From: Nonomuraea thailandensis
GTDB lineage: Bacteria > Actinomycetota > Actinomycetes > Streptosporangiales > Streptosporangiaceae
Direction: 5' to 3'
Assembly: GCF_024172165.1 (NCBI RefSeq)
Contig: NZ_JAMZEB010000002.1
Span: 8,096,501 to 8,160,500 of the forward strand
DNA length: 64,000 nt
Below, piece by piece: positions 1 to 64,000 of this stretch. A model generated the notes under the pieces. It was given only the letters and a program-made list of their open reading frames with translations, was not told where the DNA came from and searched no databases. Position 1 is the first letter of the stretch. Each line of letters opens with the position of its first letter. A program made the position numbers and the translations under genes.

Positions 1-7
1 CCCTGAC

Positions 8-1009
8 ATGAGGCTTGGCCGTTCCGCCAGAGCCGCCATCATCGGGTTCGCTTTGACACTCGGCGCCGCGGCGTGCAGCACGGGCACCGAAACGACCGCC
101 AGCGCGCCGCCTTCCGCCGCCGCGGCAGCCGGCCTGGAGAAGACGAAGCTCAAGATCGCAACCCTGCCCGCCATCGACAGTGCCGCCATCTACGTCGCCA
201 TCGACCAGGGACTGTTCGAGCAGGAGGGCCTGGACGTCACCCCCGAGGTGGTCCAGGCCGCGCCCGAGGCCATCCCCATGATGGTCAAGGGTGAGATCGA
301 CGCCATGTTCGGCAACTACGTGTCGATGTTCGCCGCACACGACAAGCAGGCGCTCAAGCTGCGCATCCTGGCCGAGGGCTCTCGCGCGGCCCCCGACTCG
401 CTGAGCATCATGGCCCTGCCCGGCTCCCCCATCAAGACGCCGAAGGACCTGGAAGGCAAGACGATCAACGTCAACGTCCTGCACAACTTCCAGGAGCTGG
501 CGCTCACGCAGGTGCTGAAGGCCAACAACGTCGATCCGGCCACCATCAAGTACGTCCAGGTGACGTTCCAGAACATCATGCCCTCGTGGAAGGGCGGCCA
601 GATCGACGCCGCCTACCTGGGCGAGCCCATGGTCACCGCCGCCACCTCCACCATGGGAGCCCGCAAGATCCTCGACCCGGCCTCCGGCCCCGCCGCCGAG
701 TTCCCCATCTCCGGCTACGTCGGCACGCAGGAGTGGTACGACAAGAACCCGAAGACGGCGGCCGCCTTCCAGCGGGCCATCCACAACGCGGCCAAGCTCA
801 TGGAGAACAACCGCGAGGTGGTGGCCAAGGTGCTGCCGAACTTCACGCAGATCGACGCCGCCACCGCGGCCACCGTGACCTTCCCCTACTTCTCCAGCAA
901 CGACAACCCGGTCCGGCTGCAGCGGGTGGCCGACTGGATGTGGGAAGCGAAGTGGCTGACGAAGGAGATCGACGTCAAGTCGCTCATGTCGCCCACCACG
1001 TCCGGGTGA
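8..1009 (+). CDS. ABC transporter substrate-binding lipoprotein, NMT1/SsuA type
   Basis: A 333-aa secreted lipoprotein. It has a short basic N-terminus, a hydrophobic stretch and a lipobox GAAAC with Cys23 as lipidation site, followed by an Ala/Thr/Ser linker. The mature part begins with the NMT1/SsuA signature (lysine-leucine-lysine-isoleucine-alanine, then YVAIDQGLFEQEGLDV near residues 62-77). This family binds sulfonates, nitrate-like anions, pyrimidine precursors or aromatic acids outside the membrane and delivers them to a TauC-type permease. It is first in an operon and overlaps the next gene by GTGA. The substrate cannot be read from the sequence. The ATG at position 8 is very close to the window edge, so upstream operon members could be missing. 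Confidence 0.88.
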   Translation: MRLGRSARAAIIGFALTLGAAACSTGTETTASAPPSAAAAAGLEKTKLKIATLPAIDSAAIYVAIDQGLFEQEGLDVTPEVVQAAPEAIPMMVKGEIDAMFGNYVSMFAAHDKQALKLRILAEGSRAAPDSLSIMALPGSPIKTPKDLEGKTINVNVLHNFQELALTQVLKANNVDPATIKYVQVTFQNIMPSWKGGQIDAAYLGEPMVTAATSTMGARKILDPASGPAAEFPISGYVGTQEWYDKNPKTAAAFQRAIHNAAKLMENNREVVAKVLPNFTQIDAATAATVTFPYFSSNDNPVRLQRVADWMWEAKWLTKEIDVKSLMSPTTSG

Positions 1010-1821
1010 GCACTCAGACCCTGCCCCGCGCCCGTCCGGCGTCCTCCGCGTCCCGCTGGTACCGCCGGGCGGCCGGGGCTCTCGCCTTCGCCGCCCTGAT
1101 CGAGCTGGTCAGCAGGACAGGGCTGGCCGACCCCGAGTTCCTGCCGCCCGCCTCCGAGATCGTCGGGCGGGCCGGCGCGCTGCTGCTCGATCCGGCCTTC
1201 CGCGCGCACGCCCTGACCAGCGCGCTCGCCTGGGCGATCGGCTTGTGCGTGGCGGCCCTGCTGGCCGTGCCGCTCGGCCTGCTGCTCGGCAGCGTGCCGA
1301 TCATCGACGCGGCCATGCGCTCGGTCGTGGAGTTCCTGCGGCCGATCCCCTCCGTGGCGCTGATCCCGCTGGTCGCCCTGGTGATCGGCACGGGGCTGCA
1401 GCACCGGATCGCGCTGGTCGTCTACGCCTCGCTCTGGCCCATCCTCTACAACACGATGTACGGCCTGCGCGGCGTCGACCCCCTGGCCAAGGAGTCGCTG
1501 CGCGCCTACGGCTTCGGCCCCCTGTCGGTGCTGCTGCGGGTCTCGCTGCCGTCGTCGGCGCCCTTCATCACCACCGGCGTCCGGCTGGCCGCCGGCGTGG
1601 CGCTCATCCTCACCGTCAGCACGGAGATCGTCGCCGGGCGCGGCGAGGGCATCGGCGTGTTCATCTTCTTCGCCGGCATCGCCGTGCCCGCGCGCATGAC
1701 CGACATCCTGGCCGGGGTGTTCTGGGTGGGGCTGTTCGGCGTCGCGGTGAACGCGCTGCTGGTGGCCGCCGAGCGGCGGGCGTTCCGCTGGCACCACGCG
1801 CAGCTGGGAGAGCGCTCATGA
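1006..1821 (+). CDS. ABC transporter permease 1 (SsuC/TauC type)
   Basis: A 271-aa inner-membrane permease. The open frame extends upstream antisense-free into the previous gene, but the GTG at 1006 overlaps the lipoprotein stop (GTGA), gives a normal family length and starts MSTQTLP. About six hydrophobic segments are visible, and a BPD_transp_1 domain covers the C-terminal two thirds. The cytoplasmic EAA loop is recognisable near residues 160-195 (SLRAYGFGPLSVLLRVSLP), where the ATPase docks. It is followed by a second, different permease, so the channel is probably a heterodimer rather than the usual TauC homodimer. Confidence 0.88.
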   Translation: MSTQTLPRARPASSASRWYRRAAGALAFAALIELVSRTGLADPEFLPPASEIVGRAGALLLDPAFRAHALTSALAWAIGLCVAALLAVPLGLLLGSVPIIDAAMRSVVEFLRPIPSVALIPLVALVIGTGLQHRIALVVYASLWPILYNTMYGLRGVDPLAKESLRAYGFGPLSVLLRVSLPSSAPFITTGVRLAAGVALILTVSTEIVAGRGEGIGVFIFFAGIAVPARMTDILAGVFWVGLFGVAVNALLVAAERRAFRWHHAQLGERS

Positions 1822-2621
1822 GGAGGCGGGGGATGCGGACCGCCTTGTTCCGGACGCTGGTGCTGGTCGTGCTCGTCCTGCTCTGGGAGGCCGCCACCCG
1901 GCTGGCGGCCGGCCCGTTCTTCCCACCGCCCAGCACGATCGTGAGCCGGATGCACGCAATGTGGTTCTCGGGCCCCGTCGAGCGGGCGTTCCTCACCGAC
2001 CTGGCCATCGGCAACATCCTGCCCAGCCTGGGCCGGATGGCGCTCGGGTTCGCCGGGGGCGCGCTGGCCGGGGTCGTGCTCGGGCTGGCGGTGGGGCTGT
2101 CGGCGCGGGTCTACGACTATCTCGACGGGGTGCTGCAGTTCCTGCGCGCCATCCCGCCGCCCGCGCTGGTGACCGTCTTCCTGGTGCTGTTCGGGTTCGG
2201 GCTGCGGATGCAGCTCGCGTTCATCATGTTCAGCATCGTGTGGCCGGTGCTGCTCAACACCGCCGACGGGGCCCGCTCGGTGGAGCCGCTGCACCTGGAC
2301 ACCTGCCAGGCGTTCCGGCTGTCGCGCGGCGAGCGGCTCCTGCGCGTGGTCCTGCCCTCCGCGCTGCCCAAGATGTTCGCCGGGCTGCGGCTGGCCCTGT
2401 CGCTCTCCCTGATCGTCATGGTCTTCTCCGAGCTGCTGCCGGGCACCACCAACGGCATCGGCTTCCAGATCACCGACGCGTACTCGACCTTCGACCTGCC
2501 CGCCATGTGGGCCGGGATCGTGCTGCTCGGCGTGCTGGGTTACCTGCTCAACGAGCTGTTCCTGGTCGTCGAGCGCCGCGTGCTCGGCTGGCACCACGCC
2601 GCGCAGCAGCTCGTCGATTAG
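1818..2621 (+). CDS. ABC transporter permease 2 (SsuC/TauC type)
   Basis: A 267-aa permease translationally coupled to permease 1 by an ATGA overlap at 1818-1821. It has an N-terminal membrane anchor (LVLVVLVLLWEAATRLA), about six membrane segments and an EAA-type loop (CQAFRLSRGERLLRVVLPSA). It is the second half of the importer pore. Pairs of distinct permeases in NMT1-type systems are common in actinobacteria and suggest a heterodimeric channel. It ends 40 bp before the monooxygenase gene, so co-transcription with that enzyme is likely. Confidence 0.88.
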   Translation: MRRRGMRTALFRTLVLVVLVLLWEAATRLAAGPFFPPPSTIVSRMHAMWFSGPVERAFLTDLAIGNILPSLGRMALGFAGGALAGVVLGLAVGLSARVYDYLDGVLQFLRAIPPPALVTVFLVLFGFGLRMQLAFIMFSIVWPVLLNTADGARSVEPLHLDTCQAFRLSRGERLLRVVLPSALPKMFAGLRLALSLSLIVMVFSELLPGTTNGIGFQITDAYSTFDLPAMWAGIVLLGVLGYLLNELFLVVERRVLGWHHAAQQLVD

Positions 2622-2661
2622 AGTCCGTGCCACGGGGACGTCGTCGCGTCTGGGGGCGCAC

Positions 2662-3894
2662 ATGAGGACGATGATCGTTGGCGGGGGCATCGGGGGGCTC
2701 AGCACGGCGCTGAGCCTGCACGCGGCCGGGCTCGGCTGCGTGGTGGTGGAGGCGGCGCGCACGTTGCGGCCGCTCGGGGTGGGCATCAACATGCAGCCGC
2801 ACGCCGTACGCGAGCTGACCGAGCTCGGGCTCGGCCCCGTGCTGGCGGACATGGGCGTGGAGACGAGCTTCATGACGGTCGCCGACCGGCACGGCAACAT
2901 CATCATGGCCTTACCCCGGGGCCGGTCGGCCGGCTACCGCTGGCCGCAGTACAGCGTGCACCGGGGCGAGCTGCAGATGGCGCTGCTGGCAGCGGTCGAG
3001 GAGCGGATCGGGCCGGTGCGCACCGGGGTCGCCTTCGAGGGCTTCGAGCAGGACGGCGACGGGGTGCTCGTCACGCTGCGGCAAGGCGATCGGGTCTCTC
3101 GGGAGCGGGTGGACGTGCTGGTCGGGGCCGACGGGGTGCAGTCCTCCGTACGGGCGCGGCTGTGGCCGTCCGGCGATCCGCTGCGGTGGGGCGGGATCAG
3201 GATGTGGCGCGGGGTGGCGGAGAGCGACCGGGTGCTCGACGGTGCCACGGTGCTGGCCGGCGGCTCGAACTCCGCCGCGAAATTCGTGACTTATCACATC
3301 TCGGCGCGCAATCCGCGGCTGCTCAATTGGGTGGCCGAGGCAAAGGTGGCCGAGCCCGGGATCGTGCCGGACGCCGATTGGTCCCGCGAGGGCACCCACG
3401 CCGACGTGTCCGGATATTTCGCGTCATGGAAGTACCCGCTCGTCGACATCCCGGCATTACTCGCCGCCACGAAGCGGATACTCGAATACCCCATGGTGGA
3501 CCGCGACCCCCTCCCCCGCTGGAGCAAGGGCCGCGTGACCCTGCTCGGCGACGCCGCCCACCCCATATACCCCATCGGCTCGAACGGCGGCTCCCAGGCC
3601 GTGCTCGACGCCCGGTTCCTGGCCCGCTGCCTGGCCACGCACGACGACCCGGCGGTCGCGCTGGCGGCGTACGAGGCGGAGCGGCGCCCGCCGACGTCGG
3701 CGCTCGTGCTCGCGAGCCGGTCCCTGCCCATCGAGAAGACGATCGCGCTGGTCGCCGAGCGCGCGCCCGGCGGGTTCGGCCACGTCGGCGAGGTGCTCAC
3801 GGCGCAGGAACTGGCCGCCATGGAGGCCGCCCAGCGCGCCATCTCCGACGCCGACGTGCGGACGCTGAACGAAAGGGAGTCGTGGAGTGTTTGA
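2662..3894 (+). CDS. FAD-dependent monooxygenase (PHBH/salicylate-hydroxylase fold)
   Basis: A 410-aa group A flavin monooxygenase. The dinucleotide-binding GxGxxG (GGGIGG, residues 7-12) is almost at the N-terminus, which supports this ATG. The DG motif (VGADGVQSSVR) lies near residue 155 and the second FAD motif GDAAHP near residue 294. Such enzymes use NAD(P)H and O2 to hydroxylate aromatic or heteroaromatic acids. Its place between the permeases and the ATPase of an uptake system suggests that it acts on the imported compound. Codon use relaxes towards A/T at third positions around 3270-3480, unlike the flanks. The substrate is unknown. Confidence 0.82.
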   Translation: MRTMIVGGGIGGLSTALSLHAAGLGCVVVEAARTLRPLGVGINMQPHAVRELTELGLGPVLADMGVETSFMTVADRHGNIIMALPRGRSAGYRWPQYSVHRGELQMALLAAVEERIGPVRTGVAFEGFEQDGDGVLVTLRQGDRVSRERVDVLVGADGVQSSVRARLWPSGDPLRWGGIRMWRGVAESDRVLDGATVLAGGSNSAAKFVTYHISARNPRLLNWVAEAKVAEPGIVPDADWSREGTHADVSGYFASWKYPLVDIPALLAATKRILEYPMVDRDPLPRWSKGRVTLLGDAAHPIYPIGSNGGSQAVLDARFLARCLATHDDPAVALAAYEAERRPPTSALVLASRSLPIEKTIALVAERAPGGFGHVGEVLTAQELAAMEAAQRAISDADVRTLNERESWSV

Positions 3895-3990
3895 GCCTGT
3901 GACTCCCATGACAGGCCGGTTCGTGCGAGAGTAAGATCGCGCCAGATTAGGTTTACCTGACTGACATGTCCAGCATTTACCGCTCCGCTA

Positions 3991-4006
3991 GAGTCAATTC
4001 AGACTC
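3991..4006. promoter_or_regulatory. Inverted repeat GAGTC-N6-GACTC upstream of the ATPase gene
   Basis: The 160-bp gap between the monooxygenase and the ATPase gene is AT-richer than its flanks. It holds a 16-bp inverted repeat (arms GAGTC and GACTC, spacer AATTCA) about 48 bp before the ATPase start. This suggests that the ATPase has its own regulated promoter. No adjacent regulator gene is available to assign it to. Confidence 0.3.
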
Positions 4007-4054
4007 CGAAAGAGTTGCCGTGCTGACCGCGGTCTCGCCCCCCTAGGAATTCCA

Positions 4055-4825
4055 TTGCTCGAGATAGACAACCTTTCCCATGTGTACGGCGGCGGTACTC
4101 CCAACGCACACCACGCCATCGAAGGTCTCAACCTGAGCGTCGCCGCCGGCGAGCTGCTCTGCATCGTGGGGCCCTCGGGCTGCGGCAAGTCGACGCTGCT
4201 CCGCTCCATCGCCGGCCTGATCCAGCCGACGGGCGGCCAGGTCAGGGTGGAGGGCGAGCTCGTCCGCCAGACGCCGGACAACCTCGCCGTGGTCTTCCAG
4301 GACTACAGCCGCTCCCTGTTCCCGTGGATGTCGGTCGCCGACAACGTGGCGCTGCCGCTGCGCCGCAGGAACATGGACAAGAAGCAGCGCCGCGACGCCG
4401 CCGCCGAGGCGCTGGAGTCGGTGGGCCTGGCGAACGCGGGCCGCAAGTACCCGTTCCAGCTCTCCGGCGGCATGCAGCAGCGCGTCGCGATCGCGCGGGC
4501 GCTGGCGTACCGGCCGACGCTGATGCTCATGGACGAGCCGTTCGGCTCGGTGGACGCGCAGACCAGGGAGGACCTGGAGGACCTGGTGCTCAAGGTCCGC
4601 GGCCACCACCAGATGACGATCGTGCTCATCACCCACGACATCGACGAGAGCGTCTACGTCGGCGACCGCGTGGTCGTGCTGTCCAAGGCGCCCGCGCACG
4701 TGGTGGGCGACCTGAAGGTGGACCTGCCCGCGCCGCGCGACCAGATCTCGACGCGGGAGCACCCCGACTTCGTGCACCTGCGCGCCGAGGTGGGGCGGCT
4801 CGTCCGCGGCCACGCCACCGTCTAG
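4055..4825 (+). CDS. ABC transporter ATP-binding protein (SsuB/TauB type)
   Basis: A 256-aa ATPase with Walker [10 protein letters not shown] near residues 39-47, Q-loop ([12 protein letters not shown]), signature LSGGMQQR near residue 136, Walker B LMLMDEP and the H-loop THD. The YSRSLFPW stretch after the Q-loop is typical of nitrate/sulfonate/taurine importers, so it should energise the two permeases encoded at 1006-2621. I chose the TTG at 4055 because it is preceded by a purine-rich TAGGAA and gives the usual N-terminus ([13 protein letters not shown]). It is separated from the rest of the system by the monooxygenase and a 160-bp gap. Confidence 0.87.
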
Positions 4826-4838
4826 CCTCCCCGGGCAA

Positions 4839-4863
4839 GGGGCCTCCCGTCGCCGGTGGCCCC
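4839..4863. terminator. Hairpin after the ATPase gene
   Basis: Arms GGGGCC (4839-4844) and GGCCCC (4858-4863) flank a 13-nt loop, 13 bp after the ATPase stop and between convergent genes. There is no U-tract, as is common for actinomycete terminators. Confidence 0.4.
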
Positions 4864-4936
4864 TAACCCGGCAGGGCGCCGCCGAGCACTCCGGCCGGCG
4901 ACGAGCGTCACCCGGTCCTGTCACGCACCTCGTCCT

Positions 4937-5572
4937 TCAGCGGCGGGAGATCTCGATCACGGCCCGCCTGCTCTGCGGATCGTCGAGGTGGCCGAGCAGG
5001 TAGTGCGCCAGGTCGGCGCGCGACAACGAACGGGAGCGCGGCAACGGCCGATCCGCCGCCGTCACGTAGTCGCCGGTCAGCGCCCCGTCGGTGAGCCTCG
5101 GCGGCCGGACGATCGTCCAGTCCAGGTCGCCCGCGGCGGCGACGATGCGCTCCATCTCCGCCATGTCGGCGTACAGGTGCCGATACAGCGGCCGCACCAT
5201 CCCGCCGATCAGCAACCGCCGGCCCAGCGGCGCGGCCGGGGACAGCTCCAGGGCGGCCGAGGTGAGACAGGACAACCGCCGCACCCCGCACTCCCGCATG
5301 GCCGCGATGATGCCGGTCATGCCCTGCGAGTAGACGGTCGTCGGCCGTCGGCCCGCGCCTCCGAGGCAGGACAGCACGGCATCGTGCTCCGCGACCTCGT
5401 GCCGCCAGCCGCCCGGCCGCAGCACGTCGCCCCGCACGACCGTCAGGCGGGCATGGCGCGGCACCGACTCGGGCCTGCGGGCCAGGGCGGTGACGCGATG
5501 ACCGGCGTCGAGCGCCTGCGCGACGAGGTGGGCGCCGGTGCCGCCGCTCCCGCCGAGGACGAACAGCCTCAC
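4937..5572 (-). CDS. NAD(P)-binding NmrA-like reductase
   Basis: A 211-aa atypical short-chain dehydrogenase. The N-terminal Rossmann motif GGSGGTG is at residues 7-13, followed by VTALARRPESV, the usual NADP-type beta2 strand. The family converts or merely senses NAD(P) and often acts as a quinone or flavin reductase. The GTG at 5572 overlaps the stop of the upstream membrane-protein gene by GTGA, so the two are translationally coupled. The pair is probably controlled by the divergent TetR at 6136. The substrate is unknown. Confidence 0.8.
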   Translation of the reverse strand: MRLFVLGGSGGTGAHLVAQALDAGHRVTALARRPESVPRHARLTVVRGDVLRPGGWRHEVAEHDAVLSCLGGAGRRPTTVYSQGMTGIIAAMRECGVRRLSCLTSAALELSPAAPLGRRLLIGGMVRPLYRHLYADMAEMERIVAAAGDLDWTIVRPPRLTDGALTGDYVTAADRPLPRSRSLSRADLAHYLLGHLDDPQSRRAVIEISRR

Positions 5573-6024
5573 GCGCTCACCCCCCGCCTGCGCCGAGCCG
5601 TCGCGAGGAACGTCGCGACGGCGAGCATCGCCAGCGTGACCAGCGCCATGAACATCTGGCCGTGCAGGCCCAGGACGAACTGCGTCTCGTCGCCGAACTC
5701 CGGGTCGTAGGTGGCGGTGCCGGGGAACAACAACGCGGGGAACATGCTCGCCCACGGCACGGCCACGATCCCCGCGGCCCACAGCAGGCGGGCATGCGTG
5801 TCCCCGCGACGCCCGGCCAGCAGGGCGAGGGCGAGCAGCCCGAGAGCCAGCGACGTGACGATGTACTGCGCGTCGTGGAACTTCGCGTGCGGGGACCAGG
5901 CCGGGTTGAACATGTGCTCGTGAGCGGTGTCGTGCAGGACCAGGTCGAACAGGAGGGCCCCGAGGGCGGTCTCGGCCGCCGCCAGAGCGACCAGAGCTCT
6001 GGGCAGGGTCCAGTGCCGTGTCAT
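5569..6024 (-). CDS. Small 4-TM membrane protein of unknown function
   Basis: A 151-aa protein with four hydrophobic helices (roughly residues 9-30, 50-70, 78-98 and 117-140) and a conserved-looking segment between helices 1 and 2 rich in His (HDTAHEHMFNPAWSPHAKFHD). I do not recognise a characterised family. The ATG at 6024 has a GAGG five bases upstream and is preceded by a good promoter on this strand. A longer frame continues upstream, but it would run through that promoter. It is first gene of the pair with the NmrA-like reductase, so a redox or detoxification role under TetR control is plausible. Confidence 0.75.
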   Translation of the reverse strand: MTRHWTLPRALVALAAAETALGALLFDLVLHDTAHEHMFNPAWSPHAKFHDAQYIVTSLALGLLALALLAGRRGDTHARLLWAAGIVAVPWASMFPALLFPGTATYDPEFGDETQFVLGLHGQMFMALVTLAMLAVATFLATARRRRGVSA

Positions 6025-6045
6025 GCGTACCTCACATCGGTTCGG

Positions 6046-6086
6046 TGTAGTCGCAATGACTATAGTGACTACATTGATAGAGTCAA
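6046..6086 (-). promoter_or_regulatory. Promoter of the 4-TM/reductase pair with overlapping TetR operator
   Basis: On the minus strand a -35 TTGACT (6081-6086) is followed 16 bp later by a -10 TATAGT (6059-6064). The ATG of the membrane protein lies about 35 bp further on. The promoter carries inverted repeats: TGTAGTC (6046-6052) with GACTACA (6067-6073), an inner ACTATAGT palindrome (6059-6066) and TTGA-N5-TCAA (6074-6086). The divergent gene at 6136 encodes a TetR protein, the likely repressor. Confidence 0.6.
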
Positions 6087-6135
6087 TACAGCGATGGTGT
6101 GATGACAAACCTGTAGCGAGCCGTACGCTTGACCC

Positions 6136-6780
6136 ATGAGCCAGGCGACGACCCCGACGCGACGAGATCGCAAGAAGCAGCAGACGCGGCAGGCCATCGG
6201 TGAAGCGGCGATGCGGCTCTTCCTCCAGCGCGGCTTCGACGCCGTCACGGTCGCCGACGTCGCGCGCGAGGCCGACGTGGCCGTCCAGACGGTCTTCAAC
6301 CACTTCCCCTCGAAGGAGGACCTCTTCTTCCAGGAGCGCGACGGTTACGTGTCGTTGCCGAGCAGGGCCGTCAGGAGCCGGGGCACGGGCGAAACGGTCG
6401 CGCAGGCCCTGGCCCGCGGCTACCTGCGGCTGCTCGGCGACTATCACGTCGCCGGCCTGCTCCTGCAGTCCATCGACTATCAGCGCACCCTGGACGCCAG
6501 CCCAGCCCTGCGCGGCAGGGAGCTGGAGCTGCGCCAGGAACGCGAGAGCCTGCTGGCCGCCGCGCTGGCCGAGGACGCGCCGCCGCTGAGCGAGGGGCTG
6601 CGCCCCGCTCTGATGGCCGCCTTCGCCTCGGCGGTCGACCGGGTGCTGGACGCGGAGGTCCGCCGCCGCCTCCTCGCCGGCGAGCCGGCCGGCCAGGTGC
6701 AGAGCTCGGTGGAGCCGATGGTCGTGGAGCTGTTCGCCGTCGCCGAAGCCGCCTGCGGAAAGGTGGGAGCACCTGCGTGA
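6136..6780 (+). CDS. TetR/AcrR family transcriptional regulator
   Basis: A 214-aa regulator with an N-terminal TetR helix-turn-helix near residues 20-66 (VTVADVAREADVAVQTVFNHF, then PSKEDLF). The C-terminal ligand domain is not assignable to a known effector. It is divergent from the 4-TM/reductase pair and shares a 111-bp intergenic region that holds a strong promoter overlapped by inverted repeats, so local autoregulation and repression of the pair is the simplest reading. Confidence 0.87.
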   Translation: MSQATTPTRRDRKKQQTRQAIGEAAMRLFLQRGFDAVTVADVAREADVAVQTVFNHFPSKEDLFFQERDGYVSLPSRAVRSRGTGETVAQALARGYLRLLGDYHVAGLLLQSIDYQRTLDASPALRGRELELRQERESLLAAALAEDAPPLSEGLRPALMAAFASAVDRVLDAEVRRRLLAGEPAGQVQSSVEPMVVELFAVAEAACGKVGAPA

Positions 6781-6847
6781 GCACCTTCACCCGAACGCGG
6801 GCGGGCAGTGCCGATGAGTTTCGGCGCCGTCGCCGGTCATCACCTTC

Positions 6848-7510
6848 ATGACAACCTTCGCGCTCATTCACGGCGGCGGCGGAAGCGCCTTCGACTGGCA
6901 CCTGGTCGAGGCGGAGCTCCGCGACCGCGGGCACGACACGGTCGCGGTGGACCTGCCGACGTCCGACCCCCAGGCAGGGCTCTGGGACTACGCCGACGCC
7001 GTCGTCCAGGCGGCCGGCGCGCGCCGGCCCCTCGTGGTGGTGGCCCACTCGTGGGGCGGCTTCGTCGGCCCCCTCGTCGCCGAGCGTGCCAAGGCCGACG
7101 CGCTCGTCATGGTCACCGCCATGATCCCCAGCCCGGGCGAGACCCCGGCGGACTGGTGGGGGCGCACCGGCCACGCCGCGTCCGGCATCGAGGACGAGTA
7201 CGAGCTCTACCTGCACGACGTCCCGCGCGAGCTGGGCGAGCGGGTGCTGGCCCACGATCGCGCCCTGGCCGAGAAGATGGACATGGACCGCGCCTACTAC
7301 CAGCCATGGCCGCTGGCCGCCTGGCCGGACGTCCCGACGAGATTTCTGCTCTGCCGCGACGACCGGTTCTTCACTCCGGAGTTCGCGCGCCGCCATGTCG
7401 AGGAGCGGCTGGGCATCACCCCGGATGAGATCGCGGGGAGCCACATGGTGATGTTGTCGCGGCCGGGCGAGCTGGCCGACTATCTCGTGCGGGTTCTCCC
7501 CACCGGCTGA
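6848..7510 (+). CDS. Alpha/beta hydrolase
   Basis: A 220-aa small esterase-like hydrolase. An oxyanion-hole HGGGG is at residues 8-12 and the nucleophile elbow HSWGG puts the catalytic Ser at 68. A candidate acid is in CRDDRFF near 177 and the catalytic His in GSHMVML near 198. The set matches the RsbQ/EST-type family. It follows the TetR gene by 67 bp and may be co-transcribed with it. No clear Shine-Dalgarno is visible before the ATG. Confidence 0.82.
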   Translation: MTTFALIHGGGGSAFDWHLVEAELRDRGHDTVAVDLPTSDPQAGLWDYADAVVQAAGARRPLVVVAHSWGGFVGPLVAERAKADALVMVTAMIPSPGETPADWWGRTGHAASGIEDEYELYLHDVPRELGERVLAHDRALAEKMDMDRAYYQPWPLAAWPDVPTRFLLCRDDRFFTPEFARRHVEERLGITPDEIAGSHMVMLSRPGELADYLVRVLPTG

Positions 7511-7539
7511 ACGCCCACCACACCCGGCTGCGCGGCCGT

Positions 7540-7555
7540 GCCGCCGGCCGGCGGC
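7540..7555. terminator. Perfect 16-bp GC palindrome between convergent genes
   Basis: GCCGCCGGCCGGCGGC lies in the 73-bp gap between the hydrolase and the convergent AraC gene. It is a candidate bidirectional terminator without a U-tract. Confidence 0.35.
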
Positions 7556-7583
7556 GTCCGCGCTCGCCGGGCCTCGAACCGGG

Positions 7584-8366
7584 TCACGGAGCCTCTCGGC
7601 CCGCCGGCGGCCGGCGGGTCCGGAAGTACGCCCCCGGCGTGACGCCCGTCTCGCGCCGGAACGCCGCCACGAACGCGCTGACCGTCTCGTACCCGACGGC
7701 CCGCGACACCCGGCTCAACGGCTCACCGGCGGCCAGGGCGGGCAGGGCCGCGTTGAGGCGGACGAGTGTACGCCACCGGCCGAACGTCATGCCCGCGCCG
7801 GACAGGAACAGCCGGGCCAGCGTGCGCCCCGAGGCGCCGACCCGGCGGCCCCATTCGTCGAGCGACAGCGCGGTCTCGGGCGCCTCGACGAGCGCCTGCG
7901 CCACCGCGCGGGCCCGCGGGTCGGCCGGCAGCGGCGCCCCGAGGGTGGTCATCGGCACCGGCTCCAGCAGGTCGAGGAGCAACGTCTCGCCGTGCGCCCG
8001 GCGCCCGGCGTCGAGGCCGGGGTCGTCCAGGAAGAGGACGAGCTCCGCGATCAGCCGCGTGACCTCCACCGCCTGAGGCTCGGCCCATCGCCGCGCCGCG
8101 GTGCCCGGCGGCGGAGCGGACACGTACAGGGACGTCATCGTGCTGTGGCTCGCCGCGATCACCTCGTGCGGCACCCCGGCCGGGATCCACAACGCCCGCG
8201 TGGTCGGCAGCACCCACGTCCTGGCGTCCGCGGCGACCGTGAGCGTGCCGCTGGAGGCCCACGCGAGCTGGTGCACCTCGTGCGTGTGCCGGGCGAAGCG
8301 CGTCCGCGCCGGCATCGCGAACCTGCCGATGAGCACGAGCGCGATGCCATGTCCGTTCAGCGACAT
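7584..8366 (-). CDS. AraC family transcriptional regulator with cupin domain
   Basis: A 260-aa regulator. The N-terminal half is a cupin sensor (HTHEVHQLAWASSGTL near residues 27-42 and a second strand around IPAGVPHEV). The C-terminal half holds two AraC helix-turn-helix motifs (LSLDEWGRRVGASGRTLARLF and LSRVSRAVGYETVSAFVAAF), ending near the consensus GVTPGAYFR. It is divergent from the methyltransferase gene at 8423 with a 56-bp gap, its probable target. Confidence 0.87.
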   Translation of the reverse strand: MSLNGHGIALVLIGRFAMPARTRFARHTHEVHQLAWASSGTLTVAADARTWVLPTTRALWIPAGVPHEVIAASHSTMTSLYVSAPPPGTAARRWAEPQAVEVTRLIAELVLFLDDPGLDAGRRAHGETLLLDLLEPVPMTTLGAPLPADPRARAVAQALVEAPETALSLDEWGRRVGASGRTLARLFLSGAGMTFGRWRTLVRLNAALPALAAGEPLSRVSRAVGYETVSAFVAAFRRETGVTPGAYFRTRRPPAGREAP

Positions 8367-8379
8367 GATGTGGAAGCCT

Positions 8380-8395
8380 ACGTCCTTCCGGACGT
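8380..8395. promoter_or_regulatory. Inverted repeat ACGTCC-N4-GGACGT between AraC and methyltransferase genes
   Basis: Perfect 6-bp arms with a TTCC spacer sit 14 bp from the AraC start and 27 bp from the methyltransferase start. This is a candidate operator. AraC proteins more often use direct repeats, so the assignment is weak. Confidence 0.35.
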
Positions 8396-8422
8396 CCCTG
8401 GCCGGTGCCTAACGTGACGGTC

Positions 8423-9013
8423 ATGAACGACGACCACGCACGGTTGTGCGCGAGCCCGCAGTGGGCCGCCCACCTTCAGGACAACGTGCTGCCGAAGGCC
8501 ATCGCCCAGGCCGAGCTCGGCAAGGAGCTGCTGGAGGTCGGCCCCGGGCCGGGCGCGGCCACCGAGTGGCTGCGCACCAGGGTCGAGCGCCTGGTGGCCG
8601 TGGAGATCGAGGCGGAGGCGGCATCGCTGCTGGCCGAGCGCTACGCCGGCACCAACGTCGAGGTCCGCCAGGGCAGCGGGGCCTCGCTGGAGTTCCCCGA
8701 CGGCTCGTTCGACTCCGCGGCGGCCTTCACGATGTTGCACCACGTGCCGACGGTGGCGCTGCAGAATCGCCTGCTGGCGGAGATCCTGCGCGTCCTGCGC
8801 CCCGGCGGCGTGCTCGTCGGGGCCGACAGCCTGCCCAGCGATGGGCTGCACCGGTTCCACGAGGCCGACACCTACAACCCGGTGGAGCCGGCCTCCTTTC
8901 TCGTGCGGCTCCAGACCCTCGGGTACGTCGACATCACGCTCGGCGTGGGCGACGGCCTGACGTTCTCTGCCCACAAGCCCGCCTCCACCGGCGACACCCC
9001 GCCCACGGAGTGA
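8423..9013 (+). CDS. SAM-dependent methyltransferase, class I
   Basis: A 196-aa methyltransferase with motif I LEVGPGPGAA (residues 37-46), an acidic ribose-binding residue after VAVEIEAE, motif II region FDSAAAFTMLHHV and post-motif RVLRPGGVLVGAD. The N-terminus (LCASPQWAAHLQDNVLP) resembles the ubiE-like group found beside AraC regulators. A GTG at 8405 in the same frame is possible, but the ATG at 8423 gives the usual family start. The substrate is unknown. Confidence 0.8.
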   Translation: MNDDHARLCASPQWAAHLQDNVLPKAIAQAELGKELLEVGPGPGAATEWLRTRVERLVAVEIEAEAASLLAERYAGTNVEVRQGSGASLEFPDGSFDSAAAFTMLHHVPTVALQNRLLAEILRVLRPGGVLVGADSLPSDGLHRFHEADTYNPVEPASFLVRLQTLGYVDITLGVGDGLTFSAHKPASTGDTPPTE

Positions 9014-9035
9014 CGGACCGCGCGCCCTGACCAGG

Positions 9036-9683
9036 TCAGCCCACCCCGGCGGCGGGCCGCCTGGCCAGGACGCACACGACGGGAGGATCGAGATCGAGGG
9101 TCTCGGTCCTCTCGTGGATCAGGCCCGCGCCTTCGAGGAGGTCCTGGATCTCGCGGGCCGCCTTGACCGGGGTCCTCGCCGTGGCCCCGGGACAGCGCGG
9201 CTGGGAGACGATGGCGAGGCGGCCACCGGGAACGAGCCGTCCGCCCAGCTCTCCCAGCCGCTCGGCGGGAGCGGGCCAGTGGCCCAGGGAGTTGACGGCG
9301 AGGATCACGTCGAAGGGGCCGCTCAGGGCGGACGGGAGCTCATCGACGGCGGCGCGGGTCAGCGTGACCCGGCCGGCCCTGATGGCGGCGGCGTTGCGGC
9401 GGCTCGCCTGCCGGAGCATCACCTCGGAGTGGTCGACGCCGTGGACGTGGCCCTCGTCACCGATCCGGCGGGCCAGCTCGGCGATCGCGACGCCCGGGCC
9501 GAATCCGACTTCGAGGATCCGGTCGGTGGGGCGCACGCCGAGGCGATCAGCGACCCAGAGGTTGCGGCGGCGGTTGGAGGAGCGGTGCGCCATCACCCAG
9601 CCGACGACGCGCCCCGCCACGCCCCTGGGGTGGCCGAACTGTCCGATGAGGGTCTTGATCATGCGTTGTTTCACTGGTGCCAT
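9036..9683 (-). CDS. SAM-dependent methyltransferase, class I
   Basis: A 215-aa methyltransferase with motif I LEVGFGPGVAIAEL near residues 57-70, VHGVDHSEVML for motif II and a post-motif GGRLVPGGRLAIV. The N-terminal NRRRNLWVADRLGV helix before motif I is typical of small-molecule methyltransferases. It is convergent with the methyltransferase at 8423 but not close to it in sequence. A SoxR-like palindrome lies 44-61 bp upstream. The substrate is unknown. Confidence 0.8.
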   Translation of the reverse strand: MAPVKQRMIKTLIGQFGHPRGVAGRVVGWVMAHRSSNRRRNLWVADRLGVRPTDRILEVGFGPGVAIAELARRIGDEGHVHGVDHSEVMLRQASRRNAAAIRAGRVTLTRAAVDELPSALSGPFDVILAVNSLGHWPAPAERLGELGGRLVPGGRLAIVSQPRCPGATARTPVKAAREIQDLLEGAGLIHERTETLDLDPPVVCVLARRPAAGVG

Positions 9684-9726
9684 GGCGGGCTCGCTGGTCG
9701 TGTGTCCATGAGCCCGCAGTCAACAC

Positions 9727-9744
9727 CTTCAAGTCGGCTTGAAG
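9727..9744 (-). promoter_or_regulatory. SoxR/MerR-like palindrome upstream of the methyltransferase
   Basis: CTTCAAG-TCGG-CTTGAAG is a perfect 7-bp inverted repeat with a 4-bp spacer. It matches the shape of SoxR boxes (CCTCAAG-N4-CTTGAGG) with one symmetric change. It lies upstream of the gene starting at 9683. No merR/soxR gene is in the window, so a regulator would act in trans. Confidence 0.4.
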
Positions 9745-9888
9745 ACAAGAGCGGCACGTTCCTGAGCCCGGCTGAGCCTTTCGCCGGCCCAGGAGACGCC
9801 TGCGGAGGTACGGCAGGTCCTGATCACCGCGGGGCCGAGTCGCCTCGCCCCTGCCCTTCTGGGTGCGGAGGCCGCCTCCGGGCCTTGG

Positions 9889-10593
9889 TCAGCGCGGGTG
9901 CGTCGACGGCCGGACTTCCCAGGCCGGCCGTTGGAGCCGATCGTTGTACACGACGATGTCGGCGTGGTCGGCCGGGCGGGCCGTGGCGAAGTAGAGCTGC
10001 TGGGAGGGGATGTAGCGGTTGCGCCAGGACCGTTCGATCTGGGCGGTGCCGGCGGCGGATCCGGCCAGCGCCGCGTTTCGGTCCCGGGCGCGATCTATCG
10101 TCTGCTCGAAGGGGACGGACACGAAGATGCGCAGGTCCCACCGGGCGACGAGCTCTGGGCGCAGGAGGAAGACACCGTCGAAGAGCAGGACGGCGTCCGC
10201 GGGGGCGGTCGTGGCCGGCGGGGACGACGCGGTGTCGGTGTCGCTGTCGTAGACCGCGTGCCGGAACCTGCGGTCTCCGCCCGGGCCCAGCGGATCGAGC
10301 AGGACCCGGCACAGCGCGGCGTGGTCGTGGGCGTCGAAGTAGCAGCCCTCGGCCGAGTACCGGCCGCGCCGGTAACGCTGTGCGCGGGGGACGAGGAAGT
10401 CGTCGATGGACGCGCGGATGACGTCGCGGTCCTGGGTGCGGAGGACGGCGGCGAGCTCGTCGGCCAGGGTGGTCTTGCCGGCGGCGGGCGGGCCGTCGAT
10501 GGCGACTCGCAGCGGGTGCGTGGGCGTGGGCGTGACGGAGTCGATCGCCTCGGCCAGCCGGCTGATGAGCTCGCCGCGGGTGCCTTGGTTCAT
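9889..10593 (-). CDS. Uridine-kinase-like P-loop kinase
   Basis: A 234-aa P-loop protein of the uridine kinase/phosphoribulokinase group. Walker A is GPPAAGKTT (residues 34-42), and a DDFLVPR motif follows the first strand as in uridine kinases. LLFDGVFLLRPEL is the Walker-B-like strand, and a lid-like RDRNAAL region follows FEQTIDRAR. Actinobacterial proteins of this type are usually annotated as uridine kinase, but the substrate has not been defined for most of them. It is a single gene, preceded by a repeat-rich 435-bp gap. Confidence 0.78.
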   Translation of the reverse strand: MNQGTRGELISRLAEAIDSVTPTPTHPLRVAIDGPPAAGKTTLADELAAVLRTQDRDVIRASIDDFLVPRAQRYRRGRYSAEGCYFDAHDHAALCRVLLDPLGPGGDRRFRHAVYDSDTDTASSPPATTAPADAVLLFDGVFLLRPELVARWDLRIFVSVPFEQTIDRARDRNAALAGSAAGTAQIERSWRNRYIPSQQLYFATARPADHADIVVYNDRLQRPAWEVRPSTHPR

Positions 10594-11028
10594 TGTCGCC
10601 CCTCCCTCACGGCCCGATCCACAGGTCTCAGGGGTTACTCTGCCCGCAGTCCGATGCGGTCAAAGGCCGAGCTCGCGGCCCTCGGGGATCATCGCTGTCG
10701 CGGGGAAGACCGACGTCCGGGTGCAGGGGATCACAACGGCGAGGGGCAAGCGACAGGCTCTCCCGGGCACCGCGAGGCGCGGGGGCGGGGCACCGCGAGG
10801 CGCGGGGGCGGGGCGCCGCGAGGCGCGGAGGGTGCGTCGCGAAGCGCGGAGGGTGCGTCGCGAAGCGCGGAGGGTGCGTCGCGAAGCGTCAAAGGGGAGG
10901 CGCCCGAGTGGAGCGAGGGCCGATCGCGGCGGGCTCCAGGGGCCGGCCGTCTTCACGGGCCACGGGTGGGCGCCGCCTGGCCACCTGCTCCGGAGAGGAG
11001 GTAGGAGGCGGCACCCGTACCGTGGTGG
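10594..11028. repeat. Gene-free 435 bp with GC-rich tandem repeats
   Basis: No convincing gene lies between the kinase start and the end of conservon 1. The core, about 10769-10890, is a tandem array. Three units have a 23-bp period (CCGCGAGGCGCGGGGGCGGG), then three have a 21-bp period (GCGCGGAGGGTGCGTCGCGA). The 21-bp part encodes a seven-residue repeat in one reverse frame (98-aa open frame at 10660-10956), but that frame has no ribosome binding site or family resemblance and looks incidental. Confidence 0.75.
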
Positions 11029-11607
11029 TTAGACCGGGGTGTGCATGTGGCGGGTCAGGGCGTGTTCCACCAAGGTGATCAGGGTGGATTTGACTGACTC
11101 GCGCTGCCTGGCGTCCAGGCGGACGATCGGGATGTGGTCGCCGATCGACAGGGCTTCCCTGAGCTCGTCCTCCGCGTGCGCGAAGTGGCCGTCCCAGCCG
11201 TTGATGCCGATGACGAACGGGAGTTTCGCCTCTTCGAAGTAGTCGATGGCCGGGAAGCTGTCGGCCAGGCGGCGGGTGTCGACGAGGACGACCGCGCCGA
11301 TCGCGCCCCGTACGAGGTCGTCCCACATGAACCAGAACCGGTGCTGCCCGGGCGTGCCGAACAGGTACAGGATCAGGTCACGGTCGAGGGAGACCCGGCC
11401 GAAGTCCATGGCCACGGTCGTGGTCGTCTTGTTCGGCGTGAGCGAGACGTCGTCGACGTGGGCGGAGGCGTCCGTCATGACCGCTTCCGTGGTGAGCGGG
11501 AGGATCTCCGAGACCGCTCCCACGAACGTCGTCTTGCCCACGCCGAAGCCCCCGGCCACGACGATCTTCGTCGAGGTTAGGCCGGGGCTAGAGCCTGCGA
11601 AGTCCAC
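11029..11607 (-). CDS. cvnD: Conservon 1 small GTP-binding protein (CvnD)
   Basis: A 192-aa GTPase-like protein. P-loop GGFGVGKTTF is at residues 19-28, the switch II region FGTPGQHRFWFMWDDL replaces the classical DxxG, and NGWDG stands where NKxD is expected. In Streptomyces conservons CvnD works with the roadblock protein CvnB and DUF742 protein CvnC downstream of the membrane kinase CvnA, and the set resembles a membrane-attached G-protein module. The GTG at 11607 lies inside cvnC, with a 20-nt overlap. It is the last gene of the operon. Confidence 0.92.
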   Translation of the reverse strand: MDFAGSSPGLTSTKIVVAGGFGVGKTTFVGAVSEILPLTTEAVMTDASAHVDDVSLTPNKTTTTVAMDFGRVSLDRDLILYLFGTPGQHRFWFMWDDLVRGAIGAVVLVDTRRLADSFPAIDYFEEAKLPFVIGINGWDGHFAHAEDELREALSIGDHIPIVRLDARQRESVKSTLITLVEHALTRHMHTPV

Positions 11608-11995
11608 TGAGAACCCTTTCGAGCAAGTTGAGGTCCGGCTTTCCCGCGTCCAGCGCAGGCTGGTGCACGCGGATCAGGCCCTCCGACGCCATGTCGGCGA
11701 TCAGCACCCGGACCACACCCAGAGGCTGGCGTAAGAGCGCGGAGATCTCGGCAACCGACCGGACGTTCCGGGTCAGGTTAATGATCGCCTGATACTCCGG
11801 ACTTAGTAGGGAAATGTCTTGGTATTCCGACGTCACAGAGGACACGAGTGCCTCCATGGCGAACTTCATCCGCGGCGCGGTGCGCCCCCCGGTCACGGCA
11901 TAGGGCCGTACCAGGGAGCTCGGCTTCTGCGGACGGGGAGCCGCCGGATGCGGCGGAGTGCTATCACCAGCCCAACCCTGCTGACCTGACACCAT
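11588..11995 (-). CDS. cvnC: Conservon 1 DUF742 protein (CvnC)
   Basis: A 135-aa DUF742 protein. The core starts with VRPYAVTGGRTAPR (near residues 29-42) and ends with a winged-helix-like part (VRSVAEISALLRQPLGVVRVLIADMASEGLI) and the invariant terminus LLERVLSGLRRL. The C-terminal codons overlap the start of cvnD by 20 nt. It has an unusually long, Pro-rich N-terminal extension compared with the conservon 2 and 3 copies. The ATG at 11995 has GGAG five bases upstream. Confidence 0.92.
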   Translation of the reverse strand: MVSGQQGWAGDSTPPHPAAPRPQKPSSLVRPYAVTGGRTAPRMKFAMEALVSSVTSEYQDISLLSPEYQAIINLTRNVRSVAEISALLRQPLGVVRVLIADMASEGLIRVHQPALDAGKPDLNLLERVLSGLRRL

Positions 11996-12015
11996 TCTTC
12001 TCCTTCACCGCCCCG

Positions 12016-12438
12016 CTATCGGGGGCGGGCCGCTTGCAGCTCAGCGCGTACGGCCGGAGTCAGTACCTGACCCGCCCGCTCGACCAGCAAGGTCATCTGG
12101 TACGCGACCAGACCCATGTCACAGTCGGGAGCAGCCAGGACCGCCAAACAGGATCCATCACTGATCGACATGATCATCAAGAGCCCACGCTGCATTTCGA
12201 TAACGGTCTGCGTCACCATACCGCCCTCGAAGACCCGCGCAGCGCCCTGGGTCAAGGAGATCACGCCGGAGGCGACCGCCGCGAGCTGGTCGGCCCGGTC
12301 CTTGGGGAAGCCCTCAGAGTAGGCCAGCGGCAACCCGTCGGACGACACCACGACCGTGTGGGCGACGCCCGGCACGTTGTTCACGAAGTCCGTGATCAAC
12401 CAGCTTATGCCGCGCGCTCCCTGGCTCATTTCTCTCAT
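12016..12438 (-). CDS. cvnB: Conservon 1 roadblock/LC7 protein (CvnB)
   Basis: A 140-aa Roadblock/LC7 domain protein, the MglB-like partner expected to act on the CvnD GTPase. Key segments are WLITDFVNNVPGVAHTVVVS, DGLPLAYSEGFP and the conserved CDMGLVAYQMTLLVERAGQVL. The ATG at 12438 is preceded by AGGAGG and overlaps the cvnA stop by ATGA, so the two are translationally coupled. The Cys-Asp-Met-Gly motif near residue 108 is shared by all three CvnB copies in this window. Confidence 0.93.
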   Translation of the reverse strand: MREMSQGARGISWLITDFVNNVPGVAHTVVVSSDGLPLAYSEGFPKDRADQLAAVASGVISLTQGAARVFEGGMVTQTVIEMQRGLLMIMSISDGSCLAVLAAPDCDMGLVAYQMTLLVERAGQVLTPAVRAELQAARPR

Positions 12439-15400
12439 TTGTCCTCCTGCTGATTCTCTTCTCCGCGGGTGAACGCCCGGCCTTGCCGGACACCCTGCTG
12501 GAAGCTGGAGAGCCGGCTGCGCAACCGCTCGGGCGAGATCTGCGGCGCCGGTGACGTGGGCTGCGGCTCCGCGAGGCTGGCCGTGCCGGGCACCAGGTTC
12601 GCCTTGGGGACGCGGCGGGGCAGGCCCGACGGCGTCGTGCCGGCCTGCTGCGGCTGGGCGGCTGCCTGCGCGGCCTGGAAGCCGGGGTCGGCGGGCGAGG
12701 ACCAGGAGGGGGCGCTGACGCCCGACTGCCCGGGCTTGCGCTGCGGGAGCGCCGACCTGCCCGGAGTGCCCACGCCGCCGGAGGGCGGGGCGAGCGGCTG
12801 CGGCTCGGCGGGCACGGCCGGGTGCACGGCGGTGGTCTCGTGCGCGGGCTCGTGCGCGGGCTCGTGCGCGGTCTCGTGCTCGGAGCGCGGCTCCAGGACC
12901 TCGGGGTCCGGCCGGCGGAACCAGTCGGACCCGACCGACGAGAAGATCGGCAGGAACTCGTCGCCCTGCTCGTCGAGCGGCGAGCTGCGCACGACGGGGA
13001 GCGGCCCGGTCATGTCCTGCGAGGAGTACTCGCCGGGGCCGAACGGGTTGTAGGCGGAGTGACCGTTCTGCTCGAACTGGTCGGCGGGCTTGGGCTCCTC
13101 GGCGAACGGAGAGCGGTAGGAGTCGCCGAACTGCGGCTGCTGCCGCTCCTCTGCCTCGAACAGAGACCTGCGGGGCAGCGGCTCGGAGAACGACGACCAG
13201 CGCGGCTCCTCCTGCTGCGGCTGCGGCGGGGGAGGCTCGGTCGCGAAGGACGGCCAGCGCGGCTCGTCGTCCTGCTGCATGGGCGGCGGCTGCTCGGCGA
13301 AGGACGGCCACCTGTTGTCGGCGAACGGCGACGGCTCGGCGGCGGGAGCGGCCGGGGCGGACGGAGCGGGCGGCTCCTCCGTGAACGACGGCCAGCGCGG
13401 CTCGCCGAAGGCGGCGGGCTGCTGCGGCGCGGCGGCGGGCGGCTCCTCGGCGAACGACGGCCAGCGGGGCTCGTCGGCCTGCGGCTGCCGGTCGCCGAAG
13501 GGGTCGCCGAAGGCGGGCGACGGCTGGTCGCCGAAGCCGGGCGAGGGCTGGTCGCCGAACACCGACGGCTGGTCGCCGAAGGACGACGGCTGCGGCTCGG
13601 CGGCGGCGGGCTGCTCGCCGAACGAGGGCCAGTTGCCCGTGCCGGGCGCCGGCAGCGAGCCGGGCCACTGGGTGTCGACGACCTGGCCGGGAACGTCGTC
13701 GAAGGAGGGGTGCGAGCCGTTGCGGGACGGCGGCTGCTGCTGGAACATGCTCGGGTCGAACGAGGTGAACGCCTCGTACTGCCCGCCCTGCTGCGGCAGG
13801 CCCTGCCCGTTGCTGATGAGCATGTCGGGCATGAACACCAGGGCGCTCAGGCCGCCGGTCTCGCGCATGCTGAGCTGGACGCGCACGCCGTGGCGCAGGG
13901 CCAGGCGGCCGACCACGAACAGGCCCATGCGCCGCGAGACGGACACGTCCACGACGGGGGGGTTGGCCAGGCGCCAGTTGGCCTCGGCCAGCTCCTCCTG
14001 GCTCATGCCGATGCCCAGGTCGTTGATCGTCACCAGGACGCCGCCCTCGGCGGGGGTGCTGGTGACGGTGACCTTGCTCTCGCGCGGGGAGAAGGAGATG
14101 GCGTTCTCGATCAGCTCGGCGAGCAGGTGGACGGCGTCGGTGACGGCGGGGCCGACGATGAGGGTGCCGGACGGGATCTGGATCTGGACCCGCTCGTAGT
14201 TCTCGACCTCCGACAGCGAGGCGCGGGCGATGTCGACCAGCGGCACCGGCTCGCTCCACTTGCGCGCGGCCTCGGTGCCGGCGAGGACCAGGAGGTTCTC
14301 GCTGTTGCGGCGCATGCGGGTGGCCAGGTGGTCGAGGCGGAAGAGGTTCGCGAGCCGCTGCTCGTCCTCTTCACCCTGCTCCAGGCCTTCGATGAGCTGG
14401 AGCTGCCGCTCGACCAGCGTCTGGCTGCGGCGGGAGAGGTTGACGAACATCGAGTTGACGTTGGCCCGCAGCTTGGCCTCGTCACCGGCCAGCCGGATCG
14501 CCTCGCGGTGGACCTCGTCGAAGGCCCGGGCCACTTCACCGATCTCGTCACGGGTGTTGATGCCGATCGACGGCACCTCGGGCACCTGGGCGCCTTCACC
14601 GGACTCGCGCAGCACGCGGACGGTGTCGGGCAGCCGGGTCGTGGCGACCTGGAGCGCCTCGGCCCGCAGCCGGCGCAGCGGCCGGACCAGCGAACCGGCC
14701 ACGCGGGTGGTGATGATCAGGACCAGGAGCAGCAGGACGAGGATCAGCGCGCCGGAGATGATGGCGTCGCGCTGCTCGGTGTTGCTCAGGTCGGTGGTGG
14801 TGGTCACGATCTTGCCGGCCAGGTTGCCCTCGACCTTGCGCATCGCGTTGACCGTCACCGTCGTGCTCTCGAACCAGTTGTTCAGGTCACGGGTCAGGGT
14901 CGGCGTGGTGACGTCGAGGTCGTCGATCCTGTTGTTCTGGCGCACCTGGGCCAGCGCGCGCTGGCGCATGGCGTCGGCGAGGTCGACCTGGAGGCCGCGC
15001 ACGCCCTTCTGGTAGGCGTCGAGGTCGGTCTTGCCGGCCTCGGCCTCGAAGGAGGCGAGCTCGGCCTGCTGCTTGTCCCAGGAGCCAAGGAACTCGGACC
15101 AGTCGGCGCTGTCGACGCGGCGGTTGGGCTGCAGGAGCGTGACGATGAGGATGATCTGCTGCCGCGAGACCTCCTCCTTCATGCGCTGGAGCGAGCCGAG
15201 CGCGGCCACGTCACCCTGGAGGCCGTCGTCGCTGACGCCGTCGCCCAGGTCGGCCTGGATGCCCGAGAAGATCTCGATCATCGTGGTGTACGTGCTGATC
15301 GAGGCTCGCGCCGGCACGTTGTCGACCATGGAGTCGCGCAGGCTGTCGAGGCCGTCCAGCCAGCGGCGGGTGTTGTCGACGCCGTCGCGCACACGGGCGG

Positions 15401-15782
15401 AGTGCGCGGCGTCGATGGCGTTGGCCGCGGTGAGCACGTCCTGCTTGGTCTTGTCGGTGGCCTGCCGCTGGGTCTTGAGCTGGACGAAACGCCCGCCCCG
15501 GCGGCGGTCGGCGACATACCAGGCGGTGAGCGTGCGCTCCTTGGCGAGCTCGTGGTTGAGCGCGCCGATGCGCTGCACCAGCTCCGCCACCTGCGTGAGC
15601 CGGCGGTATTCGGCACTGGTGCCGATGGCGTCGGCCAGCTGGATGCCGGCGAGCAGCACACCCACGACCGTGGGGATGAGGATCAGCGCGACCAGCCGGG
15701 AGCGCACACGCCAGTTCGCCAGCCGGAACCGTCCGCCTGTGTACTCCCCTGACCTCGTGTGCCTGGGGTCTTTCGTCCTCAC
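12435..15782 (-). CDS. cvnA: Conservon 1 sensor histidine kinase with NIT-like sensor (CvnA)
   Basis: About 1115 aa. TM1 is near residues 32-52, then a large extracytoplasmic helical domain like the nitrate/nitrite-sensing type, then TM2 near 318-340 and HAMP. Next come a kinase dimer helix with LDHLATRMRRNSENLL and a HATPase domain (N-box ELIENAISFSP, G1 NDLGIGM, G2 RMGLFVVGRLALRHG). The last 450 residues are a Pro/Gln-rich disordered tail carrying five copies of a W-P/S-S-F motif and three motifs shared with the other CvnA copies (LPIFSSV, ANLVPGTAS, and a terminal RLRSRLSSFQQGVRQGR helix). The GTG at 15782 gives an N-terminus like the paralogues. A longer frame reaches 15923. Confidence 0.9.
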   Translation of the reverse strand: MRTKDPRHTRSGEYTGGRFRLANWRVRSRLVALILIPTVVGVLLAGIQLADAIGTSAEYRRLTQVAELVQRIGALNHELAKERTLTAWYVADRRRGGRFVQLKTQRQATDKTKQDVLTAANAIDAAHSARVRDGVDNTRRWLDGLDSLRDSMVDNVPARASISTYTTMIEIFSGIQADLGDGVSDDGLQGDVAALGSLQRMKEEVSRQQIILIVTLLQPNRRVDSADWSEFLGSWDKQQAELASFEAEAGKTDLDAYQKGVRGLQVDLADAMRQRALAQVRQNNRIDDLDVTTPTLTRDLNNWFESTTVTVNAMRKVEGNLAGKIVTTTTDLSNTEQRDAIISGALILVLLLLVLIITTRVAGSLVRPLRRLRAEALQVATTRLPDTVRVLRESGEGAQVPEVPSIGINTRDEIGEVARAFDEVHREAIRLAGDEAKLRANVNSMFVNLSRRSQTLVERQLQLIEGLEQGEEDEQRLANLFRLDHLATRMRRNSENLLVLAGTEAARKWSEPVPLVDIARASLSEVENYERVQIQIPSGTLIVGPAVTDAVHLLAELIENAISFSPRESKVTVTSTPAEGGVLVTINDLGIGMSQEELAEANWRLANPPVVDVSVSRRMGLFVVGRLALRHGVRVQLSMRETGGLSALVFMPDMLISNGQGLPQQGGQYEAFTSFDPSMFQQQPPSRNGSHPSFDDVPGQVVDTQWPGSLPAPGTGNWPSFGEQPAAAEPQPSSFGDQPSVFGDQPSPGFGDQPSPAFGDPFGDRQPQADEPRWPSFAEEPPAAAPQQPAAFGEPRWPSFTEEPPAPSAPAAPAAEPSPFADNRWPSFAEQPPPMQQDDEPRWPSFATEPPPPQPQQEEPRWSSFSEPLPRRSLFEAEERQQPQFGDSYRSPFAEEPKPADQFEQNGHSAYNPFGPGEYSSQDMTGPLPVVRSSPLDEQGDEFLPIFSSVGSDWFRRPDPEVLEPRSEHETAHEPAHEPAHETTAVHPAVPAEPQPLAPPSGGVGTPGRSALPQRKPGQSGVSAPSWSSPADPGFQAAQAAAQPQQAGTTPSGLPRRVPKANLVPGTASLAEPQPTSPAPQISPERLRSRLSSFQQGVRQGRAFTRGEENQQEDK

Positions 15783-15865
15783 TGAGTCTCGCAACCTCTC
15801 GCCGGTACGTGCTCGAAGAAAATCAGACACGCGTGGGGCGCATGGGATTCTGTCCGGCTGGGTAA

Positions 15866-15904
15866 TTGGAACACAACCCGTACCAGATCGGCCAACCGAA
15901 CATA
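15866..15904 (-). promoter_or_regulatory. Block conserved upstream of cvnA1 and cvnA2
   Basis: Read on the plus strand, TTGGAACACA, 14 variable bases, then GGCCAACCGAACATA. The same order (TTTGAACACA, 13 bases, GGCCAAGCGAACATA) occurs at 29748-29785 upstream of conservon 2. Both lie roughly 65-120 bp before the kinase start. This is a probable common promoter or operator. No such block is seen upstream of conservon 3. Confidence 0.55.
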
Positions 15905-15958
15905 TCCCATCACACGCGCCCAAAGATGGACTTTGGGTGCATATCGCCGTACGTGTTT

Positions 15959-17368
15959 TCAGGCCGGCCGGAAAGAATCCCGCTCAGCCGGCGCCGCGTG
16001 CTTGATCATCAGGTGCCGCGTCACTGAGTACTCCTGCACCGCTTCCTGGCTCATGTCCTTGCCGAACCCGCTGCCCTTCACCCCGCCGTGCGGCGCCTCG
16101 CTGGCGATGGGCAGGTGATCGTTGACCCAGGTCACACCTACGTCGAGCCGATGCGAGACGCGCATGGCCCGCCCCACGTCACGCGACCACACCGAGGAGG
16201 CCAGGCCATATCTAGTGTCGTTGGCCAGCCGCACCGCTTCGTCCTCGCCATCGAATGGGAGCGCTACCAGGACCGGTCCGAACAGCTCTCCCTGCACGAT
16301 CTCGCTGGTCTGTGCGACATCGGTCACAAGGGTGGGCGGGTAGAAAAAGCCGGGGCCCCCAATTGGGGAGCCGCCGTGCAGCACCCGTCCGCCGGCCCCG
16401 GAGACCGCCCGGGAGACGAACCCGTGCACCCGGTCCCGGTGGGCCGAGGAGATCAGCGGGCCGATGTCCGTGGCCGGGTCCCAGGGGTCGCCGACCGAGA
16501 TTTCGGCAAGAGTTGCCCGAAGCGCCTCCACGGCTTCCGCGTAGATCTCGCGGGCGACGTAGACGCGGGTGGCCGCCGTGCAGTCCTGTCCGGTGTTGTA
16601 CGTCGCCCCCATCGCCACCCCGTGGGCCATCTCCGCCAGGTCGGCGTCCTCGAACACCAGCGCCGGCGCCTTCCCGCCGAGTTCGAGGTGGACCCGCTTG
16701 AGCGTGGCCGCCGCGCCGCTCATCACGGCGCGGCCGGTCTCGGTGGAGCCGGTGACGCTCACCATGTCCACGCCGGGGTCGGTGACCAGCGCCTGGCCCG
16801 CCTCGGCGTCGCCGGTGATCGCCTGCACGAGGTTGCCGGGGGCGCCCGCCTTGGCGAACAGCTCGGCCAGCCGCAGCGTCGTACGCGGCGTCTGGGGCGC
16901 GGGCTTGATCACCACGGCGTTGCCCGCGGCCACGGCCGGGCCGACCTTCCAGACGGCCATGACGAACGGGAAGTTCCACGGCGCGATCGACCCCACCACC
17001 CCGACGGGACGGCGCTGCATGACCGAGGTGTAACCGGGGCTGAAGACACCGGCGCCGGTGCCCTCCAGCGAGCGGGCGGCCCCGGCGAAGAAGCGCAGGT
17101 TGTCCACGGCGAACGGCAGCTCGCCGTCCCTGAACACCGCGGCCGGCTTGCCGGTCTCCTCCACTTCGAGCCTGGTCAGCTCTTCGGCGTCGGCCTCCAC
17201 CAGGTCGGCCACGCGCAGCAGCAGCCGCTGGCGCTCGGCGGGCGTGGTCTGCGACCACTCCTCGAAGGCCGCACGGGCGGCCCGGACGGCCGACGCCACG
17301 CCCTCCACCGACGTATCCGGAATTTCGGCACAGGGAAGGCCAGTGGCGGGGTTGATCAGTTCGCGCAT
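15959..17368 (-). CDS. Aldehyde dehydrogenase, aminobutyraldehyde type
   Basis: A 469-aa NAD(P)-dependent aldehyde dehydrogenase. The NAD-binding WNFPF is at residues 131-135, the general-base Glu229 is in ELGGKAPA, and the nucleophile Cys263 is in GQDCTAATR. The GQDCTA variant is the one seen in gamma-aminobutyraldehyde dehydrogenases (PatD/YdcW), which oxidise putrescine-derived aminoaldehydes. It lies 60 bp after the glycosyltransferase on the same strand, and close to a polyamine-type importer. That supports an amino-aldehyde substrate, though the exact one is not shown. Confidence 0.87.
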   Translation of the reverse strand: MRELINPATGLPCAEIPDTSVEGVASAVRAARAAFEEWSQTTPAERQRLLLRVADLVEADAEELTRLEVEETGKPAAVFRDGELPFAVDNLRFFAGAARSLEGTGAGVFSPGYTSVMQRRPVGVVGSIAPWNFPFVMAVWKVGPAVAAGNAVVIKPAPQTPRTTLRLAELFAKAGAPGNLVQAITGDAEAGQALVTDPGVDMVSVTGSTETGRAVMSGAAATLKRVHLELGGKAPALVFEDADLAEMAHGVAMGATYNTGQDCTAATRVYVAREIYAEAVEALRATLAEISVGDPWDPATDIGPLISSAHRDRVHGFVSRAVSGAGGRVLHGGSPIGGPGFFYPPTLVTDVAQTSEIVQGELFGPVLVALPFDGEDEAVRLANDTRYGLASSVWSRDVGRAMRVSHRLDVGVTWVNDHLPIASEAPHGGVKGSGFGKDMSQEAVQEYSVTRHLMIKHAAPAERDSFRPA

Positions 17369-17428
17369 CAGGAAGACTTCATCTTTCAGGGGGTCGTGCT
17401 ACTGACTGTTTGCCTACTGACTGAGTGG

Positions 17429-18700
17429 CTACTGGCCGAGCTGCTCGATCAGGTCGGCGGCCTTGCGCAGGCCGTCACGGCGCCGGATCTCCTCGCCCGC
17501 GGCGGCGAGTCGCGCGCGCAGCTCGGTGTCACCGAGCAGCTTCGCGACCGCCCCCTTGAGTTCCTCGTCGGTGAAGGTGTAGGTCGAGAGCCTGACACCA
17601 TAGCCGAGTTCATCGACCCTCTGGGCGTTGTCGTACTGGTCCCAGAACAGCGGCAGCAGGATCATCGGCTTGCCGAAGTGCAGCGCCTCGGTGGTCGTGT
17701 TGTTGCCGCCATGGGTGATGACCAAGTCACACAGTGGGATGATCTTAGTCTGCGGAACGAACTCCGCGCCCCACATGTTGTCGGCGAGCTTGATCTCCTC
17801 GTGCAGCGGGCCCTTGGAGACGATGTACTGGTGCGGGGTCGTGGCCAGCACGTCGATCACCCGCTGCATCAGCTCCACGTCGGAGGAGCCCAGCGAGCCG
17901 AGCGAGAAGTAGACCAGCGCGCCGTCGTTGCGCTCGAAGGGCAGCGTGAAGTCCTCCTCCGTCTCGCGCACCGAGGAGTCGAGGCGGTGCCACGTCGGGC
18001 CCAGCGGGCGCTCGGCCGTGTAGTCGAGGATCTCGGGGTAGACGTAGAGGTTCAGGTCGCCCTCGTGGATGAAGTCGAGGTCGGGCAGCGGCTCGGTGCC
18101 CTGCTCGACGCACCACTCGTTGAAGGCGGCCCACACCTCGCGGTGGGTGCGCTCGTACTCGGCGCGGAAGGCGTCCCACTCGGAGCGGTCGCCGGCGGGC
18201 AGGCCGGAGAAGACCGGCGGGACGTTCTCGCCGCGCATCTCCAGCGGCTGGCAGGAGACGATGCGGACGAACTTCTTGCCCGCGGTGAGCAGCGCCGGGA
18301 ACGTGATCACGTTGTCCTCGACGATCACGTCCGGGTTCACCCGCTCGATGATGGCCTTGAGCTGCGGCTCGCAGTACTTCGCGCCGTCGATCAGGCTGTC
18401 CCAGATCGGCTTGGTGACGGTCTCCTGCTGCTCCAGCGTGGACTTGCGGTACTCCGGCGCGGTCTCGCGGATGAAGTCCTTCCAGAACTGGCCGGGGTCC
18501 TGCTCCTGCTCCTCCTCGGCGGGCGGGGCCAGGTCGACCAGGTCCTCCTCGAAGCCGAGCGCTTCGAGCTTGCCCTTCCACGACGCCTCGGCGGCGAAGA
18601 CGACACGGTGGCCGCGGCGGCGCAGGATGTCGCCGATGCCGATCGAGTTGTTGGTGGGGCCGTAGGCGCTTTCCGGCATGAACAGGAATGTGAGAGACAT
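17429..18700 (-). CDS. MGT-type (GT1) glycosyltransferase
   Basis: A 423-aa glycosyltransferase of the macrolide/UGT family. The C-terminal donor-binding motif is clear: FVPQTKIIPLCDLVITHGGNN, then TTEALHFGKPMILLPLFWDQ. The N-terminal half (FLFMPESAYGPTNNSIGIGDIL, RRRGHRVVFAAE) binds the acceptor. I take the ATG at 18700, five bases after GGAG, rather than the upstream in-frame start. Such enzymes move a sugar from UDP or dTDP donors to small molecules, often antibiotics. There are no biosynthetic genes nearby, so it may glycosylate and inactivate a toxic compound or build a conjugate handled by the same cluster. Confidence 0.85.
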   Translation of the reverse strand: MSLTFLFMPESAYGPTNNSIGIGDILRRRGHRVVFAAEASWKGKLEALGFEEDLVDLAPPAEEEQEQDPGQFWKDFIRETAPEYRKSTLEQQETVTKPIWDSLIDGAKYCEPQLKAIIERVNPDVIVEDNVITFPALLTAGKKFVRIVSCQPLEMRGENVPPVFSGLPAGDRSEWDAFRAEYERTHREVWAAFNEWCVEQGTEPLPDLDFIHEGDLNLYVYPEILDYTAERPLGPTWHRLDSSVRETEEDFTLPFERNDGALVYFSLGSLGSSDVELMQRVIDVLATTPHQYIVSKGPLHEEIKLADNMWGAEFVPQTKIIPLCDLVITHGGNNTTTEALHFGKPMILLPLFWDQYDNAQRVDELGYGVRLSTYTFTDEELKGAVAKLLGDTELRARLAAAGEEIRRRDGLRKAADLIEQLGQ

Positions 18701-18725
18701 CGCGACTCCGGGGGAACTCGTCAAT

Positions 18726-18741
18726 TTGAAGAGGAATTCAA
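18726..18741. promoter_or_regulatory. TTGAA-N6-TTCAA operator between glycosyltransferase and TetR
   Basis: Inverted repeat TTGAA-GAGGAA-TTCAA (flanked by one more T/A pair) lies in the 110-bp divergent promoter region. The same 16-bp design recurs at 23373-23388 in the potD/kinase promoter region, and with one mismatch at 23698-23713. It is the likely operator of the TetR protein encoded at 18811. Confidence 0.55.
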
Positions 18742-18810
18742 AACGGGATCTAGCGTGAAGGTCAACTTAAGGGCACTATGGTCACGGCTAACTGAACAGC
18801 AGCCAAACGA

Positions 18811-19431
18811 GTGAAGGTGGTGAGGGTGGCTCAGCGCAAAAGCCGCAGCGACCGGCGGCTCGACCTGATCGAGGCCGCACGCAGGGCCATCATCCGCCAT
18901 GGCATCGACGGTGTACAGCTCTCGCACGTCGCCGAGGAGGCTGGCCTGACCTCGGGCGCCGTGCTCTACCACTACCCCGATCTGAGCGAGCTGCTCGTCG
19001 AGGCGCAGCACGCGGGCATGGAACGTTTCTACGAGCAGCGGCTGCGCCAGCTCGCCACGCTCACCGACCCCGTCGAGAAGCTGGTCGTCACGATCAGGTC
19101 GGGCCTGCCGACCGGGCCGCTCGACCCCGACGTACGCCTGCTCAACGAGCTGGGCGGCGCCGCCGGTCGCATCCGCGTGTACGGCGTGCTGCTCACCTCG
19201 CTCTACGACCGGCAGGTCTCGATGTACCAGGCGATCCTGGACACCGGGGCGGCGCTGGGGGTGTTCAGGCTGAGCGCCGGCTCGCTGACGATCGCGCGCA
19301 ACCTGGTGGCCCTGGAGGACGCGTACGGCTACCGCATCACGGCCAGGCACCCCCTGATCGGCCCGGACGAGGCGGCCGAGCTCATCCTGTCCTACGCCCG
19401 CGCCGCCACGGGCAACGACCTGAATCACTGA
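18811..19431 (+). CDS. TetR family regulator of the aldehyde dehydrogenase/pot cluster
   Basis: A 206-aa TetR protein. Its helix-turn-helix is near residues 26-57 (VQLSHVAEEAGLTSGAVLYHY), and the C-terminus resembles the BetI/PuuR-like TetR group. The start is uncertain, because GTG codons at 18811, 18817, 18820 and 18826 are in frame and a GAAGG/GAGG stretch lies among them. It is divergent from the glycosyltransferase and its end overlaps the convergent potA gene by 7 bp. Inverted repeats in two nearby promoter regions suggest that it controls the whole 15959-25579 module. Confidence 0.87.
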   Translation: MKVVRVAQRKSRSDRRLDLIEAARRAIIRHGIDGVQLSHVAEEAGLTSGAVLYHYPDLSELLVEAQHAGMERFYEQRLRQLATLTDPVEKLVVTIRSGLPTGPLDPDVRLLNELGGAAGRIRVYGVLLTSLYDRQVSMYQAILDTGAALGVFRLSAGSLTIARNLVALEDAYGYRITARHPLIGPDEAAELILSYARAATGNDLNH

Positions 19432-20474
19432 TCGTCCGCCATGATGACGGCGTCCTCGGCGTTCCAGCGCACCTTCACCTTGACGCCGGGACGCACGGAG
19501 GCGGCCCCCTGCACGGCCACGAGCACCGGCTTGGAGTGGCCGGGCACGTCCACGGAGACGTGCGAGACGCCGCCGTAGAAGCTCACGTCGAGAACCTCGC
19601 CGGCCAGGCCCCTGGTCGCGGTCCCGTCGGCCAGCTCGATCTTCTCGGGCCGCACCGCGAGCAGCGCCCCGGCGCCGGCCTCCAGCTCCGCCAGCGGGGC
19701 GCCGGCCAGCATGCCGAACTGCTCGCTCTTGATGCCGTCGAGGCCGCTGGCCTCGCCGCGGAAGAGGTTGTTCGCCCCGACGAAGTCGGCCACGAACGGC
19801 GAGCGCGGCCGCTCGTACAACGAGATCGGCTCGTCCACCTGGCGTACGGAGCCGCTGTCGAAGACCGCGATCCGGTCGGCCAGCGACATGGCCTCCTCCT
19901 GGTCGTGCGTGACGACCACGAACGTGATGCCCACCTCGTTCTGCAGCCGCTTGAGCTCGAGCTGCATGTCGGCGCGGACCTTCTTGTCCAGGGCCGACAG
20001 CGGCTCGTCGAGCAGCAGCAGCCGGGGCCGCTTGACGATGGAACGCGCCAGCGCCACCCGCTGCCGCTGGCCGCCCGAGAGCTGGGCGGGCCTGCGGGAG
20101 GCGTGCGCGGACAACCCGACCGTCTCCAGCACCTCGCCCACGCGCTGCTTGATCTCCTGGCGGGGCAGCCGCTCGCGCTCCAGGCCGTAGGCCACGTTCT
20201 TGGCCACGGTCATGTGCGGGAACAGGGCGTAGGACTGGAACATGAGGCTGATCGGCCGCCGGTTCGGCGGCCGGGACAGCAGGTCCTCGCCGTCGAGCGT
20301 GACCTTGCCCTGGTCCGGCGTCTCGAACCCGGCGATGATGCGCAGCAGTGTGGTCTTGCCGCAGCCGGAGGGGCCGAGCAGGGCGAAGAACTCGCCCTGG
20401 CCGATCTCCAGCGAGACGTCGTCGAGCGCGGTGACGTCCCCGAACCTGCGGGAGATCCCGTCAATTCTGAGCAC
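19425..20474 (-). CDS. potA: Polyamine-type ABC importer ATPase (PotA-like)
   Basis: A 349-aa ATPase. Walker A GPSGCGKTT is at residues 34-42, signature LSGGQRQRVALARSIV near 135, Walker B LLLLDEPLSALD, H-loop VTHDQEEAMSLADR, and a C-terminal TOBE domain (LLAVRPEKIEL, then a regulatory beta barrel). This layout fits PotA/FbpC/MalK-type importers. It is last of four genes potD-potB-potC-potA and overlaps potC by 14 nt. The gene symbol reflects family, not a proven polyamine substrate. Confidence 0.88.
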   Translation of the reverse strand: MLRIDGISRRFGDVTALDDVSLEIGQGEFFALLGPSGCGKTTLLRIIAGFETPDQGKVTLDGEDLLSRPPNRRPISLMFQSYALFPHMTVAKNVAYGLERERLPRQEIKQRVGEVLETVGLSAHASRRPAQLSGGQRQRVALARSIVKRPRLLLLDEPLSALDKKVRADMQLELKRLQNEVGITFVVVTHDQEEAMSLADRIAVFDSGSVRQVDEPISLYERPRSPFVADFVGANNLFRGEASGLDGIKSEQFGMLAGAPLAELEAGAGALLAVRPEKIELADGTATRGLAGEVLDVSFYGGVSHVSVDVPGHSKPVLVAVQGAASVRPGVKVKVRWNAEDAVIMADDQ

Positions 20475-21240
20475 GCGTCTCCCCGATCTTGGTCAGGCGC
20501 TGCCCGGCGATCACCGCCGTGAAGCTCACGAGGAGCAGGATCGCGGCCAGCGCATTGATCTTCGGGGTGACCCCGAAACGGATCATTGAGTAGATGACGA
20601 TCGGCAGCGTCTGGTCGTTGTTGCCGATCGTGAAGAACGCGATCACGAACTCGTCCAGCGACAGCGTGAACGCCAGCATCGCCCCGGCCACGATGCCCGG
20701 CATCAGCTGCGGCAGCGTGACCTTCATGAAGGTCGTCACCGGCCCCGCGCCCAGGTCGCGCGACGCCTCCTCCAGCGAGGTGTCGGCGCCGGTCAGCCGG
20801 GTGCGCACCACCGCCGCGACGAACGCCATCGCGAACAAGCCGTGGGCCAGCACCACAGAGTACAGGCCGAGCGTGAGCTGGATGGTCCCGTAGAAGACCA
20901 GCAGCCCGATGGCCAGCACCAGGTCGGGCAGCACGGCCGGCATCAGCGTCAGCGCGTCCATGACCTTGGACTTGGTGTACCGGGCCAGGCCGACGGCCAT
21001 CATCGTGCCGAGCACGGTGGCGATCACGGTGGAGCCGGTGGCCACGATCAGCGTGTTGACCAGGCCGTCCCTGATCCGCTCGTCCTCGGCCAGCACGCCG
21101 TACCACTTGAGGCTGAAGCCGTCGAAGCTGTACGCCGACTCGCCGGAGTTGAACGACATGACGACGAGCACGACGATCGGCAGGTACAGGAAGACGTACG
21201 TGAGCCAGAACGGCACGTACAGCAGCTTCGGTCTACGCAC
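20461..21240 (-). CDS. potC: Polyamine-type ABC importer permease (PotC-like)
   Basis: A 259-aa permease with six membrane segments, beginning with LLYVPFWLTYVFLYLPIVVLVV, and the PotC-typical SFNSG and FSLKWYGVL after helix 1. The EAA loop is SRDLGAGPVTTFMKVTLPQL near residues 150-170. The GTG start at 21240 overlaps the potB stop by 8 nt. It pairs with PotB to form the channel. Confidence 0.88.
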   Translation of the reverse strand: MRRPKLLYVPFWLTYVFLYLPIVVLVVMSFNSGESAYSFDGFSLKWYGVLAEDERIRDGLVNTLIVATGSTVIATVLGTMMAVGLARYTKSKVMDALTLMPAVLPDLVLAIGLLVFYGTIQLTLGLYSVVLAHGLFAMAFVAAVVRTRLTGADTSLEEASRDLGAGPVTTFMKVTLPQLMPGIVAGAMLAFTLSLDEFVIAFFTIGNNDQTLPIVIYSMIRFGVTPKINALAAILLLVSFTAVIAGQRLTKIGETRAQN

Positions 21241-22099
21241 GGCGCGCCGCCCAGGCCTGCACGATGAGCAGCACGACCAGCACCGCGATGAGCGCCAGCG
21301 ACAGCGTGGCCCCGAAGGGCCAGTCGCGCGCCGACAGGAACTGGTTCCTGATCAGGTTGCCCACCATGATCGACTTGTTGCCGCCCAGCATCTCGGGGAT
21401 GACGAAGTTGCCGAAGCTCGGCACGAACACGAACAGGCTCCCGGTCAGCACGCCCGGCACCGTCAGCGGCAGCGTGACCTTGCGGAACGTGGTGAACCCC
21501 GACGCCCCCAGGTTGGCCGACGCCTCACGCAGCTGCGGGTCGAGCTTCTCGATCGCCGCGTACAGCGGCAGCACCATCAGCGGCAGGTACGAGTACAGCA
21601 GCCCGGCCACGATCGTGCCCTGGTTGTAGAGCAGCTCGTACGGCCCCAGCCCGATCTTGGCCAGCGCCGAGTTCACCAGCCCCGGCCCGCTGAGCAGGAT
21701 CGTCCAGGCGTAGACCCGGATGATGAAGTTCGTCCAGAACGGCAGCACGACCGCCACCAGTGCCAGCGTCTTCCACTTCTTCGGCAGCTGCGCGATCAGG
21801 TAGGCCGTCGGGTAGCCGACGAGCAGCGCGATCAGCGTCGTGAGCGCCGCGATCTTCAGCGAGTCGCCCAGCACGCTGAGATAGAGCGGGTCGAACAGCC
21901 GCTCGAAGTTCTCGGTGGTGAACTCGTACACCACCCCGCCGAAGCGGCCGCGCTGGAAGACGGTGTAGCTGAACACCAGTGCCAGCGGCACCAGCATGAG
22001 CACGACCAGGTACGCGAGCCCTGGCGACAGGAAAACGAACGCGCCCAGCCAGCGCCCGCGCGAGCGGGACACTGGCTGGGTCTTGACTTCGGACTTCAC
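21233..22099 (-). CDS. potB: Polyamine-type ABC importer permease (PotB-like)
   Basis: A 288-aa permease with about six membrane segments, starting near residue 17 (LGAFVFLSPGLAYLVVLMLVP). The EAA loop SANLGASGFTTFRKVTLPL lies near residues 190-210. Sequence such as ENFERLF after the first periplasmic loop is typical of PotB/PotH. It lies 10 bp after potD and overlaps potC. Confidence 0.88.
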   Translation of the reverse strand: MKSEVKTQPVSRSRGRWLGAFVFLSPGLAYLVVLMLVPLALVFSYTVFQRGRFGGVVYEFTTENFERLFDPLYLSVLGDSLKIAALTTLIALLVGYPTAYLIAQLPKKWKTLALVAVVLPFWTNFIIRVYAWTILLSGPGLVNSALAKIGLGPYELLYNQGTIVAGLLYSYLPLMVLPLYAAIEKLDPQLREASANLGASGFTTFRKVTLPLTVPGVLTGSLFVFVPSFGNFVIPEMLGGNKSIMVGNLIRNQFLSARDWPFGATLSLALIAVLVVLLIVQAWAARRA

Positions 22100-22109
22100 T
22101 GCGAAAGGC

Positions 22110-23228
22110 TCAGCTGGCCGTGACGTCCTGCTGGAGCCGGCTGTACTTCGTCGACGCCTGGCCCAGGTCGATGGCCGCCTCGCCGTTGAGCAGCTCGGCC
22201 GGCGTGATGCCGAGCAGCGAGCCCTTGGCGATCGTCACCTTCTCCATGGCGGCCTTGTTCGGCACCTTGTAGTTGATGTTCTCGGCGGCCCAGGAGTGGA
22301 TCTCGGGGCTGAGGATGTAGTTGAGCAGGGCGTGCGCGGCCTCCTTGTTCTTGGAGGACTTCATGATCACCATGGTGTCCACCCAGAGGTCGCTGCCCTC
22401 CTTCGGCACCGCGAACTTGATGTTGCCCTTGGGGTCGGTGGTCGGGCACCAGCCGTCCCACGCCTCGGCCATCACGGCCTCGCCGGAGATGAGCCGGTCA
22501 CCGAAGGTGGTGTCGTCGTAGCGCAGCAGGTGCTGCTTCTGCGACATGAGCAGCTCCTTGGCCTTCTCGAGCTCCTCGTCCTTGTCGGTGTTGATCGAGT
22601 AGCCGAGCGACTTGAGCGCGGGCAGGGCCAGCCAGCGCTCGGTGGCGAGCATGGTGACCTTCTTGTCGGCCCAGGCCGGCGGCTTCAGCAGATCGTTCCA
22701 ACTGGTGGGCTCGTTCTTCACCAGGTCGCTGCGATAGCAGATGCCCGTCGTGCCCCAGGTGTAGGGCACGGAGTACTTGTTGCCCTTGTCGTAGGACAGC
22801 TGGGTGGCCTCGGGGTAGAGGTTGGCCAGGTTGGGGATGAGCTCGTGGTGGATCGGCTCCAGCAGGCCCTGCTCGTTGAGCGCCTGGGCGTACTGGCCCG
22901 ACACGAACGCCACGTCGATACCGCTGTCACCGGGCGCGGTGAGCTTGGTCATCGCCGTCTCGTTGGTGTCGTGCGTCTGGATCTGCACGTCCTTGATCTT
23001 GAGCTCGGCCTTCGCCTTCTCGGGAAGCTCCTTGGGCGTGTAACCGTCCCAGACGGTGATGTCCAAGGTCTGCTGCGACAGGTCCGCGTTGGGCTTGAGC
23101 TGGTCGGCCGCCGCCGGCGCCGCCTCATCTGTGCTTGACGACCCACCCCCGCACGCCGCGACGGCAAGCGCGAGTCCGGCCGCCGCGGCGGCGGCCGGGA
23201 GACGACGGGTGAACCGGGTACGGGACAC
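22110..23228 (-). CDS. potD: Polyamine-type ABC substrate-binding lipoprotein (PotD-like)
   Basis: A 372-aa lipoprotein. A basic N-terminus and an Ala-rich hydrophobic stretch lead to lipobox AVAAC, with Cys26 as lipid site, then a Gly/Ser linker. The mature domain has PotD-like segments (LDITVWDGYTPKELPEKAK near residue 53, VPYTWGTTGICYRSD near 168, VMAEAWDGWCP). The GTG at 23228 is preceded by AAGGAG. PotD relatives bind spermidine or putrescine, but the family also takes other cationic or amino compounds. The co-regulated sugar kinase and SIS gene raise the possibility of an amino-sugar ligand. Confidence 0.88.
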   Translation of the reverse strand: MSRTRFTRRLPAAAAAAGLALAVAACGGGSSSTDEAAPAAADQLKPNADLSQQTLDITVWDGYTPKELPEKAKAELKIKDVQIQTHDTNETAMTKLTAPGDSGIDVAFVSGQYAQALNEQGLLEPIHHELIPNLANLYPEATQLSYDKGNKYSVPYTWGTTGICYRSDLVKNEPTSWNDLLKPPAWADKKVTMLATERWLALPALKSLGYSINTDKDEELEKAKELLMSQKQHLLRYDDTTFGDRLISGEAVMAEAWDGWCPTTDPKGNIKFAVPKEGSDLWVDTMVIMKSSKNKEAAHALLNYILSPEIHSWAAENINYKVPNKAAMEKVTIAKGSLLGITPAELLNGEAAIDLGQASTKYSRLQQDVTAS

Positions 23229-23339
23229 GGCCGCTACTCCTTCTGAAATTTGGCTGTTTGAGGGGTCGCGCGACCTTACCGGACACAGCGGACCAGACCA
23301 GGAGTGTTGCAGCAGAAATCAACATGAGCAAGACTTTTG

Positions 23340-24623
23340 ATGACATTGCTACCTGGAAGTTTGGTCCACCTGTTGAATTGGGATTCAATAAGTCGTCGCT
23401 TGATCTCTCTCGGTGAGAGGCCCCTCACCGCACGAGATCGAGGGTTCACAGCCGCGCTTCTGGCGCGGTTGGCGGACGACGTGCCGCCGCCCTTCGCCGT
23501 ACGACGCTTCCGCGCGCTGCCCACCTTCTCGCACGGCCCTGGAGATCTCCACACTGGGGCCCCAGGTGAACGGGATTTCGGATCGCACGTCGACCAGACG
23601 AACTACTCGGTGGTGGTCGGCGAGAGCGTCGTGGTCAAGTGGCTCACCCCGCCCGTCCCGCTTCCCCATCCCACCCCGGAGATCTTCGCGCACCTCGTTG
23701 ATTCAGGATTCAACGACACAGCGCCGCCTTACGCGGCCCTGACAGGCGTGTTGGAGGGCCGCGAGCACCTCCTCGCCTTGATCACGGGCTATCTGCCGGA
23801 GGCCAGGGACGGCTGGGAGTGGTGCGTGGACGAGGCCGTGGCCGGCTCCTCCTCCTTCGCGGCGGAGCTCGGCCGCCTCGCCGCCGACCTTCACCTCGCC
23901 CTGGCCACCTTCCCTGCCGCGAGCCCTCCCGTGAGCCCCGTCGCAAGCCCCGCCGCAAGCCCCGCCGCGAGCCCCGCCGCGAGCCCCGCCGCGAGCCCCG
24001 CCGCGAGCCCCGCCGCGAGCCCCGTCGTGAGCGCGGCCGGCGGTGCGGCGGCCCGGGCGTACGGGGCGCTGGCCGAGGCGCTGGCGCTGACCGGCGGCGA
24101 CGACGGCGAGTGGCTGGCCGCCAGGGCGGACACCATGCGCCAGGAGCTGGCGCCCCTGGAGAACGGCATCGCCACTCCCCTGATCCGGATCCACGGCGAC
24201 CTCCACGTGGGCCAGATCCTCCGGTGGCGGCACGGCTACGCCGTCATCGACTTCGACGGCAACCCCACGGTCGCCGACGCCGACCTCCGCCAGCCGGCGG
24301 CCCGTGACGTCGCCCAGCTCACCACCAGCCTCGACCACGTCGCCCAGGTGGCGATCAGGAGGAGGGGCACCCCGCCGGCCCACGCCGCCCAATGGGCGAC
24401 AATGGCCCGTCAAGCCTTCCTGGCCGCGTACAGGTCGCGCCTGGCAGCCGGGAACAGACCGGACCTGCTGGACGAGACCCTGATCCGCCCGTTCGAGGTG
24501 GAGCAGGAGTGCCGCGAGCTGATCTACGCCGCCCGCCACCTGCCCCGGTGGCGCTACGCCCCCATGGGCGTGCTGCGCACCTGGTACGGAGAAGACGAAC
24601 CTCGCAAGGAGAACAACGCGTGA
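23340..24623 (+). CDS. Maltokinase-fold sugar kinase (glucosamine-kinase-like)
   Basis: Up to 427 aa, aminoglycoside-phosphotransferase/maltokinase fold. The catalytic loop reads HGDLHVGQIL, with Gln where many relatives have Asn, followed by the metal-binding VIDFDGNP. This matches maltokinase and actinobacterial glucosamine kinases. An N-terminal cap precedes the lobe (NYSVVVGESVVVKW). Codons before about 23400 have low GC at third positions and contain the operator, so translation may begin at TTG 23400 or later. A low-complexity (AASP)n insert lies mid-protein. The stop overlaps the SIS gene by GTGA, which supports phosphorylation of an amino sugar that the SIS protein then handles. Confidence 0.75.
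   Translation: MTLLPGSLVHLLNWDSISRRLISLGERPLTARDRGFTAALLARLADDVPPPFAVRRFRALPTFSHGPGDLHTGAPGERDFGSHVDQTNYSVVVGESVVVKWLTPPVPLPHPTPEIFAHLVDSGFNDTAPPYAALTGVLEGREHLLALITGYLPEARDGWEWCVDEAVAGSSSFAAELGRLAADLHLALATFPAASPPVSPVASPAASPAASPAASPAASPAASPAASPVVSAAGGAAARAYGALAEALALTGGDDGEWLAARADTMRQELAPLENGIATPLIRIHGDLHVGQILRWRHGYAVIDFDGNPTVADADLRQPAARDVAQLTTSLDHVAQVAIRRRGTPPAHAAQWATMARQAFLAAYRSRLAAGNRPDLLDETLIRPFEVEQECRELIYAARHLPRWRYAPMGVLRTWYGEDEPRKENNA
23373..23388. promoter_or_regulatory. TTGAA-N6-TTCAA operator between potD and kinase
   Basis: Inverted repeat TTGAA-TTGGGA-TTCAA, the same design as at 18726-18741. It lies in a clearly AT-rich stretch (about 23285-23400) that looks non-coding, about 145 bp upstream of potD. 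A weaker copy with one mismatch is at 23698-23713, inside the kinase gene. Confidence 0.5.
23912..24023 (+). repeat. 12-bp tandem repeat inside the kinase gene
   Basis: About nine units of a 12-bp repeat (consensus GCCGCGAGCCCC) encode (Ala-Ala-Ser-Pro)n. The reading frame is kept, and units at the ends are degenerate. It probably forms a flexible surface loop between the cap and the C-terminal lobe, and could vary in copy number between strains. Confidence 0.85.
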
Positions 24624-25579
24624 ATTCCGAGCTCTACCTCTCCGACCTGGAGTCCAAGCCGGAGCGCCTCGCGGCCCTGGCCGACGCGCTGCGCGCCGAG
24701 GACCCGTTCCGCGAGCTCCCGGAGCGCGTCGACCGGGTCCTGTTCCTCGGCATGGGCAGCTCCCGCTACGCCGCCGGCGTGGCGGCCCTGCGGCTGCGCA
24801 CCGCCGGAGTCGACGCGCACGCCGAGTACGCCTCCGCCGCCGCGAGCCTCCCGAACAGGGAAGGCACCCTGGTCGTCCCGATCTCCGCCACCGGCTCCAG
24901 CCGGGAGACCCTCGACGCCACGGCCAGGTACGCGGGCGGCCCCGCGTACCTGGCGGCGCTCACCAACCAGCCGGGCTCCCCGCTCGCCGGGGCCGCCGAC
25001 CTGGTGATCGACATGCGGGCGGGCGAGGAGCGCGGCGGCGTCGCGTGCCGGACGTTCCAGCACACGCTGGCCCTGCTCCTGGCCCTCGAGTCCAGGCTGA
25101 CGGGCCGCACGGGCGACCTGCCCGCCCTGCTCGAACGGGCCGCCAAGGCCTCGGCCGACCTGCTGGACCGCCGAGACGAGTGGCTGCCCCTCGCGATGGA
25201 GCTGCTCGACGGCCCGAACGGCGTCTACACGATCGCGCCCGCCGAGCGGCTGTCGTCGGCTGAGCAGTCGGCGCTGATGTTCCGCGAGGGCCCGCGCCGC
25301 CCGGCCGACGCCTGCGAGAGCGGCGACTGGTCGCACGTGGACGTGTATCTCACCAAGACGCTCGACTACCGCGCGCTGCTCTTCCCCGGCTCCCGCTACG
25401 ACGACCAGGCCATGGACTGGGTGCGGCAGCGCGGCTCGACGGTGATCACCGTCGGCGCCGAGGTGCGGGACGCCACGGCCGCGATCCGGTACGCGGGCGA
25501 CGACGACCCGGACGTCGCCCTGCTCACGGAGACGCTGGTGGCGGAGCTGGTGGCCGCCTACTGGTGGGCGGGCCAGTAG
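24620..25579 (+). CDS. SIS-domain protein, amino-sugar isomerase/deaminase-like
   Basis: A 319-aa protein with two SIS domains. The first has RVLFLGMGSSRYAAGVAALRL near residues 37-57 and the Ser/Thr-rich VVPISATGSSRETLDA. The second starts near VYTIAPAERLSSAEQSALMF. This is the layout of the isomerase half of GlmS and of AgaS/FrlB-type deglycases or deaminases, without a glutaminase domain. It starts at GTG 24620, with AAGGAG upstream, and is coupled to the kinase. The likely substrate is a phosphorylated amino sugar or its amino conjugate. Confidence 0.82.
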   Translation: MNSELYLSDLESKPERLAALADALRAEDPFRELPERVDRVLFLGMGSSRYAAGVAALRLRTAGVDAHAEYASAAASLPNREGTLVVPISATGSSRETLDATARYAGGPAYLAALTNQPGSPLAGAADLVIDMRAGEERGGVACRTFQHTLALLLALESRLTGRTGDLPALLERAAKASADLLDRRDEWLPLAMELLDGPNGVYTIAPAERLSSAEQSALMFREGPRRPADACESGDWSHVDVYLTKTLDYRALLFPGSRYDDQAMDWVRQRGSTVITVGAEVRDATAAIRYAGDDDPDVALLTETLVAELVAAYWWAGQ

Positions 25580-25591
25580 CGCTACGACAGT

Positions 25592-26158
25592 TCAGTACGA
25601 CCGCACGGTCAGCGCGTGCTCGACCAGCGTGATCAGGGTGTTCTTGACGGCCTGCCGCGCACGCGCGTCCGTGCGGACGATCGGCACGTGCGGTGAGAGC
25701 GTGAGCGCCTCCCGCACCTCGCTCTCGATGTGCGGGAACTCGCCGTCCCAGCCGTTCAGCCCGATCACGAACGGGATCTTGGAGTCCTCGAAGTAGTCGA
25801 CGGCGGGGAAGCTGTCGGCCAGCCGCCGCGAGTCCACCAGCACCACGGCCCCGATGGCCCCGCGCACGATGTCGTCCCACATGAACCAGAACCGCTGCTG
25901 CCCGGGCGTGCCGAACAGGTAGAGGATCAGGTCCTGGTCGAGCGAGAGCCGGCCGAAGTCCATGGCCACGGTGGTGGTGGTCTTGCCGGGGGTGTGCCCG
26001 AGGTCGTCGATGCCGTGCGAGGCGTCGGTCATCACCGCCTCGGTGGTCAGCGGCATGATCTCGGAGACCGAGCCCACGAACGTGGTCTTCCCCACGCCGA
26101 ATCCGCCCGCCACGACGATTTTCGTGGAGGTGAGCCGGCTAGAGCCTGCGAAGTCCAC
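25592..26158 (-). CDS. cvnD: Conservon 2 small GTP-binding protein (CvnD)
   Basis: A 188-aa CvnD with P-loop GGFGVGKTTF (residues 18-27), FGTPGQQRFWFMWDDIV and NGWDG. It is close to the conservon 1 copy across the whole length and differs mainly in the C-terminal helix (ARQAVKNTLITLVEHAL). The GTG at 26158 lies within the last codons of cvnC (20-nt overlap). It ends 12 bp from the stop of the convergent SIS gene. Confidence 0.92.
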   Translation of the reverse strand: MDFAGSSRLTSTKIVVAGGFGVGKTTFVGSVSEIMPLTTEAVMTDASHGIDDLGHTPGKTTTTVAMDFGRLSLDQDLILYLFGTPGQQRFWFMWDDIVRGAIGAVVLVDSRRLADSFPAVDYFEDSKIPFVIGLNGWDGEFPHIESEVREALTLSPHVPIVRTDARARQAVKNTLITLVEHALTVRSY

Positions 26159-26507
26159 TCAGCACCCTTTCGAGCAGTCCCCTGTCGGGCAGCCCCGCTT
26201 CGAGCTGCGGCTGGTACACCTTGACCAGCCCGTCCGCCTCCATGTCGGCGACCAGCACCCGCGCCACGCCGAGCGGGACGCTGAGCAGCGCGGAGATCTC
26301 CGCCACCGAGCGCACCTGCCGGCACAGCTCGCTGATCGCCCGGTACTCGCGCGCGTACGTGGTGCCGAGCTGCGCCGAGGTCGCCGACGACACCAGGGCC
26401 TCCATGGCCAGGTCCGTACGCGGGGTGGTGCGGCCGCCGGTGACGGCGTACATCCGGACGAGCGAACTTCGCTCGGGCTCCTGTTCCCCGTTGTGCCACG
26501 ATGCCAT
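26139..26507 (-). CDS. cvnC: Conservon 2 DUF742 protein (CvnC)
   Basis: A 122-aa DUF742 protein with the family opening VRMYAVTGGRTTPR near residues 22-35, the winged-helix-like VRSVAEISALLSVPLGVARVLV and the terminus LLERVLSGLRRL. The ATG at 26507 has GGGGAG seven bases upstream. Shorter at the N-terminus than CvnC of conservon 1. It couples to cvnD through the same 20-nt overlap. Confidence 0.92.
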   Translation of the reverse strand: MASWHNGEQEPERSSLVRMYAVTGGRTTPRTDLAMEALVSSATSAQLGTTYAREYRAISELCRQVRSVAEISALLSVPLGVARVLVADMEADGLVKVYQPQLEAGLPDRGLLERVLSGLRRL

Positions 26508-26521
26508 GGTTCACTCCCCAC

Positions 26522-26944
26522 TCACCACGGGCGCGTGGCGGAGAGCTCCGCCCGTACGGCAGGTGTGAGCACCTGCCCCGCGCGCTCGACCAGGATCGTC
26601 ATCTGGTACGCGACCAGGCCCATGTCGCAGTCGGGCGCGGCCAGCACCGCGAGGCAGGACCCGTCGCTGATCGACATCACCAGCAGCAGGCCGCGCTCCA
26701 TCTCGATGAGGGTCTGGGTGACCCCTCCGCCCTCGAAGACCCGTGCCGCGCCGCCGGTCAGGCTCACCAGGCCGGCCGCGATGGCGGCGAGCTGGTCGGC
26801 GCGGTCCTTGGGGAAGCCTCTGGAGTACGCCATGGGCAGGCCGTCGGCGGAGACGACGACGGCGTGCGCCACGCCGGGAACCTCCTCGACGAAGCCGCTG
26901 ACCAGCCAGTTGACGTCCCTGGCGGCCTGGCTCAGCTCCTTCAT
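26522..26944 (-). CDS. cvnB: Conservon 2 roadblock/LC7 protein (CvnB)
   Basis: A 140-aa Roadblock/LC7 protein. It has WLVSGFVEEVPGVAHAVVVS, DGLPMAYSRGFP and CDMGLVAYQMTILVERAGQVL. Its ATG at 26944 follows GAGGAGG and overlaps the cvnA stop (ATGA). It is the closest relative of the conservon 1 copy in this window. Expected to be the regulator or activator of the CvnD nucleotide cycle. Confidence 0.93.
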   Translation of the reverse strand: MKELSQAARDVNWLVSGFVEEVPGVAHAVVVSADGLPMAYSRGFPKDRADQLAAIAAGLVSLTGGAARVFEGGGVTQTLIEMERGLLLVMSISDGSCLAVLAAPDCDMGLVAYQMTILVERAGQVLTPAVRAELSATRPW

Positions 26945-29676
26945 GAGTCCTCCTCGAGCTCGGCGCGTCCCTTGCGCACGCCCTGCTGGTAGCTGGCCAG
27001 CCTGCTGCGGAGACGGTCGGGGGACACCGGAGGCCCGGGAACGGGCGGCGGCGGCTGCGGGCTCGCGGTCCCCGGTACCAGGTTCGCTCGCGGAGTGCGC
27101 TTGGGCAAGCCCGAGCTCGTGGTGCCGTTCCTGGCGGGCTCCGCCGTCGCGTCGGCGGCCTGCCAGGCCTGGTCGGACGGGGTGGTCCAGGCGGTGTCGC
27201 GGTGGTCGGCGGTGGGCGCGGGCTTGCTGAACCAGCTGCTCTCCTCGACCGAGGCGAAGATCGGCAGGTACTCCTCGCCGGCGGGAGGGGCGGGGAACGA
27301 CGTGCCGGGCGTCGCCTGGTCGGAGAACGGCGTCCCCGGATCCCGCGGCGCGCCCGCGGGCGGCTGCTCGGTCAGGGACATGCGGGACGGGCCGAACCAG
27401 GACGACGGTTCGGGGGCCGGCGGCACGGTGTCGAACGACGGGTGACCGGAGGACGACCCGCCGCCGGTGGCGAAGGACGGATATCCGCTGGGCTCGAAAG
27501 ACGGCGGCCCCGACGGCGGCCCCGACGGCGGCCCCGACAGCGGCCCTGACAGCGGTCCCGACGGCGGCCCCGGCAGCGGCACGGATGGCGTCCCCAGCGG
27601 TGGCCGCAGCACGGAGCCCGGGCGCGGCACGTCCAGCGGCCCGTCCGGTGTCCCGTCCTGCGTCCCGTACGCGCCGCCGCCTCCCTGCCGCGGCACCTGC
27701 ACCCGCTGGTTCGTCCCCGGCACCGCGGTCAGCAACATCGGCGGGATCAGCACCATGGCGGTCAGCCCGCCGATGTCCTGCCGCCTGAGCTGCACCCGGA
27801 TGTTGTGCCGCAGCGCGAGCCGCCCGACCACGAACAGCCCCATCCGCCGCGACACCGACACGTCCACGACGGGCGGGTTGGCCAGCCGCCAGTTGGCCTC
27901 GGCCAGCTCCTCCTGCGCCATGCCGATGCCGTGGTCGGTGACCGACAACATCAGGCTGCCGCCGTCGATCCGGCTGCTGGAGATGATCACCTTGGTGTCG
28001 CGGGAGGAGAACGACACGGCGTTCTCGACCAGCTCGGCCAGCAGGTGCACCACGTCGGTGACGGCCTGCCCGGCGATGGCGACGTCGGACTGCACCTGGA
28101 TGCTGACCCGGTCGTAGCTCTCGACCTCGCCGAGCGCGGCCCGCACGATGTCCATCAGCTCGACCGGCTCGCTCCACTTGCGCGCCGCCTCCTGGCCGGC
28201 CAGGACGAGCAGGTTCTCGCTGTTGCGGCGCATGCGGGTGGCCAGGTGGTCGAGCTTGAACAGGTCGCCGAGCCGGGTGTCGTCGCGCTCGCCCTGCTCC
28301 AGCTTCTCGATCAGCGTGAGCTGCCGCTCGACCAGCGTCTGGCTGCGCCTGGACAGGTTGACGAACATGGCGTTGACGTTGGAGCGCAGCGTGGCCTCGT
28401 CGCCCGCCAGCCGTACGGCCTCGCGGTGCACCTCGTCGAAGGCGCGGGCGACCTCGCCCACCTCGTCCTTGGAGAAGATGCCGATGGGCGGCACCTCCGC
28501 GGTGACCTCGCCGTCACGCGACTCCCGCAGGTGCTGCACGAACTCGGGCAGCCGGCGGCCCGCGATCTCCAGGGCCTCGCCGCGCAGGCGGCGCAGCGGC
28601 CGGACGAGCGACCTGGCCACGCCGGTGGTGATCAGCAGGATGGCGACGAGCAGCGCGAGCACGGCGCCCGCGGTCAGGAACGCCCGGCCGCGCTCGTCGG
28701 AGCTGAGCGCCTCGCTGCGGGTCACGATGCCCTGGGCCTGGCGCTCCTCGACCTTGCGCATGGAGTCGACGACCACGTTCGCCGCCTGGAACCACTCCGT
28801 GGCGTCGTCCCTCCTGGCCTGGTCGAGGCCGCGCAGCGGCAGCCCCTTGGTGGCTCTGATCAGCACCAGCTCGCGCAGGAACAACATGCGGTCGGCGGAT
28901 CTGCCGTTGACGGTCTCGTCGAAGAAGCGGCGCTCGTCGGCGGTGGCCTCGGCGGCGAAGCCCTTGCGCTCGGTGGCCTCCACGGACTGCTCGCCGAGGA
29001 AGCGCTTGAGCTGGTCCTGGTCGAAGGCGCCCTCGACGAGCACGACGGTGACCAGCGCCTGCTGGTAGGAGACGCTCTCCTTGGCGCGGGCGAGCCCGTC
29101 GAGCATGCTCGTCTGGCGGAACAGCTCGTCGTCCACGCTGCCCTTGACCAGCTCGTTGTGGACGGAGAGCAGGTCGCTGACCACGGTGGTGTAGAGCTCG
29201 ACGGCGGGGCCGGGCAGCAGATTGGCCTCCAGCGCCTGCTTGCGCAGGGAGGTGAGGTCGTCGAGGCGGTTGAGCAGGTTCTCGAGCTGGTCGGCGGTGC
29301 GGCCGCTCGACTCGGTCATGAGTTGCCCGGCGATGCCGCGTACCGTCCTGGCCGCCAGGTCCACCTGGTCCATCTGGGCCTGCACCTCGGACAGCCCGTC
29401 GGCCGGCCGGTTGCGGGCGATGTACCAGGAGGTCCTGGCCCGCTCGCCGGAGACCAGGTGGGTCAGGCCGCCCAGCTCGGCGGAGAGCCGCGCGAACTGG
29501 TTCGTGCGGGCGTAGTCGGAGGCCGCGGACGTCGAGGCGAGCACCTGGATCCCGCCGAGCAGCACGGCCGCCGCGGTCGGCACCATGATGAGGGCGACGA
29601 GCCGCGCCCGGACACGCCAATTGCGCAGCCGCCAGCGGCTTTCGCTGGCCTGCTTGACGCCCAGCTCTGTACTCAC
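26941..29676 (-). CDS. cvnA: Conservon 2 sensor histidine kinase (CvnA)
   Basis: About 911 aa (GTG at 29676, eight bases after GAGG, with an alternative GTG at 29685). Layout is TM1, an extracytoplasmic helical sensor, TM2, HAMP, LDHLATRMRRNSENLL helix and HATPase (ELVENAVSFSS, DHGIGM, RMGLFVVGRLALRH). The tail is shorter than in conservon 1 and carries a Gly/Pro/Ser repeat (PPSGPLSGPLSGPPSGPPSG, encoded by a 12-bp repeat near 27505-27575). It has the shared motifs LPIFASV, ANLVPGTAS and RLRSRLASYQQGVRKGR. Membrane kinase of the conservon complex; the signal is unknown. Confidence 0.9.
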   Translation of the reverse strand: MSTELGVKQASESRWRLRNWRVRARLVALIMVPTAAAVLLGGIQVLASTSAASDYARTNQFARLSAELGGLTHLVSGERARTSWYIARNRPADGLSEVQAQMDQVDLAARTVRGIAGQLMTESSGRTADQLENLLNRLDDLTSLRKQALEANLLPGPAVELYTTVVSDLLSVHNELVKGSVDDELFRQTSMLDGLARAKESVSYQQALVTVVLVEGAFDQDQLKRFLGEQSVEATERKGFAAEATADERRFFDETVNGRSADRMLFLRELVLIRATKGLPLRGLDQARRDDATEWFQAANVVVDSMRKVEERQAQGIVTRSEALSSDERGRAFLTAGAVLALLVAILLITTGVARSLVRPLRRLRGEALEIAGRRLPEFVQHLRESRDGEVTAEVPPIGIFSKDEVGEVARAFDEVHREAVRLAGDEATLRSNVNAMFVNLSRRSQTLVERQLTLIEKLEQGERDDTRLGDLFKLDHLATRMRRNSENLLVLAGQEAARKWSEPVELMDIVRAALGEVESYDRVSIQVQSDVAIAGQAVTDVVHLLAELVENAVSFSSRDTKVIISSSRIDGGSLMLSVTDHGIGMAQEELAEANWRLANPPVVDVSVSRRMGLFVVGRLALRHNIRVQLRRQDIGGLTAMVLIPPMLLTAVPGTNQRVQVPRQGGGGAYGTQDGTPDGPLDVPRPGSVLRPPLGTPSVPLPGPPSGPLSGPLSGPPSGPPSGPPSFEPSGYPSFATGGGSSSGHPSFDTVPPAPEPSSWFGPSRMSLTEQPPAGAPRDPGTPFSDQATPGTSFPAPPAGEEYLPIFASVEESSWFSKPAPTADHRDTAWTTPSDQAWQAADATAEPARNGTTSSGLPKRTPRANLVPGTASPQPPPPVPGPPVSPDRLRSRLASYQQGVRKGRAELEEDS

Positions 29677-30015
29677 CGAACGCACCTCGCCCGAATCGGC
29701 GTATTTGAGAGGTCTGTGTCCTGGGGGAAATCAGCAAGTGCCGGTTATTTGAACACATGCTATGGCTCGTGGCCAAGCGAACATAACGCGACAAAAGATG
29801 GTTCGCGTGACTCCTGAGGATAGAACCTGGCGCTCCATGCCGGAAGCATCCCCGGCACGAAATAAACCTTTAACAGAATAAATGTCCACTTATGGGCGTT
29901 TAGCGCGTTCCAATCGAGTAACACGGTTGACGCTCCCTGATCTCTTGACAGTCACGACGTTGAGAATCTCGCTATTGGCGACATATGTTGAGCGACGTCA
30001 AGCGAGGAGGCGAGT
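29677..30015. promoter_or_regulatory. Divergent 339-bp promoter region, conservon 2 and choline operon
   Basis: No gene is seen here. The middle is AT-rich for this genome. The block shared with conservon 1 (TTTGAACACA ... GGCCAAGCGAACATA) is at 29748-29785 and serves the leftward cvnA gene. On the right, TTGACA at 29945-29950 is a plausible -35 element for the osmoprotectant operon. The -10 is less clear, with CGCTAT at 29970-29975 after a long 19-bp spacer. GAGGAG at 30005-30010 precedes the GTG at 30016. Confidence 0.5.
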
Positions 30016-31052
<1,037 letters not shown>

Positions 31053-31056
<4 letters not shown>

Positions 31057-32969
31057 GCAGCACGGCCGTGCCGTCTCCCTCCCGGCTCGGGGGGTTGCCG
31101 AGGTGGGCGGCGCCGGCGGGGGTGGCGGTGCTGTTCGTGGCGGCGTACCTGGTTTTCCGGGGCACGGGGACGCTGCCGCACGACAAGGAGGCGCCGCAGT
31201 TCCTGGCCGTCACGGAGCTGCGCGAGTGGATCGACGACCACCGCAACGACAACCCGCTCTTCCTGTACTTCCTCAACTACATCCGGCTCTTCGTGGGCTC
31301 GCTCTACACCCTGTTCGAGACCGTCCTGTACGCGCTCGGCTGGCCCGGCATCACCGGCGTCATGGGCGCGCTGGCCTGGCTCGCGGGCGGCTGGCGGATC
31401 GCGCTGCTGGCGGTCGGCGGGGTGAGCGCGTTCGGCGTGCTGGGGCTGTGGGAGTCGAGCGTGGACACGCTGGCCCTGGTCGCGGTGGCGGTGCTGCTGT
31501 CGCTGGCAATCGGCATCCCGGTCGGCGTCTGGGCCGGGCTGTCCGCCCGCGTGCGCCGCGCGGTCACCCCGGTGCTGGACGTCATGCAGATCATGCCGAC
31601 GTTCGCGTACCTGGCGCCGCTCGCCCTGTTCTTCCACATCGGGGCGCCCGCCGGGGCCATCGCGACGATGATCTACTCGATCCCGCCGGCCATCCGCATC
31701 ACGGCCCTGGCCATCTCGGAGGTCTCCCCCACGGCGGTCGAGGCGTCCGCCTCGCTGGGGGCCACGCGGCGGCAGACGCTGTTCAAGGTCTACCTGCCGC
31801 TGGCCAGGTCCACGATGGCGCTGGCGATCAATCAGACGATCATGATGGCGCTGTCCATGGTCGTCATCGCCAACCTCATCTCGGCGCCCGGGCTGGGCGG
31901 CGACATCATCCGCGGCCTGTCCAGGGCGCAGGTCGGGATCATGCTGCCGGCCGGCATCGCCGTCGTGATCATGGCGGTGATGCTCGACCGGATGATGATG
32001 GCGGTGGCGCGCCGCGACCCGCACGCCAGGCTCGGGCGGGCCGACCTCGCCGCGGCCGGCGCGCTGGCCGTCGCGGGGCTGGCGCTCATCCCCGTCCTGC
32101 CCAGGCTGTGGCCGGAGAGCCTGACGCTCAACCTGGTCGCCGAGGTCAACGACGCCGTGCGGTGGGCCGAGGACAACTGGTTCACGGTGACCACGTGGAT
32201 CAAGGACACGACCTCCCACCTCCTGCTCAACCCCCTGGAGTCGCTGCTCACCTCGGCGCCGTGGTGGCTGGTCGCGCTGGCCGTGCTGGCCGTCGCCTGG
32301 CGGGTCAGCGGCGTGCGTCCGGCGCTCACCGCGCTGGCCTGCCTGCTGGCGATCGCGCTGCTCGGCGTGTGGGAGCACACCATGCAGACGATGACCACGG
32401 TCGCCGTCGCGGTGCTGGTCACGCTCGTCATCGGCCTGCTGCTGGGCGTGGCCGCGGCCCGCTCGCCGCGTTACTCGGCCGTCCAGCGGCCCCTGCTCGA
32501 CGCCGCGCAGACCATGCCCGCGTTCGTGTACCTGCTGCCCGCGCTGGCGCTGTTCGAGACGACCAGGTTCACCGCGATCTTCGCCTCCGTCATCTACGCC
32601 GTGCCGCCGGTGGTGCGCCTGGTCGAGGACGGCATCAGGGCCGTGCCCGCCACGGTCGTCGAGGCGGCCGTCTCCGCCGGCTCCACGCCGGGACAACTTC
32701 TGTGGAAGGTGCAACTCCCGATGGCCCGGCGGGCCATCCTGCTGGCGGCCAACCAGGGCATCGTGATGACGCTGGCCATGGTGGTCGTCGGCGGCCTGGT
32801 CGGGGCGGGGGCCCTCGGCTACGACGTGGTCACGGGGTTCTCCCAGCGCACCGACTTCGGCATGGGCTTCGTCGCGGGCGTCGCGACCGTGCTCCTCGGA
32901 GTCATGCTCGACCGCATCACGCAGGGCGCCGACAGGCGTCCTTCCCCCCGAAAGAGGAAGTTCACATGA
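31053..32969 (+). CDS. proW: Fused double permease, glycine betaine/choline ABC transporter (ProW-ProW)
   Basis: A 638-aa membrane protein made of two ProW-type permease domains in tandem. Each has its own EAA loop: [22 protein letters not shown] near residue 230 and a similar [20 protein letters not shown] near residue 538. One polypeptide would therefore supply both halves of the channel. Start and stop overlap their neighbours by ATGA. Such fused permeases occur in other actinobacterial OpuA/ProU systems. Confidence 0.9.
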
Positions 32970-33946
32970 AGATTCGCCTGCTCGCAGGCCTCGTAGCGCT
33001 TGGACTCGCCGCCGTGGGCTGCGGCGGGGCCACGGTGGACACCAGCACCTCCGGCACCTCCGCCCCCGCGTCCGGGTCCACCGCCTCCGCGTCGGGCTCC
33101 GCCGGCACCGTGAAGATCGCGATCAACCCCTGGGTGGGGTACGAGGCCAGCGCGAACGTCGTCGCGTACCTGCTGGAGAACGAGCTCGGCTACACCGTCG
33201 AGCTGCCCGAGATCAAGGAGCAGCTCGCCTGGGAGGGCTTCGAGACCGGCGACGTCGACGTCATCATCGAGAACTGGGGTCACCCCGACCTGAAGAAGCA
33301 GTTCATCGACGAGAAGAAGGTCGCGCAGGTGGCCGGCTCCACCGGCAACAAGGGCGTCATCGGCTGGTACATCCCCAAGTGGATGGCCGACGAGCACCCC
33401 GGCATCACCGACTACAAGAACCTCAACAAGTACGCCGAGCTGTTCAAGACCTCCGAGTCGGGTGACAAGGGCCAGCTCCTGTTCGGCGACCCGTCGTACG
33501 TCAGCAACGAGGAAGCCCTGATCAAGAACCTCAAGCTGAACTACAAGGTCGTCGTCGGCGGCAGCGAGGCGGCCCTGATCAAGGGCGCCCAGCAGGCGCA
33601 GGAGCAGAAGAAGGCGCTGCTGTTCTACTTCTGGGACCCGCACTGGCTCTTCAGCAAGACCGACCTGGTCCGGGTCAACCTGCCCGCCTACACCGAGGGC
33701 TGCGACGCCGACCCCAAGAAGGTGGCCTGCGACTACCCGGAGATGGACCTCGACAAGATCGTGAGCACGAAGTTCGCGCAGAGCGGGGGCAAGGCGTACG
33801 AGCTGGTCAAGAACTTCAGCTGGACCAACGAGGACCAGAACGCCGTCGCCGACGACATGACCAACAACGGCATGACCGGCGAGGAGGCCGCCAAGAAGTG
33901 GGTGGAGGCCAACACCGCCAAGTGGCAGGCCTGGATCCCGAAGTGA
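32966..33946 (+). CDS. proX: Glycine betaine/choline-binding lipoprotein 1 (ProX/OpuAC type)
   Basis: A 326-aa lipoprotein with lipobox AAVGC (Cys19) and a Ser/Thr/Gly linker. The mature OpuAC domain begins INPWVGYEASANVVAYLLE. It retains the aromatic residues that build the quaternary-ammonium cage (Trp in NPWVGY, ENWGH, GWYIPKW and FWDPHW). It overlaps the permease by ATGA and the second binding protein by GTGA. High GC at third codon positions matches the neighbours. Confidence 0.9.
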   Translation: MKIRLLAGLVALGLAAVGCGGATVDTSTSGTSAPASGSTASASGSAGTVKIAINPWVGYEASANVVAYLLENELGYTVELPEIKEQLAWEGFETGDVDVIIENWGHPDLKKQFIDEKKVAQVAGSTGNKGVIGWYIPKWMADEHPGITDYKNLNKYAELFKTSESGDKGQLLFGDPSYVSNEEALIKNLKLNYKVVVGGSEAALIKGAQQAQEQKKALLFYFWDPHWLFSKTDLVRVNLPAYTEGCDADPKKVACDYPEMDLDKIVSTKFAQSGGKAYELVKNFSWTNEDQNAVADDMTNNGMTGEEAAKKWVEANTAKWQAWIPK

Positions 33947-34914
33947 CCCCCCGCCTACCGCGGCCCCGCCCGGCGGGGCCGCGCGCCAAGACGCTCCCGG
34001 GGATGCTCGTCGTGAGCCTGCTGCTGGCGGCCTGCTCCAGCGGCGAGCCGGAGTCCACGGCCCAGGCCAAGGGCACGGTCAACATCGACATCCACGCCTG
34101 GGTCGGGTACGAGGCCCAGGCCGCCGTGCTGGCGTACCTGCTGGAGCACGAGCTGGGTTACAAGGTCAACAAGCGGGCCGTGAAAGAGGACCAGTCCTGG
34201 CGGGATTTCGAGTCCGGCAAGGTCGATGTGATCGTCGAAAGCTGGGGTCACAACGACTGGAAGAAGGAGTACATCGAAGAGAAGAAGGTGGCGCTGTCGG
34301 CCGGGCTCACCGGCAACAAAGGGGTGATCGGGTGGTACGTGCCGGAGTGGATGGCCAAAAAGTACCCCGACATTACGGACTACCGAAACCTCAATAAGTA
34401 CGCCCCTCTCTTCCGGACCGAAAAAACCGGAAATGCCGGACAAGTCCTGGACGGGGACCCGACATTCGTGACGAATGACGAGGCCCTCGTGAAGAACCTC
34501 AAGCTCAATTACAAGGTCGTCTACTCGGGCAGCGAGGCAGCACTGATCAAGGCGGCCCAGGCGGCGACGAAGAATCGGACACCGCTGCTCATGTATTTCT
34601 ACGAGCCGCAATGGCTGTTCACGAAGGTCAAGCTCGTCAAGGTCGCGCTCCCGGCCTACGCCGTGGGCTGCGACGACAAGCCGGCCGAGGTGGCCTGCGA
34701 CTACCCGCCGTACCTGCTCGACAAGATCGTCAGCCGGCGGTTCGCGGAGCGGGGCGGGCAGGCGTACGAGCTGGTGCGCAACTTCAACTGGACCAACGAC
34801 GACCAGAACGCCGTGGCCAGCGACATGATCAACGAGAAGATGAGCGCCGAGGACGCCGCCGAGCGGTGGGTGGAAGAGAACAAGATCGTGTGGAAGGACT
34901 GGATCCCCCGTTGA
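33943..34914 (+). CDS. Glycine betaine/choline-binding lipoprotein 2 (tandem paralogue)
   Basis: A 323-aa paralogue of the preceding protein, with lipobox LLAAC (Cys31) and the same cage positions ([30 protein letters not shown]). Phe-Trp in the first copy is Phe-Tyr here, a change that could alter ligand preference. Part of the gene (about 34270-34620) uses more A/T at third positions (AAA, AAT, TAT) than the first copy. It starts with GTG 33943 on the preceding stop and runs into the oxidoreductase gene (TTGA overlap). The two proteins may deliver different ligands, such as choline and betaine, to one channel. Confidence 0.88.
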
Positions 34915-36536
34915 GGTTCGACTACGTCATCGTGGGCGGCGGCTCGGCCGGCTGTGCCCTGGCCAGCCGGCTGAGCGCCGACCCTTCGACGTCGGTGCTG
35001 GTGCTGGAGGCGGGGCGGCCCGACTACCTGTGGGACGTGTTCATCCACATGCCGGCGGCGCTGATGTTCCCGATCGGCAGCCGGTTCTACGACTGGAAGT
35101 ACGAGTCGGAGCCCGAGCCGCACCTGGACGGCCGGCGCGTCTACCACGCCCGGGGCAAGGTCCTGGGCGGCTCCAGCAGCATCAACGGCATGATCTTCCA
35201 GCGCGGCAACCCGCTCGACTACGAGCGCTGGGGCGCCGATCCCGGCATGAAGCACTGGGACTACGCGCACTGCCTGCCCTACTTCAAGCGCATGGAGAAC
35301 TGCCTGGCCGACCCGGGCACGGCCTTCCGCGGCGGCGAGGGGCCGCTCAAGCTGGAGCGCGGGCCCGCGCGCGGCCCGCTGTTCGAGGCGTTCTTCGAGG
35401 CGGTCCAGCAGGCCGGACACCCGCTGACCGACGACGTCAACGGCTACCGCCAGGAGGGCTTCGCCGCCTTCGACCGCACCATCCACCGCGGCCGCCGCCT
35501 CAGCGCCGCCCGCGCCTACCTCCACCCCGTACGCCGCCGCCCCAACCTGAAGGTCAGGACCCGGGCCTTCGTGGAGAAGGTGCTCTTCGACGGCACCCGC
35601 GCGGTCGGCGTGGTCTGCGACGGCCGGCGCATCGACGCGGGCGAGGTCGTCCTGTGCGGCGGCGCCATCAACACCCCGCAGCTCCTCCAGCTCTCCGGCG
35701 TGGGCCCGCGCGCGCTGCTGGAGCCCCTGGGCATCGACGTCGTGCACGACCTGCCCGGCGTCGGCGAGAACCTCCAGGACCACCTGGAGGTCTACGTCCA
35801 GCACGCCTGCACGCGGCCGGTCTCCCAGCAGCCCTCCCTGGCGATGTGGCGCCGCCCGTTCATCGGCGCGAACTGGCTCTTCCTGCGCCGCGGCCCCGGG
35901 GCCACCAACCACTTCGAGGCCGGAGGCTTCATCCGCTCGAACGACGACGTGGCGTACCCGAACCTGATGTTCCACTTCCTGCCCATCGCCGTCCGCTACG
36001 ACGGCTCCGCCCCGGCGGGCGGGCACGGCTACCAGGTGCACATCGGGCCGATGTACTCCGACGCCCGCGGCTCGGTCCGCATCACCTCCGCCGACCCGCG
36101 CCGAAAGCCCGCGCTCCGCTTCAACTACCTGTCCACCGAGCAGGACCGCCGGGAGTGGGTGGAGGCGATCAGGCACGCCAGGCGGATCCTGTCGCAGCCG
36201 GCCTGGGCCGATCTGGACGGGGGCGAGATCTCCCCCGGCCCGTCGGTCCGGACGGACGAGGAGATCCTGGCCTGGGTCGCCAAGGACGGCGAGACCGCGC
36301 TCCACCCGTCGTGCACCAGCAAGATGGGCACCGACGAGATGGCCGTGGTGGATCCGGACACGATGCGGGTGCACGGCCTCGACGGGCTGCGGGTGGTGGA
36401 CGCCTCGGCGATGCCGTACGTGACGAACGGCAACATCTACGCGCCGGTCATGATGCTGGCCGAGAAGTCCGCCGACCTCATCCTCGGCAACACTCCGCTG
36501 CCGCCCGAGCCGGTGGAGTTCCACCGGCACAAGTGA
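34911..36536 (+). CDS. betA: GMC oxidoreductase, choline-dehydrogenase-like
   Basis: A 541-aa FAD enzyme. The N-terminal GGGSAG motif is at residues 9-14 ([18 protein letters not shown]), GMC signature 1 is [13 protein letters not shown] near residue 84, and signature 2 is [16 protein letters not shown] near 252. The catalytic His is in [11 protein letters not shown] and the C-terminal FAD contact is in [14 protein letters not shown]. Length fits BetA (about 550 aa). TTG 34911 overlaps the previous stop. In this operon it would oxidise imported choline to betaine aldehyde. A betaine aldehyde dehydrogenase is not adjacent, so BetA itself may do the second step or the partner lies elsewhere. 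Confidence 0.85.
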
Positions 36537-36539
36537 GGG

Positions 36540-37310
36540 TCAGCCGCCCGGGCCGCGCCGGTTCACCAGCACCTCGACGCCGTCGAGCACCCGCTGCAGC
36601 CCGAACTCGAAGGCGTGCTCCGGGCTGTAGGCGGCGTTGAGCGCCTCGCCCGCCGCCTGCCCGACCCGGGAGGCCGTGGGGTAGCGGGTCGCGTCGGCGA
36701 TCCGGCTGAGGAAGGGCGCGTGCGCGGCCCACCACTGCTCGTCGCTGATGCCCGTCTCGTGCTCCGCCTGCGCGGCCTCCACCGCGCCCCTGGCGGTGCC
36801 GTGCACGAAGCCGGTGATCAGCGTGATCACCGAGTCCATCTCCAGGTCCGACAGGCCGATGCCGTCGACCGCGCGCAGCTCGTAGTCGTACTTGGCCGTG
36901 ACGTTGGGCCCGAGCACCGGCCGGTTGGCCGCCACCTGCAGCAGCCACGGATGGCGCAGGTAGAGCGCCCAGTTCTCCCTGGCGATCTGCTCCAGCCTGC
37001 CCCGCCAGCCGCCCGGCACGTCGTCCGGCCTGGCGGTCTCGCCGTAGACCGTGTCGAGCATGACGTCGAACAGCTCCGGCTTGCCCGGCACGTACGTGTA
37101 GAGCGACATCGTCCCCACGCCCAGCCGCTCGGCCACGCGGCGCATGGACAGCGCCTGCAGCCCTTCGGCGTCGGCCACCTCGATGGCGGCGCGCACGATG
37201 CGGTCCACGCTCAGCTCCGGCTTGCCCTTGCGGCTGGCGCGCTCGCTGGTGCGCCAGAGCAGCGCCAGGCTGCGGGCGGGGTCGCCCTTCCCCGAGTACT
37301 CAACTGTCAC
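36540..37310 (-). CDS. TetR family regulator of the DrrAB-type exporter
   Basis: A 256-aa TetR protein. Helix-turn-helix lies near residues 36-76 (LQALSMRRVAERLGVGTMSLYTYV, PGKPELFDVM), and the C-terminal half is of the TetR_C type seen in drug-efflux repressors. GTG 37310 lies directly beside the first operator, and GAGG is too close for normal spacing, so a leaderless transcript is possible. It is divergent from drrA, and its stop is 3 bp from that of the choline-dehydrogenase gene. Confidence 0.87.
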   Translation of the reverse strand: MTVEYSGKGDPARSLALLWRTSERASRKGKPELSVDRIVRAAIEVADAEGLQALSMRRVAERLGVGTMSLYTYVPGKPELFDVMLDTVYGETARPDDVPGGWRGRLEQIARENWALYLRHPWLLQVAANRPVLGPNVTAKYDYELRAVDGIGLSDLEMDSVITLITGFVHGTARGAVEAAQAEHETGISDEQWWAAHAPFLSRIADATRYPTASRVGQAAGEALNAAYSPEHAFEFGLQRVLDGVEVLVNRRGPGG

Positions 37311-37313
37311 CCT

Positions 37314-37371
37314 CGTACGGTACACCGTACGGTTGCCATCGCCATCCGTATTCTGTACGGTACAGCGTACG
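37314..37371. promoter_or_regulatory. Two palindromic operators 40 bp apart between TetR and drrA
   Basis: Operator 1 (37314-37331) is CGTACGGT-AC-ACCGTACG, with perfect 8-bp arms. Operator 2 (37354-37371) is TGTACGGT-AC-AGCGTACG, with 6 of 8 positions paired. Their centres are exactly 40 bp apart, close to four helical turns, and they flank the 78-bp divergent promoter region. This fits a TetR repressor controlling itself and the exporter. Confidence 0.75.
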
Positions 37372-37388
37372 ATTCGAGAGGTGACACC

Positions 37389-38327
37389 ATGACAGCGGTA
37401 CTCGCGCAGGGACTGCGCAAGACGTACGGCGAGAAGGCGGCGCTGGACGGCATCGAGCTGGACGTGCGCCGTGGCACGGTCTGCGGCCTGCTCGGCCCCA
37501 ACGGGGCGGGCAAGACGACGGCCGTGCGCATCCTGACCACGCTGCTGCGGCCGTCGGGCGGGCGCGCGGAGGTGGGCGGGTTCGACGTGACCACCCAGCC
37601 CCGCCAGGTGCGCCGCACCATCGGCCTGGTCGGTCAGCACGCGGCGGTGGACGAGCTGCTGACAGGGCGGCAGAACCTGGAGCTGTTCGGCCGCCTCTAC
37701 CACCTGAGCGCGGCCGAGGCCCGCAGGCGGGCGGCCGAGCTGCTGGAGCAGTTCGGCCTGGAGCACAAGGGGCCGGCCAAGGAGTACTCGGGAGGCATGC
37801 GCCGACGGCTCGACCTGGCGGCCGGCCTGATCCTCGCGCCGCCCGTGCTCTTCCTCGACGAGCCGACGACGGGCCTCGACCCGCGCAGCCGGGCGGAGAT
37901 CTGGCGCGCGGTGCGCGAGCTGGTGTCCGGCGGCACCACGGTGCTGCTGACCACTCAGTACCTGGAGGAGGCCGACCAGCTCGCCGACCGCATCTCGGTG
38001 ATCGACTCCGGCCGGGTGGTGGCCGAGGGCACCCCTGACGAGCTCAAGGCCAAGCTCGGCGGCGACCGGCTCGACGTGGTCGTTCACGACCCCGAGCTGC
38101 TGGCGACCGCCGCCGAGCTCATCGGCCGGGTGGCGTCGGGGCCCGCCGAGGTCGATCGCGACACCCGGCACGTGAGCGCGCCGGTGAGCGAGCGCGTGCA
38201 GGCGCTCACGGAGGTCCTGACCGCCCTGGCGGCGGCCGGGATCGAGGCCGAGGACGTGGCGGTGCGCCGCCCGACCCTCGACGAGGTCTTCCTCGACCTG
38301 ACCGATGCCGGAGGTGGCTCCCGATGA
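37389..38327 (+). CDS. Drug ABC exporter ATPase (DrrA type)
   Basis: A 312-aa ATPase. Walker A GPNGAGKTT near residues 36-44, signature YSGGMRRRLDLAAGL near 136, Walker B VLFLDEPTTGLDPRSR, H-loop TTQYLEEADQLADR. The C-terminal extension (PTLDEVFLDLT) is that of DrrA/DRA1 drug and lipid exporters. It is coupled by ATGA to the permease gene. Probable substrates are hydrophobic antibiotics, which would also be the ligand of the divergent TetR. Confidence 0.88.
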   Translation: MTAVLAQGLRKTYGEKAALDGIELDVRRGTVCGLLGPNGAGKTTAVRILTTLLRPSGGRAEVGGFDVTTQPRQVRRTIGLVGQHAAVDELLTGRQNLELFGRLYHLSAAEARRRAAELLEQFGLEHKGPAKEYSGGMRRRLDLAAGLILAPPVLFLDEPTTGLDPRSRAEIWRAVRELVSGGTTVLLTTQYLEEADQLADRISVIDSGRVVAEGTPDELKAKLGGDRLDVVVHDPELLATAAELIGRVASGPAEVDRDTRHVSAPVSERVQALTEVLTALAAAGIEAEDVAVRRPTLDEVFLDLTDAGGGSR

Positions 38328-39142
38328 CCGCGGTGACCTTCACGGAGAGCCCGCTCACGCGGCTGCGCTGGGCGCTGGCAGACGGCTGGACGGTCGCCCG
38401 CCGCGACCTGATCCACTGGGCCAACCAGCCCATGACGGTGGTGTTCGGGATCGTCTTCCCCGTCATCATCACCCTGGCCTTCGGCTACCTGTTCGGCGGC
38501 GCGGTGCGGGTGCCCGAAGGGGCGGGCTACTTCGCCTTCCTCATGCCCGGCATGTACGGCATGACGATGCTGTTCGGCCTGAGCGCCACCATGGTCGCCG
38601 TCACCACCGACGCCTCCAAGGGCGTCACCGACCGCTTCCGCTCCATGCCCATGGCCCCCTCGGCCGTCCTGATCGGCCGCGCCATCGCCGACCTGCTCAA
38701 CTCGATCCTCGTCCTGGCCGGCCTGCTGGCCTGCGGCCTGGCGGTCGGCTGGCGCCCGGCCACGCTCTCCGGCGCGCTCGGCGCGGTCGGCCTGCTGCTA
38801 CTCCTGCGCTTCTCCCTGCTGTGGGCCGGGATCTACCTGGGCCTGCTGACCAGGGACCGGGGCGGCGTGGTGGCCGTCCAGACCCTCGAGTTCCCCATCG
38901 GCTTCCTCTCCAACGCCTTCGTCGCCCCCTCCACCATGCCGGGCTGGCTGGGGGCGCTGTCGGAGTGGAACCCGCTGTCGTCCACGGTGGCGGCGGCCAG
39001 GCAGCTCTTCGGGAACCCGGGGTGGGGCGGTGACTCGTGGGTGGCCCAGCACGCGGTGCTGATGGCCGTCGCGTGGCCGGCCGTGATCACGGTCGTGTTC
39101 TTCGTGCTCTCGGTACGGCTCTACCAGCGCCTGGACCGCTGA
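38324..39142 (+). CDS. ABC-2 type exporter permease (DrrB type)
   Basis: A 272-aa membrane protein of the ABC-2 family with six hydrophobic segments. It has the DrrB-typical start (WTVARRDLIHWANQPMTVVFG), FPVIITLAFGYLFGG as first helix and GLSATMVAVTTDASKGVTDRFRSMPM before helix 3. It forms the channel for the DrrA-like ATPase. A gap of 82 bp with a strong promoter separates it from the next gene. Confidence 0.87.
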   Translation: MTAVTFTESPLTRLRWALADGWTVARRDLIHWANQPMTVVFGIVFPVIITLAFGYLFGGAVRVPEGAGYFAFLMPGMYGMTMLFGLSATMVAVTTDASKGVTDRFRSMPMAPSAVLIGRAIADLLNSILVLAGLLACGLAVGWRPATLSGALGAVGLLLLLRFSLLWAGIYLGLLTRDRGGVVAVQTLEFPIGFLSNAFVAPSTMPGWLGALSEWNPLSSTVAAARQLFGNPGWGGDSWVAQHAVLMAVAWPAVITVVFFVLSVRLYQRLDR

Positions 39143-39148
39143 ACCCTG

Positions 39149-39213
39149 TTGACATCCCTGATAGCTTGCTGGCTAAATTAGATTTGCTTGCAAAGCAAAC
39201 TTAATTTAGCCAG
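39149..39213. promoter_or_regulatory. Promoter with 45-bp AT-rich palindrome before the reductase-hemerythrin gene
   Basis: TTGACA (39149-39154) is followed 19 bp later by TAAATT (39174-39179). A 45-bp palindrome (39169-39213) overlaps this -10 and ends 12 bp before the start codon. Its outer arms CTGGCTAAATTA and TAATTTAGCCAG match perfectly, and 19 of 22 positions pair overall. At about 35% GC it stands out sharply. It is probably an operator for a trans-acting repressor, since no regulator gene is adjacent. Confidence 0.7.
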
Positions 39214-39224
39214 AGGACAGTGAG

Positions 39225-40022
39225 TTGACGGACTTCAACCAGCAGGTGATCGAGGAGTTCCGGGCGAACCGCGGCAAGGTGGGCGGCATGTTCGAGGGCG
39301 CCCCGCTGGTGCTGCTGACCACCGTGGGCGCGAGATCCGGCCGCAGGCGCACCAACCCCGCCGTCTACCTGCGTGACGGCGAGCGCATCCTGGTCTTCGC
39401 CTCCAACGCGGGCGCCGACGCGCATCCCGCCTGGTACCACAACGTCGTCGCCCAGCCGAGGGTCACGGTCGAGCTCGGGGAGGAGACGTTCACGGCCAGG
39501 GCGGTGCCGCTGGAAGGAGCGGAACGCGAGCGCATGTACGCCCGGCAGGCCGCCCTCGACCGGGCCTTCGCCGCGTACCAGGCCGGGACCTCCCGCGTCA
39601 TCCCCGTCGTCGCGCTGCACCCGGAGCGGGAGCGGCTGCGGGCGATCGGGGGCGAGCTGGTCAGGATCCACGCCTACCTGCGGGGCGAGCTGGCCAGGCT
39701 GCGCGCCGGCGAGCCGGGCGCCGGTGAGGACCTGCGGGCGCACTGCGCGGCCTTCTGCGAGGCGCTCACCTTTCACCACTCGGGCGAGGACCGTGTGGCG
39801 TTCCCGCACCTGGAGCGGCTGTTCCCCGAGCTGAAAGAGCCCCTCGACCGACTGCGCGACGAGCACGTCGCGATCGCCCGCCTGGTCGAGGAGCTACGCG
39901 GAGCCCCCGACGCGGCGACGCTCGACCGGATCGCCGCGGAGCTGGAGGCTCACTTCGCCTACGAGGAGGAGCGACTCGTACCGGTGCTCGACTCCCTGGA
40001 GGAGGTGCCCTGGGAAAGTTAG
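39225..40022 (+). CDS. Deazaflavin (F420)-type nitroreductase fused to hemerythrin
   Basis: A 265-aa two-domain protein. Residues 1-130 are a DDN-type split-barrel (GAPLVLLTTVGARSGRRR, PAWYHNVVAQPRVTVELG), the family that uses F420H2 to reduce quinones and nitro compounds. Residues 135-260 are a hemerythrin HHE domain with the diiron ligands recognisable as His149, His184/185, Glu188, His214, His243 and Glu247. Fusion of the two could couple F420-dependent reduction to O2 or NO sensing. TTG 39225 follows AGAGGA. Its stop overlaps the convergent cvnD stop. Confidence 0.82.
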   Translation: MTDFNQQVIEEFRANRGKVGGMFEGAPLVLLTTVGARSGRRRTNPAVYLRDGERILVFASNAGADAHPAWYHNVVAQPRVTVELGEETFTARAVPLEGAERERMYARQAALDRAFAAYQAGTSRVIPVVALHPERERLRAIGGELVRIHAYLRGELARLRAGEPGAGEDLRAHCAAFCEALTFHHSGEDRVAFPHLERLFPELKEPLDRLRDEHVAIARLVEELRGAPDAATLDRIAAELEAHFAYEEERLVPVLDSLEEVPWES

Positions 40023-40597
40023 TGGACGGCGGTGGCGCGCAGGCGTACGACGTGCTCGACCAGCGAGATCAGCGTCGACTTGACCGACTCGCGGTTACGG
40101 GCGTCCGTACGCACGATCGGCACCCCGGGCGACAGCGCGAGCGCCTCCCTGACCTCGTCGTCGGAGTGCGGGAACTGCCCGTCCCAGCCGTTCACCCCGA
40201 TGACGAACGGCAGCTTGGCCTCTTCGAAGTAGTCGATGGCCGGGAAGCTGTCGGCCAGGCGGCGCGTGTCGAGCAGCACCACCGCGCCGATCGCCCCCCG
40301 CACCAGGTCGTCCCACATGAACCAGAACCGGTGCTGACCGGGCGTGCCGAACAGGTACAGGATCAGGTCACGGTCGAGCGACAGCCTGCCGAAGTCCATC
40401 GCCACGGTCGTGGTCTGCTTGTGCGGCGTCAGACCGAGGTCGTCGATGCCCGCGGACGCGTCGGTCATGACCGCTTCCGTGGTGAGCGGGAGAATCTCCG
40501 ACACCGCCCCCACGAACGTCGTCTTCCCGACGCCGAAGCCGCCGGCGACGACGATCTTCGTCGACGTCAGCCCGGCGCTAGAGCCTGCGTAGTCCAC
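40019..40597 (-). CDS. cvnD: Conservon 3 small GTP-binding protein (CvnD)
   Basis: A 192-aa CvnD. P-loop GGFGVGKTTF is at residues 19-28, with FGTPGQHRFWFMWDDLV and NGWDG. Asp-Tyr opens the protein (MDYAGSS) where the other two copies have Asp-Phe. GTG 40597 lies within cvnC in the conserved 20-nt overlap. The stop overlaps the stop of the convergent reductase-hemerythrin gene. Confidence 0.92.
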   Translation of the reverse strand: MDYAGSSAGLTSTKIVVAGGFGVGKTTFVGAVSEILPLTTEAVMTDASAGIDDLGLTPHKQTTTVAMDFGRLSLDRDLILYLFGTPGQHRFWFMWDDLVRGAIGAVVLLDTRRLADSFPAIDYFEEAKLPFVIGVNGWDGQFPHSDDEVREALALSPGVPIVRTDARNRESVKSTLISLVEHVVRLRATAVH

Positions 40598-40940
40598 TGA
40601 GCACCCTTTCGAGCATGTTGAGGTCTGGCTGTCCCTGGCTGAGGCGTGGCTGGTGCAGGCGGACGAGCCCTTCGTCGGACATGTCCGCCACAAGCACCCT
40701 GGCCACGCCCAGCGGGACGCGGAGCAGGGCCGAGATCTCGGCGACCGACCGGAACGACCTGCAAAGCTGCATGATGGCCTCCTGCTCGGGGGTGAGCATG
40801 GCCATCTCGTCGTCCGGGATCGACATGGACGAGATCAACGTCTCCATCGCGAGGTGGTAGCGCGGCTCCGATCTGCCGCCTGTCACCGCGTAAGGACGGA
40901 ACAGGGGCTCTTCGTCCCCGGTTCCGTCAGCGCCGTACAC
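40578..40940 (-). CDS. cvnC: Conservon 3 DUF742 protein (CvnC)
   Basis: A 120-aa DUF742 protein with FRPYAVTGGRSEPR, FRSVAEISALLRVPLGVARVLV and the terminal LLERVLSGLRRL. It differs from the others by an acidic, Met-rich central helix (SIPDDEMAMLTPEQEAIM). GTG 40940 follows GGAGAGG. It lies between cvnB and cvnD as in the other conservons. Confidence 0.92.
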   Translation of the reverse strand: MYGADGTGDEEPLFRPYAVTGGRSEPRYHLAMETLISSMSIPDDEMAMLTPEQEAIMQLCRSFRSVAEISALLRVPLGVARVLVADMSDEGLVRLHQPRLSQGQPDLNMLERVLSGLRRL

Positions 40941-40966
40941 GGCCCTCTCCCATCAGTTCCATCACA

Positions 40967-41389
40967 TCACCGGGTCCTGGCGGCCTGCAGCTCCGCGCGC
41001 AGGGCCGGCGTGAGCGCCTGTCCCGCCCTGTCTACCAGCAACGTCATCTGATACGCCACCAGACCCATGTCACAATCCGGACCCGCCAGAACCGTCAGCA
41101 CGGAGCCGTCGCTGATCGCCATGACCAGCAGCAGGCCGCGCTGCATCTCCACGACGGTCTGCGTCACCGCACCGCCCTCGAACACCCTGGACGCACCCAC
41201 GGTCAGGCTCAGCAGACCCGCGGAGACCGCGGCGAGCTGGTCGGCCCGGTCCGGAGGGAAGCCCTCCGAGGCGGCCAGGCAGAGCCCGTCCGCGGAGACC
41301 ACGACGGCATGCGCGACTCCGGGCGTGTTGCGTACGAAGTCGGTGATCAGCCAGTCGAACCTGTGCGCCTCATGGCTAAGGGTTGTCAC
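40967..41389 (-). CDS. cvnB: Conservon 3 roadblock/LC7 protein (CvnB)
   Basis: A 140-aa Roadblock/LC7 protein with WLITDFVRNTPGVAHAVVVS, DGLCLAASEGFP and CDMGLVAYQMTLLVDRAGQAL. GTG 41389 is preceded by GGGAGGA. Unlike conservons 1 and 2, it is not coupled to cvnA by ATGA but follows it by 21 bp. It is the most divergent CvnB of the three. Confidence 0.92.
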   Translation of the reverse strand: MTTLSHEAHRFDWLITDFVRNTPGVAHAVVVSADGLCLAASEGFPPDRADQLAAVSAGLLSLTVGASRVFEGGAVTQTVVEMQRGLLLVMAISDGSVLTVLAGPDCDMGLVAYQMTLLVDRAGQALTPALRAELQAARTR

Positions 41390-41410
41390 GCATCCTCCCC
41401 GGCGGGACGC

Positions 41411-44400
41411 TTACTCACTTCGTTCCTCCTGTCCACGTACTTCCTGGCGGCCCCGTCGGACACCCTGCTGATAGCTGGCCATCCTGCTGCGCATCCGGTC
41501 CGCTGAGACCGGGGGCATCGGCGCCTGCCGCTGCGGCTGCTGCTGCGGCTGCGGCTGCGCGGGCTGGCTCGCCGTGCCCGGCACCAGGTTGGCCTTCGGG
41601 GTCCGCTTGGGGAGCCCGGCGGCGGTGATGCCACCGAGGCTGGGCTCGCTGGCTTTGGCCGCCGCCTGCCATCCGGCATCCGCGGCCGTTCGCCACGCTT
41701 CCTCCCCAGAGGGTACGGCTTGTACGGGGCCGGGCTCACCACCGGGCTCCTCCGCGGCCGCCGGCTGTCGGCCGGCCTCACCCTGTGGCCTGCGGAACCA
41801 TGCCGACTCCACCGAGGCGAAGATCGGCAGGAACTCCTCCTGCTCCTGCTCCAGGGGCGACACGTCCACCGACGGCGCCGGATCCGGCTGCCGTACGTCG
41901 TTCGTCGGGTACGCCGGAGGCGGCGTCTGGAACGCGCCATTACCAGACGGGTAGGAGGGCGCGCTCGGGAACGAAGGGTACGACCCGGGGTCCTGCGAGG
42001 CCGGCTGCCTGCGGTAGGAGCCGCCGTCGGTGTCCGCGGTGAAGCCGTTGACGCCCGCCCTGCCGGGGTCGGAGTTGAACGAACCCGGCCCGGGCGTGCT
42101 GTCGTACGAGCGCGGTCCGCGCCTGGCGGCGCCGCTGTCGAACGAGCCGCTGTTGAAGGCCCCGCTGGGGAACGCGCCGGTGCCCTGGCCGGGCGCGCCG
42201 CCGCCACTGAACGTGCCGGCGCCCTGCGCGGGCGCACCGCCGCCGAACGCTCCCGTGCCCTGCGCGGGCGCGCCGGTGTCGAGGGAGCCCCCTGAAGGGG
42301 GCCCGGCGTGCCGCGGCCTGCCGTTCTCTGGCGGTCCCTGCCTGGCCGGGCCCGCGTCGAAGGAGTCGAAGCTGGCGAACGAGCGGAACGACCCGTTCGG
42401 CGAGGGCGGCCCGAGCGGCGCCGCGGGCTGGCTGGGCACGGTGCCGCCGCCGAACGCGGGCCGCTGCGGCAGCGGCTGCTGCGTCCCGTCGGCGATCAGC
42501 GCGGGCGGCAGCAGCACCATGGCGATCAGGCCGGCGCCCTCGCCCTTGCGCAGCTGCACCCGGATGCCGTGGCGCAGCGCCAGGCGGCCGACCACGAACA
42601 GGCCCATGCGCCGGGAGACCGACACGTCGACCACGGGCGGCTCGGCCAGGCGGCGGTTGGCCTCGGCCAGCTCGTCCTCGGTCATGCTGATGCCGGTGTC
42701 GCTGACCGACAGCAGGGCGCCGCCGCCCTCGATGAGCGCGCTGGTGACCGTGACCTGGGAGTTGCTCGGGGAGAACTGGATGGCGTTCTCGACCAGCTCG
42801 GCGACCAGGTGGACGAGGTCGTTGGCGCAGCTGCCGAGCACGGACGTGGCGCGGTGCACCTTCACCTGGACGCGCTCGTACCCCTCGACCTCCGACAGCG
42901 CGGCGCGCACGACGTCGACCAGCTTGGCCGGCTGGCTGCGCCGGCGGGTGGCCTCGTGGCCGGCCAGGACCAGGAGGTTCTCGGAGTTGCGGCGCATGCG
43001 GGTGGCCAGGTGGTCGAGCTTGAACAGGTCGGACAGCCTGCGGCCGTCCTCCTCGCCCTTCTCCAGGCCGTCGATCAGCGAGATCTGCCGCTCGACCAGC
43101 GTCTGCGTGCGGCGCGAGAGGTTGACGAACATCGAGCTGATGTTGCTGCGCAGCTCGGCCTCCTCGCCCGCCAGGCGTACGGCCTGCCGGTGCACCTGGT
43201 CGAAGGCCCGGGCCACCTCGCCGATCTCGTCGTTGCCCTCGACCTCGATGGGCGCCACGTCGCGCACGCTCGTGTCGCCGCTGACGCGCAGCTGGCGCAC
43301 CACGTCGGGCAGCCGGAAGCCGGCGACCTCCAGCGCCTCGGTACGCAGCCGGCGCAGCGGGCCGACCATCGAGCGGGCGATGGCGACGGTGAGGAGCAGG
43401 ACGACGATCAGCAGCGCCACGATCAGGGAGCCCGCGAGGATCGCGTTGCGGGTCTCGGCGGAGCGCAGCTCCTGGCTGCGCAGGCCCACCCCGCCGGCCA
43501 GATCCTTCTCGATGCCGTGCAGCACGTCGATGGCGGCCGTGTTCTCCTTGAACCAGTCCAGGCGCTCCGCCCTGGCGGAGATGAGGTTCTCGGTGATGCG
43601 GGCGCCGGGCGCCCTGCCGCTGACCAGCGCGATGGCGCGCGCCTTGGTGAGCTGGACGTTGACGTACTCCTGCTTGGAGGTCAGCGCCTTGGACAGCTCC
43701 ATGCCGAACTCGACGCCGGCCTCGGCGCCGACGGAGGCGATGTCCGCCTGCTGCCGGGCGTTCGACGCGATGAACTGCTCGACGTCCTTGGCGTCGGCGT
43801 TGTTCGGGTTGTAGGAGTTCTGGATGAGCTGGACGCGCTGGCGGGACATCTCCTCCTTGGCCGACGCCAGCGCGCTCAGGGCGCGGAACTGGCCGACGAT
43901 CTGGGAGTCGTCCGACAGCAGGGCCAGCTCGTCGTGCAGGTTGAGCAGGGTGTCGGTGAGGAAGTTGTACCGGATGGTGTCGGTCTGACCCTCGGTCCTG
44001 ATCTTCGGCAGGCGGCTCAGGTCGTACCTCGCCTGGGCGGCGGCCCTGACCACGCGCGGGCCGTAGGAGTCGTCCATGGCGTCGAGGTCGGAGCGTACGG
44101 TCTTGACCAGCGTGTCGACGGCGGCCTTGCGCTGCGTGTAGTCGGCGGCGAGCTCCTTGCGCATCGCGCGGTTGGCGCCGATCCAGCCTCCGGTGTCACG
44201 CTCCAGGCCGATCGCCTGTACGAGGTCGCGGATGCGGCCCGCCTGCTCCGCCGCGGTGGCGGTGCGGTCGTAGACGTCGATGCTCTGGACCGACTCCACC
44301 ACTCGTGTTCCCCCGAGCACGACGGCGGCGATGGTCGGCACCAGGATGAGCGCTGTGAGCCGCCACCTCACGCGCCAGTTTCTCAGGCCGAGCCGCGACA

Positions 44401-44461
44401 GCGACCGCTTGCCGCGGTCCTGTCGCAAGGCTGGGCCACCGCCCGAATTCCCCGTAGTCAC
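41411..44461 (-). CDS. cvnA: Conservon 3 sensor histidine kinase (CvnA)
   Basis: A 1016-aa kinase with TM1 near residue 33, extracytoplasmic helical sensor, TM2 near 345, HAMP, LDHLATRMRRNSENLL and HATPase (ELVENAIQFSP, DTGISM with Ser in place of the second Gly of G1, RMGLFVVGRLALRHG). The tail (from about residue 650) contains a Gly-rich run of GAFGGGAPAQG-like repeats and the shared motifs LPIFASV, ANLVPGTAS and RMRSRMASYQQGVRRGR. The GTG at 44461 gives an N-terminal basic segment before RNWRVRWRLTALIL. Confidence 0.9.
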   Translation of the reverse strand: MTTGNSGGGPALRQDRGKRSLSRLGLRNWRVRWRLTALILVPTIAAVVLGGTRVVESVQSIDVYDRTATAAEQAGRIRDLVQAIGLERDTGGWIGANRAMRKELAADYTQRKAAVDTLVKTVRSDLDAMDDSYGPRVVRAAAQARYDLSRLPKIRTEGQTDTIRYNFLTDTLLNLHDELALLSDDSQIVGQFRALSALASAKEEMSRQRVQLIQNSYNPNNADAKDVEQFIASNARQQADIASVGAEAGVEFGMELSKALTSKQEYVNVQLTKARAIALVSGRAPGARITENLISARAERLDWFKENTAAIDVLHGIEKDLAGGVGLRSQELRSAETRNAILAGSLIVALLIVVLLLTVAIARSMVGPLRRLRTEALEVAGFRLPDVVRQLRVSGDTSVRDVAPIEVEGNDEIGEVARAFDQVHRQAVRLAGEEAELRSNISSMFVNLSRRTQTLVERQISLIDGLEKGEEDGRRLSDLFKLDHLATRMRRNSENLLVLAGHEATRRRSQPAKLVDVVRAALSEVEGYERVQVKVHRATSVLGSCANDLVHLVAELVENAIQFSPSNSQVTVTSALIEGGGALLSVSDTGISMTEDELAEANRRLAEPPVVDVSVSRRMGLFVVGRLALRHGIRVQLRKGEGAGLIAMVLLPPALIADGTQQPLPQRPAFGGGTVPSQPAAPLGPPSPNGSFRSFASFDSFDAGPARQGPPENGRPRHAGPPSGGSLDTGAPAQGTGAFGGGAPAQGAGTFSGGGAPGQGTGAFPSGAFNSGSFDSGAARRGPRSYDSTPGPGSFNSDPGRAGVNGFTADTDGGSYRRQPASQDPGSYPSFPSAPSYPSGNGAFQTPPPAYPTNDVRQPDPAPSVDVSPLEQEQEEFLPIFASVESAWFRRPQGEAGRQPAAAEEPGGEPGPVQAVPSGEEAWRTAADAGWQAAAKASEPSLGGITAAGLPKRTPKANLVPGTASQPAQPQPQQQPQRQAPMPPVSADRMRSRMASYQQGVRRGRQEVRGQEERSE

Positions 44462-44593
44462 CGCTCCCGCTACCCCTCATTCGTCCCGTTCGCAACGGGT
44501 CATAAGCCGTCCACAAGGTATCCGCAGCATCTGACTTAACAGGCATATCGGACACAATCGTTACAAACGTGACCGGTAGTTGTGTGTTGTTGG

Positions 44594-46819
44594 TTATCGC
44601 AGCGCGGCAAGGACTTGATCGCGGACTTGAGCCCTCTGCGCTTCGTCGCTGAGGGGGCGACCAGCGCGGTCCACAACATAGAAGACGTCCACCGCCTCCG
44701 CGCCGAGAGTCTCTACGCGGGCGGCTCTCACGTCAAGACCACACTCACCGAACGCCCGTCCAATGCGCCACAGAAGTCCCGGCCTGTCATGGGCCCTGAC
44801 TTCCACCACGGTGGCGGTCGCGGAGGCGTCGTCGACCAGCGTCACCCGAGGTGGAGCCACTGGTACGCGGGGCGGGCGCACCGAGCGGGTGCGGCGGGCC
44901 AGCCGTTGTTCGATGTCAAGACGTCCAGCAAGGACGAGACGCAGGTCGGACTCCAGCGTCGCGGGGTCCGGAGGGGAACCGTACTCGGGGATGACCGAGA
45001 ACTCGATCACCGCCGTCGATCCGGCGGAGGCGGAGGAGGCCGAGCGCACGACGAGCCGGTGCGCCGACAGCACGCCGGCCGCGCTCCACAGCAGGCCCAC
45101 ACGATCCGGCGCGACGACCGTGACCGCTCCCCCGTTCACGCGCACGGCGCCACCGCCGTGGCGGGCCAGCCCGGCCTGCTCGGGCGAGAGCGTCGGGGGC
45201 TTGGGCGGCGGCGAGCCCGCCAGCACGGACCTGACCCGGCGCACGAGGTCGGCGACCAGGCCGGCCTTCCAGCCGTTCCAGGCCGCGGGGCCGGTCGCGT
45301 TGCCGTCGGCGACCGCCAGCGCGGCCAGCAGGTCGAGCACCTCCCGCGAGCCGACGGTCGCGGCGACCTTCTCGATCGTGACGGGGTCGTCGAGGTCCCT
45401 GCGCGTGGCGGTCTCGGGCAGCAGCAGGTGATGGCGTACCACCGTGGCCAGCGTCTCGACGTCCTGCGGCGGCAGGCCGATGCGGGTGGCGATGTCGCGC
45501 ACGACGACCTCGCCGGTGGCCGAATGGTCGCCCGGCCAGCCCTTGCCCACGTCGTGCAGCAGAGCTCCGATGAGCAGGAGGTCGGGACGGGAGACCTCGC
45601 GCGTGTGGCTGGCGGCGTTCGCGGCGGCCTCGATCAGGTGGCGGTCGACCGTGAAGCGGTGAATCGGGTTGCGCTGCGGGCGGTGGCGCACCCGCTCCCA
45701 GTCAGGGAGCAGCTTGACAAGGATGCCCGCCTGGTCGAGCTCCTCCCACACGGGCACGGCGGCGCGCCCGGCGCCGAGGATCGACACCAGCGCGTCACGC
45801 GCCTCCTCCGGCCACGGCACCGGCATCGGAGGCGACTGAGCGGCCAGGACGGACACCGTGGCGGGCGCGAGCGGCAGCCCGGAGTCGGCCGCCGCGGCGG
45901 CGGCCCGCAGCACCAGGACCGGGTCCTTGCGCGGGTCGACCCCACGGGCGAGCACCACCTCGCCGCCGTGCTCGACCACGCCGTCGGCCAGCGGGCGGCG
46001 CCCTCGCGGAGCGGGCCCTGACACCAGCCTGTCAACGGTTCGCCACGTGGCGTCGAAAGCGTGGGAGATGGTCCGGCCGGCCTCGGCCAGCCTGCGCATC
46101 AGGGCCTCGGCGTCCAGCAGGCCGAGCAGCCCGGCCACCGCGTCCTGCTCCTGCAGCACCAGCCGGTCGGTGCCGCGGGCGGTCACGACGTGCAGCGCGT
46201 GCCGCACGTCCAGGATGAACTCGTACGCCTCCCGCGCCCGCGGCCCCGGCGCCGAGGCGACCCAGGCGGCGGCCACGGCCTGCATCGCCTGCACGTCGCG
46301 GAGCCCGCCGCGGCCGTCCCTGAGATCGGGCTCCAGGAGAAAGGCCAGCTCACCGCTGGCCTGGGCCCGCTTGTCGGCGGCCTCGCGCAGCTCGCCGAGC
46401 CTGCGCCGGGAGTCGGCCCGCCATTCGGCCAGCACCGCCTCCCTGGCCTTCCTGGTCAGGTCGGGGTCGCCGGCCACGTGCCTGGCCTGGATGAGGCCCA
46501 GCACGGCCTTGAGGTCCTGCCTGGCGACGGAGACCGCCTCTTCCACCGTGCGTACGGAGTGGTCGAGGCTGACCGCCGAGTCCCAGATCGGATACCAGAT
46601 CCGGTCGGCGATCCTGGCCACGTCGGCCCGGCCGTTGTGCAGCAGCACCAGGTCGAGGTCGCTGCCAGGCGCCGGCTCCCCCCTGCCGAGGCTCCCGACG
46701 GCGACCAGTGAGACGTGGTCGCCGTCGCTCGCCGTGCGGAAGAGATCCTTGAGCCAGCGATCGGTGTCCGCGGTCCGCTCCTTGCGGGCCGCGGCGTACG
46801 AACGGGCCTCTCCCCTCAC
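44594..46819 (-). CDS. glnD: PII uridylyltransferase/uridylyl-removing enzyme (GlnD)
   Basis: A 741-aa enzyme that modifies the PII protein in response to glutamine. The nucleotidyltransferase motif GSLGRGEPAPGSDLD is at residues 42-56, an HD phosphohydrolase site is in LLHDVGKGWPGDHS near 440, and two ACT domains end the protein (VVAPDRVGLLWSAAG and VRAHDRPGLLWRIGR). It is shorter than E. coli GlnD (about 890), as in other actinobacteria, where it is an adenylyltransferase in some species. GTG 46819 is chosen because the frame further upstream runs through a 72-bp repeat. Third gene of amt-glnB-glnD. Confidence 0.9.
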   Translation of the reverse strand: MRGEARSYAAARKERTADTDRWLKDLFRTASDGDHVSLVAVGSLGRGEPAPGSDLDLVLLHNGRADVARIADRIWYPIWDSAVSLDHSVRTVEEAVSVARQDLKAVLGLIQARHVAGDPDLTRKAREAVLAEWRADSRRRLGELREAADKRAQASGELAFLLEPDLRDGRGGLRDVQAMQAVAAAWVASAPGPRAREAYEFILDVRHALHVVTARGTDRLVLQEQDAVAGLLGLLDAEALMRRLAEAGRTISHAFDATWRTVDRLVSGPAPRGRRPLADGVVEHGGEVVLARGVDPRKDPVLVLRAAAAAADSGLPLAPATVSVLAAQSPPMPVPWPEEARDALVSILGAGRAAVPVWEELDQAGILVKLLPDWERVRHRPQRNPIHRFTVDRHLIEAAANAASHTREVSRPDLLLIGALLHDVGKGWPGDHSATGEVVVRDIATRIGLPPQDVETLATVVRHHLLLPETATRRDLDDPVTIEKVAATVGSREVLDLLAALAVADGNATGPAAWNGWKAGLVADLVRRVRSVLAGSPPPKPPTLSPEQAGLARHGGGAVRVNGGAVTVVAPDRVGLLWSAAGVLSAHRLVVRSASSASAGSTAVIEFSVIPEYGSPPDPATLESDLRLVLAGRLDIEQRLARRTRSVRPPRVPVAPPRVTLVDDASATATVVEVRAHDRPGLLWRIGRAFGECGLDVRAARVETLGAEAVDVFYVVDRAGRPLSDEAQRAQVRDQVLAALR

Positions 46820-46927
46820 TGTCGTGCCCCCTTGCCGAGCTCCGCCAGGACACCGTTGTCCTGGCTTCGCCGCGGATCCATGGAAAACCCGTTCACCCGG
46901 ACACCCTCGGCCGAGCTCATCACGCGT

Positions 46928-47063
46928 CTGATGGCCTCGCTCCGCGAGGACACCCCCCTGTGACGGATGTCCTCGCTTCGCTGCGGATCCATCCCGTACC
47001 TGATGGCCTCGCTCCGCGAGGACACCCCCCTGTGACGGATGTCCTCGCTTCGCTGCGGATCCA

Positions 47064-47064
<1 letters not shown>
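46928..47064. repeat. 72-bp direct repeats between glnB and glnD
   Basis: Two units, 46928-46999 and 47000-47064 (second truncated), are nearly identical. A degenerate third copy lies at about 46852-46927. Each unit holds a CCTCGC-TCC-GCGAGG hairpin and a CCTCGCTTCGCTGCGGATCC element. The array directly follows the glnB stop and fills the 244-bp gap. It can be translated in several frames, but shows no gene-like features. Confidence 0.85.
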
Positions 47065-48751
<1,687 letters not shown>

Positions 48752-48827
48752 CGAAGCGACCCTCCTTCTTACATGTGACGTGTGGCCACAGCGTGTTCTC
48801 CTGGGGTTTCGTGGCTCGACCAGGCGT

Positions 48828-48874
48828 GTTTCACATTCGTGAATCTCGCCGCGCTGGTGTTTCACGTTCGTTTC
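48828..48874 (-). promoter_or_regulatory. Candidate GlnR boxes upstream of amt
   Basis: On the minus strand the region reads GAAAC-GAACGT-GAAAC (48859-48874) and TTCAC-GAATGT-GAAAC (48828-48843). Both follow the X-N6-GAAAC spacing of actinobacterial GlnR sites (gTnAC-N6-GAAAC). They are 31 bp apart, three helical turns, and lie 77-123 bp before the amt start. Confidence 0.55.
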
Positions 48875-48924
48875 GGGCTCATCACCGGGCCTATTTCGGC
48901 TTTGCCAAACCGGGCATGCGATAC

Positions 48925-48943
48925 TTAGGCTTGCCTAACCTAA
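48925..48943 (+). promoter_or_regulatory. IdeR/DmdR-type iron box
   Basis: TTAGGCTTGCCTAACCTAA matches the DtxR/IdeR/DmdR consensus TTAGGTTAGSCTAACCTAA at 17 of 19 positions. It lies 18 bp before the start of the siderophore-binding lipoprotein gene, so that gene should be repressed when iron is plentiful. Confidence 0.8.
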
Positions 48944-48961
48944 GCGATCAAGGAACAGCTC

Positions 48962-49888
48962 ATGCGCCTCCGCCTGGCCATCGCCGCCATGCTCCCCGTG
49001 TTAGCGCTTACCGCGTGCGGGACCTCCACCACCAGCCAGGAAGCCGGTCCCACCAGGACCGTCAAGCACGCCATGGGCGAGACCAAGGTGCCCATGACCC
49101 CGAAGCGCGTCGTCGTGCTCGACACGGACAAGCTCGACACGATGGTCTCCCTCGGCCTCTCCCCCGTCGGCGCGGCCCAGGCCCAGGAGAACCAGACCTG
49201 GCCCGAATACCTCGGCTCCGCCCTGGCGGACACCAAGCCGGTCGGCACGCTCCAGCAGCTCAACATCGAGGCCATCATGGCGCTCAAGCCGGACCTCATC
49301 CTCGGCTCGAAGTTCCGGCAGGCGGCGTTCTACGACAAGCTCGCCAAGATCGCCCCGACCGTGTTCACCGAGAAGGTCGGCATCACCTGGAAGGAGAACT
49401 TCCTGCTCGACGCCGAGGCGCTGGGCAAGAAGGACCAGGCGCAGCAGCTCCTGACCGGGTACGAGACGCGGGCCAAGGAGGTGGGCGGCAGGTTCTCGAA
49501 GCTCCAGGTGGGCATCGTGCGTTTCATGCCGACCGAAATCCGCCTGTACGGCCCCGAGTCGTTCAGCGGCATCGTCCTGGGCGACGCGGGCATCCCGCGG
49601 CCGGAGGCGCAGCAGCTCGCCGACCAGGAGGACAAGCGCTTCGGCAAGATCAGCCAGGAGAACGTCGCCAAGGGCGACGCCGACGCGATCTTCTACACCG
49701 CGTACGGCGAGGCGGCGGCCAAGTCCCAGGCCGAGATCACGGCCGGGCCGCTGTGGAAGAACCTCAAGGCGGTCGAGGCCGGCCACGCCTTCAACGTCGA
49801 CGACGAGATCTGGATGACCGGGATCGGCGTCACCGCGGCCGGCAAGATCCTCGACGACCTGGACAAGCACTTGACGCCGCTCGCCTGA
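48962..49888 (+). CDS. Iron-siderophore-binding lipoprotein (FecB/FepB type)
   Basis: A 308-aa lipoprotein with lipobox LALTAC (Cys19). The periplasmic-binding-protein-2 fold opens with VPMTPKRVVVLDTDKLDTMVSLG, then PVGTLQQLNIEAIMALKPDLILGS, both typical of FecB/FhuD-like proteins. It delivers ferric siderophore to an FecCD-type permease. No permease or ATPase gene lies within the window next to it, so it is an orphan. The iron box 18 bp upstream supports iron control. Confidence 0.88.
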   Translation: MRLRLAIAAMLPVLALTACGTSTTSQEAGPTRTVKHAMGETKVPMTPKRVVVLDTDKLDTMVSLGLSPVGAAQAQENQTWPEYLGSALADTKPVGTLQQLNIEAIMALKPDLILGSKFRQAAFYDKLAKIAPTVFTEKVGITWKENFLLDAEALGKKDQAQQLLTGYETRAKEVGGRFSKLQVGIVRFMPTEIRLYGPESFSGIVLGDAGIPRPEAQQLADQEDKRFGKISQENVAKGDADAIFYTAYGEAAAKSQAEITAGPLWKNLKAVEAGHAFNVDDEIWMTGIGVTAAGKILDDLDKHLTPLA

Positions 49889-49913
49889 GCCGCGCCACCG
49901 GGCCGCCCGCCCT

Positions 49914-50017
49914 GACGACGCCGGCCGACGCGTGCGAACGACACCGCCGGCCGGCCGGGTGCGAACGACGCCGCCCGGCGGGCGAGTGCTGACGAAGCCT
50001 GTCGGCCGAGCACTGAC
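49914..50017. repeat. Four degenerate ~27-bp tandem repeats
   Basis: Units at 49914-49939, 49940-49966, 49967-49993 and 49994-50017 share a GAC-GCCG-CCGGC-GTGCGAAC pattern that decays towards the last copy. They fill most of the gap between convergent genes and may also form transcript-ending hairpins. Confidence 0.6.
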
Positions 50018-50028
50018 GACGTCAGCGG

Positions 50029-50790
50029 TCAGCCGAGTCGTACAGGGTCACCCTTCCTGACGACCCCGGGCCGCAGGACCCGCGCGTACACCCCCGCGCA
50101 GGCCTGCGGCTCCAGGTCGAACACCGGCACCCGGTTGTGCCTGGCCACCGTCCGCAACGCGTCGGTGTCGCGCTCCAGCGCCCCGTGCGCCAGCGTCGGC
50201 ACCGCGCAGCGCGGGCTGGCCACGATGACGTGCAGCACCACGTCCTCGCCGACGTGCAGCTCCCGCCCCACCCAGTCGTTCTCCACGAAGCCCTCGGGCT
50301 CCGTCGCGATCACCAGGTTCGGCCGGTAGCGCAGGGCCTCGACGTGCCCGCGCGGGCCGAGGACGCCGATCCGCTCGACGGTGGAGGTCGTGATCAGGTG
50401 GATCGGCGCGAAGTCGAAGAACGTGCCCTCGGGAGAGCCCGTCCCGAGCGTGGTGATGGTGTGCGGCACCTCGGCCTCGATGCCCTCGGCCAGCACCCGC
50501 TCCGGCACCGACCGCTCCAGCGCGGCGCCCTCCGGCGGCACGTCGATCAGCCGGACCTCGCGCCCGAGCAGCTCCGACAGCTCCGCGTCGCCGGGCGCCC
50601 GCGCGCCCTCGACGGCCAGCAGGCCGCGCCAGAGCCGGGGGTTCTTGGCACTGGCGATCTTCCCGGTCGCGACGTCGAGCACGGCCCGCGCCCGGTCCCC
50701 GGCGAGCCCGCGCTCGGTCACCCGGCCCTCGGCGACCTCTTCCCCCAGCATGGATTTGACCGGATAACGGCGCAGTGTCTCGACCCGCAT
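50029..50790 (-). CDS. MOSC domain protein
   Basis: A 253-aa MOSC-type protein. It has the N-terminal beta-barrel (MRVETLRRYPVKSMLGEEVAEG) and a C-terminal MOSC core (RPNLVIATEPEGFVENDWVG, and PRCAVPTL carrying the conserved Cys that could bind Mo-pterin). Related proteins are mARC-like reductases and YcbX. The ATG at 50790 begins with the typical RYPVKS element soon after. It is a monocistronic gene between repeats and a hydrolase remnant. Confidence 0.85.
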   Translation of the reverse strand: MRVETLRRYPVKSMLGEEVAEGRVTERGLAGDRARAVLDVATGKIASAKNPRLWRGLLAVEGARAPGDAELSELLGREVRLIDVPPEGAALERSVPERVLAEGIEAEVPHTITTLGTGSPEGTFFDFAPIHLITTSTVERIGVLGPRGHVEALRYRPNLVIATEPEGFVENDWVGRELHVGEDVVLHVIVASPRCAVPTLAHGALERDTDALRTVARHNRVPVFDLEPQACAGVYARVLRPGVVRKGDPVRLG

Positions 50791-50810
50791 GCCGCCGATC
50801 TTATGCCCGC

Positions 50811-51100
50811 CTATCCCTGGGCCCAGAACCTCCGCAGGTGAGGCACCAGCTCGCCGGCCCGCTCCTCGGGGAAGAACAACCGCCCGCCCTCGATCTCCAC
50901 GATCTCCCTGACGCCCGGGATCGTGTCGCGCAGCCAGCGCGCCCAGCTCAGGTCGAAGAACGTGTCGCCCGTGCCCCACACCAGGAGCGTCGGCACGGTC
51001 AGCACGGTGAGCTGCGGCTCGATGGCGATCATGTCCTTGGCGTCGATGGCGGCCGGCCGGGAAACGAAGGACGGGCCGCCGCCGACGCGCCACCTCCCCA
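50811..51100 (-). pseudogene. Remnant of an alpha/beta hydrolase (C-terminal part)
   Basis: The reverse frame encodes a clear alpha/beta hydrolase C-terminus (LTVPTLLVWGTGDTFFDLSWARWL, EGGRLFFPEERA, LVPHLRRFW), about 90 residues. The N-terminal half, with the nucleophile Ser, is missing. The frame continues upstream only into out-of-frame sequence of the sigma-factor gene. No start codon with a ribosome site fits. It looks like a decayed gene. Confidence 0.7.
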
Positions 51101-51133
51101 GGTGCGTCGGCGACAGCCCGCCGGAAAAGCCTG

Positions 51134-52075
51134 TCAGGCGGCCGCGGTGGCCATCTTGCGCAACCGCGCCAGCGCGTCCCGCTCGATGCGGCGGGCCCGG
51201 TCGCGGCCGATGCCGTACCGCTCGCCCACCTCGGTCAACGTGTGCTCGCGCCCGTCGACCAGCCCGTACCGCCAGCGCAGCATCTCGCTGGTGGGCCCCT
51301 CCAGCCCGGTGAGCCACTGGTCGAGCCGCTCCCGCTCCAGGATGTCGATCGCCTGCTGCTCGGGATCGGCCCACGTCTCGTCGGCGATCATGTCGCCGAG
51401 CTCGGTCTCGTCCTCGTCGCCCACGCCGAGTTGGAGCGAGACCGGGTCGGAGGCCCAGCGCCGCAGCTCGCGGACCCGCTCGATCGGCAGGTCGAGGATC
51501 CCGGCGAGATCGTCATCGGTGGGCTCGGCGTCGAACTCCGCCAGCATGTCGCGCCGCACCCGCATCAGCCGGGTCATCTGCTCCCCGGCGTGCGTCGGCA
51601 GCCGCACCGGCCGGGCCTGCTCGTGAATGGCCCGCCCCACCGACTGCCTGATCCACCACGTGGCGTAGGTGGAGAACTTGTACCCCCGGCGGTAGTCGAA
51701 CTTCTCCACCGCGCGTACCAGGCCCAGGTTCCCCTCCTGGACCAGGTCGATCAGCGGCATCCCCCGCCCCGAATATTTCCTGGCCACCGCCACCACGAGG
51801 CGCAGGTTGGCCTGAATGAACTCGTCCTTGGCCCGCTGGCCCGAGATGGCCAGGCGCTCCAGCTCCTCGTCGGCCGCGTCCCCGATCCGCGGCTCCGAGC
51901 CCCCGCTGTCGAGCAGCTGCTCGGCGAAGAGGCCCGCCTCGATCCGCTTGGCGAGCTCCACCTCTTCCTCCGCCGTGAGCAGCGGGACCCGGCCGATCTC
52001 GGCCAGATATGTCCCCAGCAGATCGCGATCAGCGACGTGCTGCTCCTGCGTGCGACTCCCCGTAGGCCTTGCCAT
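51134..52075 (-). CDS. RNA polymerase sigma factor, group 2 (HrdB/SigB-like)
   Basis: A 313-aa sigma-70 factor. Region 1.2 is DLLGTYLAEIGRVPLL. Region 2 is FIQANLRLVVAVARKYSGRG, DLVQEGNLGLVRAVEKFDY and YATWWIRQSV. Region 3 follows, and region 4 is LTEVGERYGIGRDRARRIER. It lacks the long acidic N-terminus of the principal factor, so it is a group 2 factor. ATG 52075 is nine bases after GAGG. A longer frame to 52150 lacks support. No anti-sigma gene is adjacent. Confidence 0.9.
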   Translation of the reverse strand: MARPTGSRTQEQHVADRDLLGTYLAEIGRVPLLTAEEEVELAKRIEAGLFAEQLLDSGGSEPRIGDAADEELERLAISGQRAKDEFIQANLRLVVAVARKYSGRGMPLIDLVQEGNLGLVRAVEKFDYRRGYKFSTYATWWIRQSVGRAIHEQARPVRLPTHAGEQMTRLMRVRRDMLAEFDAEPTDDDLAGILDLPIERVRELRRWASDPVSLQLGVGDEDETELGDMIADETWADPEQQAIDILERERLDQWLTGLEGPTSEMLRWRYGLVDGREHTLTEVGERYGIGRDRARRIERDALARLRKMATAAA

Positions 52076-52181
52076 CCCCAGGCACCTCGTTCCGCAGCTG
52101 CGTTCTATACCCGGCCAACGTCCGGCCAGAAGCAAAGATTCCCTCAACAACTACGCCTGCGGGATGGTTCTGGATGTCCTC

Positions 52182-53330
52182 CTAAAGGAGGAGACCGCCG
52201 TGGAACACCTGGTGAACGAGGGGAACGCCGGGCCGGTAGGCCAGATGCACGTAGGAGGGGGCGTCGAGGATGACGAGGTCCGCGCGAGCTCCGCGCCGCA
52301 ACCAGCCTACGTCCGTACGGCGCAGCGCGCGCGCCCCTCCGTACGTCGCCGCCCTGATCGCCTCCAGCGGCGTCATGCGCATCTCGCGCACGGCCAGCGC
52401 CACGCAGAACGCCATCGACGAGGTGAACGACGAGCCCGGATTGCAGTCGGTGGCCAGCGCCACGGTCGCCCCGGCGTCGATCAGCCGCCGCGCGTCCGGG
52501 TACGGCGACCGGGTGGAGAACTCGGCGCCCGGCAGCAGCGTCGCCACCGTCTCCGCGGAGGCGAGCGCGTCCACGTCGGCCGCCGTCAGATGGGTGCAGT
52601 GGTCGGCGGAGGCGGCGCCCAGCTCGCAGGCGATGCGCACGCCGGGCCCCTCGGTGAGCTGGTTGGCGTGCACGCGCGCGCCGAGCCCCGCCTTCAGCCC
52701 GGCCGACAGGATCTCCCGCGTCTGGTCCCCGTCGAACGCGCCCCGCTCGCAGAACACGTCCACCCACTTGGCGTACGGCGCGCACACCTCCAGCATCTCC
52801 CCGGCCACGAGCCGCACGTAGGAGTCGGCGTCCTGGTCCGCCGGCACGACGTGCGCCCCCAGGAAGGTGGTCTCGTCGGTGAGCGTGGTGGCGATCTCCA
52901 GCGAGCGCCGCTCGTGCTCGACGGACAGGCCGTAACCGCTCTTGATCTCCACGGTGGTCGTGCCCTGTGCGCGCATCTCGCGTACCAGGGAGTAGGCGTG
53001 CGTGGCCAGCTCGGCCTCGCCGGCCTCGCGGGTGGCGGCGACCGTGGTCCTGATGCCGCCACCGGTGTACGGCTCGCCGGACATGCGGGCCTGGAACTCG
53101 GCCGTGCGGTCACCGGCGAAGATCAGGTGGGCGTGGCTGTCCACGAACCCGGGGATCACCGCCCGCCCTCCGGCGTCCACGCGCTCGTCGGCGGCGGGAG
53201 CCTCGGCGGCCGGGCCGCACCAGGCGACCAGGCCGTCCTCGAGAACGAGCGCGGCGTCGGCGATCTCCTCCTGTTCGGGGTCGCCCGTATAGAGGAGCCC
53301 GATCCGGTCGATCAGCGTGGTGGTGTTCAT
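52182..53330 (-). CDS. hutI: Imidazolonepropionase (HutI)
   Basis: A 382-aa amidohydrolase-superfamily enzyme, third step of histidine degradation, converting imidazolone propionate to N-formimino-glutamate. Metal ligands are in [12 protein letters not shown] (residues 67-78), followed by [14 protein letters not shown], which binds substrate, VHANQL and the Asp of ATDCNPGSS. It begins at ATG 53330, overlapping the hutF stop by ATGA. Last gene of the M20-hutF-hutI operon. TCCTCC-TAAA-GGAGGA at its stop (52177-52192) is a possible terminator hairpin. Confidence 0.93.
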
Positions 53331-54652
53331 CGCAGCTCCTCGATCGCCTTGGTCAGCAGGGCGGCGACGTCGCCCAGCACATGCCTGCCCTGCGCGACCA
53401 CCCGCCGGCCGCCGGACACCACGGAGTGCACGTCGGCCGCCGTGGCCGCGAACACCACGGCCTCCAGCCCGGACGCGCCCGCCGTGCGTACGGAGTCGAG
53501 CCGCACCGACACCAGGTCGGCCCAGGCGCCGGGCACGAGCAGGCCGGCGTCGGGGAAGCCGAGCGAGGCGTGGCCCGCGCCCGTGGCCGCGGCGAGCAGG
53601 TCGGCGGCGGGCCAGTGGCCGCGTTTCCTGCTGGCCAGCCGCTCGTTCAGCTCCATGCCCCTCGCCTCCTCGAACAGGTCGATCACGGCGTGGCTGTCGG
53701 AGCCCAGCGTGATGCGCGCGCCCCTGTCGGCGGCGGCCCTGGCGGGGCCGATGCCGTCGGCGAGGTCGCGTTCGGTGGTGGGGCACATGCAGATGTAGGT
53801 GCCCGACTGCCCGAGGAGTTCGAGGTCCACGTCGGTCAGGTGGGTGGCGTGCACGGCGGTCGAGCGCGGCCCGAGTGCCCCGTGCTCGTGCAGGACCTGG
53901 ACGGGCGTGGCGGCGTATCGCTCCACGCAGGCGGTGTTCTCCGCCCGCTGCTCGGAGACGTGCATGTGCAGCGGGGCCGCGTGCCGGTGGGAGAAGTCCG
54001 CGACGACCGGCATCTGTTCGGGCGGCACCGCCCGCACGGAGTGCACGGCCGCGCCGATCTCCACGTCGGGCTGCCCTTCGTAGGCCGCCGCCAGCAGCTC
54101 GGCCCGGGCCGCCCAGCGCTCGGAGTCGCCGTCGCTGAAGCGGAGCTGCACGTCGGACAGGGGCACGCCGATGCCCCCGGAGAGGTAGCAGGTGTCGAGC
54201 AGCGCGATGCGCAGGCCGGCGGCGCGGGCCGCGCGGATGAGGGCGTGGCCCATCGCGTTGGGATCGTCCTGGTACGGCCGCCCGCCCTGGTCGTGGTGCA
54301 GGTAGTGGAACTCGCCCACGCACGTGATGCCCGCCAGCGCCATCTCGGCGTAGACCGCCGTGGCCAGCCGCTGGTAGGAGTGGGGGTCGAGGCGGCCGGC
54401 CACCTCGTACATGTGCTCGCGCCAGGTCCAGAAGTCGCCGTGGCCGCGCTGGGTGGCGCCGCGCAGCGCGCGGTGGAAGGCATGGGAGTGGGCGTTGGCC
54501 AGGCCGGGGATCGTCAGCCCCGGCAGGCGCTCGGCCGACCCGGGCGGGCCCTGGTCGACGCGACTGATCCTGGCGCCGTCGATCTCGACGAGCACGTCGT
54601 CGGCGACTCCGTCGGGCAGCCAGGCCCGCTCGCACCAGTAGGTCAGCGACAC
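53327..54652 (-). CDS. hutF: Formimidoylglutamate deiminase (HutF)
   Basis: A 441-aa amidohydrolase. [13 protein letters not shown] near residue 53 carries the first metal ligands, with later motifs MHVSEQ and [10 protein letters not shown]. HutF turns N-formimino-glutamate into N-formylglutamate and ammonia, the five-step hut route. The presence of HutF means an N-formylglutamate hydrolase is needed to complete the pathway. GTG 54652 overlaps the M20 gene by 10 nt and its stop overlaps hutI by ATGA. Confidence 0.9.
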
Positions 54653-55836
54653 AGCTCCTCCAGCACGTCCGCGAGTGCCACGACTCCCGCCTCGCAGTCT
54701 GCCCGTTCGGCGTGCTCGCTGGGGGAATGGGACACGCCGGTGGGGTTCCTGACGAACAACATCGCGCTCGGTACGCCTGCCGCGGCGAGGATCCCGGCGT
54801 CGTGACCGGCGCCCGTGGGCAGGATCGGCGCGGGCGTGTCGCCGCCGGCGGCCCGGGCGATCCGGTCCCTCAGCGCGGTGTCGAAGGCGACGACCGGGGT
54901 CCACGACTCCTCGCGCACCTGCGCCCCCTCGGAGAGCTCGGCCACCAGGGCGCGCACGGCGTCCTCGTCGGCGCCGCGCGCGTCCAGCCAGGCCGAGGCC
55001 AGGCCGGGGATGGCGTTGGCGTTGCCGGGAGAGACGCGCACCTTGCCGATCGTGGCCACCACCCCGCGGCGCTCGGCCGCCTCGCGCGCGGCCAGCACCA
55101 TGCGGGCCAGCGGCAACATCGGATCGTCGCGGTCGGCCAGCCTGGTGGTGCCCGCGTGGTCGGCCCGCCCGCGGAAGTCGAAGCGCCACCGCCCGTGCGG
55201 CCAGATCGCACTGGCCACCCCCACGGGACGGCCCTCGGTGACGAGCCCGCGGCCCTGCTCCACGTGCAGCTCGACGAACGTGCCGACGGCGGCCAGCGTC
55301 TCGTCGTCGCGCCCGAGCCCGCCGGGCCTGCGCCCGGCCCGCTTCAGCACGTCGGCCAGGGTGTCGCCGTCGTCGTCGGTGAGCGCGAGCGCCCGCTCGG
55401 GCGGGAGCACCCCGGTGAGCAGCCTCGACCCCACGCACGGCACGCCGAACCTGGCGCCCTCCTCGTCGGTGAAGCAGGCCACGCCCAGGGGGACGGACGG
55501 TGTCACGTGCCGCTCGCGGAGCAGGTCGAGCGCGGCGAAGGCCGACACGACGCCGAGCGGGCCGTCGTACGCGCCGCCCTGCCGTACGGAGTCGAGGTGG
55601 CTGCCGGTGACGACGCCGGGGCGCTCCGGCGACGGGGTGCCCCACCAGGCCCACAGGTTGCCGTTGCGGTCCTCCCGCAAGGTCAGCCGGCGCCGCCCCG
55701 CCTCGCCCGCGAACCACTCGCGCAGCTCCAGGTCGGCCTCCGACCACGCGTCGCGAACATAACCGCCGGTCTCCGGATCTCGTCCCAGGTGCGCGAGTTG
55801 CTCAAGCATGGACCCAACTCTAGTGAATGGATCCAT
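54643..55836 (-). CDS. M20-family amidohydrolase (allantoate amidohydrolase-like)
   Basis: A 397-aa Zn-dependent M20 peptidase-fold hydrolase. Metal and catalytic elements are visible: GSHLDSV near residue 78, [10 protein letters not shown] near 126, ELHVEQG near 187 and the dimer-lid His in RADHAGTTR. The family includes allantoate amidohydrolase and N-carbamoyl-amino-acid hydrolases. In this hut operon it sits where the missing N-formylglutamate deformylase (HutG) should be. ATG 55836 lies inside the palindromic operator. ATG 55809 would remove nine residues, leaving the operator wholly upstream. Confidence 0.85.
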
Positions 55837-55840
55837 TCAC
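55823..55840. promoter_or_regulatory. Perfect 18-bp palindrome at the M20-hutF-hutI start
   Basis: GTGAATGGATCCATTCAC is a perfect palindrome covering the upstream candidate start codon. The same GTGAAT ... ATTCAC arms recur upstream of hutU (59081-59106). It is the likely operator of the RpiR-type regulator encoded between the two. Confidence 0.75.
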
Positions 55841-55841
55841 C

Positions 55842-56528
55842 TCAGTTGACCGGCCCTCCCCGGGGGCGCAGCGTCAGCTCGGTGAGGTGGGCGTCGGGCC
55901 CGGCCGTGACGGTGGCCAGCACGGCCCTGGCGACGGTCTCCGGCTTGAGGTACTTCTCCGGCTCGAACTCCCCTCCCTCGTAGTCGCGCACGCCGCGCTG
56001 CATGTCGGTGGCGGTCCGGCCCGGGTAGACGGTGGTGACCCGGAGCGCGGGCTCCTCCAGCCGCAAGGCGTCGGCGAACGCCTTGAGCGCGAACTTGCTG
56101 GCCGCGTACGAGGCCCAGTCGGGGTTGGCCCGCTGGCCCGAGCCCGAATTGACGCACACGACGTGCCCCCCGGCGGCGCGCAGCGCGGGCAGCAGCAGCC
56201 GGGTCAGCTCGGCGACCGCGACGACGTTGACCTCCATGGTCCGCAGCCACACCTCGGCGGGCGTGTCGGCGATCCGGCCGAGCACGCTGACGCCGGCGCT
56301 GTGCACGAGGACGTCGAGCCGTTCGACGCCCTCGACGTCGGCCGCCGTGACCCGGGTCAGCTCCACCGGCCACGGCCGGGAGCCGGGCAGCTCGGCGGCC
56401 AGGGCGGCCAGCGCCGCCTCGTCGCGTCCGCCGAGCAGGACGTCGTGGGTCGGGGCCAGGGCTCTGGCGACGGCCGCGCCGACACCCCTGGAGGCGCCGG
56501 TGACCAGCGCCTTCGGTCGATCAGTCAT
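55842..56528 (-). CDS. Short-chain dehydrogenase/reductase
   Basis: A 228-aa classical SDR. Cofactor motif TGASRGVGAAVA is near residues 9-20, the LVHSAGVS strand near 78, and the catalytic YAASK follows the conserved Ser (in NSGSGQ). It is 10 bp downstream of the RpiR gene on the same strand, so probably co-transcribed. The reaction is unknown, and it is not a known hut enzyme. Confidence 0.87.
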   Translation of the reverse strand: MTDRPKALVTGASRGVGAAVARALAPTHDVLLGGRDEAALAALAAELPGSRPWPVELTRVTAADVEGVERLDVLVHSAGVSVLGRIADTPAEVWLRTMEVNVVAVAELTRLLLPALRAAGGHVVCVNSGSGQRANPDWASYAASKFALKAFADALRLEEPALRVTTVYPGRTATDMQRGVRDYEGGEFEPEKYLKPETVARAVLATVTAGPDAHLTELTLRPRGGPVN

Positions 56529-56538
56529 GGGAGGCAGC

Positions 56539-57372
56539 TTATTGAAGCTCGCCGGGGTGGAAGGTGCCGGTCTCCTCGGTCATCCGCTCGTACTCGTCGA
56601 GCCTGGCCTGGGTGCGCAGCGGCGCCGCGTCGGCCATGGCCTCCACCAGGGCCATGGCCAGCGCCAGCGGCGCCGCGTGCGAGTCGAACACGAGCCGGTC
56701 GCCCACGGGCGCGTCCAGCACGATCTCGGCGGGGAAGTCGGGCCTGTCGGTGATGGCGGCCACGCGGAGCCCGAGCTTCTCCGCGTACTCCAGGCCCTGC
56801 AGCACCTCCACCGGGTAACGCGGCAGGACCACGGCCACCACCCACTCGGCCCCGGCCCTGCGGGCCGCGTGCAGCCCGTCGACCAGCTCGGAGCCGCCGT
56901 GGGTGAGCAGCCGCACGTCGGGGTGGATGCGGCGGGCGTAGTAGGCGAACGTGGTGGCCAGCCCGCACGAGACGCGCAGCCCGAGCACGGGCAGCGGCTC
57001 GGCGGCGGCCAGGTGCTCGCCCAGCTCCTTGAGCGGGAACGCCGCCAGCCGCTCCCTGACCAGGGCGAGGTTGCGGATCTCGCAGTCGATCGCGCCGCGC
57101 AGCAGGCTCTCCTGCGGCGCCTCGACCCCGCCCCCGAGCACCAGCGGCCGCAGGGCCTGCCGCAGCTCGGGGTAGCCGGCGAAGCCCAGCACCATGGCGA
57201 ACCTGGTCACGGACGGCTGGCTGACGCCGGCCCGCTCCGCCAGCTCCACGCTGGACAGGAAGATCGCCTCGTCCAGGTGCTCGCCGAGATAGTGCGCGAT
57301 CCTCCGTTGTACGGGCGACAGCCTCCGGCCATCCAGGAGCACGTCAAGCCCACCGTGATATCCGTCCGCCAC
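56539..57372 (-). CDS. RpiR/MurR family regulator with SIS domain, probable hut regulator
   Basis: A 277-aa regulator. The N-terminal HTH_6 domain (LSSVELAERAGVSQPSVTRFAM, near residues 38-60) is followed by a C-terminal SIS domain (LGLRVSCGLATTFAYYARR near 128 onward) that usually binds a phosphosugar. In hut clusters RpiR proteins of this kind probably sense a pathway intermediate. It lies between the two GTGAAT-type palindromes. GTG 57372 starts the frame. The hutU stop is 46 bp upstream. Confidence 0.85.
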   Translation of the reverse strand: MADGYHGGLDVLLDGRRLSPVQRRIAHYLGEHLDEAIFLSSVELAERAGVSQPSVTRFAMVLGFAGYPELRQALRPLVLGGGVEAPQESLLRGAIDCEIRNLALVRERLAAFPLKELGEHLAAAEPLPVLGLRVSCGLATTFAYYARRIHPDVRLLTHGGSELVDGLHAARRAGAEWVVAVVLPRYPVEVLQGLEYAEKLGLRVAAITDRPDFPAEIVLDAPVGDRLVFDSHAAPLALAMALVEAMADAAPLRTQARLDEYERMTEETGTFHPGELQ

Positions 57373-57418
57373 GCCACCTCCAACGCCGCAGACCCGACAT
57401 TCTCATCCCGTTACAGAG

Positions 57419-59068
<1,650 letters not shown>

Positions 59069-59080
59069 GGGTGGTGGTCC

Positions 59081-59106
59081 CTTCGTGAATGAACCCATTC
59101 ACGAAG
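59081..59106 (-). promoter_or_regulatory. Palindromic operator in front of hutU
   Basis: Arms CTTCGTGAATG and CATTCACGAAG are perfect 11-bp inverted repeats with a 4-bp spacer AACC. It ends 13 bp before the hutU ATG. It shares GTGAATG/CATTCAC with the palindrome at 55823-55840. This positions a repressor over the transcription or translation start. Confidence 0.8.
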
Positions 59107-59227
59107 AGACTAACCCGAATCCCGGCTTCAGCCGCAGTGGAAGACCGGGCCGTAGGTCTGGCCGCCCTTCTTGGCGGCGATGCCGTCGACCAGCCTGCCG
59201 CCGCAGGACTCGGCTTCGGCGGGGGCG

Positions 59228-60937
59228 TCAACCTACCAGGAACTGGGTGGCCGCCAGCTCCCTGTAGAGCTCGTCCTCGCCCACCAGCTCGTCGTGCGTG
59301 CCCACGGCCCGCACGCCGCCCGCCTCCATGACCACGATCCGGTCGGCGTTGGTCACCGTGGACAGGCGATGCGCGATGACCAGCACCGTCGTCTCCTGCG
59401 CGACCTCGGCGATGACCTCGCGCAGGCGCAGCTCGTTGACCGCGTCGAGTTGCGAGGTGGCCTCGTCGAGCAACAGCAGCCTGGGCTTGCGCAGCAGCGC
59501 CCTGGCGATCGCCACGCGCTGCCGCTCGCCGCCCGACAGCAGCACGCCCCGGTGCCCGACCGGTGTCTCCAGCCCGTCGGGCAGCCTGGCGACCAGGTCG
59601 TCGAGCCGGGTGCGTGCGATCGCGCGGCGCAGCTCGTCCTCCGTGGCGTCCTGGGCGGCGAACAACAGGTTCTCCCTCAGCGTGCCGGCCAGCACGGGCG
59701 CGTCCTGCTCGACGTAGCCGAGCGCGGCCCGCAGCTCGGCCAGCGGCCAGTCGCGGATGTCCCTGCCGTCGACGAGGATCGTGCCGTCCTGGTGCTCGTA
59801 GAAGCGCTCCAGCAGCGCGAACACCGTGGACTTGCCCGCCCCCGAGGGCCCGACCAGCGCGGTCATGCCGCCGGGCGGCACCTCGAAGCTCACGCCGTCG
59901 TGCACCACGGGCCGGTCGTCGCCGTACCTGAAGACCACGTCCTGGAAGCGCACCCCGGCCGGCCGGCCGTCCTCCGCCGCCGCGACGCTGACCGGCTCCG
60001 CCGGCAGCTCCTCGATCTCCTTGATCCGCTTCATCGCGGCGAGCCCCTGCTGCAGCTGCACCCCGCCCTGCACGAGCTGCCCGATCGGCGGCACCAGGTA
60101 GAACAGGTAGAGCAGGAACGCGATCAGCGACGACACCTCCAGCGTGCCGGAGGCGACCCGCGCGCCGCCCACCGCCAGCACGGCCAGGAACGCGATCTGC
60201 ACCGCCATCCACGTCGCCACCCCCGCGAGCGACGTCCAGCCGGCGACCTGCAGCCCGCGGTCACGGGCCCGCGTGGCGGCCTCGCCGACCACGGCGATCT
60301 CCCGCTCCTCGGCGCCGCTGGCCTTGACCGTCCGGTACGCCTGCAGCGCCCGGTCCAGCACCGCGCCCATCTCGCCCACGGCCTCCTGGGCGTGCGACTG
60401 CGCCCGCTGGATCTTCGGCATGATGAGCGCGACCAGCCCGCCGATCAGCACCACGATCAGCAGCGTGACCAGCAGCAGCACGCCGTCCATCGCTGCCATC
60501 AAGACGATCGCGCCGACCAGCATGAACGCCGCGCTGACGGACTCCACGATGCCGTTGGTCAGCACGGCGCGCAGCAACGTCGTGTCACCGGTCACCCGCG
60601 ACAGCAGGTCGCCGGGCTTGAGCCGGTCCACGTCGGCGACCTTGAGCCGCAGCAGCCGGTCCACGAGCCTGCGCCGGGCGCCGAGCACGATGCCCTCGCC
60701 CGTGCGCTCCATCAGGTAGCTTCCCCCGGCCGAGACGACGGCGCCGACCAGCACCGCCACGGTCAGCCAGATCAGCGGCCCGGCCATCGACCCACCCTGG
60801 CCGAACGCGTCCACCACGTACTTGGCCAGCAACGGCATCGACAGGCCCGCCGCCGAGCCGATCAGGCTCAGTAACCCGCCCAGGACGAGGACTCTCCGGT
60901 GCGGGCGGACGTAGGCCAGCAGCTCCTTGACCACCAC
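59228..60937 (-). CDS. ABC exporter, fused membrane and ATPase domains
   Basis: A 569-aa half-transporter that should homodimerise. Membrane domain of six helices spans residues 1-310, then ATPase with Walker A GPSGAGKST, signature [16 protein letters not shown], Walker B LLLLDEATSQLD and H-loop VIAHRLST. It belongs to the multidrug/lipid exporter group (ABCB-type). GTG 60937 or 60934 follows AGAGGAG, and a GTG at 60949 is also in frame. Paired GTCAA/TTGAC repeats and a good promoter lie upstream, divergent from the DUF4331 gene. Confidence 0.88.
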   Translation of the reverse strand: MVVKELLAYVRPHRRVLVLGGLLSLIGSAAGLSMPLLAKYVVDAFGQGGSMAGPLIWLTVAVLVGAVVSAGGSYLMERTGEGIVLGARRRLVDRLLRLKVADVDRLKPGDLLSRVTGDTTLLRAVLTNGIVESVSAAFMLVGAIVLMAAMDGVLLLVTLLIVVLIGGLVALIMPKIQRAQSHAQEAVGEMGAVLDRALQAYRTVKASGAEEREIAVVGEAATRARDRGLQVAGWTSLAGVATWMAVQIAFLAVLAVGGARVASGTLEVSSLIAFLLYLFYLVPPIGQLVQGGVQLQQGLAAMKRIKEIEELPAEPVSVAAAEDGRPAGVRFQDVVFRYGDDRPVVHDGVSFEVPPGGMTALVGPSGAGKSTVFALLERFYEHQDGTILVDGRDIRDWPLAELRAALGYVEQDAPVLAGTLRENLLFAAQDATEDELRRAIARTRLDDLVARLPDGLETPVGHRGVLLSGGERQRVAIARALLRKPRLLLLDEATSQLDAVNELRLREVIAEVAQETTVLVIAHRLSTVTNADRIVVMEAGGVRAVGTHDELVGEDELYRELAATQFLVG

Positions 60938-61008
60938 ATCTCCTCTCACGATATTTCTCGACTTCTCTCCAACGAACAGAGCGTCCCGTTCTGCACCCCC
61001 GAGACAGA

Positions 61009-61051
61009 GTCAACCTAAATTGACGACCTAAGTATGTCAACTTTGGTTGAC
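61009..61051. promoter_or_regulatory. Exporter promoter with two GTCAA/TTGAC inverted repeats
   Basis: Two 16-bp inverted repeats, GTCAA-CCTAAA-TTGAC (61009-61024) and GTCAAC-TTTG-GTTGAC (61036-61051), have centres 27 bp apart. On the minus strand TTGACA (61035-61040), a 17-bp spacer and TAGGTT (61012-61017) form a good promoter for the exporter. The repeats cover both elements. The regulator is not in the window. Confidence 0.6.
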
Positions 61052-61166
61052 ACTCATTCTCAAGGAGGAGACCGACATCCGGCAGCGGCCCGCGGACGAA
61101 TAGGGCGTCGAGGAATCCGGCCGGAACCTCGAACGTCACGATCAGCCCTTCCCGAAAGGACCGAAC

Positions 61167-62543
61167 ATGGAGCTCCGGATCAACCGGCGCGCTCTAGTCG
61201 GACTTGGTCTCGCCGTAGCGGTCGCCGCCTCGTCGATGGCCGTGCTCCGCACCGACTCCGGCACCGCTTCCTCACACCGCGAGGCCCCGGCGATCTCGAA
61301 CGACCCGCAGCACGACAACACCGACGTGTACGCGTTCGTCAGCCCTGACAAGCCCGACTCCGTGACCCTGATCTCGAACTGGATCCCCTTCGAGGAGCCC
61401 AACGGCGGCCCGAACTTCTACCCGTTCGCCACCAGGTCGCGGCACAACATAAAGATCGACAACGACGGCGACGGCAAGTCCGACATCGTGTACGAGTGGA
61501 CGTTCCGCAACGAGGACAAGCGCGGCAACACCACGTTCCTGTACAACAACGGCCCCGTCACCTCGCTGAACGACGAGAACCTGCTCTTCCGCCAGCGCTA
61601 CACGCTCAAGCGGATCACGCCCGGCGGCTCCAAGACCCTGGTCAGCGACGGCATCGTCGCCCCCAGCAACGTCGGCGCCGCCTCCATGCCCAACTACGCG
61701 ACCCTGCGCAACCAGGCGATCAGGAACCTCCCCGGCGGCGGCAAGACCTACTCCGGGCAGGCGGACGAGGCCTTCTTCCTCGACCTGCGCGTGTTCGACC
61801 TGCTCTACGGCGGCGACCTGTCGCTCGTCGGCCAGGACACCCTCAAGGGGTACAACGTCAACACCGTGGCCATCCAGGTTCCCCAGGCCGACCTGGCGCT
61901 CAAGGGCGACCCCAAGCGCAACCCGGTGATCGGCGTCTGCTCCACCACCGACAAGTTCAACGGCAACTCGTTCGTGCAGGTCTCCCGCCTGTGCAACCCG
62001 CTGGTGAACGAGCTGGTGGCCGCCTCCGGCATGAAGGACGCCTACAACGCCCTCGACCCGTCCAAGGACGCGGACGTCAAGGCGCTGGTCGACCGGGTCA
62101 CCAACCCCGAGGTCGCCAGGCTCCTGGAGTCCATCTACGGCATCAAGGCGCCCGCGACCCCGCGCAACGACCTGGTCCAGATCTTCCTGAGCGGCATCGC
62201 CAAGAACAACGGCCCCATCAAGGCCGACCTCAACGCCCAGTCGCTCAACAAGGACGCCGGCAAGCAGCGCGGCTCCGAGCAGCTCCGGCTGAACATGTCG
62301 ATCCCCGTCACCAAGGACCCGAACAGGCTCGGCGTCCTCGGCGGCGACCTGCAGGGCTTCCCGAACGGCCGCCGGCTCGCCGACGACGTCGTGGACATCG
62401 AGCTGCAGGCCGTGGCCGGCGCCGCCCAGAGCGGCAAGCTCATCCCCGGCCTGACGGACAAGGTGGACGCGAACGACAAGCCCTTCGACAAGACGTTCCC
62501 GTACATCCCGCTGCCGAGCAACGTGGCAGTGAACCAGCGATGA
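61167..62543 (+). CDS. DUF4331 secreted protein
   Basis: A 458-aa protein with an N-terminal signal or Tat-like segment (NRRALVGLGLAVAVAASSMAVL). The mature part opens SSHREAPAISNDPQHDNTDVYAF, the DUF4331 signature, and ends with VDIELQAVAGAA and LIPGLTDKVDAND-like elements. DUF4331 proteins are uncharacterised. A conserved set of Asp and His residues near the start suggests metal binding. Here it precedes a TPR protein and a membrane-protein gene, an association seen in other actinobacteria. Two tandem hairpins follow it. Confidence 0.85.
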   Translation: MELRINRRALVGLGLAVAVAASSMAVLRTDSGTASSHREAPAISNDPQHDNTDVYAFVSPDKPDSVTLISNWIPFEEPNGGPNFYPFATRSRHNIKIDNDGDGKSDIVYEWTFRNEDKRGNTTFLYNNGPVTSLNDENLLFRQRYTLKRITPGGSKTLVSDGIVAPSNVGAASMPNYATLRNQAIRNLPGGGKTYSGQADEAFFLDLRVFDLLYGGDLSLVGQDTLKGYNVNTVAIQVPQADLALKGDPKRNPVIGVCSTTDKFNGNSFVQVSRLCNPLVNELVAASGMKDAYNALDPSKDADVKALVDRVTNPEVARLLESIYGIKAPATPRNDLVQIFLSGIAKNNGPIKADLNAQSLNKDAGKQRGSEQLRLNMSIPVTKDPNRLGVLGGDLQGFPNGRRLADDVVDIELQAVAGAAQSGKLIPGLTDKVDANDKPFDKTFPYIPLPSNVAVNQR

Positions 62544-62590
62544 CCACCTGACCTGCCGGTTCCCTCTCCAAGCCGGCCGGTCACTCCCCA

Positions 62591-62673
62591 GGCGGCAGAC
62601 CTCCCGTCTCCCATCGTCTGCCGCCACAGAAAAGGGCCGGCCGGCCGTGCTCCCCGTCACGGCCGGCCGGCCC
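62591..62673. terminator. Two tandem hairpins after the DUF4331 gene
   Basis: Hairpin 1 has 10-bp arms GGCGGCAGAC (62591-62600) and GTCTGCCGCC (62616-62625). Hairpin 2 has perfect 16-bp arms at 62634-62649 and 62658-62673 (GGCCGGCC core) with an 8-nt loop. They lie between the DUF4331 and TPR genes, probably ending or attenuating transcription. Confidence 0.7.
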
Positions 62674-62699
62674 CACACCCAGCTTCGGAGCCGTGGCAC

Positions 62700-63899
62700 A
62701 TGCGCACGTTCGCGATATTCGCCGGCATCGCCCTCGTCGGGGCGCTGATCTTCACGATCGTCTCCTTCTCCTCCTCCCCCGCCACCGAACCGGCGGCGGG
62801 CCAGCCGCGCCGCGAGACGCTGCAGGAGCGGCTCAAGCGCCTGCCCGCCGACCACCGCGGCTGGGCCGAGCTCGGCCTCCAGTACGTCGACCAGGCCAGG
62901 GTCACCGGCGACCCGGCGTTCTACACCAAGGCGGAAGGCGCGCTCGCCACCGCCGCCAAGCTGAACGACCGCGACGACGCGGTCCTCACCGGCCAGGCCG
63001 CGCTGGCCGCCGGCCGCCACGAGTTCCGCGACGCCGTACGGCTGGCCGAGCGCGCCATCGGCGCCAACCCGTACGGGGCCGGGGCCTACGGCGTGCTGGC
63101 CGACGCCAGGACCCAGCTCGGGGACCTGAAGGGCGCGCAGCAGGCCGTGGACAAGATGCTGGGCCTGCGCCCGGGGGTGGCCGCCTTCGCCCGCGCCTCG
63201 TACGCGGCGGAGCTGCGCGGCGACCGCGACGGGGCGCGCAGGTACCTCGAGTACGCCCACGCCGACGCCTGGTCGCCGGCCGACCTCGCCTACAGCCGCT
63301 ACTACCTGGGTGAGCTGGCGCTGCACGCGGGCGACCTGGAGACGGCGACCGGCTGGTACGCCAGGGCCCTGCAGGCCTCCCCCGCCTACACCCCCGCCCT
63401 CGCCGGCCAGGCCAGGGCGGCGGCGCTCGGCGGCCGCCTGACCGAGGCGCTCGACCTCTACGAGAGCGTCGTCCAGCGGCTGCCCCTGCCCCAGTACCTC
63501 ATCGAGCAGGGCGAGACCCGGATCAAGGCGGGCCTGCCGGCCGACTGGACGCTGCTCGACGCCCAGCGCGAGCTCTTCGAGGCCGCGGGCGTGCGCGACG
63601 ACCTGACGCGGGCCGAGTTCCTGGCCGACCACGGCGACCCGAAGCAGGCCGTCGAGCACGCCAGGGCCGAGTACGCCCGCAACCCGAACCTCGTCGCCGC
63701 CGACGCCCTGGCATGGGCGCTGCACAAGGCGGGCAGATCTGCCGAGGCGCTCCGCTACGCCAAGGAGGCCACCGCCACCGGCTGGCGGAACCCGCTGATC
63801 ACCTACCACCGCGCCAAGATCGAGCAGGCACTCGGCCGCGACGCGCGGGTGGACCCCGGCTTCGACCCGGCGCTGTCCGCACTGGCGAGGTTCTCATGA
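62700..63899 (+). CDS. Membrane-anchored TPR protein
   Basis: A 399-aa protein. One N-terminal membrane helix (residues 3-24) anchors it, then tetratricopeptide-like repeats run from about residue 60 to the end (for example WAELGLQYVDQARVTGDPAFYTKAEGAL and ELALHAGDLETATGWYARALQ). Such repeats mediate protein contacts. It is coupled to the next gene by an ATGA overlap. No catalytic motif is seen. Confidence 0.82.
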   Translation: MRTFAIFAGIALVGALIFTIVSFSSSPATEPAAGQPRRETLQERLKRLPADHRGWAELGLQYVDQARVTGDPAFYTKAEGALATAAKLNDRDDAVLTGQAALAAGRHEFRDAVRLAERAIGANPYGAGAYGVLADARTQLGDLKGAQQAVDKMLGLRPGVAAFARASYAAELRGDRDGARRYLEYAHADAWSPADLAYSRYYLGELALHAGDLETATGWYARALQASPAYTPALAGQARAAALGGRLTEALDLYESVVQRLPLPQYLIEQGETRIKAGLPADWTLLDAQRELFEAAGVRDDLTRAEFLADHGDPKQAVEHARAEYARNPNLVAADALAWALHKAGRSAEALRYAKEATATGWRNPLITYHRAKIEQALGRDARVDPGFDPALSALARFS

Positions 63900-64000
63900 G
63901 GGCGGTCCGGCTCGCCCTGGCGGCCCTGCTCCTCACGCTGTCCGCGACCGTCCTGCTCACGGGCACGGCCCAGGCCCGGACAGGGACGGCCCTCCACCCG
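63896..64000 (+). CDS. Partial gene with signal peptide, possible nickel/cobalt-transporter type
   Basis: Only the first 35 codons are in the window. They encode a signal or first membrane helix (VRLALAALLLTLSATVLLTG) and end at TALHP, where the frame leaves the window. In actinobacteria DUF4331 and TPR genes are often followed by a NicO/HoxN-like protein whose mature part opens with an HPLGN motif, so that is a weak guess. It overlaps the TPR gene stop (ATGA). Confidence 0.5.
   Translation, partial: MRAVRLALAALLLTLSATVLLTGTAQARTGTALHP

Follow-up and report, generated by a model that had tools for sequence, protein, structure and literature searches.

A putative MarR operator without its divergent repressor gene at an FDOR-A/hemerythrin fusion in Nonomuraea thailandensis

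The fusion gene and its surroundings

The window, i.e., the whole analysed stretch of 64,000 nucleotides from the 13.77-Mb genome of Nonomuraea thailandensis (G000:C2:8096501-8160500), contains a gene in which a DDN-type (FDOR-A) reductase domain is joined to a hemerythrin domain, behind a long AT-rich palindrome. The features of the locus (window positions; operator elements are candidates) are as follows.

36540-37373, minus strand: TetR-family gene, 1.8 kb from the fusion promoter
38324-39142, plus strand: ABC-2 (DrrB-like) permease gene, the left neighbour, on the same strand as the fusion and now abutting its promoter
39143-39148: place of the divergent MarR gene in relatives; the gene is absent here
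39149-39155: TTGACAT, a -35-like element, equivalent to the minus-strand MarR start-codon region in the Nonomuraea that have the cis MarR
39169-39213: 45-bp palindrome centred on 39191, with pairing at 19 of 22 arm positions and 36% GC
39173-39181: CTAAATTAG block, the same in all 12 congeneric promoters holding the site
39183-39199: putative operator core TTTGCTTGCAAAGCAAA, 17 bp, conserved in comparison across genomes
39225-40022, plus strand: gene for the FDOR-A/hemerythrin fusion (265 aa), starting with TTG
39249-39620, plus strand: PF04075 (F420H2_quin_red) domain, residues 9-132, E 6.9e-36
39657-39989, plus strand: PF01814 (hemerythrin) domain, residues 145-255, E 2.9e-16, predicted by AlphaFold2 as four long helices
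40022-44461, minus strand: genes of ATP_bind_1 GTPase-like, DUF742, roadblock and large sensor-like types

The last gene set is of the conservon type; its part at 40022-41389 is 91-98% identical among relatives. Both domains proposed by the sequence-only reading were confirmed by profile searches. The match to PF04075 reached 123.7 bits (curated cut-off 22), which places the protein in the FDOR-A family, TIGR00026 gave 94.5 bits (cut-off 46.35), and PF01814 gave 60.5 bits (cut-off 25.3), with candidate iron ligands in place. Orthologues use TTG, ATG or GTG as start codon at or close to this position, and the closest named relatives among the matches listed are Nonomuraea records.

A protein-alignment scan of genome contigs found at least 479 relatives of the fusion, of which the best 80 were retained. 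All of these 80 span both domains, which speaks against the rarity that a check of fusion frequency had been meant to probe, and in a phylum-wide sample of 396 genomes at least 8 carry the fusion at full length. The FDOR-hemerythrin fusion is widespread and ordinary for actinomycetes. Residues H149, H184, H185, E188, H214, H243 and E247 are identical in all aligned fusions (24/24 and 40/40, window included; the 40-row alignment consists of the window and 39 of the 80 retained loci). We take H149, H184, E188, H214, H243 and E247 to be the hemerythrin ligands by the pattern H-HxxxE-H-HxxxE, and the initial impression of intact diiron ligands agrees with their identity in 40 of 40 fusions.

A partial literature search, covering titles and abstract beginnings, found no published description of an FDOR-hemerythrin fusion. 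The available passages of PMC8498797 do not contain the word "hemerythrin", and those of PMC4919030 do not contain "F420"; in passages of PMC5712208, PMC3599157, PMC7482061 and PMC9268430 both words, where present, refer to separate genes or proteins.

The promoter palindrome and its MarR partner

As described from the sequence, the promoter carries a long AT-rich palindrome, which proved to be the best-scoring symmetric palindrome of the window. An equally strong one was present in 8 of 200 windows simulated with a first-order Markov model, so that the length of 45 bp is only moderately unusual and, by itself, weak evidence. A separate, perfect 18-bp palindrome, GTGAATGGATCCATTCAC, of low GC content for this genome, lies at 55823-55840.

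The search for the palindrome elsewhere in the genome, proposed along with its description, returned the core at this place only: TTTGCTTNNNAAGCAAA (up to one mismatch) and TTTGCNNGCAAA (exact) occur at one place each. The shorter motif TTTGN4CAAA occurs at 11 places, versus 8 for the reversed control, and no other regulon member was recognized by eye among the remaining 10 places in this genome, none of them resembling the operator block. Searching 54 congeneric genomes with the pattern CTAAATTAGNTTTGCTTNNNAAGCAAA (up to three mismatches), we found the operator block in 12, at one place each; it precedes the fusion in 11 and a lone 133-aa hemerythrin ORF in the remaining one (G023). Identity to the window's protein ranges from 72 to 88% among the ten congeneric fusion orthologues, and TTGACA, the CTAAATTAG block and the core are, by eye, common to their promoters and that of the window. 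TTGACA is named only -35-like because the scan for consensus sigma-70 promoters found none at its threshold in the fusion promoter.

The outer arms do not share this conservation. The outer right arm is complete in the window's genome only; G039 pairs 13 of 16 positions and the other scored orthologues at most 10 of 12 (L005, L010, L011 and L012 were left out of the scoring). The expectation that orthologous promoters would carry the palindrome was thus borne out for the core and failed for the outer arms, and, judging from these comparisons, the meaningful part of the palindrome is the 17-bp core. The outer right arm of the window's genome differs from that of G039 by a short insertion mirroring the left arm. 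Together with the frequency of equally strong palindromes in simulated windows, this would fit a mutational product (templated quasi-palindrome correction) or a structural element with no operator function; such an origin explains the outer arms at most, as the core is kept across genera with a MarR partner, and we consider it very improbable.

In 10 of the 12 genomes a divergent MarR-family gene (~152 aa) starts at the operator block. The MarR Pfam models score above cut-off for this cis type, as well as for the paralogue discussed below. A MarR profile built from the genus and run on the 80 retained fusion loci detected a strong divergent MarR directly upstream in 17 of them (E 1.9e-71 to 9.7e-89), 6 in Nonomuraea (including L102, recorded as [Actinomadura] parvosata) and 11 in Actinomadura, Actinocorallia, Streptosporangium, Nocardia, Streptomyces, Kribbella and Actinophytocola. 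In total, 21 loci had a MarR-like match; those of L116, L126, L173 and L178 (E 7e-4 to 1e-8) are weak and non-adjacent and were not counted.

The motif TTTGN4CAAA, defined in Nonomuraea, was sought within 300 bp upstream of the same 80 fusions and found in 15 of the 17 MarR-linked loci (9 of 11 outside Nonomuraea), versus none of the 63 others, which include 7 Nonomuraea (Fisher p 2e-14, with relatedness ignored and loci within a genus not independent). The looser core TTTGCTTNNNAAGCAAA (up to one mismatch) was found in 16 of 17 (10 of 11 outside the genus) versus 0 of 63, and the exact 17-mer in 5 of the 80 loci. L107 and L109 possess the MarR with no exact TTTGN4CAAA upstream, and L107 is devoid even of the looser core. 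As far as sequence comparison can tell, an inverted repeat is thus conserved between the MarR gene and its divergent target, together with the pair. In the tree of fusion proteins (42 of the 80 loci, i.e., all 17 MarR-linked and 25 of the 63 others, plus 6 other rows), the MarR-linked fusions all group to one side of a single branch (support 91/53, recovered in 92% of 200 bootstrap trees), with the window and G039 labelled as MarR-linked despite lacking the cis gene.

When 394 genomes of the class were searched for the core as DNA only, it was found at 16 places in 14 genomes (up to one mismatch). Of these loci, which include the window and extend ~1.5 kb to each side, some ending at contig ends, 8 contain this MarR gene, 7 the fusion or one of its domains, and 10 at least one of these; at the 6 other sites neither gene lies within the short loci. 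An unexplained AT-rich palindrome could therewith be turned into a testable MarR operator, its partner being found in eight actinomycete genera among the loci retrieved (with the exact motif in seven).

Similar arrangements have been described. In SCO3205-sco3204, according to the passages of PMC3737563 available, a MarR gene is divergent from an enzyme-like gene, as in the relatives of the fusion, and pseudopalindromic operators lie 21 nt from one gene and 36 nt from the other; the consensus is TTnAAnnnTCAA there and TTTGCTTGCAAAGCAAA at the fusion, and the window no longer has the MarR gene. CrtR of Corynebacterium glutamicum, as presented in passages of PMC5401885, is likewise a divergent MarR-type regulator with a small regulon and a site over the promoter, but has a TTAA motif and a carotenoid operon as its target.

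The regulatory role ascribed to the palindrome in the sequence-only reading therefore seems to belong to the core, conserved with the divergent MarR, and not to the full 45 bp. The lineage-specific outer arms, which extend the palindrome, might suggest that it is now read by a different regulator unrelated to the fusion-linked MarR family. The conservation is nevertheless that of the MarR-linked core, of which the genome has no second copy, and we find such a replacement quite unlikely.

Two further observations concern the sites and genes of this group. In L111, L117, L127, L129 and L147 two TTTGN4CAAA sites lie exactly 17 bp apart upstream of the fusion, a spacing that suggests two MarR dimers side by side. 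A related MarR clade (L099 4277-5193, L078-L083) is divergent from a short gene, which reads by eye as a tautomerase, and has AATTAGCTTTGATGTCAAAGGTAATT-like sites before the MarR start.

Loss of the divergent repressor and possible readers of the site

Among the 12 genomes with the operator, the cis MarR is missing only in the window's genome and in G039. In both, the best MarR match is a paralogue encoded elsewhere (62-63% identity). The distance from the permease stop codon to the operator block is ~30 bp in the window and ~38 bp in G039 versus 476 bp in G015, i.e., ~445 bp shorter than in the latter. The observation that the palindrome has no local regulator is accordingly correct for the immediate promoter, with the permease at its left, while a TetR-family gene is located 1.8 kb away; the comparison indicates moreover that the missing regulator is a derived state, best explained by the loss of the divergent MarR gene.

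For the permease, each of the two genomes finds its closest match in the other, and the window's best match for the ABC ATPase, the fusion and the region 40022-41389 is again in G039, with the TetR gene in a near tie with G004. By the simplest count the MarR gene was lost once, in a common forebear; the tree of fusion proteins does not join the two (88/79, 88/52), so two losses are possible. Apart from this, the MarR gene occurs with no adjacent fusion in G002 and G040, and decayed MarR-fusion pairs are seen in G049 (L044 5672-6499; both genes truncated towards each other and overlapping) and G041 (L097; fragments only).

We consider it probable that the site is an orphan MarR operator that has outlived its cis repressor and is now either unread or read in trans, and that the enzyme is an F420H2-using quinone/enone reductase. 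In the ancestral state, the fusion subfamily of actinomycetes would have been transcribed away from a MarR-family repressor gene, and the repressor, sitting on TTTGCTTGCAAAGCAAA between the genes, would have blocked both promoters until released by an effector; the site and the partner are shown by comparison, and binding, repression and the effector are our supposition. Deletion of the repressor gene in the forebear of the window's genome and G039, with the site retained, would leave an operator without a cis repressor.

If anything still reads the site, the best candidate would be the MarR paralogue at G000:C2:6194719, ~1.9 Mb from the fusion and 62% identical to the lost cis type (44 of 64 positions in the DNA-binding region). 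Paralogues of this kind are present in the window's genome, G039, G017 and G011, and none of comparable identity was seen, among the matches listed, for the 10 operator genomes with a cis MarR; the window's genome and G039 being close relatives, the co-occurrence is taken as a single event. The MarR tree, from which the truncated MarR of G049 was left out, places the window's paralogue within the same family, in a long-branched clade of its own (100/99) with those of G039, G017 and G011. Relocation of the lost gene is disfavoured, as the paralogue does not group with the Nonomuraea cis MarRs (the branches are long and its exact place is unsure).

Reading of the orphan site in trans by the paralogue is plausible from the distribution of sites. 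In G039 the sequence TTTGCNNGCAAA occurs exactly twice, 15 bases ahead of the paralogue start and ahead of the fusion; G017 likewise carries a pair of such sites, one ahead of the paralogue and the other ~43 bases upstream of where a Glyoxalase_3 gene is predicted to start. Across the 54 genomes TTTGCNNGCAAA occurs 0 to 3 times per genome versus 0 to 7 for the reversed control, so background matches exist. The left half-site at the fusion, GCTTTG, is changed to GGTTTG in G039 and to GATTTG in the window, and these same forms occur at the promoter of the paralogue itself in G039 and G017. In the window's genome the paralogue's promoter has an imperfect site, GTTGCCGGCAAA, with one mismatch; for this reason, and in view of the 44/64 identity in the DNA-binding region, trans reading is a weaker claim than the operator itself. 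That the paralogue actually took over the fusion promoter after the cis repressor was lost is possible but rather doubtful; if true, one operator would have been rewired naturally from one repressor to another.

The orphan-operator reading has a second form, in which the site is a fossil with no reader and the fusion is expressed constitutively, and this we regard as quite possible. It would agree with the single occurrence of the core in the window's genome, the imperfect site of the paralogue and the altered base of the conserved GCTTTG half-site in both repressor-less genomes. On the other hand, the 17-bp core is perfect in both of these genomes and deviates in 6 of the 10 that keep the repressor, suggesting continued selection or chance. 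The close relatives with and without the repressor gene make the loss of a regulator, and possible rewiring, measurable. In another genus of the same family (G770), the operator precedes a fusion that has no MarR beside it; a MarR gene with the same kind of site lies 10.8 kb away, next to an MFS transporter gene. With this second split case, the arrangement has arisen elsewhere too.

Predicted function of the fusion protein

The AlphaFold2 model built with the 40-sequence alignment (mean pLDDT 87.4, pTM 0.56) shows a mixed alpha/beta domain and, after it, four long helices; given the pTM of 0.56, it was used for the folds of the domains and not for their mutual placement. In a Foldseek search with this model the 16 best rows are FDOR-A/Ddn-type chains, which assigns the split-barrel fold, and no hemerythrin chain is present among the 50 rows listed. 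The nearest solved chain is 8d4w (MSMEG_2850), to which the domain is 54% identical in the structural alignment; 3h96 comes second.

The fusion shares the split-barrel domain with the FDOR-A reductases MSMEG_2850, 3h96 and Ddn (3r5r) and differs from them in the added hemerythrin domain and in two F420-site positions of Ddn. The F420-contacting residues of Ddn, as given in passages of PMC3267046, are R54, K55, T56, R60, K79, W88, N91 and Y133. All 40 aligned fusions retain W88 and N91, together with P63 and Y136 of Ddn. The K55 equivalent is R or K and that of T56 is S or T, R60 corresponds to R (13) or H (27), and Y133 to F (15), Y (4) or W (21); the R54 equivalent is A and the K79 equivalent N or A in all 40. 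Judging from family membership, use of F420 by the fusion is likely.

The hemerythrin part has the H-HxxxE-H-HxxxE pattern in common with HHE proteins such as bacterial hemerythrins and RIC (the RIC model gives 20.4 bits, cut-off 204.7). The commonest partners of hemerythrins are signalling domains, according to passages of PMC4919030; here the hemerythrin is instead C-terminal to an FDOR. The domain may handle O2, NO or peroxide.

The sequence-only reading had proposed that the fusion could couple F420H2 chemistry to O2, NO or iron sensing. An F420H2-driven O2 or NO reductase, with electrons passing from F420H2 to the diiron site, would be in keeping with the conservation of both domains and of the expected ligands in all 40 fusions. 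Against it, F420H2 donates hydride whereas a diiron site accepts single electrons, no FMN mediator domain is found among the domains of the fusion, the lysine equivalent to K79 is absent throughout, and single-domain versions occur behind such an operator in three genomes, an FDOR in G568 and a hemerythrin in G636 and G023, which indicates that the two domains need not be joined. Such a reductase is unlikely, and direct F420H2-to-diiron coupling is unsupported.

As for the quinone/enone reductase that we favour, the neighbours of the MarR group or its sites in the loci examined include FDOR, hemerythrin, an NAD(P)H-binding protein (G548), the MFS transporter (G770) and the glyoxalase-like gene (G017), the related MarR clade lies next to the tautomerase-like gene, and FDORs have promiscuous quinone and enone activity (PMC8498797, PMC5449967). 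Together these suggest electrophile or quinone detoxification, and the fusion enzyme is probably a quinone/electrophile reductase, a role resting on knowledge of the family. It would use F420H2 to detoxify electrophiles, and the hemerythrin domain would serve as its diiron partner for handling O2 or peroxide. Since the widespread fusion is linked to a repressor, the inducer of the latter could reveal the substrate. In the hemerythrin part, C174 and C178 (window 39744-39758), four residues apart, are also identical in 40 of 40 fusions.
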